A stretch of 64,000 nt of DNA from positions 62,001 through 126,000 of the forward strand of contig CAIQIA010000011.1 in the NCBI GenBank assembly GCA_903871775.1, in the 5' to 3' direction. The first letter of the stretch is position 1; the number at the start of each line of letters is the position of its first letter. Below, one piece after another: positions 1 to 64,000 of this stretch. A model generated the notes under the pieces. That model worked only from the letters and a program-made list of their open reading frames with translations. It was not told the origin of the DNA and searched no databases. The stretch comes from an uncultured cyanobacterium. GTDB lineage: Bacteria; Cyanobacteriota; Cyanobacteriia; PCC-6307; Cyanobiaceae. The translations under genes were made by a program, and so were the position numbers.

Positions 1-1643
1 AGACCTGGCCACACCTGGTGGAGACCTGGTCGGCCTGGCCGGCGCCAGCCGATCCCGGGCCTGTGACGCTGGCCCCCAAAGCCGTGGTGGCGACAGGAGG
101 TCTCAGCAGTTTCGAATGGAGCCTCCACAGCTGGTTGCAGCGGTTACCGCTGGCAGGCCTGGCCGCGGCAGGTCCTGATCCCGACGACCAGCACCCCCAT
201 CGGGTCTCGCTGATCAGCCCACAGGCATCGGAGCCGCAACCCTTTGCGGTGGAACGGCTGGCCATCAATCTCGAGCTGCCGTCGGCCGCCGGGGTGGATC
301 AGTGGCTCGTGCACCTGCGCCACCAACAGCTGGTCTGGGATCCCCATCCCGGCAGGGTGCGACTGCTGCGCCGACTCGGGATCAACGCTTACCTCCTCGA
401 CGCCGAAGCCAGCGCCAACGGGTGGCTGGAGCCCCGGGAGGCCCCAGACGATCTGCAGCAGCAGGCGAGCCTGTTGCTGGGCCTGCCGCCGGTCCGGGCA
501 CTTCAGGACCTGTGCATCGCGACCATGGTCCTGGGTGATGGAGGTCCCCGCTGGCATGGCCCACTGCCCCGCAGCGTCGGCAGCATTCCGGGCTTCGAAT
601 GCCTGGAACGGCCGACGGTGCAGCATGCCCGCGCCGCCGCAGCCTGGCTGCAGGCCGTCCAGAAGGCCGGGATTCAGCTCGTCTGGCTGGGAGCCCAGGA
701 ACGGTTCTGGCCCCAGCAGGGCTGGACCGCCTTGGAGCGCCATCCGGGACTGCTGCCGCCACAGCGTTTCCTCGGAGCAGTGGGCCCCGACCGCATCCAG
801 GAGGAGCTCGCGTGGCGCAGCAGCGGACGGCCGGAACCTGCCCAGCCGGTCACCCCCCAACCCTCCTGGGATGTGCTGGCCGACTGGGATGACCCCAAGG
901 GGGCGCCGCCCTCGGTAGCGGTCTGCATCAGCCTCCACAACTACGCCGACAGGATCTGCACGGCGCTGGAGAGTGTGCAGCGGCAACAGCAGCCGTCGAT
1001 CGAGCTGATCGTGGTCGACGACGCCTCGGATGATGACGGGGTCCGTCGGGTGCACGACTGGCTGCACACCCATGGCCCAAGCTTCCGCCGGGCACGGCTG
1101 TTGCGCCATCACCGCAACAGCGGCCTGGCAGCAACCCGCAACACGGCGTTTTCACTGACCCAGGCCCCCTGGAGCTTCGTGCTCGACGCGGACAACCGGC
1201 TTGAGCCCGAAGCCCTCAGCGCCTCCCTGGCCGTGGCCCGCCACGGCGGGAACGACCTTGCAGTCGTGCATGGGCTGCTGGCGATCTGGGACGAGGGGAG
1301 CAACACCTCGGCAGGTCTGCTGGGGGGAGGCAGGCCATGGCAGCCCGAAGCCCTGAAACCCGCCAACCAGATCGATGCGATGGCCTTGATCCGTCGCGCC
1401 GCGTGGCAGCAGGTCGGCGGATACACCCACATCCCAGGAGGCTGGGAGGATTACGACTTCTGGTGCTGCCTGATTGATGCCGGTTACCGGGGCCTGGTGT
1501 GTCCCCGGGTGCTGGCCACCTATGTGCGTCACGGCGGCTCGATGATCCATCGCTCGACCGACCAGCAGCTGCGACCCATCTCCCGGCTGCTGCAGTGCCG
1601 CCACCCCTGGCTGCAACTGCCCTATGCCGGACCCGAGGCCTGA
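1..1643 (+). CDS. Glycosyltransferase, C-terminal GT2 domain (5' end outside window)
   Basis: Probably transfers a sugar from a nucleotide-sugar during surface polysaccharide synthesis. The frame (codons at 3, 6, 9...) is open to the left edge, so the gene may begin outside; a GTG at 18 is the first possible start and would give 541 residues. Counting from it, a GT-A/family 2 domain begins near residue 297. It has the nucleotide-binding strand ELIVVDDAS near 330, the metal-binding FVLDADNRL near 386 and GGWEDYDFW near 474, typical of GT2 enzymes. The first ~290 residues match nothing I recognise and may be a second catalytic or acceptor domain. The 3' end overlaps the convergent gene downstream by 22 bases. 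Donor and acceptor cannot be deduced. Confidence 0.8.
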   Translation, partial: TWPHLVETWSAWPAPADPGPVTLAPKAVVATGGLSSFEWSLHSWLQRLPLAGLAAAGPDPDDQHPHRVSLISPQASEPQPFAVERLAINLELPSAAGVDQWLVHLRHQQLVWDPHPGRVRLLRRLGINAYLLDAEASANGWLEPREAPDDLQQQASLLLGLPPVRALQDLCIATMVLGDGGPRWHGPLPRSVGSIPGFECLERPTVQHARAAAAWLQAVQKAGIQLVWLGAQERFWPQQGWTALERHPGLLPPQRFLGAVGPDRIQEELAWRSSGRPEPAQPVTPQPSWDVLADWDDPKGAPPSVAVCISLHNYADRICTALESVQRQQQPSIELIVVDDASDDDGVRRVHDWLHTHGPSFRRARLLRHHRNSGLAATRNTAFSLTQAPWSFVLDADNRLEPEALSASLAVARHGGNDLAVVHGLLAIWDEGSNTSAGLLGGGRPWQPEALKPANQIDAMALIRRAAWQQVGGYTHIPGGWEDYDFWCCLIDAGYRGLVCPRVLATYVRHGGSMIHRSTDQQLRPISRLLQCRHPWLQLPYAGPEA

Positions 1644-3232
1644 GCCACGAGCCGGGCTGCGGTGACATCGGTCGTCATCGACAGATTCCCCTGAGGTGGA
1701 AGCTGGGACCCCATGGCCCCACGGATCAGAAGGCTCACGTCACGACAGAACGCGCTGCTCAATTGTGAGCGACAGTCGCGATGACGGGCCAGGCGTTCGC
1801 GCCGACGCACGGATTCCGGCAACGAGATGGCCTGCTCACGCAGGGCGACAAGCCTCATCGCAGCTGCCAATTGCGAACTGTCGAGATTGTCACAGAGCCA
1901 GACATAGTCACGGAAATCATGCAGAGCCTGAATCTCTCGATGGGACGCAGAAGGACTGGCGAGAACGACCAGGCCAAGGCAGGCCGCATCAAGGACTGGG
2001 ATGCCAAATCCCTCAACGAGCGAAGGACTGACGAGGGCCATGGCATTCAGAAACAACTCCCGGCGCAGGGCTTCATCGACAAAATCCGCCAGAACCACGC
2101 CCGAATCGGGCTGAGCAACGCGCCTGATCTCGTCGCTGTAGGCATCGCGCTTGAGAGCACCGGCCACACAGAATGGAATGCCAAGCTGATGCAGACCCGA
2201 TTCACGATAAGCCCGCAAGGCAAACAGAAGATTCTTCCTAGGCTCCAAGGATGAGTTGAAGAGCAGGTAGCGGTAAGGCTGCAGGGCAACCACGTCCTTC
2301 TGACCATTGACCACAGCCAGAGCGCGCCCATGGGGGGGCTCATCCAGACCCAGGGTGAAATCGCGAAAGTGCAGCGAAGGCGGTTGAGCAACCACAGCCT
2401 CAAGAGAATCGGCTCCCGCACGAATGGAGCAACGAAATTTCATGGCTGTACTGGCCGACATGAACAGTCGAGCCGTATCTGCACAACGCTCCAGACGACG
2501 AAGGAACACAGCTTGCTGATCACTGGTCTGAACAAACTCGAGTGGTATGACGTCATGGACAGTCTGAAGCGTGAAATGGACACCACGAGCCACGATGTTC
2601 AGAGGACATGTGCTGATGAATCCATTAAAACCATGCAGATCAATCACGAGAGGTCGCCCCTGACGCCTGCCTGCCAATCGCATCGAATGGACATAAATGT
2701 CAGGGGCACTGATCAGACCATGGACCCATTGCAGATAATCGAGTCGGTCATGCTGAAGATAGGGATTATCCACCAGATCATGCACCGTCAGGCGCATCTG
2801 CTCAGCACAGGAGACATGCCGTTTCGGAAACAACTGACGGAAGAGTTCCCGCTCCGTGTCCCAGCGGTGCAGCGCCCCCGTCCCCAGGGGCAGACGACTG
2901 ATCAGACGCCTCCGCAAAGAAGGCGGGGGCGCAGGCGGACGACCGCAGAGCAGGGCGTCCAGCACCCTGGCGGCCTGCAAAAGGGAACGGGTGGGCCCAG
3001 CCTGTCGACGGAGAGCCGCCTCCCGCAGCTCGGCAGAGAACTCGGTCAGCAGCCAGACCTCCGCGCCTGCCGCGTGGAGCGCCCTCAGCAGGGCCTTGCT
3101 GTAGACAGCGATGCCACGATGCTCGCGCTGCTCAAGGTCGATGGCGCTCACCACCAGCTTCAGGCCCAGAAGGGACTGGGGCTGGGCCGCAACCTCTGCC
3201 AGCCCATCAAGCGAGGTGTTGACCATGGGCAT
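1622..3232 (-). CDS. Glycosyltransferase family 4 (GT-B fold)
   Basis: Predicted retaining glycosyltransferase of 536 residues. The N-terminal half holds the acceptor-side Rossmann domain (KLVVSAIDLEQREHRGIAVYS near residue 25). The C-terminal half has the hallmark strand FNSSLEPRKN near 327 and LVEGFGIPVLDA near 405, whose Glu contacts the donor sugar in GT4 enzymes. The start is ATG at 3232, with a second ATG two codons in (3226). Base composition is clearly richer in A+T than in neighbouring genes, especially 1,750-2,850, which suggests transfer from a lower-GC genome or relaxed selection. It forms one minus-strand set with the next two genes. Sugar specificity is unknown. Confidence 0.85.
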   Translation of the reverse strand: MPMVNTSLDGLAEVAAQPQSLLGLKLVVSAIDLEQREHRGIAVYSKALLRALHAAGAEVWLLTEFSAELREAALRRQAGPTRSLLQAARVLDALLCGRPPAPPPSLRRRLISRLPLGTGALHRWDTERELFRQLFPKRHVSCAEQMRLTVHDLVDNPYLQHDRLDYLQWVHGLISAPDIYVHSMRLAGRRQGRPLVIDLHGFNGFISTCPLNIVARGVHFTLQTVHDVIPLEFVQTSDQQAVFLRRLERCADTARLFMSASTAMKFRCSIRAGADSLEAVVAQPPSLHFRDFTLGLDEPPHGRALAVVNGQKDVVALQPYRYLLFNSSLEPRKNLLFALRAYRESGLHQLGIPFCVAGALKRDAYSDEIRRVAQPDSGVVLADFVDEALRRELFLNAMALVSPSLVEGFGIPVLDAACLGLVVLASPSASHREIQALHDFRDYVWLCDNLDSSQLAAAMRLVALREQAISLPESVRRRERLARHRDCRSQLSSAFCRDVSLLIRGAMGSQLPPQGNLSMTTDVTAARLVAQASGPA

Positions 3233-3288
3233 TAATGATAACTTTAAGAAAGGATTATCGCATCTGGGCGCGACGCAGGACCCTTCCC

Positions 3289-4257
3289 TCAGGCAGGCCT
3301 GAGCTCCATCAAGAGCTGTTGCAAGGCGGTGATCGTCCGGGACTGGCTCTGGCTGTGGGAGCGCAGTTCTTCCAACTCCAGCCTGGCACGGGCCAGCTGA
3401 AACTCCAGCTCCGCCTGGGCGGTCGGGGCAGCGAGAAGAAGCCGGCGCAGATAATCGCTCTCCTCAGCCAGCGCCGACCACTCAACGCTCCAATCGCGCG
3501 GACCGGCGTCAGCCAGGAATGCCCGATGCAGCTCCCGAAGCCTCTCTTGATCCTCGGGGCAGGCCTGCTGACCCGCCACTTCGGACCGGGTCGCTTCGCC
3601 AGCATGCACACCGCTGGCGTCGGGAGAGTACCAGATCACGCGTCCCTGCGAACGCAATCGCAGGCAGAGTGCAACATCCTCACCACAGACGCGAAAAGAC
3701 TCATCAAGGCCATCGGGCCAGAAATCCTGGCGGCGGATGGCCAGCAGAGCGCCCGTGACCGCGGGCACAGGCCCAGCCTTCAGGGCAGGGCCGCTATCGA
3801 CGGGCAGCTGAGTCAGCCGATGGTAAGCCGTATGCCTGGGATCAAAGGCGATGCCCATATGCGACAGACGGCCGTCGGACGAGCGCAGGCGACCGCCGAC
3901 GGCACCGACGGACGGATCGGCCAGGGCCTGGAGCGCCGCATCCAGTGCGCCGGAATCCAGGACGAGGTCGTCGTTCAACAGCACCAGTGCATCGCCCGTT
4001 GCTCGCCTGGCCAGGCCATTGACGTTGGTAGCGAAGTGATAAGGGAGCTGACTGATCAGATGCAGCACAAAGCGCTGACCAGCGACGATCCCTCCCTGCT
4101 CCGCCTGGGTTCCATTCCAGGAGCAGAACACCTCCAACCCGTTGTCGGGGCCGTTGTATGCGCCCTCCAGCGAGGAGAGCAGGCGGTTCAGTCGATGGGG
4201 CGTCTTTGAGACCACCAGCACGGAGACCGTCATGGCCGCGACCCGGGGCTCGTTCAC
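3289..4257 (-). CDS. Glycosyltransferase family 2 with C-terminal coiled coil
   Basis: A 322-residue GT-A enzyme. SVLVVSKTPHRLNRLLSSL marks the first nucleotide-binding strand, and DALVLLNDDLVLD near residue 94 carries the acidic metal/donor-binding residues. GAVGGRLRSSDG and AFDPRHTAYHRL follow, as in rhamnosyl-transferase-like GT2 proteins. The last ~45 residues (AELEFQLARARLELEEL...) are predicted coiled coil, perhaps for partner binding. The start at 4257 is GTG, one base after the stop of the upstream gene. An ATG at 4233 (MTVSVLVVSK) would place the start directly before the fold and is a good alternative. Most likely translationally coupled to the upstream gene in a polysaccharide operon. 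Confidence 0.85.
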   Translation of the reverse strand: MNEPRVAAMTVSVLVVSKTPHRLNRLLSSLEGAYNGPDNGLEVFCSWNGTQAEQGGIVAGQRFVLHLISQLPYHFATNVNGLARRATGDALVLLNDDLVLDSGALDAALQALADPSVGAVGGRLRSSDGRLSHMGIAFDPRHTAYHRLTQLPVDSGPALKAGPVPAVTGALLAIRRQDFWPDGLDESFRVCGEDVALCLRLRSQGRVIWYSPDASGVHAGEATRSEVAGQQACPEDQERLRELHRAFLADAGPRDWSVEWSALAEESDYLRRLLLAAPTAQAELEFQLARARLELEELRSHSQSQSRTITALQQLLMELRPA

Positions 4258-4258
4258 C

Positions 4259-5305
4259 CTAAACAGCAGCGTTTCGTTGCTGCTCTGTCCAGACGGCTTC
4301 CAGGTGGCGGCACTGCCAGTAACGCTGGCTGACCGAGTGCAACGCGTCGGTCAGGCCGCGCAGGAGCTCTGGTGCAGCGCCACCCAGCTGATGCTGCAGC
4401 TCTGCAAGGAACAGTCCACGGCTGTCCAGCACCCGCGGGGTGAGCAGGGTCAGCAGCAGGGCCGCCCGCAGCATGTCCTCCTCCTGGGGCGGTGTCAGCC
4501 CATTGCTGAAACGGCGCTGGGGGTCCGTCCGGAGCGGACGGGCGTGCCGCATGCGGGCACCGAGGTAAACCCCCGGGCGAAAGTCCGGGAACAGTTCCCC
4601 CAGCAGGGGCAGCAGGTAAGCATCCCAGCCGAAACCGCTGCGAAACGGGGCCAGCACCGCCAGCAGCCCCCGGTCGATCTCCCGCTGGGCGATGACCGGG
4701 CCCATCACTTCGACGAAGGGCAGGTCGGCCCAGCAAGCAACCGGGACAGAACGGTCCGTGCTGTCCACCGAGGGATTCTCCGCCGAGGGTGCCTCCGCCC
4801 TCAGCACATCCCAGATGGCATGGCTGTCGTGGGTCAGCTGCAGCTGGAAGATGCTGCAGCTGCGCGCCAGGGCCTCCCGGGCGCCGGCCACCAGGTCGCT
4901 GACCCGCAGCTCGAGATCGTCATCCAGGAACGCCACATAATCGACAGGAGGCCGGACACGGTTGTCCTCGGCCAGCAGATGCATCATCTGGCCCTTGCAT
5001 TCGCTGGCGCAGGCCACCCGGCCGGCAAGACGATCCGCGGCTGTGATCGCGGCCGGATCGGCGTATTCAGCCTCGATGATGTCGACCCGGTGCTCTCGCT
5101 CGGGGTCAAGGGTGTCACGGTCATCGACCAGCCCATGCACTCCCCGGCTGCAGGCCACGTAAATGCGCAGCCTGGGGGCGACGCCGCCTGCTCCGCGTTG
5201 GGCCAGGCCCGGGCCGTCGGGGCAGGGGCCTGGGGTGGTGATCAGCTCCTGATGGAGCTGACGGTCACCGACCAGACGCCGGATCAACGCAGGTAGGTCA
5301 GCCAC
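4259..5305 (-). CDS. GT-A-like protein with DDD motif, probable glycosyltransferase
   Basis: A 348-residue soluble protein. The segment PVDYVAFLDDDLELRVSDLV near residue 128 looks like the acidic DXD site of a GT-A nucleotide-sugar transferase, preceded by a Rossmann-like strand (RLRIYVACSRG near 46). ACWADLPFVEVMGPVIA and FGWDAYLLPLLGELFPDFRPGVYLG resemble acceptor-side segments of DUF707-like or processive GT-A proteins, but I cannot place it in a named family with certainty. It lies first in a three-gene minus-strand run with two clear glycosyltransferases, its stop one base before the next start, so a role in the same glycan pathway is inferred. It starts with ATG at 5305, 9 bases after cysE ends. 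Confidence 0.6.
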   Translation of the reverse strand: MADLPALIRRLVGDRQLHQELITTPGPCPDGPGLAQRGAGGVAPRLRIYVACSRGVHGLVDDRDTLDPEREHRVDIIEAEYADPAAITAADRLAGRVACASECKGQMMHLLAEDNRVRPPVDYVAFLDDDLELRVSDLVAGAREALARSCSIFQLQLTHDSHAIWDVLRAEAPSAENPSVDSTDRSVPVACWADLPFVEVMGPVIAQREIDRGLLAVLAPFRSGFGWDAYLLPLLGELFPDFRPGVYLGARMRHARPLRTDPQRRFSNGLTPPQEEDMLRAALLLTLLTPRVLDSRGLFLAELQHQLGGAAPELLRGLTDALHSVSQRYWQCRHLEAVWTEQQRNAAV

Positions 5306-5314
5306 GGCCGCACC

Positions 5315-6031
5315 TCAGATGCCAGCACCCTCGAGAAACTCCATGATCTCGCGGTCGCGCAGGCTCTGGGCCTCCCCGGCGGGGTGACTTGCCCCCTCGC
5401 GACGCCGGTCGAGCTCGTTCTCGAGGGCATCGATGCGTTCCATCAGGTTGCGGATCACCTGGGCCTCGGCATCGGGCAGCGCCGAGTGGGCCAGGGGATC
5501 GATGCGCACACCCGACTGATGGATCACCCGGCCGGGGACACCCACGACGGTGCAGTCGGGCCCGACGTCGCGGAGCAGCACGGAGCCGGCGCCGATGCGG
5601 GTGTTGGCTCCCACCACGATTGCCCCGAGGACCTTGGCTCCGGCGCCGACGATCACGTTCTCGCCGAGGGTGGGGTGGCGCCTGCCCGACTGCTTGCCGG
5701 TGCCGCCGAGGGTCACCCCCTGGAACAGCAGACAGCGATCGCCCACCACAGCGGTTTCGCCGATCACCACACCCATGCCGTGGTCGATGAAGACACCGCT
5801 GCCGATCTGCGCACCGGGATGGATCTCGACCCCCGTGAACAGACGGCCCAGCTGCGAGAGCAGGCGGGGCAGCAGCGGCAAGCGCAGGCGCCAGAGACGA
5901 TGGCTCAGACGATGCAGGCAGAGCGCATGCAGGCCTGGGTAGCAGCAGATGATTTCGGCAAGACCGCGGGCGGCGGGGTCCCGTTCGCGGATGATCGCCA
6001 CATCCGCCGCCAGATCACGCAGCAGCCCCAT
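5315..6031 (-). CDS. cysE: Serine O-acetyltransferase
   Basis: CysE transfers acetyl from acetyl-CoA to L-serine, giving O-acetylserine, the substrate of cysteine synthase. The 238-residue protein has an N-terminal helical part (LAADVAIIRERDPAARGLAE) then a left-handed beta-helix of hexapeptide repeats. The family residues GVEIHPGAQIGSGVFIDHG and GVVIGETAVVGDRCL contain the catalytic His and acceptor-site residues. The chosen ATG at 6031 gives MGLLRDLAADV; longer versions of the frame run back inside the upstream regulator without conserved sequence. It overlaps the 3' end of the GntR gene by 17 bases, implying co-transcription. The tail after the beta-helix (IRNLMERIDALENELDRR) is a short predicted helix/coiled coil. 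Cysteine made here could feed the ergothioneine genes at 31-35 kb. Confidence 0.95.
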   Translation of the reverse strand: MGLLRDLAADVAIIRERDPAARGLAEIICCYPGLHALCLHRLSHRLWRLRLPLLPRLLSQLGRLFTGVEIHPGAQIGSGVFIDHGMGVVIGETAVVGDRCLLFQGVTLGGTGKQSGRRHPTLGENVIVGAGAKVLGAIVVGANTRIGAGSVLLRDVGPDCTVVGVPGRVIHQSGVRIDPLAHSALPDAEAQVIRNLMERIDALENELDRRREGASHPAGEAQSLRDREIMEFLEGAGI

Positions 6032-7022
6032 CGCCCGTCCCGTCGAGGCCGATTTCCTTGCGCAGCATGTCGATGGTGGTGGTGCCCAGGTAGCTCTGGG
6101 CGCAGTGCACCTGGGGCAGACGCATGAGCTGGGAGCGGTTCTGCCGCAACGTCTGTTCGACCAACGGCAGGCTCGGACGATCGCAGAGCACATGGCTGGC
6201 GGCGCGACAGAGGGCCAGCAGGCGGCTGCCCACATCCGGGGCGGCCGTCATCACCAGCAGCTCCTGCCCCCGCATCGAATGCAGGATCACCTCGGCGGCC
6301 CGCAGGATGCCGGGGCTGATGCTGACCAGGCCGACACAGCTGCCGGCGCGCAGTTCCTTGAGCAGGCTGAGCTCCTGGCGGAAGTCGTTGAGATCCACGG
6401 CCACCGCCCGAACCCCATGGTGCTTCGCCAGCTCCTCGACGGGCTGGAGGAAGTAGCGGCTGGTGACCACGGTGCCGTTGTTGGAGGTCTCGAGCACCGC
6501 CTCCAGCTCCTCGAGGGGCACGACTTCAACGGGCACATCGAGGCTCGGGGTGAGCTCCTCGGCGATCAGCAGCGACGCACCGAGATCCTCCTGGGGGGTG
6601 CTGACCAGCACCCGGGCACCACAGCGCAGGCGCCAGTCGATCTCGCGCGTGAGCAGCTCCCGGGCCTGCTGCAGACTGCAACCGGCATTCAGCAGGCCAT
6701 CAATGCTGCGGCGCACCTCCTGATCGATGTCGGGCCTCAGGCGGGCCCGCGGCCCCAGGGGCTGACGCACATCACGGGGCTTCTGCTGGTCGCGCACGTA
6801 GATGCCCGAGCCCGCCATGGCCTCCACGACGCCGTCGTTCTCGAGCTGCCGGTAGACCTTGCTGATGGTGTTGCGATGCAGTCCCGTCTGCATGGCGAGC
6901 TGACGGGTGCTGGGCAGCCGATGACCGGGCGGGAAATGGCGGGCGGCGATGGCGAAGCAGATCTGGTTGTAGAGCTGCGTCGACGCCGGAATGTCGCTCT
7001 CCTGTTGGATGTGGAAGCGCAC
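6015..7022 (-). CDS. plmA: GntR-family transcriptional regulator, PlmA-like
   Basis: A 335-residue regulator. Residues ~10-80 form a GntR winged helix: the recognition-helix region RLPSTRQLAMQTGLHRNTIS followed by KVYRQLENDGVVEAMAGSG is nearly canonical. The C-terminal ~240 residues are a long effector domain that is neither FadR- nor aminotransferase-like. This pairing matches what I remember of cyanobacterial PlmA, first linked to plasmid maintenance in Anabaena and later shown to contact the PII-PipX nitrogen-signalling complex. That assignment is by recalled resemblance only. The start is ATG at 7022. An inverted repeat (7068-7074 / 7090-7096) in the 87-base divergent gap upstream is a candidate autoregulatory operator. 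Confidence 0.75.
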   Translation of the reverse strand: MRFHIQQESDIPASTQLYNQICFAIAARHFPPGHRLPSTRQLAMQTGLHRNTISKVYRQLENDGVVEAMAGSGIYVRDQQKPRDVRQPLGPRARLRPDIDQEVRRSIDGLLNAGCSLQQARELLTREIDWRLRCGARVLVSTPQEDLGASLLIAEELTPSLDVPVEVVPLEELEAVLETSNNGTVVTSRYFLQPVEELAKHHGVRAVAVDLNDFRQELSLLKELRAGSCVGLVSISPGILRAAEVILHSMRGQELLVMTAAPDVGSRLLALCRAASHVLCDRPSLPLVEQTLRQNRSQLMRLPQVHCAQSYLGTTTIDMLRKEIGLDGTGDGAAA

Positions 7023-7067
7023 GGGGTGGTGTGACAGCAGCTCGACCGGGTCACGCTACTGGCACAT

Positions 7068-7096
7068 GGGACAGGTGACAATTGCCCAGCTGTCCC
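7068..7096. promoter_or_regulatory. Inverted repeat in the plmA / hydrolase divergent gap
   Basis: GGGACAG (7068-7074) and CTGTCCC (7090-7096) are perfect 7-base inverted arms separated by 15 bases. They lie between the divergent GntR gene (start 7022) and the hydrolase gene (start 7110). GntR-family proteins bind inverted repeats, so an operator for the adjacent regulator is plausible but unproven. The repeat could also be a hairpin in the leader of the hydrolase transcript. Confidence 0.4.
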
Positions 7097-7109
7097 GCAT
7101 GCAGCGGCC

Positions 7110-7883
7110 ATGACCGAACCCCCGACCTCCGCCGGCAGCTGGACGACGGTGACCGGGTCAGCCGTGCCCCTGCGCTGCTGGTGGATGCCCGGTCCGCCGC
7201 AGCCCCGGGCGGTGGTGCTGCTGCTGCCTGAGGTGTTCGGCATCAACGGCTGGCTGCGGTCGGTGGCCACCCGCCTGGTGGCGGAGGAGGACGTGGCGGT
7301 GCTGGTGCTGCCCCTGTTCGCCCGCACGGCCCCCGAGCTGGACCTGGGCTACGACGCGGCGGCCCTGGGCCTGGGCCGTGAGCACCGCGATCAGGTGACC
7401 GTGGCGGGATTCCTGCAGGATGCGGCGGCGGCGATCGGCTGGCTGCGGCGGCAACCCGGCTGCGACGCGGTGCCGCTGCTGCTGGTGGGCTTCTGCTTCG
7501 GCGGCCATATGGCCTGGCATGGGGCCACCCTGCCGGAGGTGACCGCCACCCTGGCGTTCTACGGCGCCCGCGTGGCCGGCTTCCGCCCCGGTGGGGGGGA
7601 ACCGACCGTGGCCGTGGCCGCCGGCATTCCCGGTCGGTTCTGGAGTGTCGTCGGCTGTGATGATCCGCTCATGCCCGAGGAGGAGCGGCTGGCGATCCGC
7701 GGGGCCCTGGACGCCGCGGACCCGGCTGGACAACGCCACAGGGCCGTGGAACTTCCCGGGGCCGGCCATGGCTTTCTGTGCGATCAGCGGGATGACCACC
7801 GACCGGCCGCCGCCGCAGCGGGCTGGGCCCTGCTGCACGACCTGCTCAGGCTGGCGGCCCCTCCGCCGGCTGGGGAACCCTGA
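7110..7883 (+). CDS. Dienelactone hydrolase-family protein
   Basis: Alpha/beta hydrolase of 257 residues. The nucleophile elbow GFCFGG near residue 130 carries a Cys in place of Ser, the signature of dienelactone hydrolases. The acid is probably Asp in [10 protein letters not shown] near 190, and the His lies in PGAGHGF near 217, giving a complete Cys-Asp-His triad. [21 protein letters not shown] near 31 is the conserved oxyanion-side segment. In cyanobacteria, which lack chlorocatechol degradation, the substrate of such proteins is unknown, so a carboxymethylenebutenolidase activity should not be assumed. The 3' end runs 38 bases into the convergent infC gene. Confidence 0.88.
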
Positions 7884-8511
7884 GCGGGACCGGCCTGGGA
7901 GGACGGGTGCCCGTGCCCGTCTCGACCCTCTCCCTGGCCTCCTTGCTGTCCTTGCTCAGGGGGGCGCGGCGGGGACCGAGGAACATGATCATGTTGCGGC
8001 CCTCGCGCTTGGGCTCCTGCTGCAGCTCGGCAGTTTCCTCCAGATCCTTCGCCATGCGCATCAGCAGCTGCTCGGCGAGGGCGGTGTGCTGGATCTCCCG
8101 TCCGCGGAAGATGACCGTGCACTTGACCTTGTCGCCGGCCTTGAGGAAACGGACAGCCTGACCGATGCGCACCTGGTAGTCGTGCTCATCGATCTTGTAC
8201 CGCATCTTCACCTCCTTGACCTCGGTCTGGTGAGACTTCTTGCGGGCTTCCTTGGCCTTCTTCTCCTGCTCGAACTTGAACTTGCCGTAGTCCATGATCC
8301 GGCAGACCGGCGGATCAGCCTTCTCGCTGACCAGCACCAGGTCGAGCTCGCGTTCGCGGGCCACCTCGAGGGCCGCTTCGCGGGTGATCACCCCGAGCTG
8401 ACTGCCGTCTGCATCCACCACCCGCAGGTTGGGGTAGTTGATCCGATCATTGATGTTCGGAAGTTCTCGGACAGGGGCGCGACGGTCGAAGCGGGGACGG
8501 GGTGGGGCCAT
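7846..8511 (-). CDS. infC: Translation initiation factor IF-3
   Basis: IF-3 binds the 30S subunit, prevents premature 50S joining and checks start-codon pairing. At 221 residues it is longer than the usual ~180 because of a basic, proline-rich C-terminal tail after [10 protein letters not shown]. The N-domain begins at [20 protein letters not shown], and the [19 protein letters not shown] linker and [20 protein letters not shown] are the classic IF-3 signature. The start is ATG at 8511 ([11 protein letters not shown]). The tail lies within the overlap with the convergent hydrolase gene, so it may be an overlap-derived extension. It lies 40 bases downstream of miaA on the same strand. Confidence 0.97.
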
Positions 8512-8551
8512 TCAGCAGGGGCGGCGGCTCGATCGGACAGGTGGTTGACCC

Positions 8552-9457
8552 TTAACAGTACCCGGCGATGGACCGGACTGCCGCCAGGGCCGGTGCGAGG
8601 GGGGCGTCGGGATCGAGCCAGAGGGGCCGATGCCGATGGCGGAACCAGGTGCGCTGGCGTCGGGCGAACTGCCAGGTGCGTCGGTTGATCGCTTCCTGGG
8701 CAGCGTCATGGTCCAGCCGTCCGTCGACGAAGGCCAGGGCCTCGGCATAACCGATGGTGCGCAGCAGCGGCAGATCCGCCCCGAACCGCTGACGCAGCCC
8801 CTCGGCTTCCTCCGCCAGCCCCGCCCGCACCATGGCGGCGGTGCGGGTGGCGATGCGCTCGCGCAGATCGGGGGGATCAAGCCCCAGTTCGAGCACGGGC
8901 CCCGGCGGGGGGCGGCGACCCTGCTGCTGCGAGGGGGGGCGACCGCTGCCGTAGAGCACCTCCAGGGCCCGCACGGTGCGGACGGTATCGGCAGGATGCA
9001 GGCGGGCGGCCGCCTCGGGATCAGCGGACCGGAGCAGCCCCCAGCGCACCAGGGGATCGAGAGCCTCCAGCTGGAGGCGCAGCTCGGGCTGGGGGGGCAC
9101 CGCTGGGGGCAGCAGACCATGGCCCAGGGCCTGCTGGTACAGACCGCTGCCGCCCACCAGCAGCGCCAGCCCCGCGGCGCGGCGTTCGGCCTCGATCAGG
9201 GGCCCGGCCAGGGCACAGAAGCTGTGCAGGGTGAGGGGGCGGTCGGGTGGGGTCAGGTCGATCAGTTCGTGGGGAATGCCCCGCCGTTCCTCGGGGGTCG
9301 GCTTCGCGGTGCCGATGTCCATGCCCACATAGATCTGCCGCGAATCGACCGACAGCACCCGGCAGCCGAGGCGCTCGGCCAGGGCGACCCCGAGGGCGGT
9401 CTTGCCGCCGGCGGTGGGACCCAGCAGCAGCACCAGCGGCATGGCTTGGGATGGCAT
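8552..9457 (-). CDS. miaA: tRNA dimethylallyltransferase
   Basis: MiaA adds a dimethylallyl group to N6 of A37 in tRNAs reading U-starting codons. The P-loop LLGPTAGGKTALG sits near residue 10. SVDSRQIYVGMDIGTAKPT near 40 and GGSGLYQQAL near 95 are family landmarks, and INRRTWQFARRQRTWFR near the C-terminus is the tRNA-binding segment. I chose ATG at 9457 (301 residues); 9442 (MPLVLLLGP) and 9478 are also possible, and none has a clear ribosome-binding site. The reading frame stays open far upstream into gyrB, but that part is antisense and not coding. It sits head-to-head with gyrB and upstream of infC. Confidence 0.95.
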   Translation of the reverse strand: MPSQAMPLVLLLGPTAGGKTALGVALAERLGCRVLSVDSRQIYVGMDIGTAKPTPEERRGIPHELIDLTPPDRPLTLHSFCALAGPLIEAERRAAGLALLVGGSGLYQQALGHGLLPPAVPPQPELRLQLEALDPLVRWGLLRSADPEAAARLHPADTVRTVRALEVLYGSGRPPSQQQGRRPPPGPVLELGLDPPDLRERIATRTAAMVRAGLAEEAEGLRQRFGADLPLLRTIGYAEALAFVDGRLDHDAAQEAINRRTWQFARRQRTWFRHRHRPLWLDPDAPLAPALAAVRSIAGYC

Positions 9458-9547
9458 GGGTCCAGGGCGGCCCACCATCCAGGATGCACCCCCCTGCCGG
9501 ATCGCCGCTGAGAGGGGCCTGCAAGGGGCCCTGGCAGGCGGTGGTAG

Positions 9548-11571
<2,024 letters not shown>

Positions 11572-11572
<1 letters not shown>

Positions 11573-11862
11573 TGCCCTGGCGCTGGGCCTGGCTGCTGGG
11601 ACTGGCGCTGATGGCGCCGGTGGGCCTTCCGGCAGGGGGGGGAGACCCGTCCCGACCCGGCCTGCGTCGGCGCAACGCCGGTGAGCCCCTGCTGGCCGCC
11701 GGTCCCCGCCGGCTGCAGACCAGCCCCGACCTGCAGGCCCCGGTGCTGGCCGTCATCGAGAGCGGCCAGCCCCTGCGGGTCCTGGAGATCTGGCGGGACG
11801 ATGCCGGTCGCCGCTGGCGGAGGGTCAGCGGCGGCCGGCATCGCGGCTGGCTGGCTGGCTGA
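11572..11862 (+). CDS. Small secreted SH3-like protein, unknown function
   Basis: A 96-residue protein whose ATG overlaps the gyrB stop by one base (TGATG), so it is probably translationally coupled to gyrB. The first ~20 residues (WRWAWLLGLALMAPVGLPAG) form a likely signal peptide. The remainder, with LLAAGPRRLQTSPDLQAPVL and WRRVSGGRHRGWLAG, resembles the short bacterial SH3 (SH3b) repeats that bind peptidoglycan: a strand, a variable loop and a conserved W-x-x-V...G-W-L ending. The domain call is by shape only. It faces the glutathione peroxidase gene with a 6-base gap. Confidence 0.6.
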
Positions 11863-11868
11863 GGCGCC

Positions 11869-12339
11869 TCAGGCCGCCAGAGCCGCCTCGAGGGCAGCCA
11901 CCAGGGTCGGATCGGTGGGGGCGACCCCGCTCTTGAAACGGGCCAGCACGGTGCCGTCGCGGCCTACGAGGAACTTCTCGAAGTTCCAGGCGATGGGGGT
12001 GCCGGGCTCGGCCTGGGTCAGGGTGTCGAAGGGGGCCTGGCTGGCGGTCACCTTCGCCATCACGGGGAAGCTGACGCCATAGGTGGCGCTGCAGAAGGCC
12101 TGAACCTCCTCGACGGTGCCGGGCTCCTGGGCGCCGAAGTCGTTGCAGGGGAACGCCAGGATCTGCAGACCGCGGTCGGCGTAGCGCTCCTGCAGCTCCT
12201 GCAGGCCGGCGTACTGGGGGGTGTAGCCGCAGCGGCTGGCGACATTGACGATCAGCAGCACCGAGCCGGCGGCGCTCGTCAGATCGAAGGCCGTGCCATC
12301 GGCACGCTGGACGGTGACACCGGACACAGAGGGGGCCAT
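11869..12339 (-). CDS. Glutathione peroxidase-family peroxidase
   Basis: Thiol peroxidase of 156 residues. VASRCGYTPQYAGLQ near residue 35 holds the peroxidatic Cys in place of selenocysteine. LAFPCNDFGAQEPG near 70 carries the second conserved Cys/Asn region, and the catalytic-triad Trp lies in IAWNFEKFLV near 125. In cyanobacteria, members of this family reduce lipid hydroperoxides, using NADPH/thioredoxin rather than glutathione as far as studied; that is family knowledge. No signal peptide, so cytoplasmic. The start is ATG at 12339, in a short 72-base divergent gap with mgtE. Confidence 0.93.
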   Translation of the reverse strand: MAPSVSGVTVQRADGTAFDLTSAAGSVLLIVNVASRCGYTPQYAGLQELQERYADRGLQILAFPCNDFGAQEPGTVEEVQAFCSATYGVSFPVMAKVTASQAPFDTLTQAEPGTPIAWNFEKFLVGRDGTVLARFKSGVAPTDPTLVAALEAALAA

Positions 12340-12411
12340 GGGGCAGGGAGGGCGGCAGCAGGCGGGAACCTAGCCCGCCCATACACTCGTCGGGCGTTGC
12401 GACCGCAGGGC

Positions 12412-13785
12412 ATGGCGGAGATCCGGACAGCCATTCCCGAGCTCACCCAATACCTGGGTCGTCTGCTGACGGCCGGCAACTACGACGCCGTCAAGCAACT
12501 GCTGGAGCCGGAGCAGCCGGTGGATGCCGCCGATGCCATCAGCAACCTGCCGACGCTGCAGCAGGCGATCGCCTTTCGCCTGCTGCCCAAGGACGAGGCG
12601 ATCGAGGTCTACGAATACCTCGAGCCGGATGTGCAGCAGTCGCTGCTGGAACGCCTGCGCTCCAGCGAGGTGCTGGAGCTGGTGGAGGAGATGTCGCCCG
12701 ATGACCGGGTGCGGCTGTTCGACGAGCTGCCGGCGAAGGTGGTGAGCAACCTGCTGCAGCAGCTCAGCCCGGCCGAGCGGCGCGTCACCGCCCAGCTGCT
12801 GGGTTACGAGAGCGGCACCGCCGGTCGTCTGATGACGACCGAGGTCATCGATCTCAAGGAGTTCCACACGGCGGCCCAGGCCCTGACCATCGTGCGTCGC
12901 CGGGCCCGCACCACCGAGACCGTCTACAGCCTGTATGTGACTGACGGTGCCCGGCGCCTCACCGGCATCCTGTCGCTGCGGGATCTGGTGACGGCGGACC
13001 CCGATGATCTGATCGGGTCGGTGATGACGCGGGAGGTGGTGAGCGTCACCACCGACACCGATCAGGAGGAGGTGGCGCGGCTGATCAAGCGCTACGACTT
13101 TCTGGCACTGCCTGTGGTGGACCGGGAGGAGCGACTGGTGGGGATCGTCACCGTCGACGACGTCATCGACGTGATCGAGCAGGAGGCGACGCGCGACCTG
13201 TACGCGGCGGGCGCCCTTCAGGCCGGCGATGAGGACGACTACTTCCGCAGCAACCTCTTTGAGGTGGCCCGGCGACGGGTGCTGTGGCTGCTGGTGCTGC
13301 TGATCACCAACACCGGCACATCGGCGGTGATCGCGTCGCAGCAGGGGGTGCTGCACCGGGTGGTGCAGCTGGCGGCCTTCATCCCGCTGCTGATCGGCAC
13401 GGGCGGCAACGTGGGAGCCCAGAGCTCAACGGTGGTGATCCGGGGCCTCAGCACCGACCGGCTGCAGGCCCTCGGCCCCTGGCGGACCGTGGCCCGGGAG
13501 GCCCTGGCCGGGTTGCTGCTCGGGCTGTTGCTGGCGGCGGTGGTGGTCCCGTGGTCCTGGAAGCTCAGCGGCACCCCCCTGGTGGCGGTGGCGGCCGGGG
13601 TCTCGATGATCGCCATCGCCAGCCTGGCGGCGACCGCCGGCGCCTCGCTGCCGCTGCTGTTCAATCGCCTGGGGCTGGACCCGGCCCTGATGTCGGCACC
13701 CTTCATCACCACCATGGTGGATGTGGCCGGGGTCTTCATTTACCTGCAGACCGCCGACTGGCTGCTGACCCGCATGGCCGGTTGA
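12412..13785 (+). CDS. mgtE: Magnesium transporter MgtE
   Basis: Mg2+-gated Mg2+ channel of the cytoplasmic membrane, 457 residues from ATG 12412; a TTG at 12397 would add five residues. The order is the MgtE N-domain (helical repeats with DAISNLPTLQQAIAFRLL and LVEEMSPDDRVRLFDELP), a pair of CBS domains (GRLMTTEVIDLKEF and IGSVMTREVVSVTTD...LPVVDREERLVGIVTVDDV), then five transmembrane helices from ~290 that include the pore region LLIGTGGNVGAQSSTVVIRGL. Its length fits the family. A second Mg2+ transporter, corA, is at 51 kb. It lies between the peroxidase and the sigma-factor gene. Confidence 0.96.
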   Translation: MAEIRTAIPELTQYLGRLLTAGNYDAVKQLLEPEQPVDAADAISNLPTLQQAIAFRLLPKDEAIEVYEYLEPDVQQSLLERLRSSEVLELVEEMSPDDRVRLFDELPAKVVSNLLQQLSPAERRVTAQLLGYESGTAGRLMTTEVIDLKEFHTAAQALTIVRRRARTTETVYSLYVTDGARRLTGILSLRDLVTADPDDLIGSVMTREVVSVTTDTDQEEVARLIKRYDFLALPVVDREERLVGIVTVDDVIDVIEQEATRDLYAAGALQAGDEDDYFRSNLFEVARRRVLWLLVLLITNTGTSAVIASQQGVLHRVVQLAAFIPLLIGTGGNVGAQSSTVVIRGLSTDRLQALGPWRTVAREALAGLLLGLLLAAVVVPWSWKLSGTPLVAVAAGVSMIAIASLAATAGASLPLLFNRLGLDPALMSAPFITTMVDVAGVFIYLQTADWLLTRMAG

Positions 13786-13878
13786 CCGACCGGCCCGGCA
13801 GGTGTCACACAGGCCTGGCCCGGGTCGCGCCCGAAACGCTTCTTAAGGGTATTGTTCATATATCTACACGGAACGGTC

Positions 13879-14859
13879 GTGCTCGCTGCCGCCCCCTCCC
13901 CCGACCAGCGTCCGCCGGTGGACGGTGACCTGGTCAGGTCCTATCTCCGCGACATCGGCCGGGTTCCCCTGCTCAGCCACGAACAAGAGATCACCCTCGG
14001 CCGGCAGGTGCAGGAACTCGTGCGCCTCGAGGAAGCCGAGGAGGAGTTCCGCGTGCGGAACGGTCGGCCCGCTACCACGGCCGAGCTCGCCGCTGCGGTC
14101 GACATGGCCCCCAGCGTTCTGCGCCGCCGGCTCGCCAGCGGTCGCCGGGCCAAGGAGCGGATGGTCGCGGCGAACCTGCGCCTGGTGGTGAGCGTCGCCA
14201 AGAAGTACACCCGCCGCAACATGGAACTGCTGGATCTGATCCAGGAGGGAACCATCGGCCTGGTGCGCGGTGTCGAGAAGTTCGACCCCACCCGTGGTTA
14301 CAAGTTCTCGACCTACGCCTACTGGTGGATCCGCCAAGGCATCACCCGCGCGATCGCCGAAAAGAGCCGGGCCATCCGCCTGCCGATTCACATCACCGAG
14401 ACCCTCAACAAACTCAAGAAGGGCCAGCGCGAACTCTCCCAGGACCTGGGCCGCACCCCGACCGTCACCGAGCTCGCCCTGCACGTTGATCTGCCGGAGG
14501 ATGAGGTCAAGGACCTGCTCGCCCGCGCACGGCAGCCGGTGAGCCTCGAAATGCGGGTCGGTGACGGTGAGGACACCGAACTGCTCGATCTGCTGCAGAC
14601 CGACGGCCCGCTCCCCGGTGACGTTCTCGACGGCGAGTGCCTGCGGGGTGACATGCGGGCGCTGCTCGACCAGCTGCCCCTGCTGCAGGGCCAGGTGCTC
14701 AAGATGCGCTACGGCATCGATGTCGAAGAACCGATGAGCCTCACCGGCATCGGCCGGGTGCTGGGCATGAGCCGCGACCGCGTGCGCAACCTCGAACGTG
14801 ACGGCCTGGCAGCCCTGCGGCGCCTGAGCGAAACCGTGGTGGCCTACGTCGCCGGCTGA
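13879..14859 (+). CDS. RNA polymerase sigma factor, RpoD-like group 2
   Basis: Sigma-70 family factor of about 326 residues from GTG 13879; the frame is open from a TTG at 13852. SYLRDIGRVPLLSHEQEITL is region 1.2, MVAANLRLVVSVAKKYTRRN with LLDLIQEGTIGLVRGVEKFD is region 2, and FSTYAYWWIRQGITRAI is the region 2.3/2.4 promoter-melting and -10 helix. Region 3 is LPIHITETLNKLKKGQREL. In region 4, MSLTGIGRVLGMSRDRVRNLE is the -35-binding helix-turn-helix. The lack of a long N-terminal region 1.1 and the short length point to a non-essential group 2 (SigB-E like) factor rather than RpoD. The AT-rich stretch 13,852-13,866 just before the GTG may hold its -10. It overlaps the convergent EamA gene by 16 bases. 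Confidence 0.92.
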   Translation: MLAAAPSPDQRPPVDGDLVRSYLRDIGRVPLLSHEQEITLGRQVQELVRLEEAEEEFRVRNGRPATTAELAAAVDMAPSVLRRRLASGRRAKERMVAANLRLVVSVAKKYTRRNMELLDLIQEGTIGLVRGVEKFDPTRGYKFSTYAYWWIRQGITRAIAEKSRAIRLPIHITETLNKLKKGQRELSQDLGRTPTVTELALHVDLPEDEVKDLLARARQPVSLEMRVGDGEDTELLDLLQTDGPLPGDVLDGECLRGDMRALLDQLPLLQGQVLKMRYGIDVEEPMSLTGIGRVLGMSRDRVRNLERDGLAALRRLSETVVAYVAG

Positions 14860-15713
14860 CGGCCGGCGACCGTGAGGCTCAGGAGCGTCGCCAGCAGCAC
14901 CAGGGCGGCACCGGCTGCCGTGTTGACGCCGATGGGTTCGGCAAACCACAGCCATCCCCACACGGCCGCCATCGGCACCTGCACGTAGCTGATGGCCGTG
15001 GCCCTGGCCGCCGGCAGCCGCACCAGGGCGCCCGTCAACCCCAGCTGACCCAGCTGGGTGAACACCCCCACCCCCACCAGCCAGAGCAGCTGCGACGGCT
15101 GGGGCCACACCGGCTGCAGCAGCAGCGGCGGCAGAGCCAGGGGAAGCGAGACGAGGGGAAACCAGAAGATGATCACCAGCGGGTGTTCGCGACCCGCCAG
15201 GGTTCTCACCGACACATAGGCCAGGGCCGTGAACAGGGCACCGGTGACGGCGGCCAGCACCCCAAGAGGTGCCAACGGGGGCAGCGCCCCCGCAGAACCG
15301 ACGGGATGGACCAGCAGGGCGACCCCCGCCCAGCCCAGCAGCATCGCCAGCCCCAGCCGCCGGCCGAAGCGCTCGCCGAGGGTGCCCCAGGCCAGGGCCG
15401 CCGTGAAGGTGGGATAGAGGTACTGCAGCACCGTGGCCGCTGCCAGCGGCAGCCAGGCCAGGCCGCCGTAAACGCCGAACAGGGCCACCGTTCCCAGCAG
15501 ACCCCGCAGGGCCAGCAGCCCCCGATGGCGGCCCCAGGGGGTGAGGCCGGCGCGGTGCAGCATCCAGCCGCTGAGCAGCAGGCTGATCACCGCCCGGCCG
15601 AACACCACCTCGGCCACGGGCAGGCGGCCACCGAGGTGCTTGACGCAGACACCCATGAGGCTGAAGCTCAGGGCGCTGAGCACCATGCTGAGGGAGGCTG
15701 GCAGGGAGCCCAT
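14844..15713 (-). CDS. EamA/DMT-superfamily exporter
   Basis: Membrane protein of 289 residues with about ten hydrophobic segments forming two EamA halves (first from FSLMGVCVKHLGGRLPVAEV, second from APLGVLAAVTGALFTALAYV). The family exports amino acids, nucleotides or other small metabolites from the cytoplasm. Family marks are the N-terminal VFGRAVISLLLSGW, the mid-half TVLQYLYPTFTAALAW, and ATAISYVQVPMAAVWGWLWF in the second half. The substrate is not predictable. The start is ATG at 15713, only eight bases from the divergent 2OG-oxygenase gene, so the two must share promoter space inside each other's 5' region. Confidence 0.88.
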   Translation of the reverse strand: MGSLPASLSMVLSALSFSLMGVCVKHLGGRLPVAEVVFGRAVISLLLSGWMLHRAGLTPWGRHRGLLALRGLLGTVALFGVYGGLAWLPLAAATVLQYLYPTFTAALAWGTLGERFGRRLGLAMLLGWAGVALLVHPVGSAGALPPLAPLGVLAAVTGALFTALAYVSVRTLAGREHPLVIIFWFPLVSLPLALPPLLLQPVWPQPSQLLWLVGVGVFTQLGQLGLTGALVRLPAARATAISYVQVPMAAVWGWLWFAEPIGVNTAAGAALVLLATLLSLTVAGRQPAT

Positions 15714-15721
15714 CCGGTCCT

Positions 15722-16396
15722 ATGGAGCTGCTCAGTCTCTTCCCGCGCACGATCCTGAAGGGTCGCCTCGATCCCCAGCTGCTGCGGCAGCTGCAAGCAA
15801 CCGCCCGCAGCGTGCGCGATGACCCGCAGGCCACGGCGGATGCCTCGACCCGGCTGGCGGGACAGCTCACCCTGCAACGGCAGCTGGGGCCGGGCTTCGC
15901 GGGCATCGATGCCCTCTGCGCAGGCACCCTGCTGCCGGCCTGCGAGCGCTGGATCCGCCACGTGATCGATCAGCAGCCCCCCCAGGGCCGCGGGCCCTGG
16001 ACCCCGGGGCGCTACGGCCTGCAGATGATCGACATCTGGCTCAACGTGCAGCAGGCCGGCGATTACAACCCCACCCACACCCACGGCGGCAGCTTCTCGG
16101 GGGTGGTGTTTCTGCAGGTGCCGCCGCAGATCCGCGCCGACAGCTTCGACGGCCAGCTCTGCTTCCACGGCCCGGAGGACTGGCACATCCAGAGCTTCCG
16201 CACCGGCATGGCCCACTACGTGCTGCCGGTTCCCGGCGACTACTGGGTGTTTCCCGCCTGGCAGCCCCATTCGGTGGCGCCGTTCCGGGGGGAGGGCGAA
16301 CGCTGGTCCCTGGCCTTCAACGTGCAGGCCGTGCCGACCCCGCCGGCCCGCAACGTCTCGCTCTCCTCCGGCCGGCCGCGGCCGGGGGGGTTCTGA
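15722..16396 (+). CDS. Putative 2OG-Fe(II) oxygenase
   Basis: A 224-residue protein with the double-stranded beta-helix pattern of 2-oxoglutarate/Fe(II) oxygenases. The metal ligands are probably His119/His121 in NPTHTHGGSFSGVVFLQVP and His183 in FPAWQPHSVAPF, with Arg of GERWSLAFN holding 2-oxoglutarate. It resembles the TIGR02466-type proteins common in marine cyanobacteria and their phages, whose substrate is unknown. It is followed four bases later by mutY, so the two are probably co-transcribed; a nucleic-acid or protein substrate is possible but not shown. The start is ATG at 15722. Confidence 0.8.
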   Translation: MELLSLFPRTILKGRLDPQLLRQLQATARSVRDDPQATADASTRLAGQLTLQRQLGPGFAGIDALCAGTLLPACERWIRHVIDQQPPQGRGPWTPGRYGLQMIDIWLNVQQAGDYNPTHTHGGSFSGVVFLQVPPQIRADSFDGQLCFHGPEDWHIQSFRTGMAHYVLPVPGDYWVFPAWQPHSVAPFRGEGERWSLAFNVQAVPTPPARNVSLSSGRPRPGGF

Positions 16397-16400
16397 CGCC

Positions 16401-17510
16401 GTGGCCCACCGGCGCGAGCAGCTGCTGGCCTGGTGGGAACGGGCAGGCCGCCGCGACCCCGACCAGAAGCCGTGGATGGTGCTGCCGGATGGCCGCTGGC
16501 CCGCACCCGGCGCACAGCTCGATCCCTACGGGGTCTGGGTCGCCGAGGTCATGCTGCAGCAGACCCAGCTGGCGGTGATGCTGCCCTACTGGCGGCGCTG
16601 GATGGCGCGCTGGCCCGACCGGGATGCCCTCACCAAAGCCGATGGCCACGATCTGCTGCTGGTCTGGCAGGGACTGGGGTATTACGCCCGGGCCCGACGA
16701 CTGCACCAGGGCGCCCGACAGCTGGCCTCCGCTGACTGGCCCCGGGACCCCCAGGGGTGGCTGGCCCTGCCGGGGGTGGGCCGCAGCACCGCCGGCAGCA
16801 TCCTCTCGTCGGCCTTTGATCTGCCCTGGCCGATCCTCGACGGCAACGTCCGTCGGGTGCTGGCGCGGCTGGTGGCCTGGCCCGCTCCGCCCGCCAGGGA
16901 ACCCGGTCCGTTCTGGCAGCTGAGCACCGATCTGCTGGACCGCCGGCGCCCCCGGGATGTCAACCAGGCCCTGATGGATCTGGGAGCCACGGTCTGCACC
17001 CCCCGCAGACCCCGCTGCGACAGCTGTCCATGGCACGACACCTGCGCGGCCTACGCTGCCGGCGACCCGGTCCGCTTCCCCGTGAAGGATGTCCCCCGCC
17101 CCTCGCCCCTGCAGGTGATCGGCGTCGGCATCGTGCTGAACGAGGCCGGCGAGGTGCTCATCGACCAGCGGCTGGACGAGGGGCTGCTGGGGGGCCTGTG
17201 GGAATTCCCCGGTGGCAAGCAGGAGCCCGATGAGCCGATCACGGCCACCATCGCCCGCGAACTGCAGGAGGAACTGGGGATCGTGGTGGAGGTGGGGGAG
17301 GCGCTGATCAGCCTCGACCACGCCTACAGCCATCGGCGCCTGCGGCTCGTGGTGCACCTCTGCCGCTGGCTCGACGGCGAGCCGCGCCCCCTGGCGAGCC
17401 AGCAGGTGCGCTGGGTGGCACCGGAGCGGCTGGGTGAGTTTCCCTTCCCGGCCGCCAACACCCGCATCATCGCTGCCCTGCACGAGCGCCTGGGTCTGTC
17501 GGCCGCCTGA
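16401..17510 (+). CDS. mutY: A/G-specific adenine glycosylase
   Basis: MutY removes adenine mispaired with 8-oxoguanine. Its 369 residues start at GTG 16401. The helix-hairpin-helix LALPGVGRSTAGSIL near residue 118 is followed by the catalytic Asp in ILDGNVRRVLARL near 145. The [4Fe-4S] loop has the exact C-x6-C-x2-C-x5-C spacing (CTPRRPRCDSCPWHDTC, near 197-214). Residues ~235-365 form a Nudix-like domain that recognises 8-oxoG, with the box GGKQEPDEPITATIARELQE nearly intact (REL-EEL present), so it may retain hydrolase chemistry. This is common in cyanobacterial MutY. It ends 14 bases before the convergent gene. Confidence 0.96.
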   Translation: MAHRREQLLAWWERAGRRDPDQKPWMVLPDGRWPAPGAQLDPYGVWVAEVMLQQTQLAVMLPYWRRWMARWPDRDALTKADGHDLLLVWQGLGYYARARRLHQGARQLASADWPRDPQGWLALPGVGRSTAGSILSSAFDLPWPILDGNVRRVLARLVAWPAPPAREPGPFWQLSTDLLDRRRPRDVNQALMDLGATVCTPRRPRCDSCPWHDTCAAYAAGDPVRFPVKDVPRPSPLQVIGVGIVLNEAGEVLIDQRLDEGLLGGLWEFPGGKQEPDEPITATIARELQEELGIVVEVGEALISLDHAYSHRRLRLVVHLCRWLDGEPRPLASQQVRWVAPERLGEFPFPAANTRIIAALHERLGLSAA

Positions 17511-17524
17511 TCGGGGGCTTGGCG

Positions 17525-18298
17525 TCAGAAGGGCTCCAGCTCCCGGATCCTGCCGCGATCATCATCGAGGGCGCGGTCGGTGCTCCAACGGATGTTGGTG
17601 CCCAGCTGCTGCCAGGTCACCAGGGTCCCGTCGGGCCGGATGCCGACGAGCCGGGTGGTGAACCCCATGCGGGCCCCCGGCGGCAGGAAGCTGCGCGGCA
17701 CCCCCGGACGATCCCGGAACCGCAGACTGCGGCTGTCGGTGTGGCGCTGCAGCTCGGCGCCGTCGGCAAAGAACGGGATCGCCTCGTCGGGGCAGTCGGG
17801 CTGGCCGGGGGCCGCGCAGGTGACGATCTCAAGGCTGCTGCCGTCTCGACCATTGGTGATGCGGTAGTGCCGGCTGGCACTGGGGATCGGATCGAAGAGC
17901 GGCAGCCCCAGCGGCAGCCCTGACGGATCACAGGTCACCTGCCACGACGCCGGCAGGGAGGTGATCTGCTGCAGCCAGTTGAACCGCACGACCCCCAGCC
18001 GGCGGGCGGCCTCAGCCAGGGTGAGGCCACCGCCGGGGCTGAAACGACCCTCGACGCTGTCTCCATCGGCCCCCACCCGCACGCTGACGCGACCCCGCAG
18101 GATCACGGCCTGGTCCGATGTCAGCTGGGCGGGCCCGAGGGACAGCAGCAGCCGGGCCCGGGGATCGGGGCCCCAGCGGCAGAGGTCCTGTTCGATGGTG
18201 GCGCCACGGGCCGGCGGCAGAAGCGATCCGACCAGCGCCAGCACCACGGCCAGGGTGGACCCGATGCACTGGACGGCGGTACGGAACGTCAGGGGCAT
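17525..18298 (-). CDS. Secreted protein of unknown function
   Basis: A 257-residue protein from ATG 18298. Residues 1-33 form a signal peptide (basic start, hydrophobic core AVVLALVGSLLPPARGA with a probable cut after ARGA), so it is periplasmic or thylakoid-lumenal. The mature part has conserved-looking Cys residues (EQDLCRWG, QVTCDPSG, VTCAAPGQPDCPDE) that could form disulfides. It is rich in beta-forming segments such as HYRITNGRDGSSLEIV. I recognise no family. The frame stays open to 19156, but that upstream part is antisense to the sugar-kinase gene and was excluded. It is divergent from the PfkB kinase with a 69-base gap. Confidence 0.7.
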   Translation of the reverse strand: MPLTFRTAVQCIGSTLAVVLALVGSLLPPARGATIEQDLCRWGPDPRARLLLSLGPAQLTSDQAVILRGRVSVRVGADGDSVEGRFSPGGGLTLAEAARRLGVVRFNWLQQITSLPASWQVTCDPSGLPLGLPLFDPIPSASRHYRITNGRDGSSLEIVTCAAPGQPDCPDEAIPFFADGAELQRHTDSRSLRFRDRPGVPRSFLPPGARMGFTTRLVGIRPDGTLVTWQQLGTNIRWSTDRALDDDRGRIRELEPF

Positions 18299-18367
18299 GC
18301 CCACGGCCGACGGGGGGGGCCGGTGCCGGAAACTGCCGCCATCCTGAACGCAGATGCCGGGGTCCGC

Positions 18368-19327
18368 ATGACCGCAGTGGTCTGCCTTGGGGAAGCGCTG
18401 ATCGACAGGCTGGAGCCCTGGGGCAACCAACCCGGGCAAGACTGTCTCGGAGGGGCTCCCGCCAACGTGGCCTGCGCCCTGAGCCGGCTGGGCACGCCGG
18501 CGGCGCTGATCAGCCGCCTCGGAGACGACCCGGCCGGCGAAGCCCTGGTGCGCTGCTGCGCCGGCCGGGGGGTCGAGCTGGGGGGGCTGCAGCGGGATCC
18601 GATCCGCCCCACCCGCATCGTGCTGGTGACCCGGGATGCCCAGGGGGATCGCTGCTTCGGGGGCTTCAGCGGTGACCGGGGGGAGGGATTCGCCGACCAG
18701 GCCCTCGAGGCCGGGGCCCTGCCGACCGACCTGCTGGCCCGGAGCCGCTGGTTGCTGATCGGCAGCATCCCGCTGGCAAGCCCCGCCTCGGCCGCGGCCC
18801 TGCAGCGGGCGGTGGCCCTGCAGCAGGCCCATGGCGGCCAGGTGGTGCTGGATGTGAACTGGCGGCCCAGCTTCTGGCCCGTGGATGCCGACGCGGCCCG
18901 GGAACGTCTGGGACCGCTGCTGCGGCAGGTGCAGTTGCTCAAGCTGGCGGCCGAGGAGGCGACCTGGCTGTTCGGCAGCACCGACCCGCAGCAGGTGGCC
19001 CAGGGCCTGCCCCAGCACCCGGGTGTGGTGATCACTGAGGGCGGCCAGGGGGTCCGCTGGTGGCTGACCGGCAGTTCCGGCCGGCGGCCGGCGCCGGTGG
19101 TGCCGGTGATCGACACCACCGGCGCCGGGGATGCCTTTCTGGCCGGCCTCCTCCATGGGCTGCTACAGGGGGCACCCGTGGAGCAGGCGATGGCCTTCGC
19201 CTGCGCCTGCGGCTCGATCGTCTGCACCGGCGCCGGCGCCATCGAGCCCCAGCCCGATGCCGCCGACGTGCAGCGGTTCCTCACAGATGGCACCCTGCCG
19301 GCGATGATCCCGGCGCCCCATGCCTGA
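18368..19327 (+). CDS. PfkB-family sugar kinase, probable fructokinase
   Basis: Ribokinase-fold kinase, 319 residues from ATG 18368; the open frame extends upstream to 18323, but homology begins at VVCLGEALIDRL. The substrate loop GGAPANVACALSRLG (PfkB signature 1) is near residue 30, and the ATP/anion-hole signature DTTGAGDAFLAGLLHGLL (with catalytic Asp) is near 250. LDVNWRPSFWP resembles the fructokinase subgroup. It phosphorylates a hexose, most likely fructose at O6, in the cytoplasm, possibly in sucrose turnover. Its stop overlaps the ATG of the methyltransferase-glycosyltransferase gene by eight bases. Confidence 0.88.
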   Translation: MTAVVCLGEALIDRLEPWGNQPGQDCLGGAPANVACALSRLGTPAALISRLGDDPAGEALVRCCAGRGVELGGLQRDPIRPTRIVLVTRDAQGDRCFGGFSGDRGEGFADQALEAGALPTDLLARSRWLLIGSIPLASPASAAALQRAVALQQAHGGQVVLDVNWRPSFWPVDADAARERLGPLLRQVQLLKLAAEEATWLFGSTDPQQVAQGLPQHPGVVITEGGQGVRWWLTGSSGRRPAPVVPVIDTTGAGDAFLAGLLHGLLQGAPVEQAMAFACACGSIVCTGAGAIEPQPDAADVQRFLTDGTLPAMIPAPHA

Positions 19328-21026
19328 ACCCAGCGGCTACCACGACCGCGTCAACCCTGATCTGCTCTGGCGCATCCCGGTGACGGCCCGCACGGTGCTG
19401 GAGGTGGGCTGCGGCAGTGGCGCCCTGGGTGTGGCCTTCAAAAGCCGCCAGCCGGCCGTCACCTGGGTGGGCATCGAAGCGGAGCCCAGCGCCGCCGCCC
19501 GGGCCCGGGGGCGCCTCGACCATGTGCTGAGCGCTGACGTGGAAGATCCAGCCCTGACCCTGCCGGCCCTCCCCCCCCTCGACTGCCTGATCCACGGGGA
19601 TGTGCTGGAGCACCTGCGGGATCCCTGGGCCTGCCTGCAGCGCCAGGCGGCCTGGCTGGCGGACGACGGCATCCTGCTGGCCTGCATCCCGAACGTGCAG
19701 CACTGGTCGGTGCTGCAGCAGCTGTTCCAGGGCCGCTGGCCCCGACTGGACGAAGGGCTCTTCGACCGCACGCACCTGCGCTGGTTCACCCGCCAGAGCA
19801 TCGTCGAGCTGGTGGAGGGTTGTGGGCTGGTCCTGCACGATCTGCAGCCGCGGATCTTCCGGCCGGAACAGGCCGCCGCCTTCGTGCAGCAGCTGGAGCC
19901 GGCCCTGGCGGGCCTCGGCCTCGACCGCCAGGCGCTGCTCGAGGGGGTGTCACCGCTCCAGTACGTGGTGCGGGCAGGCCGGCGGCCGGCGCCCCCCCTG
20001 CAGCTGGATGCCCTCAGCCTGCGGCCGCAGGTGGGGATGGTCGATGTGCGCATCAGCCAGCCCCTGCGGGCCCTGGCCAGCCGGCCGGGGGTGACGGCCC
20101 GCGTCAGTGCCGGTTCCATGGCCCTGCTGCCGGCCGAACCGCTGACGCCAAGGGTGCTGATCTGGCAGCGGCCGAGCCTGACCACCGGGCCAGACACCCT
20201 GCAGCGCCTGCGGATGCTGCTGCGCAACGGCTATGTGATCGTCTGCGAGTACGACGACGATCCGGACCACTGGCCGGCGATCGCCGCCAACGGTCACCTG
20301 ACATTCCGGGGGGTTCATGCCGTGCAGGTGAGCACGGAACCGCTGGCCACCGTGATCCGCCCCCACAACGCTGAACTGGCGGTCTTCGGCAACACCGTCG
20401 AGAGCCTGCCGCCTGGCCGGGATCCTCTGACGCCGGGGCAGCCCCTGCGCCTGTTCTTCGGGGCCCTGAACCGCGAAGCCGACTGGGCCCCCTGGATCGA
20501 CACCCTCAACGACGTCTTCGCCGCCGCGCCGGAGGCCTGGATCGTCGAGGTGGTGCACGACCGCGGCTTCCATGACGCCCTGCTGCTGCCGCGACGCAGC
20601 TTCACGCCCACCTGCGACTACGCCACCTACCGCCAGGTGATGGCCCGCTGCGACATCGCCTTTCTGCCCCTGGGCGACACCCGCTTCAACCGGATGAAAT
20701 CAGACCTCAAGGCGGTGGAGGCGGCAGCCCATGGGCTGGCGATCGTGGCCAGCCCCACGGTCTATGGCGACAGCCTGGAGGAGGGCGTGACGGGGCGCCT
20801 GTTCCGCAATGCCGACCAGCTGCGGCAGGTGCTGCACGGGTGGCGGCAGGCCCCGGAGCAGGTCAGGGCCTTCGGGGCCAGGGGCCGTGCCTGGGTGGCC
20901 CGCGAACGGCTGACCGCCCAGCAGGTGCCCCAGCGGGAGGCGTGGTATCGGTCGCTCTGGGACCGGCGGGAGGACCTCACCCGTCAGCTGCTGCAGCGGG
21001 TCCCGGCGCTGCGGGATCCGGGTTGA
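19320..21026 (+). CDS. Methyltransferase-glycosyltransferase fusion
   Basis: A 568-residue two-domain protein. Residues ~1-220 are a class I SAM methyltransferase: motif I VLEVGCGSGALG near 27, an acidic Asp/Glu at VGIEAE, motif IV DCLIHGDVLEHL near 87, then FDRTHLRWFTRQSIVELVEG, typical of sugar/lipid methylases. Residues ~270-560 look like a GT-B glycosyltransferase C-half: VIVCEYDDDPDHW, LFFGALNREADW near 380, and RMKSDLKAVEAAAHGLAIVASP near 460, the usual donor-binding region. It probably modifies and extends an O-antigen or other surface glycan. It is coupled to the upstream sugar kinase by overlap and overlaps the convergent tsaE by 50 bases. Confidence 0.8.
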   Translation: MPEPSGYHDRVNPDLLWRIPVTARTVLEVGCGSGALGVAFKSRQPAVTWVGIEAEPSAAARARGRLDHVLSADVEDPALTLPALPPLDCLIHGDVLEHLRDPWACLQRQAAWLADDGILLACIPNVQHWSVLQQLFQGRWPRLDEGLFDRTHLRWFTRQSIVELVEGCGLVLHDLQPRIFRPEQAAAFVQQLEPALAGLGLDRQALLEGVSPLQYVVRAGRRPAPPLQLDALSLRPQVGMVDVRISQPLRALASRPGVTARVSAGSMALLPAEPLTPRVLIWQRPSLTTGPDTLQRLRMLLRNGYVIVCEYDDDPDHWPAIAANGHLTFRGVHAVQVSTEPLATVIRPHNAELAVFGNTVESLPPGRDPLTPGQPLRLFFGALNREADWAPWIDTLNDVFAAAPEAWIVEVVHDRGFHDALLLPRRSFTPTCDYATYRQVMARCDIAFLPLGDTRFNRMKSDLKAVEAAAHGLAIVASPTVYGDSLEEGVTGRLFRNADQLRQVLHGWRQAPEQVRAFGARGRAWVARERLTAQQVPQREAWYRSLWDRREDLTRQLLQRVPALRDPG

Positions 21027-21489
21027 ACCCCAGGGGGGACGGCGATTGCAGCCAGAGGTGGCGGCCCTCCCCGGCGGGCTCGAGGCGGAGGCGCCAGGCG
21101 TCGCAGGGGGGCCAGCAGAGGCGTTCGGGCCATTCGACCGCCAGCAGCCATCCCAGCTCACGAGCCACCTCCTCCTCCTGGGCGAACAGCTCATCGGCGG
21201 CCCCACCCCCGGGCAGGCGGTAAAGATCGAGATGCACCAGCCCGGGGTAGTGCTGGGCGAGGGCGAACGTGGGACTGGTCACCGGCTCACGGACGCCGAG
21301 GGCCTCGGCCAGCCCCTGCACCAGGCAGGTCTTGCCGGCACCGAGGGGGCCGCTGAGCAGCAGGAGGGCGGCCGGTGGCAGCAGGGCGGCGAGCTGGTGA
21401 CCGAACGCCCGGGTCTCCGCCGCCGTGGCCAGGACGATCGGCGGCTCCTGCTCTGCCACAGCCTCCACCCCCGGATCCGGACCCGGCAC
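20977..21489 (-). CDS. tsaE: tRNA threonylcarbamoyladenosine biosynthesis ATPase TsaE
   Basis: TsaE is the ATPase that cycles the TsaB-TsaD complex forming t6A37 in ANN-decoding tRNAs. The Walker A loop [15 protein letters not shown] is near residue 45, followed by [24 protein letters not shown] and [10 protein letters not shown], all family landmarks. The start is uncertain: GTG at 21489 gives 170 residues (near the usual 150-160), with further GTG codons at 21468 and 21459. There is no ATG in the plausible region; the frame runs open to 21630 but crosses the ahcY promoter area. The gene is divergent from ahcY and its 3' 50 bases overlap the fusion gene end. Confidence 0.92.
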
Positions 21490-21490
21490 G

Positions 21491-21577
21491 ATAGAGTCTC
21501 GGCACGGGAGCCCGAAGCCTCGGCGACTCCGCAATCTTTCTGATCCTTCGCCGACTCCGAAACGGAGCGCTCGCTTC
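21491..21577 (+). promoter_or_regulatory. Structured leader upstream of ahcY
   Basis: The 87 bases before ahcY contain pairing arms GAGTC (21494-21498) with GACTC (about 21525-21529), enclosing a CGGG..CCCG pair. A second hairpin, CTCCG-AAA-CGGAG (about 21556-21568), sits just before the start. The words GCGACTCCG and GCCGACTCCG make an imperfect repeat. I do not recognise the conserved core of the SAH riboswitch, so this is only a structured-looking leader that may also simply reflect high GC. Confidence 0.3.
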
Positions 21578-23014
<1,437 letters not shown>

Positions 23015-23030
23015 TCGGACGCCATCCCCT

Positions 23031-23085
23031 GGGATCCCGCGACGCGGGATCCCGCCCCGTGCCCGGCCCCCGGCCGGGCTTTTTT
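23031..23085 (+). terminator. Tandem hairpins with rho-independent terminator after ahcY
   Basis: Two hairpins follow the ahcY stop. The first is GGGATCCCGC (23031-23040) with GCGGGATCCC (23044-23053) around a 3-base loop. The second is GCCCGGCC (23061-23068) with GGCCGGGC (23072-23079) around CCC, followed immediately by six T (23080-23085), a textbook intrinsic terminator on the + strand. The first hairpin has no T-run and may act as a 3' stabiliser. Confidence 0.9.
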
Positions 23086-23153
23086 GTGCCCGCGGTTCAG
23101 GCGGCCGGTGGCCATCGCCGTGAAAAACTCACCGGCACCAGCCCGATCCGCCG

Positions 23154-23786
23154 ATGCTCAGTCAGCTCAATGCCGTGGTGGAGCAGTGGGTGGCCCAGTG
23201 GGGCTACCTGGGCATCTTCGCCGCCATGGTGCTGGAGAACGTGGTGCCACCGATTCCGTCGGAGGTGATCATGCCCCTGGCCGGTTTCTATGTGGGCCAG
23301 GGGCAGCTGAATTTCTTCGGCGTCGTTCTGGCCGGCCTGCTGGGCACCGTCGTGGGGGCCCTGCCCTGGTACGGCATCGGCCGACTGGTGAACGAACGGC
23401 GCCTGGGCCAGTGGATCGAACGCCACGGTCGCTGGCTGGGGGTGACGGCCGCCGACCTGGAGCAGTCCAGAGGCTGGTTCCAGCGCCACGGGGCGGCGGT
23501 GGTCTTCTGGGGACGGCTGATCCCGGCGATCCGCACCCTGATCTCGGTGCCCGCCGGCATCGAACTGATGCCGTTCGGGCCCTTCCTCTTCTGGACGACG
23601 GCCGGCAGCCTGGTCTGGAACCTGGCCCTCACCACCGCCGGCTGGCTGCTGGGCAGCCAGTGGCAGCGGGTGCTGGCCACGATCAAACCCGTGGAGGGCT
23701 GGGTCAACAAGCTGCTGGCCCTGCTGGTGATCGGTGTGCTGGTGTGGCTGGGCCGCCGGGTGCTGCGCCGCCGCGGCCGCGCCTGA
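23154..23786 (+). CDS. DedA-family membrane protein
   Basis: A 210-residue inner-membrane protein. YLGIFAAMVLENVVPPIPSE near residue 20 is the E-x(n)-PxPSE motif, and VVFWGRLIPAIRTLISVPAG near 122 is the F-x-R-x3-R motif of DedA proteins; both are essential in studied members. There are about four or five hydrophobic helices and a basic C-terminal tail (WLGRRVLRRRGRA). DedA proteins act in lipid-carrier (undecaprenyl phosphate) or phospholipid recycling and membrane-potential maintenance, as recent family work indicates. The start is ATG at 23154. It ends one base before the convergent ssb. Confidence 0.92.
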   Translation: MLSQLNAVVEQWVAQWGYLGIFAAMVLENVVPPIPSEVIMPLAGFYVGQGQLNFFGVVLAGLLGTVVGALPWYGIGRLVNERRLGQWIERHGRWLGVTAADLEQSRGWFQRHGAAVVFWGRLIPAIRTLISVPAGIELMPFGPFLFWTTAGSLVWNLALTTAGWLLGSQWQRVLATIKPVEGWVNKLLALLVIGVLVWLGRRVLRRRGRA

Positions 23787-23787
23787 C

Positions 23788-24174
23788 TCAGAACGGCACT
23801 TCGTCGTCGCCGAGGCCACCGCCGTCACCGCCCATGGCACCGGCGGACTGTTCGGTGTCGCGGCGGGAACCCAAGAGCTCGAGCCGTTCGACCCGCACCA
23901 CGGGCTTTGAGCGTTCCTCACCGCTGGAACGGTCGGTCCAGCGGTCGAGCTTGAGGGAGCCGATGATGCCCAGCAGCGATCCCTTGCGGACGTAGTCGGC
24001 CGCCACCTGGGCCTGCTTGCCCCAGATCTCGAGGTTGAACCAGTCGGGCTCGTCGTCGCGGCTGCGGCGGTTCACCGCCAGGGTGAGGTTGGCGACGACG
24101 CTGCCGGATTCGAAGTAGCGGACTTCGGGGTCGCGGCCGGCACGGCCGACCAGGGTCACGGAATTGACGCCCAT
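23788..24174 (-). CDS. ssb: Single-stranded DNA-binding protein
   Basis: A 128-residue SSB. The OB fold opens with MGVNSVTLVGRAGRDPEVRY and contains WFNLEIWGKQAQVAADYVRKG, as in cyanobacterial SSBs. A short Gly-rich linker leads to the acidic tip DDEVPF, which docks replication and repair partners. The ATG at 24174 is chosen because AGGAG stands 5 bases upstream (24180-24184 on the + strand as CTCCT), an unusually good ribosome-binding site here. The open frame to 24237 lacks conservation. Shorter than the E. coli protein (178) because the linker is reduced. Divergent from mreB. Confidence 0.96.
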   Translation of the reverse strand: MGVNSVTLVGRAGRDPEVRYFESGSVVANLTLAVNRRSRDDEPDWFNLEIWGKQAQVAADYVRKGSLLGIIGSLKLDRWTDRSSGEERSKPVVRVERLELLGSRRDTEQSAGAMGGDGGGLGDDEVPF

Positions 24175-24297
24175 GGGGTCTCCTAGGAAAACGACGGTGG
24201 AACGGTGGATCAATGATGCGCCAGGCGAACCCGGCACCCACCCTCTGAAGTTCCACAGATCCGGGCGGTTGTCACAGGCCGGCCCGGTGCATCCCCC

Positions 24298-24303
24298 TAT
24301 GAT
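24298..24303 (+). promoter_or_regulatory. Candidate -10 element for mreB operon
   Basis: TATGAT at 24298-24303, in the divergent ssb-mreB gap, is one substitution from the consensus -10. Transcription would start near 24310, leaving a ~47-base leader before the mreB GTG. No -35 with ideal spacing is visible; TTGTCA at 24269 is 23 bases away, too far for a standard site. Confidence 0.4.
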
Positions 24304-24356
24304 CCATCGGCTTGCCCTCTCGTCTCGATCGGGCCCACTCCTGCATCGGAAGCTCT

Positions 24357-25403
24357 GTGTTCCTGCGACGTTTTCAGCTCTCCCGCGACATCGGGATCGA
24401 TCTGGGCACCGCCAACACCCTGATCTACGTCTCCGGGCGGGGCATCGTGCTCCAGGAGCCGTCGGTGGTGGCCATCGACCTGGACAAGGGCACCCCCATG
24501 GCCGTCGGGGAGGAGGCCAAGCTCATGCTGGGCCGCACCCCCGGCAACATCCGCGCCGTCCGTCCCCTGCGGGATGGGGTGATCGCCGACTTCGACGCGG
24601 CGGAGCAGATGATCAAGTACTTCATCCAGAAGGGCAATGAAGGCCGCGGCATGGTGGCCCCCCGCCTGGTGATCGGCATCCCCAGCGGCGTGACCGGTGT
24701 CGAACGCCGGGCCGTGCGGGAGGCCGGCCTCGGGGGAGCCCGGGAAGTGCATCTGGTGGACGAACCGGTGGCAGCGGCCATCGGAGCCGGCCTGCCCGTC
24801 ACCGAGCCGGTGGGCTCGATGATCGTCGACATCGGGGGCGGCACCACCGAAGTGGCGGTGCTCAGCCTGCAGGGCACCGTCATCTCGGAATCGGTGCGGG
24901 TCGCCGGCGACGAACTGAGCGATGCCATCGGCAATTACCTGAAGAAGGTCCACAACCTGGTGGTGGGTGAACGGACGGCCGAGGAGATCAAGATCCGCAT
25001 CGGCTCGGCGTTCCCTGACGACGCCTTCGACCAGACCACCATCGACGTGCGTGGTCTGCACCTGCTGTCTGGCCTGCCGCGGACCATCAGCGTCCGCGCC
25101 GGTGACGTGCGCGAAGCCATGGTCGAACCCCTCAACGTCATCGTCGAGGCGGTCAAGCGCACCCTCGAGCGCACGCCCCCCGAACTCGCGGCCGACATCG
25201 TCGACCGGGGCATCATGCTGGCCGGCGGCGGTGCCCTCGTGCGGGGCATCAGCGATCTGATCAGCCACGAGACCGGCATCCTCACCCACGTGGCCGAGGA
25301 TCCGCTGCTGTGCGTCGTCAACGGCTGCGGTCAGGTGCTTGAAGACTTCAAGCGCCTCGGCCGGGTGCTCGACGCCGGCGACTACCACCGCTCGACCACC
25401 TGA
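24357..25403 (+). CDS. mreB: Rod shape-determining actin-like protein MreB
   Basis: A 348-residue actin homolog that assembles membrane-bound filaments and directs lateral wall synthesis. RDIGIDLGTANTLIYVSGRG is the phosphate 1 motif, SMIVDIGGGTTEVAVLSL the phosphate 2 motif and IMLAGGGALVRGISDLI the adenosine motif. The start is GTG at 24357 (MFLRRFQLSRDIG, the standard MreB length); the open frame back to a TTG at 24312 contains the presumed promoter -10. The N-terminal FLRRF is a likely amphipathic membrane anchor. First of the mreBCD operon, with mreC 4 bases downstream. Confidence 0.98.
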   Translation: MFLRRFQLSRDIGIDLGTANTLIYVSGRGIVLQEPSVVAIDLDKGTPMAVGEEAKLMLGRTPGNIRAVRPLRDGVIADFDAAEQMIKYFIQKGNEGRGMVAPRLVIGIPSGVTGVERRAVREAGLGGAREVHLVDEPVAAAIGAGLPVTEPVGSMIVDIGGGTTEVAVLSLQGTVISESVRVAGDELSDAIGNYLKKVHNLVVGERTAEEIKIRIGSAFPDDAFDQTTIDVRGLHLLSGLPRTISVRAGDVREAMVEPLNVIVEAVKRTLERTPPELAADIVDRGIMLAGGGALVRGISDLISHETGILTHVAEDPLLCVVNGCGQVLEDFKRLGRVLDAGDYHRSTT

Positions 25404-25407
25404 CGCC

Positions 25408-26163
25408 ATGGTGCTGGGTCGGCAGTTCGCGCGGCTGGCCGATCGCCGCATCCTGCTGGCCTACTGGCCCTGGCTGCTCGTGCTGATCGGTCTGGTGCTG
25501 GTCCGGGTCTCGAAAGGGGCCCCGATCGTCGATCTCTATGCCCTGCTCAGCCGTCCGTTCTGGCCTGGCACCGCCCAGTCCGAATGGGTGCGGCAGGCCC
25601 AGAGGGTCGAGGATCAGCAACGCATCGCCCAGCTGGAGCTTCAGCTGGAGCAGCTGCACCAGGGTGCGGCGCGGCCGGCCGAGGGGGCGGTCGGCCGCGC
25701 CGCTGGCATCCGCGCCGCCGTCATCAGCCGCCGCAGCGAGGGCTGGTGGCAGCAGCTCGAGCTGGGTGCCGGCAGCCTGCAGGGGCTGCGGCCTGGGGCC
25801 GCGGTGACCGGCCCCGGACCGGCGGCCCTGGTCGGCAGGGTCGTCAGCGTGACACCCACCACCGCACGGGTGGCCCTGCTCACCGATCCCGCCAGCCGTG
25901 TGGGCGTCGAGCTGCGCGGCAACGGCAGCCAGGGGCTGCTCAGGGGCATGGGCACCAGCCGACCCCAGCTGCAGTTCCTCGACAAGGATGTGGAGGTGCA
26001 GCCCGGGGATGTGGTTGTGACCTCCAGCGCCAGTTCCCTGTTCCCCCCGGGGCTGATCGTGGGGGTGATCCAGAGCGTTGATCAGCAGGCCGTGCCCGCC
26101 CCCCAGGCCCTGGTGCAGCTGGTGGCCCCGGTCCAGGCCCTCGACTGGGTGCAGGTGCGCTGA
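25408..26163 (+). CDS. mreC: Rod shape-determining protein MreC
   Basis: Bitopic membrane protein of 251 residues. A hydrophobic helix at ~15-33 (ILLAYWPWLLVLIGLVLVRV) is followed by a coiled coil (VRQAQRVEDQQRIAQLELQL...LEQLH near 58-83), then the periplasmic beta-domain with VISRRSEGWWQQLELGAGSL, GRVVSVTPTTARVALLTDP and PGDVVVTSSASSLFPPGLIV. MreC links MreB to PBP2/RodA in the elongasome. The ATG at 25408 lies four bases after mreB; the mreC stop overlaps the mreD ATG by one base. Slightly shorter than the E. coli protein. Confidence 0.95.
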   Translation: MVLGRQFARLADRRILLAYWPWLLVLIGLVLVRVSKGAPIVDLYALLSRPFWPGTAQSEWVRQAQRVEDQQRIAQLELQLEQLHQGAARPAEGAVGRAAGIRAAVISRRSEGWWQQLELGAGSLQGLRPGAAVTGPGPAALVGRVVSVTPTTARVALLTDPASRVGVELRGNGSQGLLRGMGTSRPQLQFLDKDVEVQPGDVVVTSSASSLFPPGLIVGVIQSVDQQAVPAPQALVQLVAPVQALDWVQVR

Positions 26164-26663
26164 TGGTCGATCTGCCCCTGGGGCGGCCGGCGATGGTGCT
26201 GGTCAGCGGCAGCCTGGCCCTGCTGCTCAGCCTGGCGTGCCCCTGGTGGCTGCAGCTCGATGGGCTGCCCCCCAACTGGCTCGTGCTGTGGCTGCTGCCC
26301 TGGGCCGTGGTGGAAGGTTCCCTGGCCGGCGCCCTGGCGGGCCTGGTGCTCGGCAGCCTGCACGACAGCCTGCAGACGTCGGGCCTGACGGCCGTGCCGG
26401 CCCTGGTGCTGCTGGGGCTGTGGTGGGGACGCTTCGATTCGGCCCGTCGCCCCCTCGAACGCAGCACGACCCTCGGACTGCTGGCCATCCTGGGCAGCCT
26501 CGGCGTCAACCTCGGCTATGCCCTGCAGCTGCAGGGTGGCGGCCCGCTGCCGGTGCTGCACATCACCCTGGCCCAGTCGCTGCTCACCGGTCTGCTGGCG
26601 CCGCCGGTCTGTTCCCTGTTCGTCCTGATCTGGCGCCGCCGCAGCACCCGCCATGCCCGCTGA
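26163..26663 (+). CDS. mreD: Rod shape-determining protein MreD
   Basis: Integral membrane protein of 166 residues with about five hydrophobic helices, translationally coupled to mreC (TGATG). Sequence conservation in MreD is weak. The call rests on position, length, the hydrophobic profile and the segment WAVVEGSLAGALAGLVLGSL with DSLQTSGLTAVPALVLLGLW, which corresponds to the conserved loop after the second helix in the family. It is part of the elongasome. The C-terminus is basic (WRRRSTRHAR) and its codons overlap the start of the next gene by 11 bases. Confidence 0.88.
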   Translation: MVDLPLGRPAMVLVSGSLALLLSLACPWWLQLDGLPPNWLVLWLLPWAVVEGSLAGALAGLVLGSLHDSLQTSGLTAVPALVLLGLWWGRFDSARRPLERSTTLGLLAILGSLGVNLGYALQLQGGGPLPVLHITLAQSLLTGLLAPPVCSLFVLIWRRRSTRHAR

Positions 26664-27948
26664 ACGCCGCCACCACCGCCGCCGGCGTCTGGCCGCTCTG
26701 CTGACGCTGCTGCTGCCCCTCGGACTGCTGGGGGGCTGCGGCCGGGGCCCCCGGCCCGGCGAGATCAACCTCTGGACGATCCAGCTGTCACCGAAGTTCG
26801 ATCCCGTCATCCGGCCGATGCTGGCCGACTGGGAGCGGCGCCATCCCGGACGACGGGTGGTCTGGACCGACCTGCCGTTCGGATCGGTGGAACGCAAGCT
26901 GCTGGCGGCCGTTTATGCCGGTCGCAGCCCGGATGTGGTGAATCTCAACCCCATCTTCGCCGCCAACCTGGCCAGCAAGGGTGGACTGCTGCCTCTGGAG
27001 GACAGGCTGGGGCCGGCCGCCGCCGACTACCTGCCCCAGGTGCTCGAGGCGGGACGGCAGGAGGGGCGTCTTTATGCGCTGCCCTGGTACCTGACGAGCC
27101 GCATCACCCTCGCCAACCGTCGGCTGCTGCAGCAGGCGGGTCTGGAACGCCCGCCGCTGCACTGGCAGGAGGTTCCCGGGTACGCCGAGACGGTGCGCCG
27201 CCGCACGGGCCGCTACGCCCTCTTCGTGACCGCAGCCCCGGATGGGTCGGCCGAACTGCTGGAGTCGCTGGTGCAGATGGGGGTGACCCTCACCGATGCC
27301 CGCCACCGGGCCCGGTTCAACTCACCGGAGGGGGAACGGGCCTTTGCCTTCTGGACCGACCTGTACCGCCGGGGGCTGCTGCCGCGGGAGGTGGTGAGCC
27401 AGGGGTTCCAGCGGGCCATCGAGCTCTACCAGAGCGGTGAGCTGGCCCAGGTGGCCAGCGGCGCCGAGTTCCTCGGCACCATCGCCACCAATGCACCCCA
27501 GGTGGCTGCCGCCACCGCCCCCTACCCGCCCCTGACCGGCAGCGACGGCGTGGCCAACGTCGCCGCGATGAACCTGGCGGTGACCCGCCAGAGCCGGCAC
27601 CCCGCGGAGGCCGTCGACCTGGCCCTCTTCATCACGAACCCCGGCAATCAGCTGCGGTTCGCCCGGGCGGCCCGGGTGCTGCCATCGTCGCGGGCGGCCC
27701 TGACCGAGCTGGAACAGGAGCTGGATCGCCAGGCCAGCGGCGATCTGGTGCAGCGGGCCCGCTGGCTGAGCGCCCGCACCCTTCGGCGGGCCCGGGTGCT
27801 GGTGCCGGCGGATCCGGGCATCAAACGGCTGCAATCGATTCTCTACGGGCGTCTGCAGCAGGCGATGCTCGGCGAAATGAGCAGCGGCGACGCCCTCAGG
27901 GCCGCCGAGCAGGAATGGAACGCCTACGCCGCCGCCCGCTGGCCCTGA
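26653..27948 (+). CDS. Lipoprotein extracellular solute-binding protein, family 1
   Basis: A 431-residue substrate-binding lipoprotein, probably for a carbohydrate ABC importer. A basic N-terminus precedes a hydrophobic stretch and the lipobox LLGGCG near residue 28. The mature fold shows family 1 marks: EINLWTIQLSPKFDPVIRPM, SPDVVNLNPIFAANLASKGG and YALPWYLTSRITLANRRLLQQ (the hinge and ligand-contact strand). It resembles proteins annotated as sugar- or glucosylglycerol-binding in cyanobacteria. No permease or ATPase gene lies nearby, so its partners are encoded elsewhere. Its ATG overlaps mreD by 11 bases, placing a binding protein at the end of the mre operon. Confidence 0.88.
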   Translation: MPAERRHHRRRRLAALLTLLLPLGLLGGCGRGPRPGEINLWTIQLSPKFDPVIRPMLADWERRHPGRRVVWTDLPFGSVERKLLAAVYAGRSPDVVNLNPIFAANLASKGGLLPLEDRLGPAAADYLPQVLEAGRQEGRLYALPWYLTSRITLANRRLLQQAGLERPPLHWQEVPGYAETVRRRTGRYALFVTAAPDGSAELLESLVQMGVTLTDARHRARFNSPEGERAFAFWTDLYRRGLLPREVVSQGFQRAIELYQSGELAQVASGAEFLGTIATNAPQVAAATAPYPPLTGSDGVANVAAMNLAVTRQSRHPAEAVDLALFITNPGNQLRFARAARVLPSSRAALTELEQELDRQASGDLVQRARWLSARTLRRARVLVPADPGIKRLQSILYGRLQQAMLGEMSSGDALRAAEQEWNAYAAARWP

Positions 27949-27950
27949 GA

Positions 27951-27968
27951 CATGAAGAGACCATGAAG
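27951..27968 (+). promoter_or_regulatory. 11-bp direct repeat, candidate response-regulator site
   Basis: CATGAAG occurs at 27951-27957 and again at 27962-27968, exactly 11 bases apart, in the 98-base gap before a PhoB/OmpR-class response regulator. OmpR-family proteins bind such head-to-tail repeats with about 11-base spacing, so this is a candidate autoregulatory site. There are only two copies, so chance cannot be excluded. Confidence 0.4.
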
Positions 27969-28024
27969 CCTTCCTGTAGCCGCGACCCTGACCCGCTGTC
28001 CAGGGAGGGCACGGGGTAGGGTTG

Positions 28025-28041
28025 CACTTCGTCACGAAGTG
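28025..28041 (+). promoter_or_regulatory. Inverted repeat before the response regulator start
   Basis: CACTTCG (28025-28031) and CGAAGTG (28035-28041) are perfect inverted arms with a TCA loop, ending 5 bases before the ATG at 28047. In RNA this hairpin would occupy the ribosome-binding region, so it could dampen translation. As DNA it could be an operator. Confidence 0.45.
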
Positions 28042-28046
28042 AGCCC

Positions 28047-28820
28047 ATGCCTTCGGCGGACGTGCCTCCGGCGCCGCAACCCACGATTCTGGTGGTCGAC
28101 GACGAGCCGGCGGTGCGGCGGGTGCTCTCGATGCGCCTGCAGCTCGGAGGCTTCCGGGTCGTCTGCGCCGAAGACGGCGAAGAAGCCCTCAGCGCATTCC
28201 ATCGTGAACAGCCCGACCTGGTCGTGCTCGATGTGATGCTGCCCAAGCTCGACGGCTTCGCCGTCTGCCGGCGGCTGCGGGCCGAATCGGCGGTGCCGAT
28301 CGTGTTTCTCTCCGCCCTCGACGCCATCGCCGAAAAGGTGGCCGGGCTCGACCTGGGGGCCGACGACTACCTGTCGAAGCCCTTCAGCCCCAAGGAGCTG
28401 GAGGCCCGCATCCAGCGCATCCTGCGCCGGGTGGGCCGGGGCGGAGTCGCCAGCCCCGATGTGCGCGACACCGCCTCAGGTCTGGGGGTGCTGCGGATCG
28501 GGGATCTGGTGGTCGACACCAACCGGCGGCAGGTGAGCCGCGGCGGCGATCGCATCGCCCTCACCTACACCGAGTTCAGCCTGCTCGAACTGCTGTTCCG
28601 GGAACCGGGGCGGGTCGTGCCCCGGGCCGAGATCCTCGAGCAGCTGTGGGGCTATCCGCCGCGCCGGGCCGCAGACCTGCGGGTGGTCGACGTGTATGTG
28701 GCCCGCCTGCGCGGCAAGCTTGAGCCCGACCCCCGCAACCCCGAGTTGATCCTCACCGTGCGCGGCACCGGCTATGCCTCCCAGCGGGTGGGCGACCTCA
28801 GCCTCGTCGCCGGCGCCTGA
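28047..28820 (+). CDS. OmpR/PhoB-family response regulator, RpaB-related
   Basis: DNA-binding response regulator of 257 residues. The receiver domain has the acidic pair [12 protein letters not shown] (residue ~14), phospho-acceptor Asp in [14 protein letters not shown] (~61) and Lys in [17 protein letters not shown] (~110). After a linker, the winged helix spans ~155-245: [20 protein letters not shown] and [20 protein letters not shown] with [14 protein letters not shown]. It resembles RpaB (Ycf27), the high-light/redox regulator, but differs at many usually conserved positions, so I take it as a paralog. No histidine kinase is nearby. It ends one base before the lysS start. Upstream lie two repeat structures that may be control sites. 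Confidence 0.88.
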
Positions 28821-28821
28821 C

Positions 28822-30300
28822 GTGTCCGATCTGCGTGAGACCCGCCTGACCAAGGCCGGCACCCTGGCGAGCCTCGGCCAGGGCCCCTACGCCCTGCGCT
28901 TCGATCCCACCCACCGGGCGGCCGAACTGCAGGCCGACCACAGCGACCTGCCCAAAGGTGCCGAGAGGGACCTGCCGGTTCGCATCGCCGGACGGGTGAT
29001 GACCCGACGGGTGATGGGCAAGCTCGCCTTCTTCACCCTGGCCGACGAATCGGGCACGATTCAGCTCTACCTTGAGCGCGCCGCCCTCGGGGAGAGCTTC
29101 GAGCAGCTCACCGATCTGGTGGACGCCGGTGATCTGATCGGTGTGGCCGGCAGCCTGCGCCGCACCGACCGGGGCGAGCTGTCGGTGCGGGTGGCCAGCT
29201 GGTGGATGCTCAGCAAGGCCCTGCGGCCCCTGCCGGACAAGTGGCATGGCCTCAGCGACGTCGAGACGCGCTACCGGCAGCGTTACCTCGACCTGATCGT
29301 GACCCCCCGCAGCCGGGACACCTTCCGGCGCCGCGCCCTGACGGTGCGGGCCATCCGACGCTGGCTCGAGGACCGGGGATTCCTGGAGATCGAGACCCCG
29401 GTGCTGCAGGCCGAGGCCGGTGGTGCCGACGCCCGCCCCTTCATCACCCACCACAACACCCTCGACCTGCCGCTCTACCTGCGGATCGCCACCGAACTGC
29501 ACCTCAAACGTCTGGTGGTGGGGGGCTTCGAGCGGGTCTTCGAACTGGGACGCATCTTCCGCAACGAAGGGATCAGCACCCGCCACAACCCCGAATTCAC
29601 ATCGGTGGAGGTGTACCAGGCCTATGCCGACTACCACGACATGCTGGCCCTCACGGAACAGCTGATCGCCGCGGTGACCGCCGAAGTGTGCGGAGGCACC
29701 GCCCTCACCTACCAGGGGGTCGCCATCGACCTGACGCCCCCCTGGCGGCGGGCCACCATGCACGAGCTGGTGCTGGAGGCCACGGGCCTCGACTTCGAGG
29801 GCTTCGCCGACCGTGGGGCGGCGGCGGCGGCCATGGCGGCGGCAGGGCTGGAGGTGCCGGCGACCGCCGACACCGTAGGACGGTTGCTCAATGAGGCCTT
29901 CGAACAGCGGGTCGAAGCGGGGCTGATCCAGCCCACCTTCGTGCTCGACTACCCCCTCGAGATCTCCCCCCTGGCCCGACCGCACCGCAGCCGTCCGGGC
30001 CTGGTGGAACGCTTCGAGCTGTTCATCGCCGGCCGCGAGACCGCCAACGCCTTCAGTGAGCTCATCGATCCGGTGGACCAGCGGCAACGGCTGGAAGAGC
30101 AGCAGTGCCGCCGCCTGGCCGGGGATCTTGAGGCCCAGGGGGTCGACGAGGACTTCCTGCAGGCCCTGGAGGTGGGCATGCCACCGACCGGCGGCCTGGG
30201 CATCGGCATCGACCGGCTGGTGATGCTGCTCACCGACAGCGCCAGCATTCGCGACGTGATCGCCTTCCCCTTGCTGAGGCCGGAGGGTCACGGTGGATAA
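28822..30300 (+). CDS. lysS: Lysyl-tRNA synthetase, class II
   Basis: Charges tRNA-Lys with lysine. 492 residues from GTG 28822 ([13 protein letters not shown]), one base after the response regulator stop; an in-frame start inside that gene (28774) is unlikely. An N-terminal OB anticodon-binding domain ([20 protein letters not shown] near 55) precedes the class II core: motif 1 around [20 protein letters not shown], motif 2 [20 protein letters not shown] near 250, and motif 3 [19 protein letters not shown] near 456. Full length. Co-transcription with the response regulator is implied by the spacing. Confidence 0.97.
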
Positions 30301-30328
30301 TGGCCGTAACGATCAGAATTCCCGACCC

Positions 30329-30592
30329 ATGAGCGGCGAGCGTGTCGGTTTCCGTTTCACCCACGCCGATGCGGTGGTGAAGCGCAACCCCCAGGGGCGC
30401 TCCCGCCGGGGTTGGGTCATGGAACCCGTGGAACAGACCACCAGCCGTGGCACGAAGATGCCGGCTTATCGCATCCGCTGGCGGGACAGCGAGCGACCCG
30501 AGATCGTGCTGCAGCACATGCTGATCGCCGATCCTGACCCCACCCCTCCCCCCGAAGGGGTGAGCCTGGTGCCCCCGGCTCCCAAGCCCTGA
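30329..30592 (+). CDS. Small hypothetical protein
   Basis: An 87-residue protein beginning MSGERVGFRFTHADAVVKRN; the ATG at 30329 is preferred over 30293, which lies within lysS. RGTKMPAYRIRWRDSERPEI followed by VLQHML resembles the short beta-barrel proteins of cyanobacteria that have a Y-x-I-x-W-x(n)-hydrophobic core, and the C-terminus is a proline-rich tail. I do not recognise the family. It follows lysS by 28 bases and is probably in the same transcript. It ends four bases before the convergent YdcF-like gene. Confidence 0.6.
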   Translation: MSGERVGFRFTHADAVVKRNPQGRSRRGWVMEPVEQTTSRGTKMPAYRIRWRDSERPEIVLQHMLIADPDPTPPPEGVSLVPPAPKP

Positions 30593-30596
30593 GGCC

Positions 30597-31409
30597 TCAG
30601 GCCTGGCCCCGCCAGCGGTAGACCACCAGGCCGATCCATTCCCGCAGCACCGACGTCGACAGGGCAAGGGAGCCCGCGTCGGGAATCAGGTCCATCAGCA
30701 CACTGCCCACCGTCATGGCGCCGCTGCCGGCGGCGGGTTCGAGCAGGAAGTCGGTGGCCACCGGCAGCACCCGCACGGCGGGCGCCTGGCGCCCGAGGGT
30801 GTGGCGAAAGGTGGCCGTCGCCCGCGGCAGGTGCAGGGCGCTGGTCACCAGCAGCACCGACCGCCAGCGATGCCGGCGGGCCAGGCTCGCGAACTGTTCC
30901 GCCTCCTCGGCGGTGGTGCGGGGGGTGTCGAGGCTGAGGATGGCGGCAGGGGCCACCCCCAGCTCTTCAGCCAGCCGGCGGGCATTGACGGCCTCCGGCG
31001 GACGGGGGTCAGCCGCGGTGAAGCTCACCCGGCCACCGCTGACCACCAGCAGCGGTGCCCGTTGCTGACGCAGCAACCGCACCCCCCCCAGCAGCCGGTC
31101 CCCCGACTCGTTGACCTCGACCCCCAGGCGCGGGCGTCCGCCGGGCCGCAGCCCGCCGCCGAGCACCAGCACGGCATCGGCGCGGGGGAGCGGCTCCGGG
31201 GTGAGGGCCACCGCCTGGTCCTCCAGGCTGCGCACCAGCGGCCGGCTCACCAGCGGCAGCGACGGCAGGGCGAGGACGACCAGGCCCACGGTCGCCAGCG
31301 ATGGAGACCAGCGGCGCCGGCGGCCGACCAGGGCCAGCAGCTGCAGCAGCAGCGAGACCCCGAGGGGGTAAAGCAGCGACGGCAGCAGCTTGGAGAGCAG
31401 AAACCCCAT
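30597..31409 (-). CDS. YdcF/DUF218-family membrane protein
   Basis: A 270-residue protein from ATG 31409. Two N-terminal transmembrane helices (LLYPLGVSLLLQLLALVG and TVGLVVLALPSLPLV) precede a Rossmann-like DUF218 domain. Its marks are RADAVLVLGGGLRPGGRPRL near 90, LLVVSGGRVSFTAADPRPPE near 140, DTPRTTAEEAEQF near 185 and VLLVTSALHLPRA near 208. The family includes ElyC and SanA, tied to envelope/lipid-carrier homeostasis, and YdcF, which binds SAM; no enzyme activity is settled. It is the last gene of the minus-strand ergothioneine run, 10 bases after the coiled-coil protein, so a link to that pathway is possible but may be accidental. Confidence 0.85.
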   Translation of the reverse strand: MGFLLSKLLPSLLYPLGVSLLLQLLALVGRRRRWSPSLATVGLVVLALPSLPLVSRPLVRSLEDQAVALTPEPLPRADAVLVLGGGLRPGGRPRLGVEVNESGDRLLGGVRLLRQQRAPLLVVSGGRVSFTAADPRPPEAVNARRLAEELGVAPAAILSLDTPRTTAEEAEQFASLARRHRWRSVLLVTSALHLPRATATFRHTLGRQAPAVRVLPVATDFLLEPAAGSGAMTVGSVLMDLIPDAGSLALSTSVLREWIGLVVYRWRGQA

Positions 31410-31419
31410 GGGAGGGGCC

Positions 31420-31908
31420 TCAGCGGGCCTGGCGGCGCCGCAGCTCCTGCAGCTCCTGGTCGGCCTCGAAGGCGGCCCAGTCCTGCTCGAGCTGATCCCC
31501 GACCGCGGCGGGGGCCGGCTCCGGAGGCGCCTCGCAACGGTTGAGTTCGGCGCGCAGGCGGGCATCCTCCTCCCCGAGGGCCGCCAGGGCCTGCCAGGCC
31601 TCCCGCCCCTGGCCCATCAGCCGTCCGAGATGCTCTTCGGCCCGATCCGCCAGGTCCGTGACCGCAGCGCTGCGGGCCCGGTCGACCCGTTCCCGCCACT
31701 GGCGGATCTCGCCGGAGAGGCTGAGCAGCCGCTGCCGCTCGCGATCGGCGGCGGCTGCGATCTCGAGCAGCCGTCGCTGGCGCCGGCGCTGGGCCTCGGC
31801 CTCCTCCTCCCGTTCGAGCAGCTCCCGCTGGCTGGGGTGATCATCGAGAAACACCTCCAGCTGCCGCTCCAGTTCGCGGCTGAGATCGTCGAACCAGGAG
31901 GCACTCAT
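31420..31908 (-). CDS. Coiled-coil protein of the ergothioneine (hercynine) locus
   Basis: A 162-residue, highly charged protein. Residues ~10-110 are predicted long helix/coiled coil (LERQLEVFLDDHPSQRELLE, then RRRQRRLLEIAAAADRERQR), and the C-terminal ~45 residues are acidic with DQLEQDWAAFEADQELQEL. It has no signal peptide and no catalytic motif. I recall database families named hercynine metabolism protein for cyanobacterial proteins found beside egtB-egtD, and this length and context fit; the biochemical role is undescribed to my knowledge. Its ATG overlaps the stop of the preceding small gene by four bases (ATGA), showing translational coupling. Confidence 0.75.
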   Translation of the reverse strand: MSASWFDDLSRELERQLEVFLDDHPSQRELLEREEEAEAQRRRQRRLLEIAAAADRERQRLLSLSGEIRQWRERVDRARSAAVTDLADRAEEHLGRLMGQGREAWQALAALGEEDARLRAELNRCEAPPEPAPAAVGDQLEQDWAAFEADQELQELRRRQAR

Positions 31909-32141
31909 GGGGCCTGCTCGCCGGGGGCCCGGGTGATCAGCGGGGCCTCGATCTCCTCCTGCAGTGGGGTGATGGCCCCGTCCCGGGAACGCAGCAGAAG
32001 CTGGGTGAGCCGTGCGACACCGCCTTCCCCCAGATCATCGGTGCCGATGGCGTCGAAAGCACGGCGGTAGAGCGTCTCGAGTTCGCCGATCAACGACTCG
32101 CGCACCCGCCGCACCAGCGCCCGCTGTTCCTCACGCCCCAT
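31905..32141 (-). CDS. Small protein of the ergothioneine (hercynine) locus
   Basis: A 78-residue soluble protein: MGREEQRALVRRVRESLIGE, then a helical body (LETLYRRAFDAIGTDDLGEG) and an acidic, proline-containing tail. There are no cysteines and no recognisable catalytic residues. It fits what I remember of the hercynine metabolism small protein annotated next to cyanobacterial egtD. It starts 12 bases after egtD and overlaps the next gene by four bases, so all are on one transcript. A helper, scaffold or regulatory role is inferred only from the linkage. Confidence 0.75.
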   Translation of the reverse strand: MGREEQRALVRRVRESLIGELETLYRRAFDAIGTDDLGEGGVARLTQLLLRSRDGAITPLQEEIEAPLITRAPGEQAP

Positions 32142-32153
32142 GCCGTGCCGCCC

Positions 32154-33188
32154 TCAGTCTGCCGATGCGCTGCAGTCTGGCGCCGCTGCGAGCGGTTGCA
32201 GCCGGTGCACGCTGAAGCCGTCAGCGTCATCGCACCGGCGATCGAGGCCCTGCCAACCCGCCCGGGCCGCCAGCTCAAGGAACGCCGCGGGGGCGTATTT
32301 GTAGCTGTATTCGGTGATCAGCGGCTCACCGTCGCTGAAGACCACCTCCAGGTCAGCCAGCCGCAGCCGCTGGCGGCCGATGCTGACCAGGGCCATGGCC
32401 ACCCGGGAACGGTCGGCCTCCCAGGTGGCGCGGTAACGGAAGCCATCAGGATCAACCTCGGCGCCCAGCTCCCGCCGCAGGCGGTGGAGCACGTTGAGCT
32501 CAAAGGCCGCCGTCACCCCGGCACGGTCGTCGTAGGCCGCCTCAATGGCGGCGGGGTCGCGGGGCTGGTCGATGCCGATCAGCAGCTGCCCCCGGCTCCC
32601 CAGGAGGGGCCGCAGGCCGGCCAGGAAACGGCAGGCCTCGGCCGGGTCGAAATTGCCGAGGGAGCTGCCGGGGAAGAACCCCAGCCGCGGCCGGTCCCGC
32701 CAGTCGGCCGGCAGGGGCAGGTCGGGCAGGGTGCCGTAATCGGCGCAGAGCCCCAGCATCGGCACCGCTGGATGGGCCGCCTGGAGGCGGCGCCCGACCG
32801 CCTGCAACGCCGAGGCGCTGATGTCGACCGCCAGGTAGGCGGGGGCGGCGAGGGCCTCGAGCAGGGGGCTGACCTTCTCGACGCTGCCGGCCCCGAACTC
32901 GACCACCAGGGTGCCGGCGGGGCAGCCGGCGCAGAGGGGGCCGGCATGGTGGCGCAGCAGCGCCAGCTCGGTGGCGGTGAGGGTGTACTCGGGCTGGCGG
33001 CAGATCTCGGCGAACAACTCCGAGCCGCGGCGGTCGTACAGCAGCCAGGCCGGCAGCTGCCGCGGCTGCTGGGCAAGGCCCCCACGGACGGCGGCCAGCA
33101 CATCGGGGGCCGGCGGATGGCGGTCGATGACCGTCAGGGGCGCCGCCGACACCGGGCCGATCCGCATCCCGGTGTCCATGTCAGCCAT
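32154..33188 (-). CDS. egtD: L-histidine N-alpha-methyltransferase
   Basis: EgtD makes hercynine (trimethyl-histidine) from histidine and three SAM, the first step of ergothioneine synthesis. The SAM-binding region is TLVVEFGAGSVEKVSPLLEA near residue 95. The family signature FFPGSSLGNFDPAEACRFL lies near 165, and DPAAIEAAYDDRAGVTAAF near 210, whose Tyr/Asn/Glu contacts position histidine in the mycobacterial enzyme. 344 residues from ATG 33188, which overlaps the egtB stop by eight bases; ATG 33179 or 33167 are alternatives. SAH produced here would be cleared by AhcY (21.6 kb). Confidence 0.95.
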   Translation of the reverse strand: MADMDTGMRIGPVSAAPLTVIDRHPPAPDVLAAVRGGLAQQPRQLPAWLLYDRRGSELFAEICRQPEYTLTATELALLRHHAGPLCAGCPAGTLVVEFGAGSVEKVSPLLEALAAPAYLAVDISASALQAVGRRLQAAHPAVPMLGLCADYGTLPDLPLPADWRDRPRLGFFPGSSLGNFDPAEACRFLAGLRPLLGSRGQLLIGIDQPRDPAAIEAAYDDRAGVTAAFELNVLHRLRRELGAEVDPDGFRYRATWEADRSRVAMALVSIGRQRLRLADLEVVFSDGEPLITEYSYKYAPAAFLELAARAGWQGLDRRCDDADGFSVHRLQPLAAAPDCSASAD

Positions 33189-34377
33189 CGCTCGCCAGGC
33201 GCAGGCCGCCCACCAGCCAGCGGCAGGCCGGACCGAAGAAGTTCCGGTAGGTGCCCCGGGCGTGACCGTCGGGGGTGAACACACTGCTGCCCCGCAAGAC
33301 CATCTGGGAACTCATGAACTTGCCGTTGTACTCACCCACGGCACCGGCGACGGGCAGAAACCCTGGGTACGGCCGGTACGACGAGGCGGTCCACTGCCAG
33401 ACAGACCCGAAGGCCTGGCCGAGGTCGGGGCGGCAGCGCAGGGCCTCCTCCCATTCCGCCTCGCTGGGCAACCGGGCACCGGCCCAGCGGGCGAAGGCAT
33501 CGGCCTCGTACCAGCTGAGATGACAGACCGGCGCCTCGGCCCGACGGGGTTGAAGACCGCGCAGACCGAAGGCCATGCCACCGGGATGCCAGTGCAGCGG
33601 TGCCGTCCAGCCCTGGTGCTGCACCAGGGCCCAGCCGTCGGCCATCCAGAACTCGGGCCGGCGGTACCCGCCATCGGCGATGAAGGCCTCCATCTCGGCG
33701 TTGGTGACCAGCCGGTCGGCCAGGCGATAGGGATCAAGCCAGACCCGGTGCCGCGGGCCCTCGTTGTCGAAGGCGAACCCGGCTCCAGGGGCCGCCCCGG
33801 CAACGGCGCCGTCGTGGCCGATCTCGACCAGCCCCCCGGGCAGGTCATACCAGCCCGCGGGCCCTTCCACCCCGGGCGGTTCGGGGGCATCGGGGCTGTA
33901 CGCCGGCAGGAGCGGGTTGCGGCTGAAGCCGTCGAGCAGATCCATCAGCAGCAGCTCCTGGTGCTGCTGCTCGTGCTGCAGGCCCAGCTCGATCAGGGCG
34001 GCGACGGCGGGGGCAGGGCCGCCGGCGAGCAGCTCCTCAAGGGCGTCATCGACCCGATGGCGCCAGGCGATGATCTCCCGCAGGGGCGGACGGCTGAGCA
34101 GGCCCCGCTGGGGCCGGGGATGGCGGCTGCCCACGGCCTCGTAATAGCTGTTGAACAGGTGCTGCCAGATCTCGGGGGCCGGCGTCCAGCCCGGCCGGTG
34201 GGGCTGCAGCACGAACGTGTCGAAGAACCAGGTGGTGTGGGCCAGATGCCACTTGGGAGGGCTGGCATCGGCCATGCCCTGGAGCACGAGGTCCTCGGGT
34301 TCGAGGGGGGCGATCAGGGCCTCGCTGTGGCTGCGGATCCGTCGCAGACGATCGACGGACGCAGACGATGGGGCCAT
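33181..34377 (-). CDS. egtB: Ergothioneine biosynthesis sulfoxide synthase EgtB
   Basis: Non-heme iron enzyme that joins hercynine to a thiol (cysteine or gamma-glutamyl-cysteine) and oxidises it to the sulfoxide. 398 residues from ATG 34377. The N-terminal DinB-like domain supplies the iron ligands: His in KWHLAHTTWFFDTFV near 45 and the H-x3-H-x-E set in GLQHEQQHQELLLMDLLDG near 138. The C-terminal FGE-sulfatase-like domain (from GGLVEIGHDG) ends with SSVFTPDGHARGTYRNFFGP and GLRLASDG. Which thiol is used cannot be read from sequence by eye. It is first in the minus-strand operon, divergent from a cysteine synthase-like gene with a 51-base gap. Confidence 0.95.
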   Translation of the reverse strand: MAPSSASVDRLRRIRSHSEALIAPLEPEDLVLQGMADASPPKWHLAHTTWFFDTFVLQPHRPGWTPAPEIWQHLFNSYYEAVGSRHPRPQRGLLSRPPLREIIAWRHRVDDALEELLAGGPAPAVAALIELGLQHEQQHQELLLMDLLDGFSRNPLLPAYSPDAPEPPGVEGPAGWYDLPGGLVEIGHDGAVAGAAPGAGFAFDNEGPRHRVWLDPYRLADRLVTNAEMEAFIADGGYRRPEFWMADGWALVQHQGWTAPLHWHPGGMAFGLRGLQPRRAEAPVCHLSWYEADAFARWAGARLPSEAEWEEALRCRPDLGQAFGSVWQWTASSYRPYPGFLPVAGAVGEYNGKFMSSQMVLRGSSVFTPDGHARGTYRNFFGPACRWLVGGLRLASDG

Positions 34378-34399
34378 CCCTCGACGGTGGGGTGACGGG

Positions 34400-34420
34400 A
34401 CCCTAGCCTGCCTGGGCAGG
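34400..34420. promoter_or_regulatory. egtB / PLP-enzyme divergent control region
   Basis: The 51 bases between the divergent starts contain a perfect inverted repeat, CCTGCC-TG-GGCAGG (34407-34420). There is TAGCCT (34404-34409) as a weak -10 on the + strand, and TAGGGT on the minus strand over 34400-34405. A shared operator would coordinate the two operons. Support is by inspection only. Confidence 0.35.
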
Positions 34421-34428
34421 AATGGCAG

Positions 34429-35433
34429 ATGATGGGTATCACACGGGGGTTCGTGGGAGCCGTGGGTCACACCCCACTGATCCGTCTGGACCATCTGAGT
34501 GAGCTGACCGGCTGCGAGATCCTCGGCAAGGCCGAATTCATGAATCCCGGAGGTTCGGTCAAGGACCGGGCCGCCCTCGGCATCCTCCAGGCCGCCGAGG
34601 CCTCGGGTGCCCTGCAGCCGGGGGGCACGGTGGTCGAAGGCACCGCCGGCAACACCGGCATCGGCCTCGCCCACCTCTGCAACGCCCGCGGCTACCGCTG
34701 CGTGATCGTGATCCCCGACACCCAGTCGGCCGAAAAGATCGGACTGCTGCGCAGCCTCGGCGCCGAGGTGCGCACAGTGCCCGCCGTGCCCTACCGGGAC
34801 CCCGAGAACTACGTCCATCTGTCGGGCCGCATCGCCGCCGGCATCCCCGGCGCGATCTGGGCGAACCAGTTCGACAACCTGGCCAACCGTCAGGCCCACC
34901 ACGACACGACCGGTCCGGAGATCTGGGAGCAGTGCGCCGGTCAGCTGGACGCCTGGGTGGCCGCGACCGGCACCGGCGGCACCTACGCGGGGGTGGCGAT
35001 GTACCTCAAGACGTGCTCGCGCACGATCCGCTGTGTGCTCGCCGACCCCCACGGCAGTGCCCTTTTCAGCTGGGCCACCGGTGGCGGCCTCAGCAGCGAG
35101 GGGTCCTCGATCACCGAGGGCATCGGCAACAGCCGGGTGACCGCCAACCTTGAGGGGGCCCCCATCGACGATGCCGTTCGGGTCGATGACCAGACCGCGA
35201 TCGATGTGCTCTACGACCTGCTCTGGTACGAGGGCCTGTTCATGGGCGGCTCGGTGGGGATCAACGTGGCTGCGGCGGTCGAGACCGCCCGGCGGCTGGG
35301 GCCGGGGCATCGCATCGTCACCGTGCTCTGCGACGGAGGTGACCGTTACCGCTCGCGGTTGTGGGACCGCAGCTGGCTCGAAAGCCGTGAGCTGCGGCAG
35401 CCGGTCCGCAGCGATCGGCCTAGCGTCGCCTGA
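34429..35433 (+). CDS. Cysteine synthase-like PLP enzyme (fold type II)
   Basis: A 334-residue beta-family PLP enzyme. EFMNPGGSVKDRAALGIL near residue 35 contains the Schiff-base Lys, VVEGTAGNTGIGLAHLCNAR near 67 the substrate/phosphate loop, and ATGTGGTYAGVAMYL near 185 the PLP-phosphate loop. VTVLCDGGDRYRSRLW near the C-terminus is typical of the CysK group. By family it makes cysteine from O-acetylserine and sulfide, but related enzymes include lyases and desulfhydrases. Because no EgtE-type lyase is seen and this gene faces egtB, it is a candidate C-S lyase for hercynylcysteine sulfoxide. The start is ATG at 34429 (or 34432), ten bases after AGGAAT. Confidence 0.88.
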   Translation: MMGITRGFVGAVGHTPLIRLDHLSELTGCEILGKAEFMNPGGSVKDRAALGILQAAEASGALQPGGTVVEGTAGNTGIGLAHLCNARGYRCVIVIPDTQSAEKIGLLRSLGAEVRTVPAVPYRDPENYVHLSGRIAAGIPGAIWANQFDNLANRQAHHDTTGPEIWEQCAGQLDAWVAATGTGGTYAGVAMYLKTCSRTIRCVLADPHGSALFSWATGGGLSSEGSSITEGIGNSRVTANLEGAPIDDAVRVDDQTAIDVLYDLLWYEGLFMGGSVGINVAAAVETARRLGPGHRIVTVLCDGGDRYRSRLWDRSWLESRELRQPVRSDRPSVA

Positions 35434-35453
35434 GCCGAGGCAAGATCCCACGC

Positions 35454-37562
35454 GTGGCCGCCGACGACGTCACACCAGGTCATCTGCTGGCGGAGCGCTA
35501 CCGCCTCGATGAGCGCCTCAGCCAGGCCGCGGGGTCAGCCCTCTGGCGCGGCACCGACACCCTGGCCGGTGACCTGCCCGTGGCGCTTCGGGTCTGGTGG
35601 GACCTGGGCGGGGAGGAGCAGGCCGAGCTGCGGCGGGGGCTGGAGCGGCTGCAGGCCGTGTATCACCCTCAGATTCCACGGCTCGGGGCCGTGCTCAGTG
35701 ACAACGGCCGGCTCTGGCAGGTGCGGGAATGGGTCGGAGGCCGCAGCTACCGCGACCTGCTGCAGGCCCGGCGCGAGCGGCAGCTGGTGTTCGGCGCCGG
35801 CGAGGTGCTGCTGCTGCTGCGCCAGCTGCTGCCCGCCCTGGCGGCACTGCATGGCCAGGATCTGGTCCACGGCGACATCACCCCGGCCAACCTGCTGCGG
35901 CGCGACCGCGATGGCCTGCCGGTGCTGATCGACTTCGGCCAGCCGGCCCCCCAGGGGCGCGAACCGCTGGCGAGCGGCACCGCCGGGTATGCACCGCCCG
36001 AGCAGCTGCGGGACCCGCCGCAGCCCTGGATGGATCTGCACGGGCTTGGGGTCACGGCCCTGGTGCTGCTCAGCGGCGATGAACCGCAGGATCTGCTCGA
36101 CCCGGTGACCATGGACTGGCTCTGGCCCGCCGCCCTGGACACGGAGCCCGGCCTGCGGGCCGTGATCGAACGGCTGCTGCAGCGGGAGCCGGGTCAGCGC
36201 TACCGCAGTGCCGCCCAGCCCCTTGACGATCTGGGCCGGCTGCCCGTGCCCGACAGCACCGGTCCCGTGAGCCGCTCGGACCGCACCGAGGTGCTGATCC
36301 CCCCGCCCCCCCCGCCGGAGCCAGAAGCGGTGGCGGCGCCGAAACCCGAGCCCAGGCCCGAACCTGAACCCGAGCCCGAGCCCGAGCCGCCACCGAAACC
36401 GTCAGCGCCACGGGCGGCGGCGCCCGCAACCCTGCGGGTCGTGCCGCGGCACCAGCGCCAGCAGCAGCGGGAGGAAGCGGCGGAGGGCCGGTTCTGGCCG
36501 GTGGTCCTGGCGCTGCTGCTGACGGGTCTGGTCGGGTCGGCGGTGGGCTGGCTGCTGCTGGGACGGGGTCGCGTCGGCCCCGCCGACACGGGACTGCCCG
36601 GAGGCGGCGTCAGCCTGCCGCCGGCGGAGGTGGACCAGCGCCAGCAGCTGGTCAACCGGCTCGCGGCCCTGCAGGTGAACCGCGACTGGTTCCTCACCCT
36701 CGTCAACCGCAGCCTCGCCTCCCAGTTCCCGGAACGGGGGGGACGCCCCCCGAGCGACAGCCTTGAAGACGCCCCCGTCCGCAAGGTCTGGAACGACATC
36801 GCCCAGGACTGGCTCGTGCGGGTGGAACAACTGCCGGTGAGCCTGCGGGAACGGCTGGGCAGCTTCCGCAGCGAGGACTGGGACCAGCGCCGCGGCCTGC
36901 TGAGCCGGCAGGGCCTGAGCGAGGCGGTGCTCGACCAGCTCGTGGGAGCCAGCACCCGCAGCCTGCTGCCGGCGGGCCTGGCCAACGGCCAGCCCCAGGA
37001 GCCCTACCGGCAGATCTGGATCGCAGCGGCCCTGCGGGCCCTCGACGGCCTGCGGGTCGAGAGCCTCGAACCCGTCACCGGTCTGGCCCGCACCGCCAGC
37101 GCCTCCCTGGAGGGGAACCGGGCCCAGGTGTTCGCCATCCGGGTGCCGGCCGACCACAAGCTGGTGCTGGGCCTGAGCGGTTCACCGCTGATGCAGATGA
37201 CGGTCTTCGCGGCCGACGGGCAGGTTCTCGACGGGGCGGGCCCCCTGCGGGTGGTGAGCCTCGAGAAGGTCACCAGTTCCCCCGTCCAGGTGCTGGTGCG
37301 CAACGACGGTCCCACGGCCGGCCTGCTCAGCCTGTCGGCCCGGGTGGATCCCCCGGCACCGGCGGCACCCCGTCCGACCCAGCCCGAGGCGGCGCCAGGT
37401 GTGCCGGCCACCCCCACTCCGGCAGCCCAGCCCCCGGCAGGGGAGCCCACGATCCCCGCCCCGCCGGCTTCACCGCCAGCGACCCCGGCCCCGACCCCAC
37501 CCACGGCACCGCCCCCGACGGCCCCGGCGACACCCGAGAGCTCAGAGCCGCTTCAACGCTGA
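35454..37562 (+). CDS. Membrane-anchored Ser/Thr kinase-like protein, atypical ATP site
   Basis: A 702-residue protein. Residues ~10-265 have a Hanks-type kinase fold with catalytic loop [15 protein letters not shown] near 138, metal site LIDFGQP near 158 and [14 protein letters not shown] near 173. However, the beta3 Lys position reads VALRV (Arg, near residue 44) and the glycine-rich loop is degenerate ([13 protein letters not shown]), so catalysis may be altered. A Pro-Glu repeat linker (~285-315) leads to one transmembrane helix ([20 protein letters not shown], ~346-368). A ~260-residue outer region follows, ending in a Pro/Ala/Thr-rich tail. It starts at GTG 35454. Its targets are unknown. 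It overlaps the convergent smpB by 21 bases. Confidence 0.82.
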
Positions 37563-38045
37563 CCGCAGGTCCTTCTCGTCCTGGCGGCGGCGTTCCTCCT
37601 GGCGCTTGTCGTGCAGCTTGCGTCCGCGGGCGAGGCCGATGGTGAGCTTGATCATCGACCCCTTCAGATGGAGATCGAGGGGGATCAGGGTGAGGCCCTT
37701 CTGCTCGAGCTGACCCCGCAGCCGGTCGATCTCGCGCCGGTGGGCCAGCAGGGTGCGCACCCGCAGGGGGTCGTGGTTGTAATAGCCGCTGGCCTGCTCG
37801 TGGGGGGCGATGTGCACGTTGTGCAGCTGCAGCTGCCCGTCGCGCACGAGGCAGAAGCCGTCCCGCAGGTTGGCCTTGCCGGCGCGGATGGCCTTGACCT
37901 CGGTGCCCACGAGGGCCACCCCCGTCTCGAGGGTTTCCAGGATGTCGTACTGATGCCGGGCCAGGCGGTTGTCGGCCAGCAGCCGGCGGGCCTGCAGCCG
38001 TTCCTTCGCCTTCGCGGTGCCCTTCGCTCCTCCCTTCGCCGCCAC
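37542..38045 (-). CDS. smpB: SsrA-binding protein SmpB
   Basis: SmpB delivers tmRNA to stalled ribosomes for trans-translation. 167 residues from GTG 38045 (MAAKGGAKG), which resembles other picocyanobacterial SmpB starts; GTG 38060 would add five residues. [20 protein letters not shown] opens the OB fold, and [40 protein letters not shown] and [20 protein letters not shown] are family signatures. The basic tail [20 protein letters not shown] reaches the decoding centre. It is divergent from ruvB with a 53-base gap. tmRNA itself (ssrA) is not in this window. Confidence 0.97.
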
Positions 38046-38098
38046 CCGCCGCCACCGCACGTTTGCCCATCATCCCCAAGGCCCGTAGCCTCTGGCCC

Positions 38099-39151
38099 AT
38101 GGCCATCCAGTCGTCCTCGGATCCGGGTCACCGGCGCCCCGCCGCCGCCGGCGCCGTCAGGCTGGTGGGGGCCGAACCTCTGCCGGCGGAACGGGACGGC
38201 GGCCGCGACGAGGGCCTGCGGCCCCGGCGGCTGGCGGACTACGTGGGCCAGCCGGAACTGAAGCAGGTGCTGGGGCTGGCCCTGGCGGCCTGCCGCCAGC
38301 GGGGCGAGGCCCTGGACCATGTGCTGCTCTACGGCCCCCCCGGCCTGGGCAAGACGACCATGGCCCTGGTGCTGGCCGAGGAGCTGGGGGTGCGCTGCCG
38401 CATCACCAGTGCCCCCGCCCTGGAGCGGCCCCGCGACATCGTCGGCCTGCTGATGGGCCTCGACGCCCGCGACGTGCTGTTCATCGACGAGATCCACCGG
38501 CTCAACCGGGTGGCCGAGGAGCTGCTCTACCCGGCGATGGAGGACGGGCGGCTGGACCTGACCGTCGGCACCGGCAGCACGGCCCGCAGCCGCAGCCTCG
38601 ATCTGCCGCCCTTCACCCTGGTGGGGGCCACCACCCGCGCCGGCTCCCTCAGTTCTCCCCTGCGGGACCGCTTCGGCCTGATCCAGCGGCTGGAGTTCTA
38701 CGCCCAGGATGACCTCGAGGCGATCGTGCAACGCACCGCCGCCCTGCTGACGGTGACGCTGGATGCGGAGGCCGCCGGCGAGGTGGCCCGCCGCTGCCGC
38801 GGCACCCCCCGCATCGCCAATCGCCTGCTGCGGCGCGTGCGCGACTTCGCGGCCGTGCATGGCCATGAACGGGTCGACCGCACCATCGCCACCGCCGCCC
38901 TCGACCTGCACCGCGTCGACGACCGGGGCCTCGATGCCGCCGACCGCCGGCTGCTGCAGCTGCTGATCGACAGCCACGGCGGTGGCCCCGCCGGTCTCGA
39001 TACCCTGGCGGCGGCCCTGGGGGAAGACCCCGACACCCTGGAGAGCGTCGTGGAACCCTTTCTGCTGCAGCTGGGTTTTCTGCAGCGCACCCCCCGGGGC
39101 CGGGTGGCCACCGACGCCGCCCGCCGCCATCTGCAGGCGGAGGCGGCATGA
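38099..39151 (+). CDS. ruvB: Holliday junction branch migration ATPase RuvB
   Basis: AAA+ motor that drives branch migration with RuvA. 350 residues from ATG 38099; the frame is open back to a TTG at 38063. [20 protein letters not shown] is the N-terminal family mark, the Walker A is [15 protein letters not shown] near 82, and Walker B is [20 protein letters not shown] near 132. Sensor 1 is [20 protein letters not shown] near 178 and sensor 2 is [18 protein letters not shown] near 235. The C-terminal winged helix ([20 protein letters not shown]) binds DNA. The stop overlaps the start of the TPR gene (ATGA). It heads a five-gene run reaching thiC. Confidence 0.97.
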
Positions 39152-39897
39152 ATGCGCTGCTGGGCCTCGGCCTTGCCCTGCTGCTGACCCTGCCGCTGCC
39201 GCAGGCCTTCCAGCAGGCCCTCGACGCCAGCCAGGCCGGGCGGATGGCCGAGGCCCTGCCCCTCTGGAACGCCGTCATCGCCGACGCCCCCCAGGAGGCG
39301 GCCGCCTGGAGCAACCGGGGCAATGTGCGATTGGCCCTGGGGGACCCGCTGGGGGCCATCGCCGACCAGACCCGCGCCCTGGAACTGGACCCCGACGCCG
39401 GCGATGCCCACCTCAACCGCGGCACCGCCGAGGAGGCCCTGGGCCGCTGGGATGAGGCCAGCGCCGATTACGAGGCCGTGCTGCGGCTGCAGCCCGACGA
39501 TGCCTCTGCCCTCTACAACCTCGGCAATGTGGCTGGCAGCCGCGGCGACTGGCCCCGGGCCCGGGGCCAGTTCCTGGCCGCGGCCGAAGCCCGTCCCGGA
39601 TTCGCGATGGCCCGCTCGTCGGCGGCCCTGGCGGCCCTGCAGCTGCAACAGCGGGACCAGGCTGAACTGGAACTGCGGCGGCTGATCCGCCGTCACCCCC
39701 TGTTCGCCGACGCCCGGGCCGGCCTCACGGCGCTGCTGTGGCAGAAGGGGGCCAGCGGCGAGGCCGAGAGCCACTGGGCCGCCGCCAGCGGCCTCGACAG
39801 CCGCTACCGCGACCTCACCTGGCTGCGGGACGTGCGACGCTGGCCCCCCCGGGCCGTGGAGGCCCTCGGTCAGTTCCTGACCCTCACCCCGGCCTGA
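39148..39897 (+). CDS. TPR-repeat protein, probably exported
   Basis: A 249-residue protein. The first ~20 residues ([20 protein letters not shown]) are hydrophobic and may be a signal peptide or anchor. Then come at least four tetratricopeptide repeats: [60 protein letters not shown] and [20 protein letters not shown]. The last ~60 residues keep the helical-repeat character. TPR proteins are binding scaffolds; in cyanobacteria several assist photosystem or pilus assembly, but nothing here identifies a partner. It overlaps ruvB by four bases and lies 11 bases before the amidohydrolase, so all are co-transcribed. Confidence 0.8.
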
Positions 39898-39908
39898 GGC
39901 CGCCGCCC

Positions 39909-41069
39909 ATGCCCCCCGTCCCTGACCTGGAGGCGCTGCTGGAGCTGCGCCGTCACCTGCACGCCCACCCCGAGCTGAGCGGCGCCGAGCACCGCACGGC
40001 GGCCCTGGTGGCCGGTGAACTGCGGCAGCTGGGCTGGAGGGTGCGCGAGGGGGTGGGACGCACGGGGCTGGTGGCCGAGCTGGGCCGCGACGACGGCCCC
40101 TGCGTGGGCCTGCGGGTCGACATGGATGCCCTGCCGGTGGAAGAACAGACCGGCCTGCCCTACGCCTCCCTCGAACCGGGGCTGATGCATGCCTGCGGCC
40201 ACGACATCCACACCAGCGTCGGGGTGGGGGTGGCCATGGCCCTGGCGGCGGACGCCGATGCACTGCCCGGCCGGGTGCGGCTGCTGTTCCAGCCGGCGGA
40301 GGAGACGGCCGAGGGGGCCCGCTGGATGGTGGAGGCCGGAGCCCTCGAGGGGATCGACGCCCTCTATGGGCTGCACGTGTTTCCCAGCATCGCCGTGGGC
40401 AGCATCGGCCTGCGCCATGGCGCCCTGACCGCAGCGGCGGCCGAACTGGAGGTGGAGGTGCTCGGCGAGGGGGGCCATGGGGCCCGGCCGCACCAGTCGG
40501 TGGATGCGATCTGGATCGCCGCCCGGCTGGTGAGCGGTCTGCAGGAAGCCATCAGCCGCCGGCTGGATGCCCTGCAACCGGTGGTGCTGAGCTTCGGCCG
40601 GATCGAGGGCGGCCGGGCCTTCAACGTGATCGCCGACCGGGTCACCCTGCTGGGCACCCTGCGCTGCCTCGACCACGAGCTCTACCGAGACCTGCCGGCC
40701 TGGGTCGAGACCACCGCCCGCGACATCTGCCGGGCCTACGGCGGCGAGGCACGGGTGCGGTTCCGCTCGATCGCCCCTCCGGTGCGCAACGACGCCGCCC
40801 TCACGGCCCTGCTCGAGGAGGTGGCCGTGGAACAGCTGGGGCGCGACCGGGTGCTGCTGCTCGACCACCCCAGTCTGGGGGCCGAGGATTTTGCCCATTA
40901 CCTCGAGCAGGTGCCGGGCTGCATGCTGCGGCTGGGGGTGGCCGGCCCGGCCGGCTGTGCACCGCTCCACAACGGCGGGTTCGACCCCGACGAAGGCTGC
41001 CTGCCGGTGGCGGTGGGGGTGCTGGCCGGGGTGCTGCGGCGCTGGTTGGGCCAGCGGTGCCGGCCGTGA
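39909..41069 (+). CDS. M20-family metal-dependent amidohydrolase
   Basis: A 386-residue hydrolase from ATG 39909. ELRRHLHAHPELSGAEHRTA opens the family. The metal-site residues are Asp in VGLRVDMDALPVEEQTGLPY (near 70) and Cys/His in MHACGHDIHTSVGVGVAMAL (near 96); Glu-Glu in LLFQPAEETAEGARWMVEAG (near 130) and His in FPSIAVGSIGLRHG / GGHGARPHQSVDA complete the set. A terminal HNGGFDPDEGCLPVAVGVL matches IAA-amino-acid/N-acetyl-amino-acid hydrolases (M20D). It cleaves an N-acyl amino acid, substrate unknown. A GTG just before its stop starts the next gene. Confidence 0.92.
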   Translation: MPPVPDLEALLELRRHLHAHPELSGAEHRTAALVAGELRQLGWRVREGVGRTGLVAELGRDDGPCVGLRVDMDALPVEEQTGLPYASLEPGLMHACGHDIHTSVGVGVAMALAADADALPGRVRLLFQPAEETAEGARWMVEAGALEGIDALYGLHVFPSIAVGSIGLRHGALTAAAAELEVEVLGEGGHGARPHQSVDAIWIAARLVSGLQEAISRRLDALQPVVLSFGRIEGGRAFNVIADRVTLLGTLRCLDHELYRDLPAWVETTARDICRAYGGEARVRFRSIAPPVRNDAALTALLEEVAVEQLGRDRVLLLDHPSLGAEDFAHYLEQVPGCMLRLGVAGPAGCAPLHNGGFDPDEGCLPVAVGVLAGVLRRWLGQRCRP

Positions 41070-41277
41070 ACAGTCGCCTGCTGGTGGCCCTGGCCACCCC
41101 CCTGCTGCTGCTGCTGGCCCTGGGGGGGCTGCTGCAGCGCCAGGGCGTCGAGCGGCTGCAGGCGCTCCCGACGCTGCTGATCGGATCGGGCCTGCTGGTG
41201 GCCTCGGCGGAGGGCTACCGTCGGCGACGGCACCGCCTGTTGCGGGCCCTGCGCGATCCCAGCGAGCTGCCCCCCCC

Positions 41278-41281
<4 letters not shown>
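41066..41281 (+). CDS. Small two-helix membrane protein (possibly DUF3188)
   Basis: A 71-residue protein starting at GTG 41066, which overlaps the upstream stop by four bases (GTGA); GTG 41057 is the alternative. Two hydrophobic helices, LLVALATPLLLLLALGGLLQ and LPTLLIGSGLLVASAE, flank RQGVERLQA and are followed by a basic tail (GYRRRRHRLLRAL). This layout resembles the cyanobacterial DUF3188 family as I remember it. Its function is unknown. The end overlaps the HEAT-repeat gene start by four bases. Confidence 0.7.
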
Positions 41282-43408
<2,127 letters not shown>

Positions 43409-43426
43409 ACCGGAGGCCCCAGCAGA

Positions 43427-43452
43427 AAGGCCCCACCGCTCGGTGGGGCCTG
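43427..43452. terminator. Bidirectional hairpin between thiC and tkt
   Basis: GGCCCCACCG (43429-43438) and CGGTGGGGCC (43441-43450) form a perfect 10-base inverted repeat in the only roomy (81-base) convergent gap of the window. Reading the minus strand, TTTC follows the stem, a weak T-run for tkt. The + side lacks T residues, so termination there may need Rho or be inefficient. Confidence 0.7.
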
Positions 43453-43489
43453 GGGGTCGGGATGGCTCCCGACGGGTCGGTCAGTCGCT

Positions 43490-45499
43490 TCAGCCGGCGA
43501 GCAGGGCGTTGGCCTTGGCCACCACGTTGTCGACGGTGAAGCCGAACTTCTCCATGCAGGTGCCACCGGGGGCCGAGGCACCGAAGCGATCCATCGTCAC
43601 CGTGTCGCCATCGAGGCCCACGAAGCGATGCCAGCCGAAGGACTCGGCGGCTTCGACCAGCAGGCGGCGGCGGACAGCCGAGGGCAGCACCTCCTCCTGG
43701 TAGCTGGCGGCCTGCTCCACGAACAGCTCGACGCAGGGCATGCTCACGACCCGCACCCGGCGGCCGGCAGCGGTCAGCTGACGGGCAGCCTGCACGCAGA
43801 GGTCGAGTTCGGTGCCGGTGCCGATCAGGATCAGCTCAGGGGTACCGTCGCAGTCTTCGAGGATGTAGCCGCCGAAGGCGACCTTGTCGATCGACGAGTT
43901 GGCCTGGTTGGCCATCGCCTGGCGGCTCAGGGCCAGCACCGAGGGACGGTGCCGGTTGTTCACGGCCACCTTGTAGGCACCACTGGTCTCGTTGCCGTCG
44001 CCAGGACGGAACACCAGCATGTTGGGCATGGCCCGCAGCGACGGGATCGTTTCGATCGGCTGGTGGGTGGGGCCGTCTTCGCCGACGCCGATGGAGTCGT
44101 GGGTGAGGACGTAGATGACGCCCAGTTCACTGAGGGCGCTGAGGCGCATGGAACCGCGCATGTAGTCGGCGAAGACCAGGAAGGTGCCGCCGTAGGGCAC
44201 CAGGCCACTGCCGTGGTAGGCGAGGCCGTTGAGGATGGCGGCCATGGCGTGCTCACGCACACCGAAATGCAGGTAGCGGTTGGCTTCGGCCCCCTTCTGG
44301 AAGCCCTTCTCCCCCTTGATGTCGGTCAGGTTGGAGTGGGTCAGGTCGGCGGAACCGCCGATCAGCTCAGGGAGATGCGGCGCGATGGCATTGAGGCAGT
44401 TCTGGGAGTGCTGGCGGGTGGCCAGACCCTTGTCATCGGCGGTGTAGCTGGGCAGATCCCGATCCCAGCCCTCGGGCAGCTCACCCCGCAGCATGCGCTC
44501 GAACAGGGCCGCCTCGCTGGGGAACTGGCTGCGGTACTCGGCCAGGGTGGCCGTCCAGGCAGCCTCGGCGGCGGCACCGCGCTCCAGGGCCTGACGCCAG
44601 TGGTCATAAGCCTCCTGGGGCACCTCGAAGGGGCCGTACTCCCAGCCCAGGGCCTGACGGGTGAGCTGGGCCTCCTCTTCTCCGAGGGGGGCGCCGTGCA
44701 CACCGGCGGTGTTGCTCTTGTTGGGGGAGCCGTAGCCGATGGTGGTGGTGACCTTGATCAGCGACGGGCGATCGGTGACGGCCTTGGCGGCCTCGATGGC
44801 GCGCACGATGGCGCCCACGTCGTTGTTGCCGTCGGCCACGTGCTGCACGTGCCAGCCGTAGGCCTCGTAACGCTTGAGCACGTCTTCGGTGAACGACACG
44901 GAGGTGTCGCCATCGATGGTGATGTGGTTGTCGTCGTACAGGGCGATCAGCTTGCCCAGGCCCAGGTGGCCGGCCAGGGAGCAGGCCTCGGAGGCCACAC
45001 CTTCCTGGTTGCAGCCATCACCCATGATCACGTAGGTGTAATGGTCGACCAGGGTGCAGCCGGGGCGGTTGAACTTGGCCGCCAGGTGGGCCTCGGCGAT
45101 GGCGAGACCGACGGCGTTGGCGATGCCGGCCCCCAGGGGACCGGTGGTGACTTCAACGCCGGCGGTCTCGAAGGTCTCGGGGTGGCCGGGGGTGCGGGAT
45201 CCCCACTGGCGGAACTGCTTGATGTCCTCGATGGTCACCGAGTCGTAACCGGTCAGGTGCAGCAGGGCGTACAGCAGCATGCAGCCATGGCCGGCCGACA
45301 GCACGAAGCGATCGCGGTTGAACCACTTCGGATTGCTGGGGTTGTGCCTGAGCACCTTGTCCCAGAGGGCGTAGGCCATGGGGGCGCAGCCCATGGGCAG
45401 ACCGGGGTGGCCGCTCTTGGACTTGTTGACGGCATCCACGGCCAGGAAGCGGATGCTGTTGACGCAGAGCGTCTCGACGGAGGCGGGGGCGGCGACCAT
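43490..45499 (-). CDS. tktA: Transketolase
   Basis: TPP-dependent enzyme of the Calvin-Benson and pentose-phosphate pathways. 669 residues from ATG 45499. [20 protein letters not shown] is the N-terminal transketolase signature. The TPP/Mg site is [20 protein letters not shown] near 155 with [12 protein letters not shown], and the catalytic Glu/His region is [19 protein letters not shown] near 415. [20 protein letters not shown] near 470 is the second signature. It lies 35 bases downstream of fabF in an acpP-fabF-tkt run. Its cofactor TPP is made by the pathway of convergent thiC. A 639-residue open frame on the opposite strand is antisense. Confidence 0.98.
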
Positions 45500-45534
45500 G
45501 GCAGGAACTGGGCAGGGGGGAGAGGGGAGGGGGG

Positions 45535-46782
45535 TCAGATGAACTGACGGAAGGCCAGGCAGACGTTGTGGCCCCCGAAACCGAAGGAGTTGGAGAGCAC
45601 ACACCCGATTGTCTGCTGTCGGGCCTCATTGGGCACGACATCCAGATCACAGGCCGGGTCCGGCGTGGCGTAGTTGATCGTGGGCGGCACCACGCCGTGG
45701 CGGATGGCCAGCACGGCGGCCACCGCCTCGATGCCACCGCTGCCACCGAGCAGGTGACCGGTCATCGACTTGGTCGAACTCACCGGAATCCGATGGGCCC
45801 GTTCGCCGAGGGCGGTCTTGATGGCCGCCGTCTCGTTGCTGTCGTTGGCCGGGGTGCTGGTGCCGTGGGCATTGATGTAATCCACGTCTTCCGGGGCGAT
45901 CCGGGCATCGCGCAGGGCCAGGCTGATGGCCCTGGCTCCACCCAGGCCCCCCGGTGTCGGGGCCGTGATGTGGTGGGCGTCGCAGGTGGTGCCGTAACCG
46001 ATGATCTCGGCCAGGATCTCGGCTCCACGGGCCAGGGCACTCTCGAGGCTTTCGAGCACGAGAAGGCCGGCACCCTCGCCGATGACGAACCCATCGCGGT
46101 CGGCATCGAAGGGACGGCTGGCTCCGGCCGGGTCGTCGTTGCGGAACGACAGTGCCTTGGCGCTGGCGAATCCGGCGACCCCCATGGGGGTGATGGCCGA
46201 TTCGGCGCCACCGCAGACCATGGCGTCGGCATGGCCGAGCTGAATCAGACGGAAGGCATCACCGATGGCATTGGAGCCCGCCGCGCAGGCGGTGGCCACG
46301 GCGGAACTGGGTCCCTGGGCCCCGAGGGCGATGGCCGCCAGGCCGGTGGCCATGTTGGGGATCATCATCGGCACGGTGAACGGGCTGACCCGTCCGGGAC
46401 CGCGGCTGTGGAGCACCTCGGCCTGGGTCTCCATCGTGAGCAGACCGCCCACGCCGGATCCGATGATCACCCCGACCCGCTCGCGGTTGGCGTCGTCGAT
46501 GACCAGGCCGCTGTGGGCCAGGGCCTCCTTGGCGGCAACGACACCGAACTGGCTGAACCGGTCCCAGCGACGGGCCTCCTTGCCATCCAGGTGCTCGCCG
46601 GGATCGAAGCCCTTGACCTCGGCCGCGAACCGGCAGCTGTGGGCTGAGGCATCGAACAGGGTGATGGGGGCACCACCGCTGACGCCCTGGCAGAGCCCGG
46701 CCCAGTAAGCGGCGACGGTGTTGCCGATGGGGGTGATGGCCCCCAGACCCGTGATCACCACCCGGTGGGATGACTCAACCAT
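45535..46782 (-). CDS. fabF: 3-oxoacyl-ACP synthase II
   Basis: FabF condenses malonyl-ACP with acyl-ACP in fatty acid elongation. 415 residues from ATG 46782. The nucleophile Cys is in [20 protein letters not shown] near 168, the two catalytic His in [17 protein letters not shown] near 306 and [15 protein letters not shown] near 340, and the C-terminal [12 protein letters not shown] Gly-rich loop is present. [20 protein letters not shown] opens the thiolase fold. Co-transcribed with acpP 45 bases upstream, its obligate partner. Confidence 0.98.
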
Positions 46783-46827
46783 TGCAGAACTCGACCGTGA
46801 CGATGGGGCGGCAGGGGTGCAGGGGAC

Positions 46828-47453
<626 letters not shown>

Positions 47454-47488
47454 AAATCCCTGACCACATCGGTATCGTCGTGTCAGGC

Positions 47489-47515
47489 AGCCCGGCTTCC
47501 GCCGGGCTTTTTTTT
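47489..47515 (+). terminator. Rho-independent terminator after psaC
   Basis: AGCCCGGC (47489-47496), loop TTCC, GCCGGGCT (47501-47508), then a run of eight T (47508-47515): a textbook intrinsic terminator 36 bases after the psaC stop. It ends only 16 bases before the glmS start, so it also lies within, or just upstream of, the glmS leader. Confidence 0.93.
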
Positions 47516-47531
47516 CGCTGGATTTCAGGAC

Positions 47532-49421
<1,890 letters not shown>

Positions 49422-49425
49422 GCGG

Positions 49426-50874
49426 TCACGACACGGCGGCGGTCGCCTCGCTGCGGCCGTAGTTGTCCTGGAAGCGGACAATGTCGTCCTCGCCGAGATA
49501 AGGACCGCTCTGCACCTCGATCAGTTCGACCGGAATCTTGCCCGGATTCGACAGGCGGTGACGCGAACCCAGGGGGATGTAGGTGCTCTGGTTCTCCCCC
49601 AGCAGGATGGATTCACCGTCTTTCTCGACGACGGCAGTGCCCCGCACCACCACCCAGTGTTCGGCCCGGTGGTGGTGCATCTGCAGGGACAGGCAGGCAC
49701 CGGGCTTGACCTCGATGCGCTTGACCTGCCAGCGCTCCCCTTCGACCACCCCGTCGTAGTGGCCCCAGGGGCGGTAGATGCGCCGGTGGGCCTCGCCTTC
49801 GGGGGCGCGGTCGCTCTGGAGGCGGTTGACGATGCGCTTCACATCCTGGGCACGGTCACGGTGGGCCACAAGCACCGCGTCATCGGTCTCGACGACCACC
49901 AGGTCCTCGACGCCGAGACCCACCACCAGCCGATGCTCACTGCGGAGGTAGCAGTTGCGGCTGCCCTCGCTGATCACCCGTCCCCGCAGCACGTTGCCGT
50001 CACCGTCCTGATCGGCCGTCTCCCAGAGGGAACCCCAGCTGCCGACATCGCTCCAGCCCGCATGCAGGGGCACGACACTGCCGAGGGCGGTGCGTTCCAT
50101 CACCGCCACATCGATGGACACGCTCGGGCAGCCGGCGAACGACTCGCGCTCGAGGCGCAGAAAATCGAGGTCGGCGGTCTCGTGGCTGAAGGATGCCCGG
50201 CAACCGCTCACCACATCGGGGGCCAGGCGCTCCAGTTCGGCCAGCACCGCACTGGCACGGAACAGGAACATGCCGCTGTTCCAGGTGAAGCGACCCGAGG
50301 CCAGGAAGGACTCGGCCGTGGCCCGGTCGGGCTTCTCGACGAACCGGGCGATGGGCACCACAGCCTCGCCGGCCCCCAGGGCAGCCTCGGCCTCGATGTA
50401 GCCGTATCCCGTCTCGGGGGCGGTGGGCACGATGCCGAAGGTGATCAGCCGACCGGCCTCGGCGGCGGGTCGGGCGGCCTCAACCGCCGTGCGGAAGGCC
50501 ACGGCGTCACGGATGACATGGTCGGCCGCCAGCACCAGGAGCAGGGGGTCGTCGCCGCGGGCGGTGGCCTGCAGGGCCGCGACGGCGATGGCAGGGGCCG
50601 TGTTGCGGCCGATGGGCTCGAGCAGGATGCCGGCGGGATCGACCCCGATCTGGCGCATCTGCTCGGCGACGATGAAGCGATGGTCCTCATTGCAGACCAG
50701 CAGCGGCGGCTGCAGGGCAACGAGACCGTTGAGCCGCTGCTGGGTCTGCTGCAGCAGGGTCTGCTCACCGGCGAGGGCCCAGTACTGCTTGGGGTAGCTG
50801 GCGCGGGAGAGGGGCCAGAGGCGTGTGCCGGTGCCACCGCAGAGGATGACGGGCACCAGAGCGGTCGACGGCAT
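49426..50874 (-). CDS. manC: Mannose-1-phosphate guanylyltransferase / mannose-6-phosphate isomerase
   Basis: Bifunctional type II enzyme producing GDP-mannose for surface glycans. 482 residues from ATG 50874. The nucleotidyltransferase domain has the pyrophosphorylase signature LCGGTGTRLWPLSRASYPKQ (near 8), FVEKPDRATAESFLASGRFT (catalytic Lys, near 175) and WNSGMFLFRASA. The C-terminal cupin isomerase (from ~355) shows RPWGHYDGVVEGERWQVKRI, LSLQMHHHRAEHWVVVRGTA with metal-binding His/Glu, and NQSTYIPLGSRHRLSNPG. The open frame to 50931 adds no conserved residues. It probably supplies the glycosyltransferases at 1-5 kb. Confidence 0.94.
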   Translation of the reverse strand: MPSTALVPVILCGGTGTRLWPLSRASYPKQYWALAGEQTLLQQTQQRLNGLVALQPPLLVCNEDHRFIVAEQMRQIGVDPAGILLEPIGRNTAPAIAVAALQATARGDDPLLLVLAADHVIRDAVAFRTAVEAARPAAEAGRLITFGIVPTAPETGYGYIEAEAALGAGEAVVPIARFVEKPDRATAESFLASGRFTWNSGMFLFRASAVLAELERLAPDVVSGCRASFSHETADLDFLRLERESFAGCPSVSIDVAVMERTALGSVVPLHAGWSDVGSWGSLWETADQDGDGNVLRGRVISEGSRNCYLRSEHRLVVGLGVEDLVVVETDDAVLVAHRDRAQDVKRIVNRLQSDRAPEGEAHRRIYRPWGHYDGVVEGERWQVKRIEVKPGACLSLQMHHHRAEHWVVVRGTAVVEKDGESILLGENQSTYIPLGSRHRLSNPGKIPVELIEVQSGPYLGEDDIVRFQDNYGRSEATAAVS

Positions 50875-51002
50875 GACGGGCTCTGTCGGCGGGAAGTGGG
50901 GTGATGGTACCGGGACGGTCGTGCGGGCCACCGTCGCCAGGGCTGCCTAAGGTGCGGCCAGGGCCATGGATGCGGCACGTGGAACGGGGGGTGAGCGCTC
51001 GC

Positions 51003-52142
51003 ATGGCCGCGACCCTGAACGGCCGCCAGTTGCCGCTGGGCAGCGCCTCCCTGCGCAGCCGCCGCCTGTCGAGCAGGCCCGGTGATCTGCCGGGACCGCT
51101 CTATGTCCATGGGGGCGTGGCCCCCACCACCGTCTCGGCGGTGGTCTTCAGACCCGAGGGCCTGGAGCATCGCCACGACCTCGACCGCACCGCCCTGGAG
51201 CTGCTGCTGCAGGAGAACCTGCCCGTCTGGCTGAGGCTCAAGGGGCTCGGGGACCGGGGGCTGGTGGAGGAGGTGCTCACCCGGGTGGAGGTGCCCGAAC
51301 CGCTGCAGCGGGCCCTGGTCGAGACCCCCCAGCGCTGCCGGGTGGACGCCCTGGGCAGCGCCCTGTTGATCGTGATGCACCGGCTGGCGGGCAGCAGTGC
51401 CAACCGCATGATCAGCGAACAGGTGGGCCTGGTGCTGCTGAACCGTGTGCTGGTGTCGGTCGAGGAGGTGCCCCGGCCCGTGGCCTTCCCGGAGCTGACC
51501 CACTGGCTGGAGCAGCTGCAACCGCCGCCGAGCGCCGCCGACCTCGACGACATCCTGTTCTTTCTGGTCGACGAGGTGCTCGACGAGGTGCTGCCGCTGC
51601 TGGAAGACATGGCGGAACAGCTCGATGAGCTGGAAGACAGCTCCCTGCGCCGACCGAGCCCGAAGGTGCTGCGGCGGGCCTACGAGGTGCGCACGGGCCT
51701 GCGGCAGGTGCGCAGCCTGATCTGGCCCCTGCGCAACCAGCTGTTCGTGCTCATCCGCCAGAGCCAGCGGGTGCTGGACAAGGGCGCCGTGCGCGGGTTC
51801 CGCGAAGTGAACAGCCACGTGGAGGTGCTGTTCGAGACCGCCGAGCTGCTGCGCCACCAATGCGATGGCGTCACCGGCACCTACATGGCCAGCATCAGCA
51901 ACCGGATGAACCAGGTGATGAAGATGCTCACCATCGTTCAGAGCATCTTCGTGCCGCTCACCTTCATCGCCGGGGTCTACGGGATGAACTTCAACCCCGA
52001 GACCTCGCCATGGAACATGCCTGAACTGAACTGGCGCTACGGCTACCTCGGCTGCCTGCTGGTGATGGTGGTGGTGGCCTCGATCCAGATCACCCTGCTG
52101 TGGCGCCGGGGCTGGTTCCAGGACTGGACAGGCACCCGCTAA
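51003..52142 (+). CDS. corA: CorA-family magnesium/cobalt transporter
   Basis: Homopentameric divalent-cation channel. About 379 residues; ATG 51003 has GGGGTGAG about nine bases upstream, while ATG 50970 is the alternative. A cytoplasmic funnel domain ([20 protein letters not shown]...[15 protein letters not shown]) is followed by a long stalk helix with [20 protein letters not shown]. The two C-terminal helices hold [20 protein letters not shown] with the diagnostic GMN (YGMNFNPE) and [20 protein letters not shown]. The basic tail WRRGWFQDW is typical. Second Mg2+ system besides mgtE. The stop overlaps rimM by four bases. Confidence 0.93.
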
Positions 52143-52675
52143 AGATCCAGCAGGCCCGCCGGCGGGGTGAGCAGCAGCCAGCCCGCGGCCAGCTCGATGC
52201 GGGGCACGATCGGTTCGACGAAGGGCACCAGGCAGCGACGGCCATCGGCCACCAGCTCGATCTCGAGCAGGTCGTTGCCGCCGTGGTGCAGATCGCGCAC
52301 GTGGGCGATGGCCGCTCCTTCCGCCTCGAGCCGCACCTCGAGGCCCTGCAGGTCGAGCACATGAAATTCGCCCTCCAGCAGGGGCGGGCGATCATCGGCG
52401 GCCACCAGCAGCTCGTGGCGCACCAGGTCTTCGGCCTGGCTGCGATCGTCGACGCCCTCCAGGCGCAACACGAACAGGTCGCGACCCGGCAGGGGGCGGC
52501 CCTGCAGCAGCTGCACGGGCCGGGGCGTGGCGCCGAGGTCGCCCCGGGGACGCAGCCAGCGGGGGCCGGCCTCGGTCAGCCGGGACGGAAAGTCGGTGGC
52601 GGGCAGCACCCGCAGCTCACCGCGGAGCCCCTGGGCGGCCACCACCTCCCCCACCACCAGAAACGCATCAGCCAT
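52139..52675 (-). CDS. rimM: Ribosome maturation factor RimM
   Basis: RimM assists assembly of the 30S head with uS19. 178 residues from ATG 52675. The N-terminal barrel begins [20 protein letters not shown], includes [20 protein letters not shown], and the C-terminal PRC barrel holds [20 protein letters not shown] and [20 protein letters not shown], closing with [10 protein letters not shown]. It has the usual length. Divergent from ndhS with a 65-base gap; tail-to-tail with corA. Confidence 0.95.
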
Positions 52676-52740
52676 ACAGAGCAGCAGTGACGGTCGCTAA
52701 CCTCATCAGACCATCCGACCCCAACCGGGGACCGACCGCC

Positions 52741-52914
52741 ATGATCCTGCCTGGCAGCACCGTGCGTGTGGTCGATGCCCGTTCGATCTATAATGGTTAC
52801 CTGGGATTAGTGCAGCGCCTCAGCGGCCGCCGGGCCGCGGTGCTGTTCGAGGGCGGCAACTGGGACAAGCTGGTGACCCTGCCCCTGAGCCAGCTCAGTG
52901 AGGTTCAGGGCTGA
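52741..52914 (+). CDS. ndhS: NAD(P)H dehydrogenase-like complex subunit NdhS
   Basis: A 57-residue subunit of the thylakoid NDH-1 complex that forms part of the ferredoxin docking site for cyclic electron flow and CO2 uptake. MILPGSTVRVVDARSIYNGY, then LGLVQRLSGRRAAVLFEGGN and WDKLVTLPLSQLSEV, is an almost complete match to the SH3-like NdhS pattern. ATG 52741 is chosen because conservation begins there; the frame is open to 52687. The 3' end overlaps rnc by 20 bases. Confidence 0.93.
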   Translation: MILPGSTVRVVDARSIYNGYLGLVQRLSGRRAAVLFEGGNWDKLVTLPLSQLSEVQG

Positions 52915-53629
52915 GGCGCTGCAGGGCCGAGCGGGCCGCCGCCTGCTCCGCCAGCCGCCGGGAGGGGCCCCAGCCCTCCCCGAGCGCTTCACCGGCCACG
53001 GTGACCGCACTGTGGAAGCGCCGCTGGCTGCCATGGGTCCGCTCCCGTTCCTCGGTGCAATAGGTGGGTAAACGACCGTCCTGGCGCTGGCTCCACTCCT
53101 GAAGGGCCGACTTCCAGTTGTGCAGGCTGGGGTCGGCCAGCAGAGCGGCGCTGTCTGACCACCAGGGAGCATCCAGCCAGGAGCGGACGGGCTGCAGGGA
53201 CCCCCCCGAGGCTTCATACAGAGCCCCGACCAGAGCTTCGCAGCACTCAGCCCTGACGGTGCGACGGCCGGCCAGGTCACCACTGGCCTGGGGCCCCTGA
53301 AGGATCAGGGCATCCAGGTCCAGGGAGGCAGCGTGGTCGGCCAGCCAGCGGTCGCTGACGAGCTGGGCCCGCAGGGCCGAACGCTGGCCCATCGCCAGGT
53401 GGGGCAAGCGCTCCTCAAGAAAGTCAGCGCAGGCGAGGCGCAGCACCGCATCACCGAGAAACTCCAGCCGCTCATGGTTCCAGGCCAGCCCGGCACTGGT
53501 GTGGGTGAGGGCCTCATGCAGGGGCCGCAGGTCGATCGCCCCCTCCTCGGATGGTGCGGCCACCCCCAGCCGTTGCAGCAGCTGAGCGAGGGAGCGGCTG
53601 CGGTCGGCATCAGGCTGGGGGCAGACCAT
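52895..53629 (-). CDS. rnc: Ribonuclease III
   Basis: Double-strand-specific endonuclease for rRNA and mRNA processing. 244 residues from ATG 53629. The signature NHERLEFLGDAVLRLACADF near residue 51 carries the catalytic Glu and Asp. The second catalytic patch reads RAECCEALVGALYEASGG near 126: Glu is conserved, but the usual Asp three residues earlier (LAD-x-x-E) is Glu here. A dsRNA-binding domain closes the protein (NWKSALQEWSQRQDGRLPTY...RLAEQAAARSALQRL). It lies 17 bases downstream of rnpB on the same strand with no T-run between, so the two are likely co-transcribed. Confidence 0.94.
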   Translation of the reverse strand: MVCPQPDADRSRSLAQLLQRLGVAAPSEEGAIDLRPLHEALTHTSAGLAWNHERLEFLGDAVLRLACADFLEERLPHLAMGQRSALRAQLVSDRWLADHAASLDLDALILQGPQASGDLAGRRTVRAECCEALVGALYEASGGSLQPVRSWLDAPWWSDSAALLADPSLHNWKSALQEWSQRQDGRLPTYCTEERERTHGSQRRFHSAVTVAGEALGEGWGPSRRLAEQAAARSALQRLSPEPH

Positions 53630-53646
53630 GACCGTGGAGAGAGGGA

Positions 53647-54028
53647 GGAAAGCAGGACATAAGCCGGGTTCTGTTCTCCGGCCGGCGAGGCCGACCGGGG
53701 GCGATCATCTGTCTGGGACCGCCGTTGCCGACGGCCTCGAGCGGCGCAGAAGACGGAACCGGTGAATGGTCACCCCTGGTTCCTGGGCCTTGCTCCCGGC
53801 CGGGGTTTACCGAGCCAGCGCCTCTCGACGCTGCTGGTGCGCTCTTACCGCACCTTTGCACCCTTGCCTGTGCCTGGATGATCCAGGCCATCGGCGGTGT
53901 GTTTCTGTGGCACTATCCTCACGGTCACCCGCACTGGGCGTTACCCAGCAAGCCTGACCATTGGGGAGCCCGGACTTTCCTCAGCCGACACCGGATGGTG
54001 GCGACTGCGATCACCTCGCCTGCTTTCC
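53647..54028 (-). ncRNA. rnpB: RNase P RNA (type A, cyanobacterial)
   Basis: Catalytic RNA of RNase P, which matures tRNA 5' ends. Read on the minus strand, the ends pair as P1 (GGAAAGCAGG at 54028-54019 with CCTGCTTTCC at 53656-53647). The universal core GAGGAAAGTCCGGGCTCC (53982-53965) and the 3' ACAGAACCCGGCTTAT (53674-53659) are intact. GGTAACGCCCAGTGCGGGTG, GTGCCACAGAAACA and TCGGTAAACCCCGG fall between in the known order. Length is about 382 bases, near the cyanobacterial norm. The ends are deduced from P1 and could shift by a few bases. Its 5' end lies five bases after the stop of the preceding protein gene. Confidence 0.95.
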
Positions 54029-54033
54029 AGGTT

Positions 54034-54837
54034 TCAAGCTACAGGAAGGCGCTGGCGAAGCCGTCGACGCAACCGCAGGGCACCTGCGGCGAGGGTGCCC
54101 ACACCCAGGACGGGCAAGGGGGCGGGCACAGCTGCCACATTATCTCGGGTGAGTTCACCGCCCGAAATCAGGGCACGGGTTTCGAGAATCTGCCCCCCGG
54201 GAAGGCCATTGACGGTGGTGTTGGAGGGAGCCGGAACCGTGGCGCTGTTGTTGTTGAAGAGGAATGAGGAGGCGATGACGTCGTCCTGAACCGTGGAGCC
54301 GGCTGGAATCGTGTATCGAAGATAGAAGGGGGAGCCCAGAGGCCCCGGACCTGGAACAGACACGATCGGCGTGTAGTTGTAACCAGGAAGGGAGCCAGTA
54401 CCAGAGCCGGATACGAACGAGGACTGAAACGTGGTGAATGAAGCCGGGTCAACACTTCGAGACCAACCTAGGTTGGTGAGAGTTACAGGAGCCCCAGGGG
54501 CAGCGCCACCGGAAGCTGAATTAAATAAACCGAACTGAAAATACTGAGCCCCGGCACGAGGCGGCGTAACAGAACCATTCAGCTTTGCGTCATCGTACTT
54601 AAGAATAACAGTATTATCAATATTATAATCGAATTCAGGGCAACTATTGGAGTAAATGGCTAGATTTTGAACCGGGTTGCCAATACAGGCCCTAGCGGGC
54701 TGAATCAGACTTACAACCAAACCAGCGCTGCCGACAATTCCAACACTCAATCCCCCCGCAGCGAATCGACGAGAAACAGTTTTAAGAGCAATGAGAAAAT
54801 CAGTCACGGTCAACATCTCAAAGACCATGAGTAGCAA
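54034..54837 (-). CDS. Secreted protein with PEP-CTERM-like tail, paralog 1
   Basis: A 267-residue AT-rich gene product of unknown function. The first ~50 residues hold a signal peptide ending SLIQPARA. The mature body is rich in Asn, Ser, Gly and Tyr and shares with its neighbour the blocks PRAGAQYFQF, TNLGWSR, FTTFQSSFV and GSPFYLRYTIPAG. The end has a sorting-signal layout: VPAPLPVLGVGTLAAGALRL then RRRLRQRL, i.e. a Pro motif, a hydrophobic span and an Arg cluster, as in PEP-CTERM proteins. The start is probably TTG 54837, eight bases after AGGAG inside the upstream gene's end; ATG 54828 or 54816 are possible. Base composition differs sharply from its surroundings. Confidence 0.78.
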   Translation of the reverse strand: MLLMVFEMLTVTDFLIALKTVSRRFAAGGLSVGIVGSAGLVVSLIQPARACIGNPVQNLAIYSNSCPEFDYNIDNTVILKYDDAKLNGSVTPPRAGAQYFQFGLFNSASGGAAPGAPVTLTNLGWSRSVDPASFTTFQSSFVSGSGTGSLPGYNYTPIVSVPGPGPLGSPFYLRYTIPAGSTVQDDVIASSFLFNNNSATVPAPSNTTVNGLPGGQILETRALISGGELTRDNVAAVPAPLPVLGVGTLAAGALRLRRRLRQRLPVA

Positions 54838-55536
54838 TTACTTAGCTCCTGAAGCAGTCTTCAGGCGACGGCGGAACCTTGAGGCTGTTCCAAGAGCCAT
54901 AAAGACTCCAACAGCTGGAAGTGGCCCAGGAACATTTTCACGGGAGGTGTGATCCCTGTTAAGGTCGACGAAGGACGTGAGGGAAGAACCAGTCAACAGA
55001 CCGTTGGCATCAACTGCGCCATTATTATTTGCAAGAAACTTGACCTCAAAAGTCTCATTCAAGGCAACTCCAGCGGGAATCGTATAGCGCACATAAAATG
55101 GATTTCCGAGAGGATCAGACCCACTGGCAGCCAGAATATCTGTTACCCCAGTAGCAACCGCCGTAGCCCCAACAGCGAGACTGGGCTGGAATGACGAAAA
55201 GGGACCACCAGGAAGTCGCGACCATTCAAAATTGCTAACAGTGTATGATCCACCAAGAACAGTATTCATAACGATTTGAAAATATCTGGCACCAGCGCGA
55301 AGGGGAGCAACACTATTGTTAAGCTTCGGATCGCTCAATCTGATTGTGGCTTGCGACGCAGAGGTGCTTCCGCTGTAAAAAGTGGTGCAATTGTTGCCAT
55401 CCACAGCCAGACTGCCCGATACACAGAATGCTTGTGCCGACTGAGGGAGTGAGGCGACTCCAACGATGGCGAACGTCGTGCCGAGGGCCCAGCGACCGAT
55501 GGAGGGAAGCACTGCTTGAAAGACAGGTGGTCCCAC
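54838..55536 (-). CDS. Secreted protein with PEP-CTERM-like tail, paralog 2
   Basis: A 232-residue product from GTG 55536 (a GTG at 55512 is also possible). The signal peptide RWALGTTFAIVGVASLPQSA precedes a probable cleavage after QAF or SAQA. The body shares PLRAGARYFQIV, VSNFEWSRLPGG, FSSFQPSLAVG and GNPFYVRYTIPAG with the downstream paralog, so the pair arose by duplication. The C-terminus repeats the tripartite tail: VPGPLPAVGVFMALGTASRF then RRRLK. It is predicted to be exported and processed or anchored by an exosortase-like enzyme, none of which is in this window. It abuts the next gene directly. The gene is markedly AT-rich compared with the rest of the window. Confidence 0.78.
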   Translation of the reverse strand: MGPPVFQAVLPSIGRWALGTTFAIVGVASLPQSAQAFCVSGSLAVDGNNCTTFYSGSTSASQATIRLSDPKLNNSVAPLRAGARYFQIVMNTVLGGSYTVSNFEWSRLPGGPFSSFQPSLAVGATAVATGVTDILAASGSDPLGNPFYVRYTIPAGVALNETFEVKFLANNNGAVDANGLLTGSSLTSFVDLNRDHTSRENVPGPLPAVGVFMALGTASRFRRRLKTASGAK

Positions 55537-55586
55537 CTTAGCCGAAAACCAACCGGCAGGGAAAATTCACGTGAGTCCCTGAGGAC

Positions 55587-56708
55587 TCAGTCCTTGCGCT
55601 CCTTGCGTTCGGTCCTCTCGTCCTCGTCGTCGAAATAGGCGGCATAAGGGTTCGCCTCGGGTCGGGGCCGCGGGGGGCGCTGGGGCCGCGGCCGAGCCGG
55701 GCGGCCGATATCGGCGGCATCAGGCTCGGGATGGTCCTCGGCAGACCAACGGGGATCGAACCCCTGAACCGAAGGCCGCGTGGGCCGCGGCGGGGTGAAG
55801 GCCCGCCGCAGGGCCCACCGCACCCTGGCCAGTGGGGACAGGGCCGGAACCCTGTCCCCTTCTCCGTCCTGGGCGTGGTCTTCCTGGCTCCAGCGGTAAT
55901 CGAACTGACGCGGATCCACCCGTCCGGCGCCACCCTTGGTGCCCCCCTGCCGCCAGACACTCCAGCGCTGACGCAGCCCCATCCCCAGAGAGCTGAGCAT
56001 CAGAAAGGCAAGGCCATAGCAGAAGGCCATGGCCGAGCCCACCAGGCTGCGGTTGATGGCTTCTGACTGGCGAGGCCCCCGCTCCTGCAGCTGCCGCTGC
56101 CGCAGCGCCCTGATCTGTGGGGCGATCTGGGCATGCATCTGCTGCTGAACCTGCTCGAAGGGGGCGGCCAGCTGATCACGGATGGGAGGAGCTCCGGGCA
56201 GATCACGCAGCGCTTCCACCAGTTCGGCCTCATTGCGGGCAGCCATGATCGAACGGTCGCCCTGCTGCAGGATCGACAGTTCCAGCCTGCCCTGGGCGGC
56301 GATGTCGGCCAGCCGCTGCAGCTCGAGCCACGTCTGCAGGGGGATCAGCAGGAGGAAGCCCAGGGCCACCGGCAGACAGAGCTGCCGCACCCGTCGCGCC
56401 CTTCGCCCAATCGCCGCCTGGCCTGGGTCGAGCACCTCCCCCAGTTGGACAAGGATCACCCCCGTCAGAGCGAAGGCTCCTGAACCGATCAGGGCACCCA
56501 CCACGCCGCGGCCCCAGGCCGGATCGATGATCCGCACCGGCAGCAGTTGGCCGAGGGCGTTGGCCAGGTAGATGCCCAGAAGGGCGAATCCACAGATCTC
56601 GAAAACCACCGCCTGCTCTGGGGCCATCAGTGGCTGAGCGGGCGTGGCCGGAGCGGGCGGTGTCGGAGTGACCGTTGGGGGCGTCGATCTGTCAGGTGGC
56701 GTGGGCAT
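55587..56708 (-). CDS. Membrane protein with duplicated FDxRWSxEDH motif
   Basis: Unrecognised 373-residue membrane protein from ATG 56708 (ATG 56765 would add 19 residues). A Pro/Thr-rich start precedes a hydrophobic helix (VFEICGFALLGIYLANALGQ), a second (VVGALIGSGAFALTGVILVQ) and a third (RQLCLPVALGFLLLIPLQTW). A ~90-residue helical loop rich in Gln/Arg follows, then a fourth helix (GSAMAFCYGLAFLMLSSLGM). The long cytoplasmic-looking tail contains the duplicated motif FDYRWSQEDH (~268) and FDPRWSAEDH (~317), then a Pro-Arg stretch and a charged end (YFDDEDERTERKERKD). Function is unknown. The motif pair suggests a bivalent binding site. Confidence 0.72.
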   Translation of the reverse strand: MPTPPDRSTPPTVTPTPPAPATPAQPLMAPEQAVVFEICGFALLGIYLANALGQLLPVRIIDPAWGRGVVGALIGSGAFALTGVILVQLGEVLDPGQAAIGRRARRVRQLCLPVALGFLLLIPLQTWLELQRLADIAAQGRLELSILQQGDRSIMAARNEAELVEALRDLPGAPPIRDQLAAPFEQVQQQMHAQIAPQIRALRQRQLQERGPRQSEAINRSLVGSAMAFCYGLAFLMLSSLGMGLRQRWSVWRQGGTKGGAGRVDPRQFDYRWSQEDHAQDGEGDRVPALSPLARVRWALRRAFTPPRPTRPSVQGFDPRWSAEDHPEPDAADIGRPARPRPQRPPRPRPEANPYAAYFDDEDERTERKERKD

Positions 56709-56781
56709 CGACGCAACGTCCTCAGATATGACCTTACGGGAGGCGGCCCCTGGAGAGGCCTCCATCTAGGCTGAAACTGCT

Positions 56782-56854
<73 letters not shown>

Positions 56855-56919
56855 GTCCACCTCCAGGGCTGGTGCCCTGGGCACCAGCGGGCACCGCCGC
56901 TAGCGTTGCGCCATCCTCC

Positions 56920-57246
56920 ATGGATGTCATGACGCAGCTCCACGATCTGCGCCTGCGCCTGCTGGTTCAGCAGGAGAGCGAGCGCATCGCCTGCAGTCAG
57001 CCCACCGAGCTGGATCTTTCAGTCGTGCAGGCCCGCAGCCTCTGCTGGCTGGCCCTGCTGGCCGAGGCCCATGAGGAGCAGGCCAGTGACGCCGAACGCC
57101 GTGGCGACGTCGAGCAGGCCATGGGCTGGTTCGCCGACGCCATGCGCCTGCGCGACGTGATCCAGGTGGTGAGCTCGATCGAGATCCCGCTGCCGGCGAC
57201 CGCCCTCCAGGACGACGATGACGACGACACACCCCTCGCCGCCTGA
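56920..57246 (+). CDS. Small helical protein with acidic C-terminus, unknown
   Basis: A 108-residue protein from ATG 56920 (or ATG 56929). The body is predicted helical: LHDLRLRLLVQQESERIACS, ARSLCWLALLAEAHEEQASD and GDVEQAMGWFADAMRLRDVI, the last two resembling a single TPR-like helix pair. It ends in a run of aspartates (DDDDDD) before TPLAA. No known family. It follows the tRNA gene by 65 bases and precedes another small unknown by 14, so the pair probably forms one operon. Confidence 0.6.
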   Translation: MDVMTQLHDLRLRLLVQQESERIACSQPTELDLSVVQARSLCWLALLAEAHEEQASDAERRGDVEQAMGWFADAMRLRDVIQVVSSIEIPLPATALQDDDDDDTPLAA

Positions 57247-57693
57247 TGGCATGATGGGACGTGGTGTACCGGGGAGCCGCGGTGCCAGACGAGCCCTGCC
57301 AATGCCCTGACTGTCAGCGCTTCTACCGGGAGCATGACCGTCTGATCCGAGAAAATCCCAGTCTTCGTCAGCAGCAGGAACTGAACTGGGCAGCCCTCCA
57401 GGCCTTCCGGACCCTGGCTGGCCGGGTGCTGGAGGAGTTGCAGAAGAGTCAGGAGTCGGGTGCATCCCCCGCGCCCCTGGCCGCTGCAGGGTCTGCTGCC
57501 GCCCCTGCGGGCGACGACGAGGCCCTGCAGCAGGCTTTGGGCGACCTGGAGAACATCAATGCGCACCTCTTCTCGATCGAGGTTCTGATGGAGAGGATCT
57601 TCGACGTGAGGGTGCCGGAGGCCGTGGAACAGAAGTTCCGCGAGTTCGCTGGTGAACTCGCCCCCGACCCCCTCAACGCCGACCGGTTGCGCC

Positions 57694-60249
<2,556 letters not shown>

Positions 60250-60331
60250 GGGACGGGACGGCAGGGCGGGCTCAGCCGGACCGTAGCGATCCCGTCCCGT
60301 GGAACCATTAAGGACACCCCAAAGCTTCCAC

Positions 60332-61669
60332 GTGCCCGATCTGCCCCTGATGGTCACCGGTCACGCAGCCGGCGAAGCCGCCAACCTGCTGGTGGCGGGC
60401 CGGTTTCTGCTCATCTTTCTCACGGCGCGGCTGTTTGCCGAGGGCATGGTGCGGTGGCGGCTGCCGACGATCCTGGGGGAACTGCTGGCGGGGGTGCTGC
60501 TGGGCGTCTCGGGCCTGCGGCTGGTGGTCCCGCCGGAGAGCGGCGTGCCCCTCTCGCCCTGGCTGGTGACCCAGCTCGGCTTCCTCAGTGACCTTGCCCC
60601 TGACCAGGTGCTCGCCGTGGCCGACGAGAGCTTCCCGGCGCTGCAGGTGGTGGCCAGCCTGGGCCTCTACGCCCTGCTGTTCGTGACGGGGCTCGAGAGC
60701 GATCTCGACGAGCTGATCGCCGTGGGTGGCCAGGCGGTGAGTGTGGCCTGCACGGGGGTGGTGCTGCCCTTTCTGCTCGGCACGGGGGGGCTGATGCTGC
60801 TGTTTCACGTCGATCCGGTGCCGGCGGTGTTCGCCGGTGCGTCGATGACGGCCACGAGCATCGGCATCACCGCCAGCGTCTTCGCCGAACTGGGGATGCT
60901 GCGCCGGCGGGAAGGGCTGATCGTCATCGGTGCCGCCGTGCTCGACGACATCCTCGGCATCGTCATCCTGGCGGTGGTGGTGGCCTTCGCCGGCGACGGC
61001 AGCCTCACCCCCGGACCGATCCTGCAGCTGGTGGCCGCCGCCCTGGTCTTCGTGCTGGCCGCCATCGCCCTCAGCCGTCGCATCGGTCCTGCCTTCGACA
61101 GGCTGATCGACGTGCTGAAAGCCCCGGGGGAGCTGGTGGTCGCCGCCTTCGTGGTGCTCTTCGTGGCCTGCTTCACCGCCACCGCCATCGGCCTCGAGGC
61201 GGCGCTGGGGGCCTTCGCTGCCGGCCTGATCCTCAGCAACTCGAGCCGCCGCGAGGCCATCCGCGACGCGGTCACGCCGGTGGTGTCGCTGTTCGCGACC
61301 GTCTTCTTCGTGCTCATCGGCACCGCGATGGACCTGTCGGTGCTCGATCCCACCGACCCCACCAACCGCAGCGGACTGCTGGTGGCCCTGTTCCTGCTGC
61401 TGGCAGCCATCGTGGGCAAGCTGGCCTCCGGCTGGAGCTTCGTGAGCCGCGAACCCACCGACCGGTTGCTGGTTGGGGTGGGGATGCTCCCGCGGGGGGA
61501 GGTCGGTCTGATCTTTCTCGGCCTGGGCACCGCCGCCGGGCTGCTGTCACCGGCCCTGGAGGCCGCCATCCTGCTGATGGTGATCGGCACCACTTTTCTG
61601 GCGCCGCTGCTGCTGCGGCTGCTGGCCAGTCCGTCGATGGCAGGGGCTCAGCCGTCGCCGCTGCGCTGA
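60332..61669 (+). CDS. CPA2-family cation/proton antiporter
   Basis: A 445-residue membrane protein with about 12 hydrophobic helices, starting at GTG 60332 (GTG 60299 and ATG 60350 are alternatives). RLPTILGELLAGVLLGVSGL is helix 2, LYALLFVTGLESDLDEL helix 4, and TATSIGITASVFAELGML helix 5. IGAAVLDDILGIVILAVVVA near 220 contains the Asp-Asp ion-binding pair of electrogenic Na+/H+ exchangers. ALGAFAAGLILSNSS and MLPRGEVGLIFLGLGTAAG follow. There is no TrkA-N (RCK) tail, so it is closer to NhaS/NapA than KefB. It is likely to act in Na+ or pH homeostasis. Confidence 0.9.
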   Translation: MPDLPLMVTGHAAGEAANLLVAGRFLLIFLTARLFAEGMVRWRLPTILGELLAGVLLGVSGLRLVVPPESGVPLSPWLVTQLGFLSDLAPDQVLAVADESFPALQVVASLGLYALLFVTGLESDLDELIAVGGQAVSVACTGVVLPFLLGTGGLMLLFHVDPVPAVFAGASMTATSIGITASVFAELGMLRRREGLIVIGAAVLDDILGIVILAVVVAFAGDGSLTPGPILQLVAAALVFVLAAIALSRRIGPAFDRLIDVLKAPGELVVAAFVVLFVACFTATAIGLEAALGAFAAGLILSNSSRREAIRDAVTPVVSLFATVFFVLIGTAMDLSVLDPTDPTNRSGLLVALFLLLAAIVGKLASGWSFVSREPTDRLLVGVGMLPRGEVGLIFLGLGTAAGLLSPALEAAILLMVIGTTFLAPLLLRLLASPSMAGAQPSPLR

Positions 61670-61998
61670 GCCAGCCCGAAGAACAGGCTGGCCACCCCCG
61701 TGATCAGCCCCATGCTGCCGGCCCAGCTGGGGGACAGGGCCCAGCTCAGCAACAGCTGGATCACCACACCGACCCCGAAGGCCAGCAACAGGCTGCTGAC
61801 CAGGAGCAAGGCCTGCTGCTGGTCGTCGCTGAGACCCGCCTGGGCCAGTTCGGCCTCCAGCCGCTCGAGGGGCAGGCTGAGCGGCAGCACCAGGGCCAGG
61901 GCCCAGAGGGCGCTGCCCCCCACCAGGGTGGTCCAGTCCGGCTGGGGCAGGGGCACAGGCACAGCAAGACACGGCCGGGAGGCCTGCATCCTTAGCAT
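61648..61998 (-). CDS. Small membrane protein, unknown
   Basis: About 116 residues from ATG 61998 (ATG 61989 is possible). Three hydrophobic segments: TTLVGGSALWALALVLPLSL, ALLLVSSLLLAFGVGVVIQL and AGSMGLITGVASLFFGLAQ, with an amphipathic helix LERLEAELAQAGLSDDQQQA between the first two. I know no family. Support comes from the membrane pattern and its tight fit between genes; the frame remains open far upstream, so coding is likely but not certain. It overlaps the antiporter by 22 bases and starts only 21 bases from the divergent hydrolase. Confidence 0.55.
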   Translation of the reverse strand: MLRMQASRPCLAVPVPLPQPDWTTLVGGSALWALALVLPLSLPLERLEAELAQAGLSDDQQQALLLVSSLLLAFGVGVVIQLLLSWALSPSWAGSMGLITGVASLFFGLAQRSGDG

Positions 61999-62019
61999 CC
62001 CGATTCCATCGCCGGAGCC

Positions 62020-62904
62020 ATGGCCGAAACCTCCGTGACCATGCCCTGGCACTTCCGTGACCATGCCGTCCATGCGGTGCAGGCCGGCGCCGGCGGTCCG
62101 GGGCCGGCCCTGCTGCTCGTCCATGGCTTCGGAGCCAGCACCGACCACTGGCGCCACAACATTCCGGTGCTGGCCCGCAGCCATGAGGTGCACGCCCTCG
62201 ATCTGCTGGGCTTCGGCCGCAGCGCCAAGCCGGCGGGCCTGCCCTACGGCGGTGCCCTCTGGCGTGACCAGCTCTGCGCCTACGTGGCCGAACGCATCGG
62301 CAGGCCCACGGTGCTGGTGGGCAATTCCCTCGGCGGTTACGCCGCCCTGGCCGCCGGTGCCGCCCTGGGGAGCGGCTGCGCCGGGGTGGTGCTGCTGAAT
62401 GCCGCCGGCCCCTTCCGGGAGGAGCAGCAGCCCGCGACAGAGAGCTGGGGCGCCATCGCCCGCCGCACGGTGGGCACTGCCCTGCTGCGCAGCCCCGTGC
62501 TGCAGCGGCTGCTGTTCGAAAACCTGCGGCGGCCGTCCACCATCCGCCGCACCCTCGAGCAGGTCTATGTGGACCGGCGCAACGTCGATGACGCATTGGT
62601 GGAGGCCATCCGCCGCCCCTCCCTCGATCCCGGCGCCTTCGGGGTGTTCCGCACCGTGTTCGACATTCCCAGCGGCGAACCCCTCGACGGCCTGTTCGAG
62701 CAGCTGCAGGCGCCGCTGTTTCTGCTGTGGGGCCGCAGGGATCCTTGGATCGACGCCGAAAACCGGATGCGGCGCTTCCGGGCCAAGGTTCCGCCCGGCA
62801 CCCACGACGTGGTGCTCGAGGCCGGCCACTGCCCCCACGACGAGGTGCCCGACCAGGTGAACCGCGAACTGCTCGACTGGCTGGCGGCGCGCCCAGGCGA
62901 CTGA
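62020..62904 (+). CDS. Alpha/beta-fold hydrolase
   Basis: A 294-residue hydrolase from ATG 62020. The oxyanion strand is ALLLVHGFGASTDHWRHNIP near 31, and VLVGNSLGGYAALAAGAALG near 98 contains the nucleophile Ser. The acid is in LLWGRRDPWIDAENRMR near 238 and the His in VLEAGHCPHDEVPDQ near 272, so the catalytic triad is complete. The GNSLGGY elbow and the cap region resemble plant and cyanobacterial chlorophyll dephytylase / pheophytinase-type hydrolases, which is a plausible but unproven function here. Otherwise a general esterase or haloalkane dehalogenase-like protein. No signal peptide. Confidence 0.85.
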   Translation: MAETSVTMPWHFRDHAVHAVQAGAGGPGPALLLVHGFGASTDHWRHNIPVLARSHEVHALDLLGFGRSAKPAGLPYGGALWRDQLCAYVAERIGRPTVLVGNSLGGYAALAAGAALGSGCAGVVLLNAAGPFREEQQPATESWGAIARRTVGTALLRSPVLQRLLFENLRRPSTIRRTLEQVYVDRRNVDDALVEAIRRPSLDPGAFGVFRTVFDIPSGEPLDGLFEQLQAPLFLLWGRRDPWIDAENRMRRFRAKVPPGTHDVVLEAGHCPHDEVPDQVNRELLDWLAARPGD

Positions 62905-62953
62905 CGTCCGCAGGTTCCCCGGGATACCGTCGGCGGGCCCCGGCATCCCGGCC

Positions 62954-63817
62954 ATGTCCCTGCAGCCCTGCAGCAGTCCGTACCCGCACTGGCTGTTCGA
63001 AGATCCCGCCAGCGGCGATGCGCTCCAGCTGGTGCCCGAACGGGGCGGGCTGCTGACGGGCTGGCGTTGCGGCGGCCAGGACGTGCTGTACCTCGACGTG
63101 GAGCGGTTCCTGGATCCGGCCCTCTCGATCCGGGGCGGCGCACCGGTGCTCTTCCCGATCTGCGGCCCCCTGCCCGACGACCGGCTGCCCCTGGCCAACG
63201 GCCGCAGCGCCACCCTGAAACAACACGGCTTCGCCCGCACCCTCCCCTGGACCCTGGAGGCCCTGGCGGAGGGTGACGGGGTGGCCCTCGTGCTGCAGGA
63301 CACCCCGGCCACCCTGGCCGACTTCCCCTTCCCCTTCGTGCTGCGGCTGGAGTATCGCCTGGCTCCCCAGACGCTGCAGATCACCACCACGGTCGAGAAC
63401 CGCGGCACCCAGCCCCTGCCGTTCAGCTTCGGCCTGCATCCGTACCTGGCGGTGTCAGGGCTGGAGGGGCTCAGCTTCGACGGACTGCCGGACCGCTGCC
63501 TCGATCACCGCCAGATGGCTGAAACCGACACAGCCGGACAGCTGGCGCAGCTGACCACCGGCATCGACCTGCTGGTGCGCCCCGAAGGCGCCGTGAGCCT
63601 CTGCGACCCCGCCGCCGGCCGCCGGATCACGATGGAACTGGAGGCGCCCTGGAACCTGGCGGTGCTCTGGACCGATCCGCCGCGGCCGATGGTGTGCGTT
63701 GAACCCTGGACGGGACCGCGCGGCAGCCTGGTGAGCGGTGACGGGCGGCTCGAGGTGGAGCCCGGCGAACGCCGCAGCCTGCAGTGCCGCTACACCGTGG
63801 CGCCGCTGGCGGGCTGA
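62954..63817 (+). CDS. Aldose 1-epimerase-like mutarotase
   Basis: A 287-residue galactose-mutarotase-fold protein from ATG 62954. GAPVLFPICGPLPDDRLPLA near 61 and LKQHGFARTLPWTLEALAEG near 88 carry the conserved Arg and His, SFGLHPYLAVSGLEGLSFDG near 157 the second catalytic His, and CVEPWTGPRGSLVSGDGRLE near 248 the catalytic Glu. It interconverts sugar anomers; the pattern is closer to the aldose-1-epimerase/YeaD-like proteins that act on hexose-6-phosphates. It might condition sugars released by glycogen breakdown. It overlaps the convergent oxidase gene by 28 bases. Confidence 0.88.
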   Translation: MSLQPCSSPYPHWLFEDPASGDALQLVPERGGLLTGWRCGGQDVLYLDVERFLDPALSIRGGAPVLFPICGPLPDDRLPLANGRSATLKQHGFARTLPWTLEALAEGDGVALVLQDTPATLADFPFPFVLRLEYRLAPQTLQITTTVENRGTQPLPFSFGLHPYLAVSGLEGLSFDGLPDRCLDHRQMAETDTAGQLAQLTTGIDLLVRPEGAVSLCDPAAGRRITMELEAPWNLAVLWTDPPRPMVCVEPWTGPRGSLVSGDGRLEVEPGERRSLQCRYTVAPLAG

Positions 63818-64000
63818 ACCCCGGGCAATCGCCCCGGAGAGAGCTGCCCCAGCGGATCGAACTGCCGCTTCACGGCCTCGATCAGGGGCCGTGAGGCGGC
63901 GTCGTGCCAGGCGGGCAGATGGCAGCCCGGGGGGGCCTGCAGGATCGTGAGCAGCCCCCCCCGGCGCTGGCAGGCGTCCCTCAGCGCCGCCACCGCCACC
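63790..64000 (-). CDS. C-terminal end of an FAD-linked oxidase, GlcE-like (partial)
   Basis: The last ~70 residues of a protein whose gene continues past the right edge. LIEAVKRQFDPLGQLSPGRL followed by PG is the typical C-terminus of the FAD-binding PCMH/GlcD-type oxidases, especially the GlcE subunit of glycolate oxidase/dehydrogenase, whose K-x-x-F-D-P-x-x-x-L-x-P-G-R ending closes the cap domain. The upstream GTG at 63999 is probably an internal Val, not a start. In cyanobacteria, GlcDEF-type glycolate dehydrogenase serves photorespiration. The exact subunit cannot be fixed from the fragment. Confidence 0.75.
   Translation of the reverse strand, partial: VAVAALRDACQRRGGLLTILQAPPGCHLPAWHDAASRPLIEAVKRQFDPLGQLSPGRLPGVQPASGATV

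Follow-up and report, generated by a model that had tools for sequence, protein, structure and literature searches.

The locus beside rnpB

The window (the whole 64,000-nucleotide stretch of DNA that was analysed) belongs to a host genome of 2.57 Mb which is 96% complete, and whose nearest named relative, a genome from a metagenome, bears the label Synechococcus sp. UW140 (L113, which is the same contig as in the same-genus genome G032); further relatives carry the labels Cyanobium, Synechococcus and uncultured cyanobacterium. On the minus strand, the order begins with an HpsJ-like gene (56765-55587), whose product is a membrane protein of 392 aa; immediately downstream comes the gene for a first, putatively secreted tail protein (P0002, 55536-54838, 232 aa), followed by the gene for a second one (P0001, 54837-54034, 267 aa counted from the first TTG), rnpB (54026-53645) and the ribonuclease III gene (rnc). 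The start of P0001 is uncertain: its open reading frame opens at a TTG right behind the stop codon of P0002, AGGAG precedes this TTG by 8 nt, and ATGs occur further inside the frame. A terminator-like hairpin sits between the HpsJ-like gene and P0002, and such hairpins are no commoner here than in shuffled sequences. The RNase P RNA gene rnpB (minus strand, RF00010, 243.6 bits) is no part of the sorting system discussed below and serves as landmark of a conserved locus, with the same neighbour also in L040 and L043/L114. The gap from the P0001 stop to rnpB is 7 nt (6 nt in L040, a same-genus relative); either rnpB is co-transcribed with the putative surface-protein genes, or its promoter lies inside P0001.

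At first pass, the two adjacent genes had been described as coding for secreted proteins with common sequence blocks and an identical C-terminal layout, and this is confirmed: both open reading frames lie at the coordinates given, and the pairwise comparison (36% identity across 236 residues, E = 2e-30) makes P0001 a paralogue of P0002. The common blocks are RAGAxYFQ, WSR, FxxFQ, PLGxPFYxRYTIPAG and FLxNNN. By inspection of the translations, each protein starts with a signal-peptide-like segment, located at 55429-55536 in P0002 (residues 1-36, ...LPQSAQA|FC) and at 54688-54837 in P0001 (up to residue 50, ...LIQPARA|C), and both mature proteins start with a conserved cysteine pair. The C-terminal ends of the pair read VPGPLPAVGVFMALGTASRFRRRLKT... 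or VPAPLPVLGVGTLAAGALRLRRRLRQ..., and in both VP(G/A)PLP leads into a short hydrophobic span, behind which comes an Arg cluster. The VPGPLP tail of P0002 occupies residues 202-232 (54841-54933) and the VPAPLP tail of P0001 residues 237-267 (54037-54129). In P0002 the hydrophobic span has about 14 residues, under a simple 19-residue threshold, and AlphaFold gives a helix of low confidence at residues 209-228.

The beta-rich body of P0002 and P0001 had been called undescribed, and it indeed gave no match in Pfam, NCBIfam, PHROGs, PDB sequences or PDB folds. AlphaFold models this type of body as an all-beta sandwich (mean pLDDT 58, core 74-83). The best matches in the fold search, which include adhesin, lectin and carbohydrate-binding domains, have E values of 0.01 or above and TM scores below 0.45 and are not significant; since such values are not evidence, deriving a function from them was abandoned. 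As modelled, the body may resemble adhesins or bind carbohydrate.

The pair stands out in base composition, as the first-pass annotation had noted: P0002 and P0001 have GC contents of 54.9% and 51.9% and GC3 values of 0.53 and 0.45, versus 0.78-0.91 in neighbouring genes, the kilobase 54001-55000 has the lowest GC among the 64 of the window, and the drop is confined to these two genes. From this contrast, recent acquisition had been proposed; in its strictest form, the pair would be an AT-rich island that has nothing to do with the sorting system of the host. Against this stands the gene order in another genus (G186/L114), which runs glgP, two small genes and a tRNA, two HpsJ-like genes, a tail protein gene, rnpB, rnc, an HpsJ-like gene, a tail protein gene, rimM and manC. 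In the window, glgP and the same two small genes and tRNA are followed by the HpsJ-like gene, P0002, P0001, rnpB, rnc, rimM, a CorA-like gene and manC. The other genus thus holds the same types of gene between glgP and rimM, one of its tail genes with an equally low GC3 (0.465), and recent acquisition was rejected on this synteny. An island would require independent insertions at the two sites. Further points against it are the host genes in the exosortase operon (see below), which bear the same tail, and the plasmid and phage collections, which gave no match with one protein tried in each; we regard it as scarcely credible. In the nearest same-genus relative, P0001 still adjoins rnpB. Because the other genus shares the site, with low GC3 in one gene, it is likelier that these genes inherited their low GC at this site than that they entered recently.

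The VP(G/A)PLP tail and known sorting signals

A profile was built from 30 tails gathered from relatives, starting from P0002 and P0001 and including both window tails. Despite unrelated bodies (among others a GDSL lipase, ScyD/ScyE-type NHL proteins and a matrixin-like peptidase), the aligned tails share VPxPLPxLGxGxAFGxSRRLRRR, with a hydrophobic span and then a basic cluster at the C-terminus. On the own genome, the profile recovers P0002 (E = 5.6e-13) and P0001 (E = 3.9e-9), both of which are part of it, plus more copies elsewhere, which shows that the resemblance among the tails is not due to chance. All genome-wide statements given here come from profile searches and refer to the matches listed. 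Among the 251 family genomes searched, 34 give a strong match (E below 1e-8) and have between 1 and 32 copies; outside the family, no VPxPLP tail was found at E <= 0.001 in 242 sampled genomes of the class. Between the prolines, the 59 complete tails carry G (48), A (10) or S (1) and never Glu, though the search pattern permitted E. A signal-peptide-like start, assessed with a crude rule, is present in 53 of the 59 complete tail ORFs versus 291 of 823 control ORFs.

The nearest known system is PEP-CTERM/exosortase sorting (PF07589/TIGR02595; Haft 2006, PMC1569441), which has in common with the present one a signal peptide, a short conserved proline motif, a hydrophobic span, a basic cluster, its occurrence in many copies per genome and on unrelated bodies, and an exosortase with Cys, Arg and His motifs. 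It differs in the motif itself, which here is VP(G/A)PLP instead of the near-invariant PEP and lacks Glu. PF07589 gave no match in the 56 family genomes searched, 45 of them exosortase-bearing; the model does work on cyanobacteria, since it matches 75 of 145 genomes of the class, every one outside the family. Based on this absence and on the missing Glu, the tail was rejected as a canonical PEP-CTERM. The cyanobacterial model TIGR04155 (cyano_PEP) matches 4 of 24 tail proteins weakly (best E = 7e-4), although one sister tail protein scored 16.3 bits, under the 21.6 cut-off, and P0001 and P0002 gave no match to it. This suggests the cyanobacterial PEP tail as a probable ancestral signal of VP(G/A)PLP; the case for descent is made from layout and the weak TIGR04155 matches, because a direct comparison of its profile with that of six canonical PEP tails gives a probability of 36%, which is weak. 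VPLPA-CTERM/XrtD (TIGR04152) also has a proline-rich VPxP motif, but its tail models did not match the tail proteins, and the own exosortase reaches 29 bits against an XrtD cut-off of 400. No paper describing a VP(G/A)PLP tail was found in the open-access literature, to which the search was confined (subscription journals lay outside its scope). The PEP tail thus appears, from these comparisons, to have been replaced by VP(G/A)PLP across this cyanobacterial family.

Exosortases and their association with the tail

The earlier reading, in which the tail marks PEP-CTERM-like exosortase substrates that have PxPLP where PEP would stand, had come with the suggestion to look for an exosortase in the same genome, and two were found: L001, of type A, on contig C14, and L002, of type B. 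Neither of the outcomes named at first pass as refuting it, a lack of exosortases in tail-bearing genomes or tails on proteins devoid of signal peptides, came about. The Cys-x-Gly, Asn-x-x-Arg and His-x3-Gly motifs named for EpsH by Haft and colleagues (PMC1569441) are intact in 48 of 49 exosortases, both own ones included. L001 (motifs CNG, NVFR and HKGSG) scores 100.7 bits against PF09721 (cut-off 25.7) and 120.7 bits against its nearest model, cyanoexosortase A (TIGR03763), which is under the 150-bit cut-off and makes it a relative rather than a filed member. It lies in an operon-like row composed of a glycosyltransferase, exosortase A, an accessory protein, an HpsJ-like protein and two successive tail proteins; the HpsJ-like gene and the two tail genes of the window correspond to the second half of this row.

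The association also holds across the family. Exosortases (PF09721) are present in 45 of the 251 genomes, namely in 32 of the 34 with the tail and in 13 of the other 217. The two genomes with a tail only are 85% and 88% complete, and 204 have neither (p = 1e-27, a value that treats genomes as independent, though they are related). The genus-level figure is safer, because related genomes are not independent: 9 genera have both, 0 the tail only, 3 an exosortase only and 47 neither (p = 2e-8), which places all 9 tail genera within the 12 exosortase genera (59 in total).

In the exosortase tree (some branches of which are long), the enzymes split into a type-A side and a type-B clade. The strong tail is found in 31 of 33 genomes with a type-A-side exosortase versus 1 of 12 with type B only (G037). 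Type-B loci bear a different tail, VPxP...LxP...RRRY. This class was built from seven type-B loci, and, with the building genomes left out, 4 of the 5 genomes bearing it have a type-B enzyme. The two family tail classes resemble each other better (93% in profile comparison) than the new tail resembles the canonical ones. The known cyanoexosortases, A (TIGR03763) and B (studied in Nostoc as CrtB, PMC12188702), differ from the present system in both tail and lineage.

These data bear on two other explanations. The first takes the tail as a mere membrane anchor, with P0001 and P0002 remaining uncleaved as type-I plasma-membrane proteins held by a stop-transfer Arg cluster. A hydrophobic span followed by an Arg cluster is the usual stop-transfer layout, and the positive charge predicts a cytoplasmic C-terminus; however, a plain anchor would not need a near-fixed pattern of VPxPLP, G and RxxRxR on unrelated bodies, nor would it call for co-occurrence with one exosortase type and a place in the exosortase operon, and we consider this explanation highly unlikely. 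In the second, another protease (rhomboid-like or site-2-type) would process the tail, the exosortase link reflecting a shared surface-polysaccharide life style. The genomes with the system are large and non-streamlined, so that many surface functions would correlate, and, as myxosortase and rhombosortase show, tails of this kind can be read by other enzymes (PMC11980579, PMC3237569). Nevertheless, the tail class tracks the exosortase type even within exosortase-bearing genomes, and tail genes and exosortase share one operon, which makes processing by another protease highly improbable.

The exosortase reading of the tail is strongly supported by the sequences, the co-occurrence, the operon and neighbourhood linkage and the active-site motifs. 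In our estimate, the probability is roughly 0.8 that P0002 and P0001 are substrates of the own type-A exosortase (C14, L001) and that their tail is a family-wide PEP-CTERM variant. This variant of PEP-CTERM/exosortase sorting is new and was overlooked by the libraries searched. Exosortase sorting is well mapped in sequence and poorly understood, and picocyanobacteria seemed to have exosortases without substrates because PEP models overlook the tail. Recognition of VP(G/A)PLP yields up to dozens of candidate surface proteins in these organisms, the two exosortase types with their two tails offer a natural test of specificity, and the hosts, being unicellular with small genomes, are organisms in which the pathway could be tested.

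Some individual loci deserve mention. The second tail class (VP(S/A/G)P...LxPL...RRRY) lies near type-B exosortases, in an HpsJ-exosortase operon, at L063, L066, L072, L075, L076, L107 and L108. At L037 (5604-7037), the two tail proteins adjoining the type-A exosortase are another tandem duplicate, with a different body family. The 1.7-Mb genome of L065 (G067) has one exosortase, about 0.7 kb from which lies one divergent tail gene (PGPLPILGFIPFITYSRKIKRK); the two may be an enzyme and a substrate dedicated to each other. In G112, whose genome has 18 tail genes, the sole type-A exosortase (L091) is broken by a TAG stop, which is either a pseudogene mark, a case of readthrough or a sequencing error.

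HpsJ-like genes and the proposed route

The most informative part of the locus is the HpsJ-like gene directly upstream of P0002 (55587-56765, minus strand), which was absent from the first-pass annotation. It aligns over its full length with NF050013 ('HpsJ-like protein, cyanoexosortase A-associated'; E = 1.4e-14) at 54.2 bits, under the curated cut-off of 140 bits, and is a divergent relative. From hydropathy and charge, the protein has three membrane segments (TM1-3), then a long hairpin of helices spanning about 90 aa, TM4 and a charged C-terminus; the hairpin would be periplasmic, as suggested by the basic TM2-TM3 loop. The AlphaFold model is helical and confident in its core (mean pLDDT 73.8, about 90 across residues 50-260), and a fold search gave no significant match.

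Members of the HpsJ family (NF050013, NF038305) are likewise membrane proteins, with an existing annotation as associated with cyanoexosortase A; in the present family, such genes adjoin the type-B exosortase and also lie within the type-A operon. What is different here is that they are multiplied (up to 19 copies per genome, all under the curated cut-off) and scattered beside individual substrate genes. Among 150 tail genes listed, at least 53 have an HpsJ-like gene within 2 kb (about 1.2 expected), which among the matches listed is downstream on the same strand in 42 of these pairs; the window is reversed with respect to this majority, with the HpsJ-like gene upstream of the tail genes. Copy numbers of the two types of gene correlate across the family (rho 0.78), and the relatives of P0002 in L110, L111, G147 and G162 also adjoin an HpsJ-like gene. 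The pairing of substrate and HpsJ-like genes, hitherto unreported, appears to be the more novel of the findings.

Based on what is known of PEP-CTERM/EpsH (PMC1569441) and of a Nostoc CrtB mutant (PMC12188702), we infer the following route for P0002 and P0001. After export by Sec, both proteins would stay in the plasma membrane, anchored through the C-terminal helix; VP(G/A)PLP (in which the Glu of PEP would be replaced by G or A, LP following) would face the periplasm, and the Arg cluster would lie on the cytoplasmic side. The Cys-Arg-His exosortase would then cleave at or near VP(G/A)PLP, and the beta-rich body would be passed to the outer surface or the exopolysaccharide, with a putative role in surface adhesion. 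Most likely, the HpsJ-like protein encoded upstream would act as the membrane partner of these substrates, its hairpin reaching into the periplasm. In Nostoc, loss of CrtB alters the exoproteome, motility, adhesion to polysaccharide and biofilm, and the way in which exosortase substrates cross the outer membrane and the site of their attachment are described as unclear (PMC12188702).

The finding points to HpsJ-like proteins as substrate partners, and a modular arrangement is conceivable, though we hold it only tentatively: a general exosortase would read VP(G/A)PLP, and each substrate or small group of substrates would have its own HpsJ-like protein selecting, holding or exporting it. If so, the HpsJ-like proteins would fill the place of the substrate-specific factors for export or anchoring that are missing from exosortase sorting, and the window would contain one module (HpsJ-like, P0002 and P0001) apart from the exosortase operon. 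Outside the family, where adjacency was judged by eye among the matches listed, one case was seen: in G337 (C1:3112394-3113146), an HpsJ-like gene lies 70 bp behind a canonical PEP tail gene, possibly an older precedent of the pairing.
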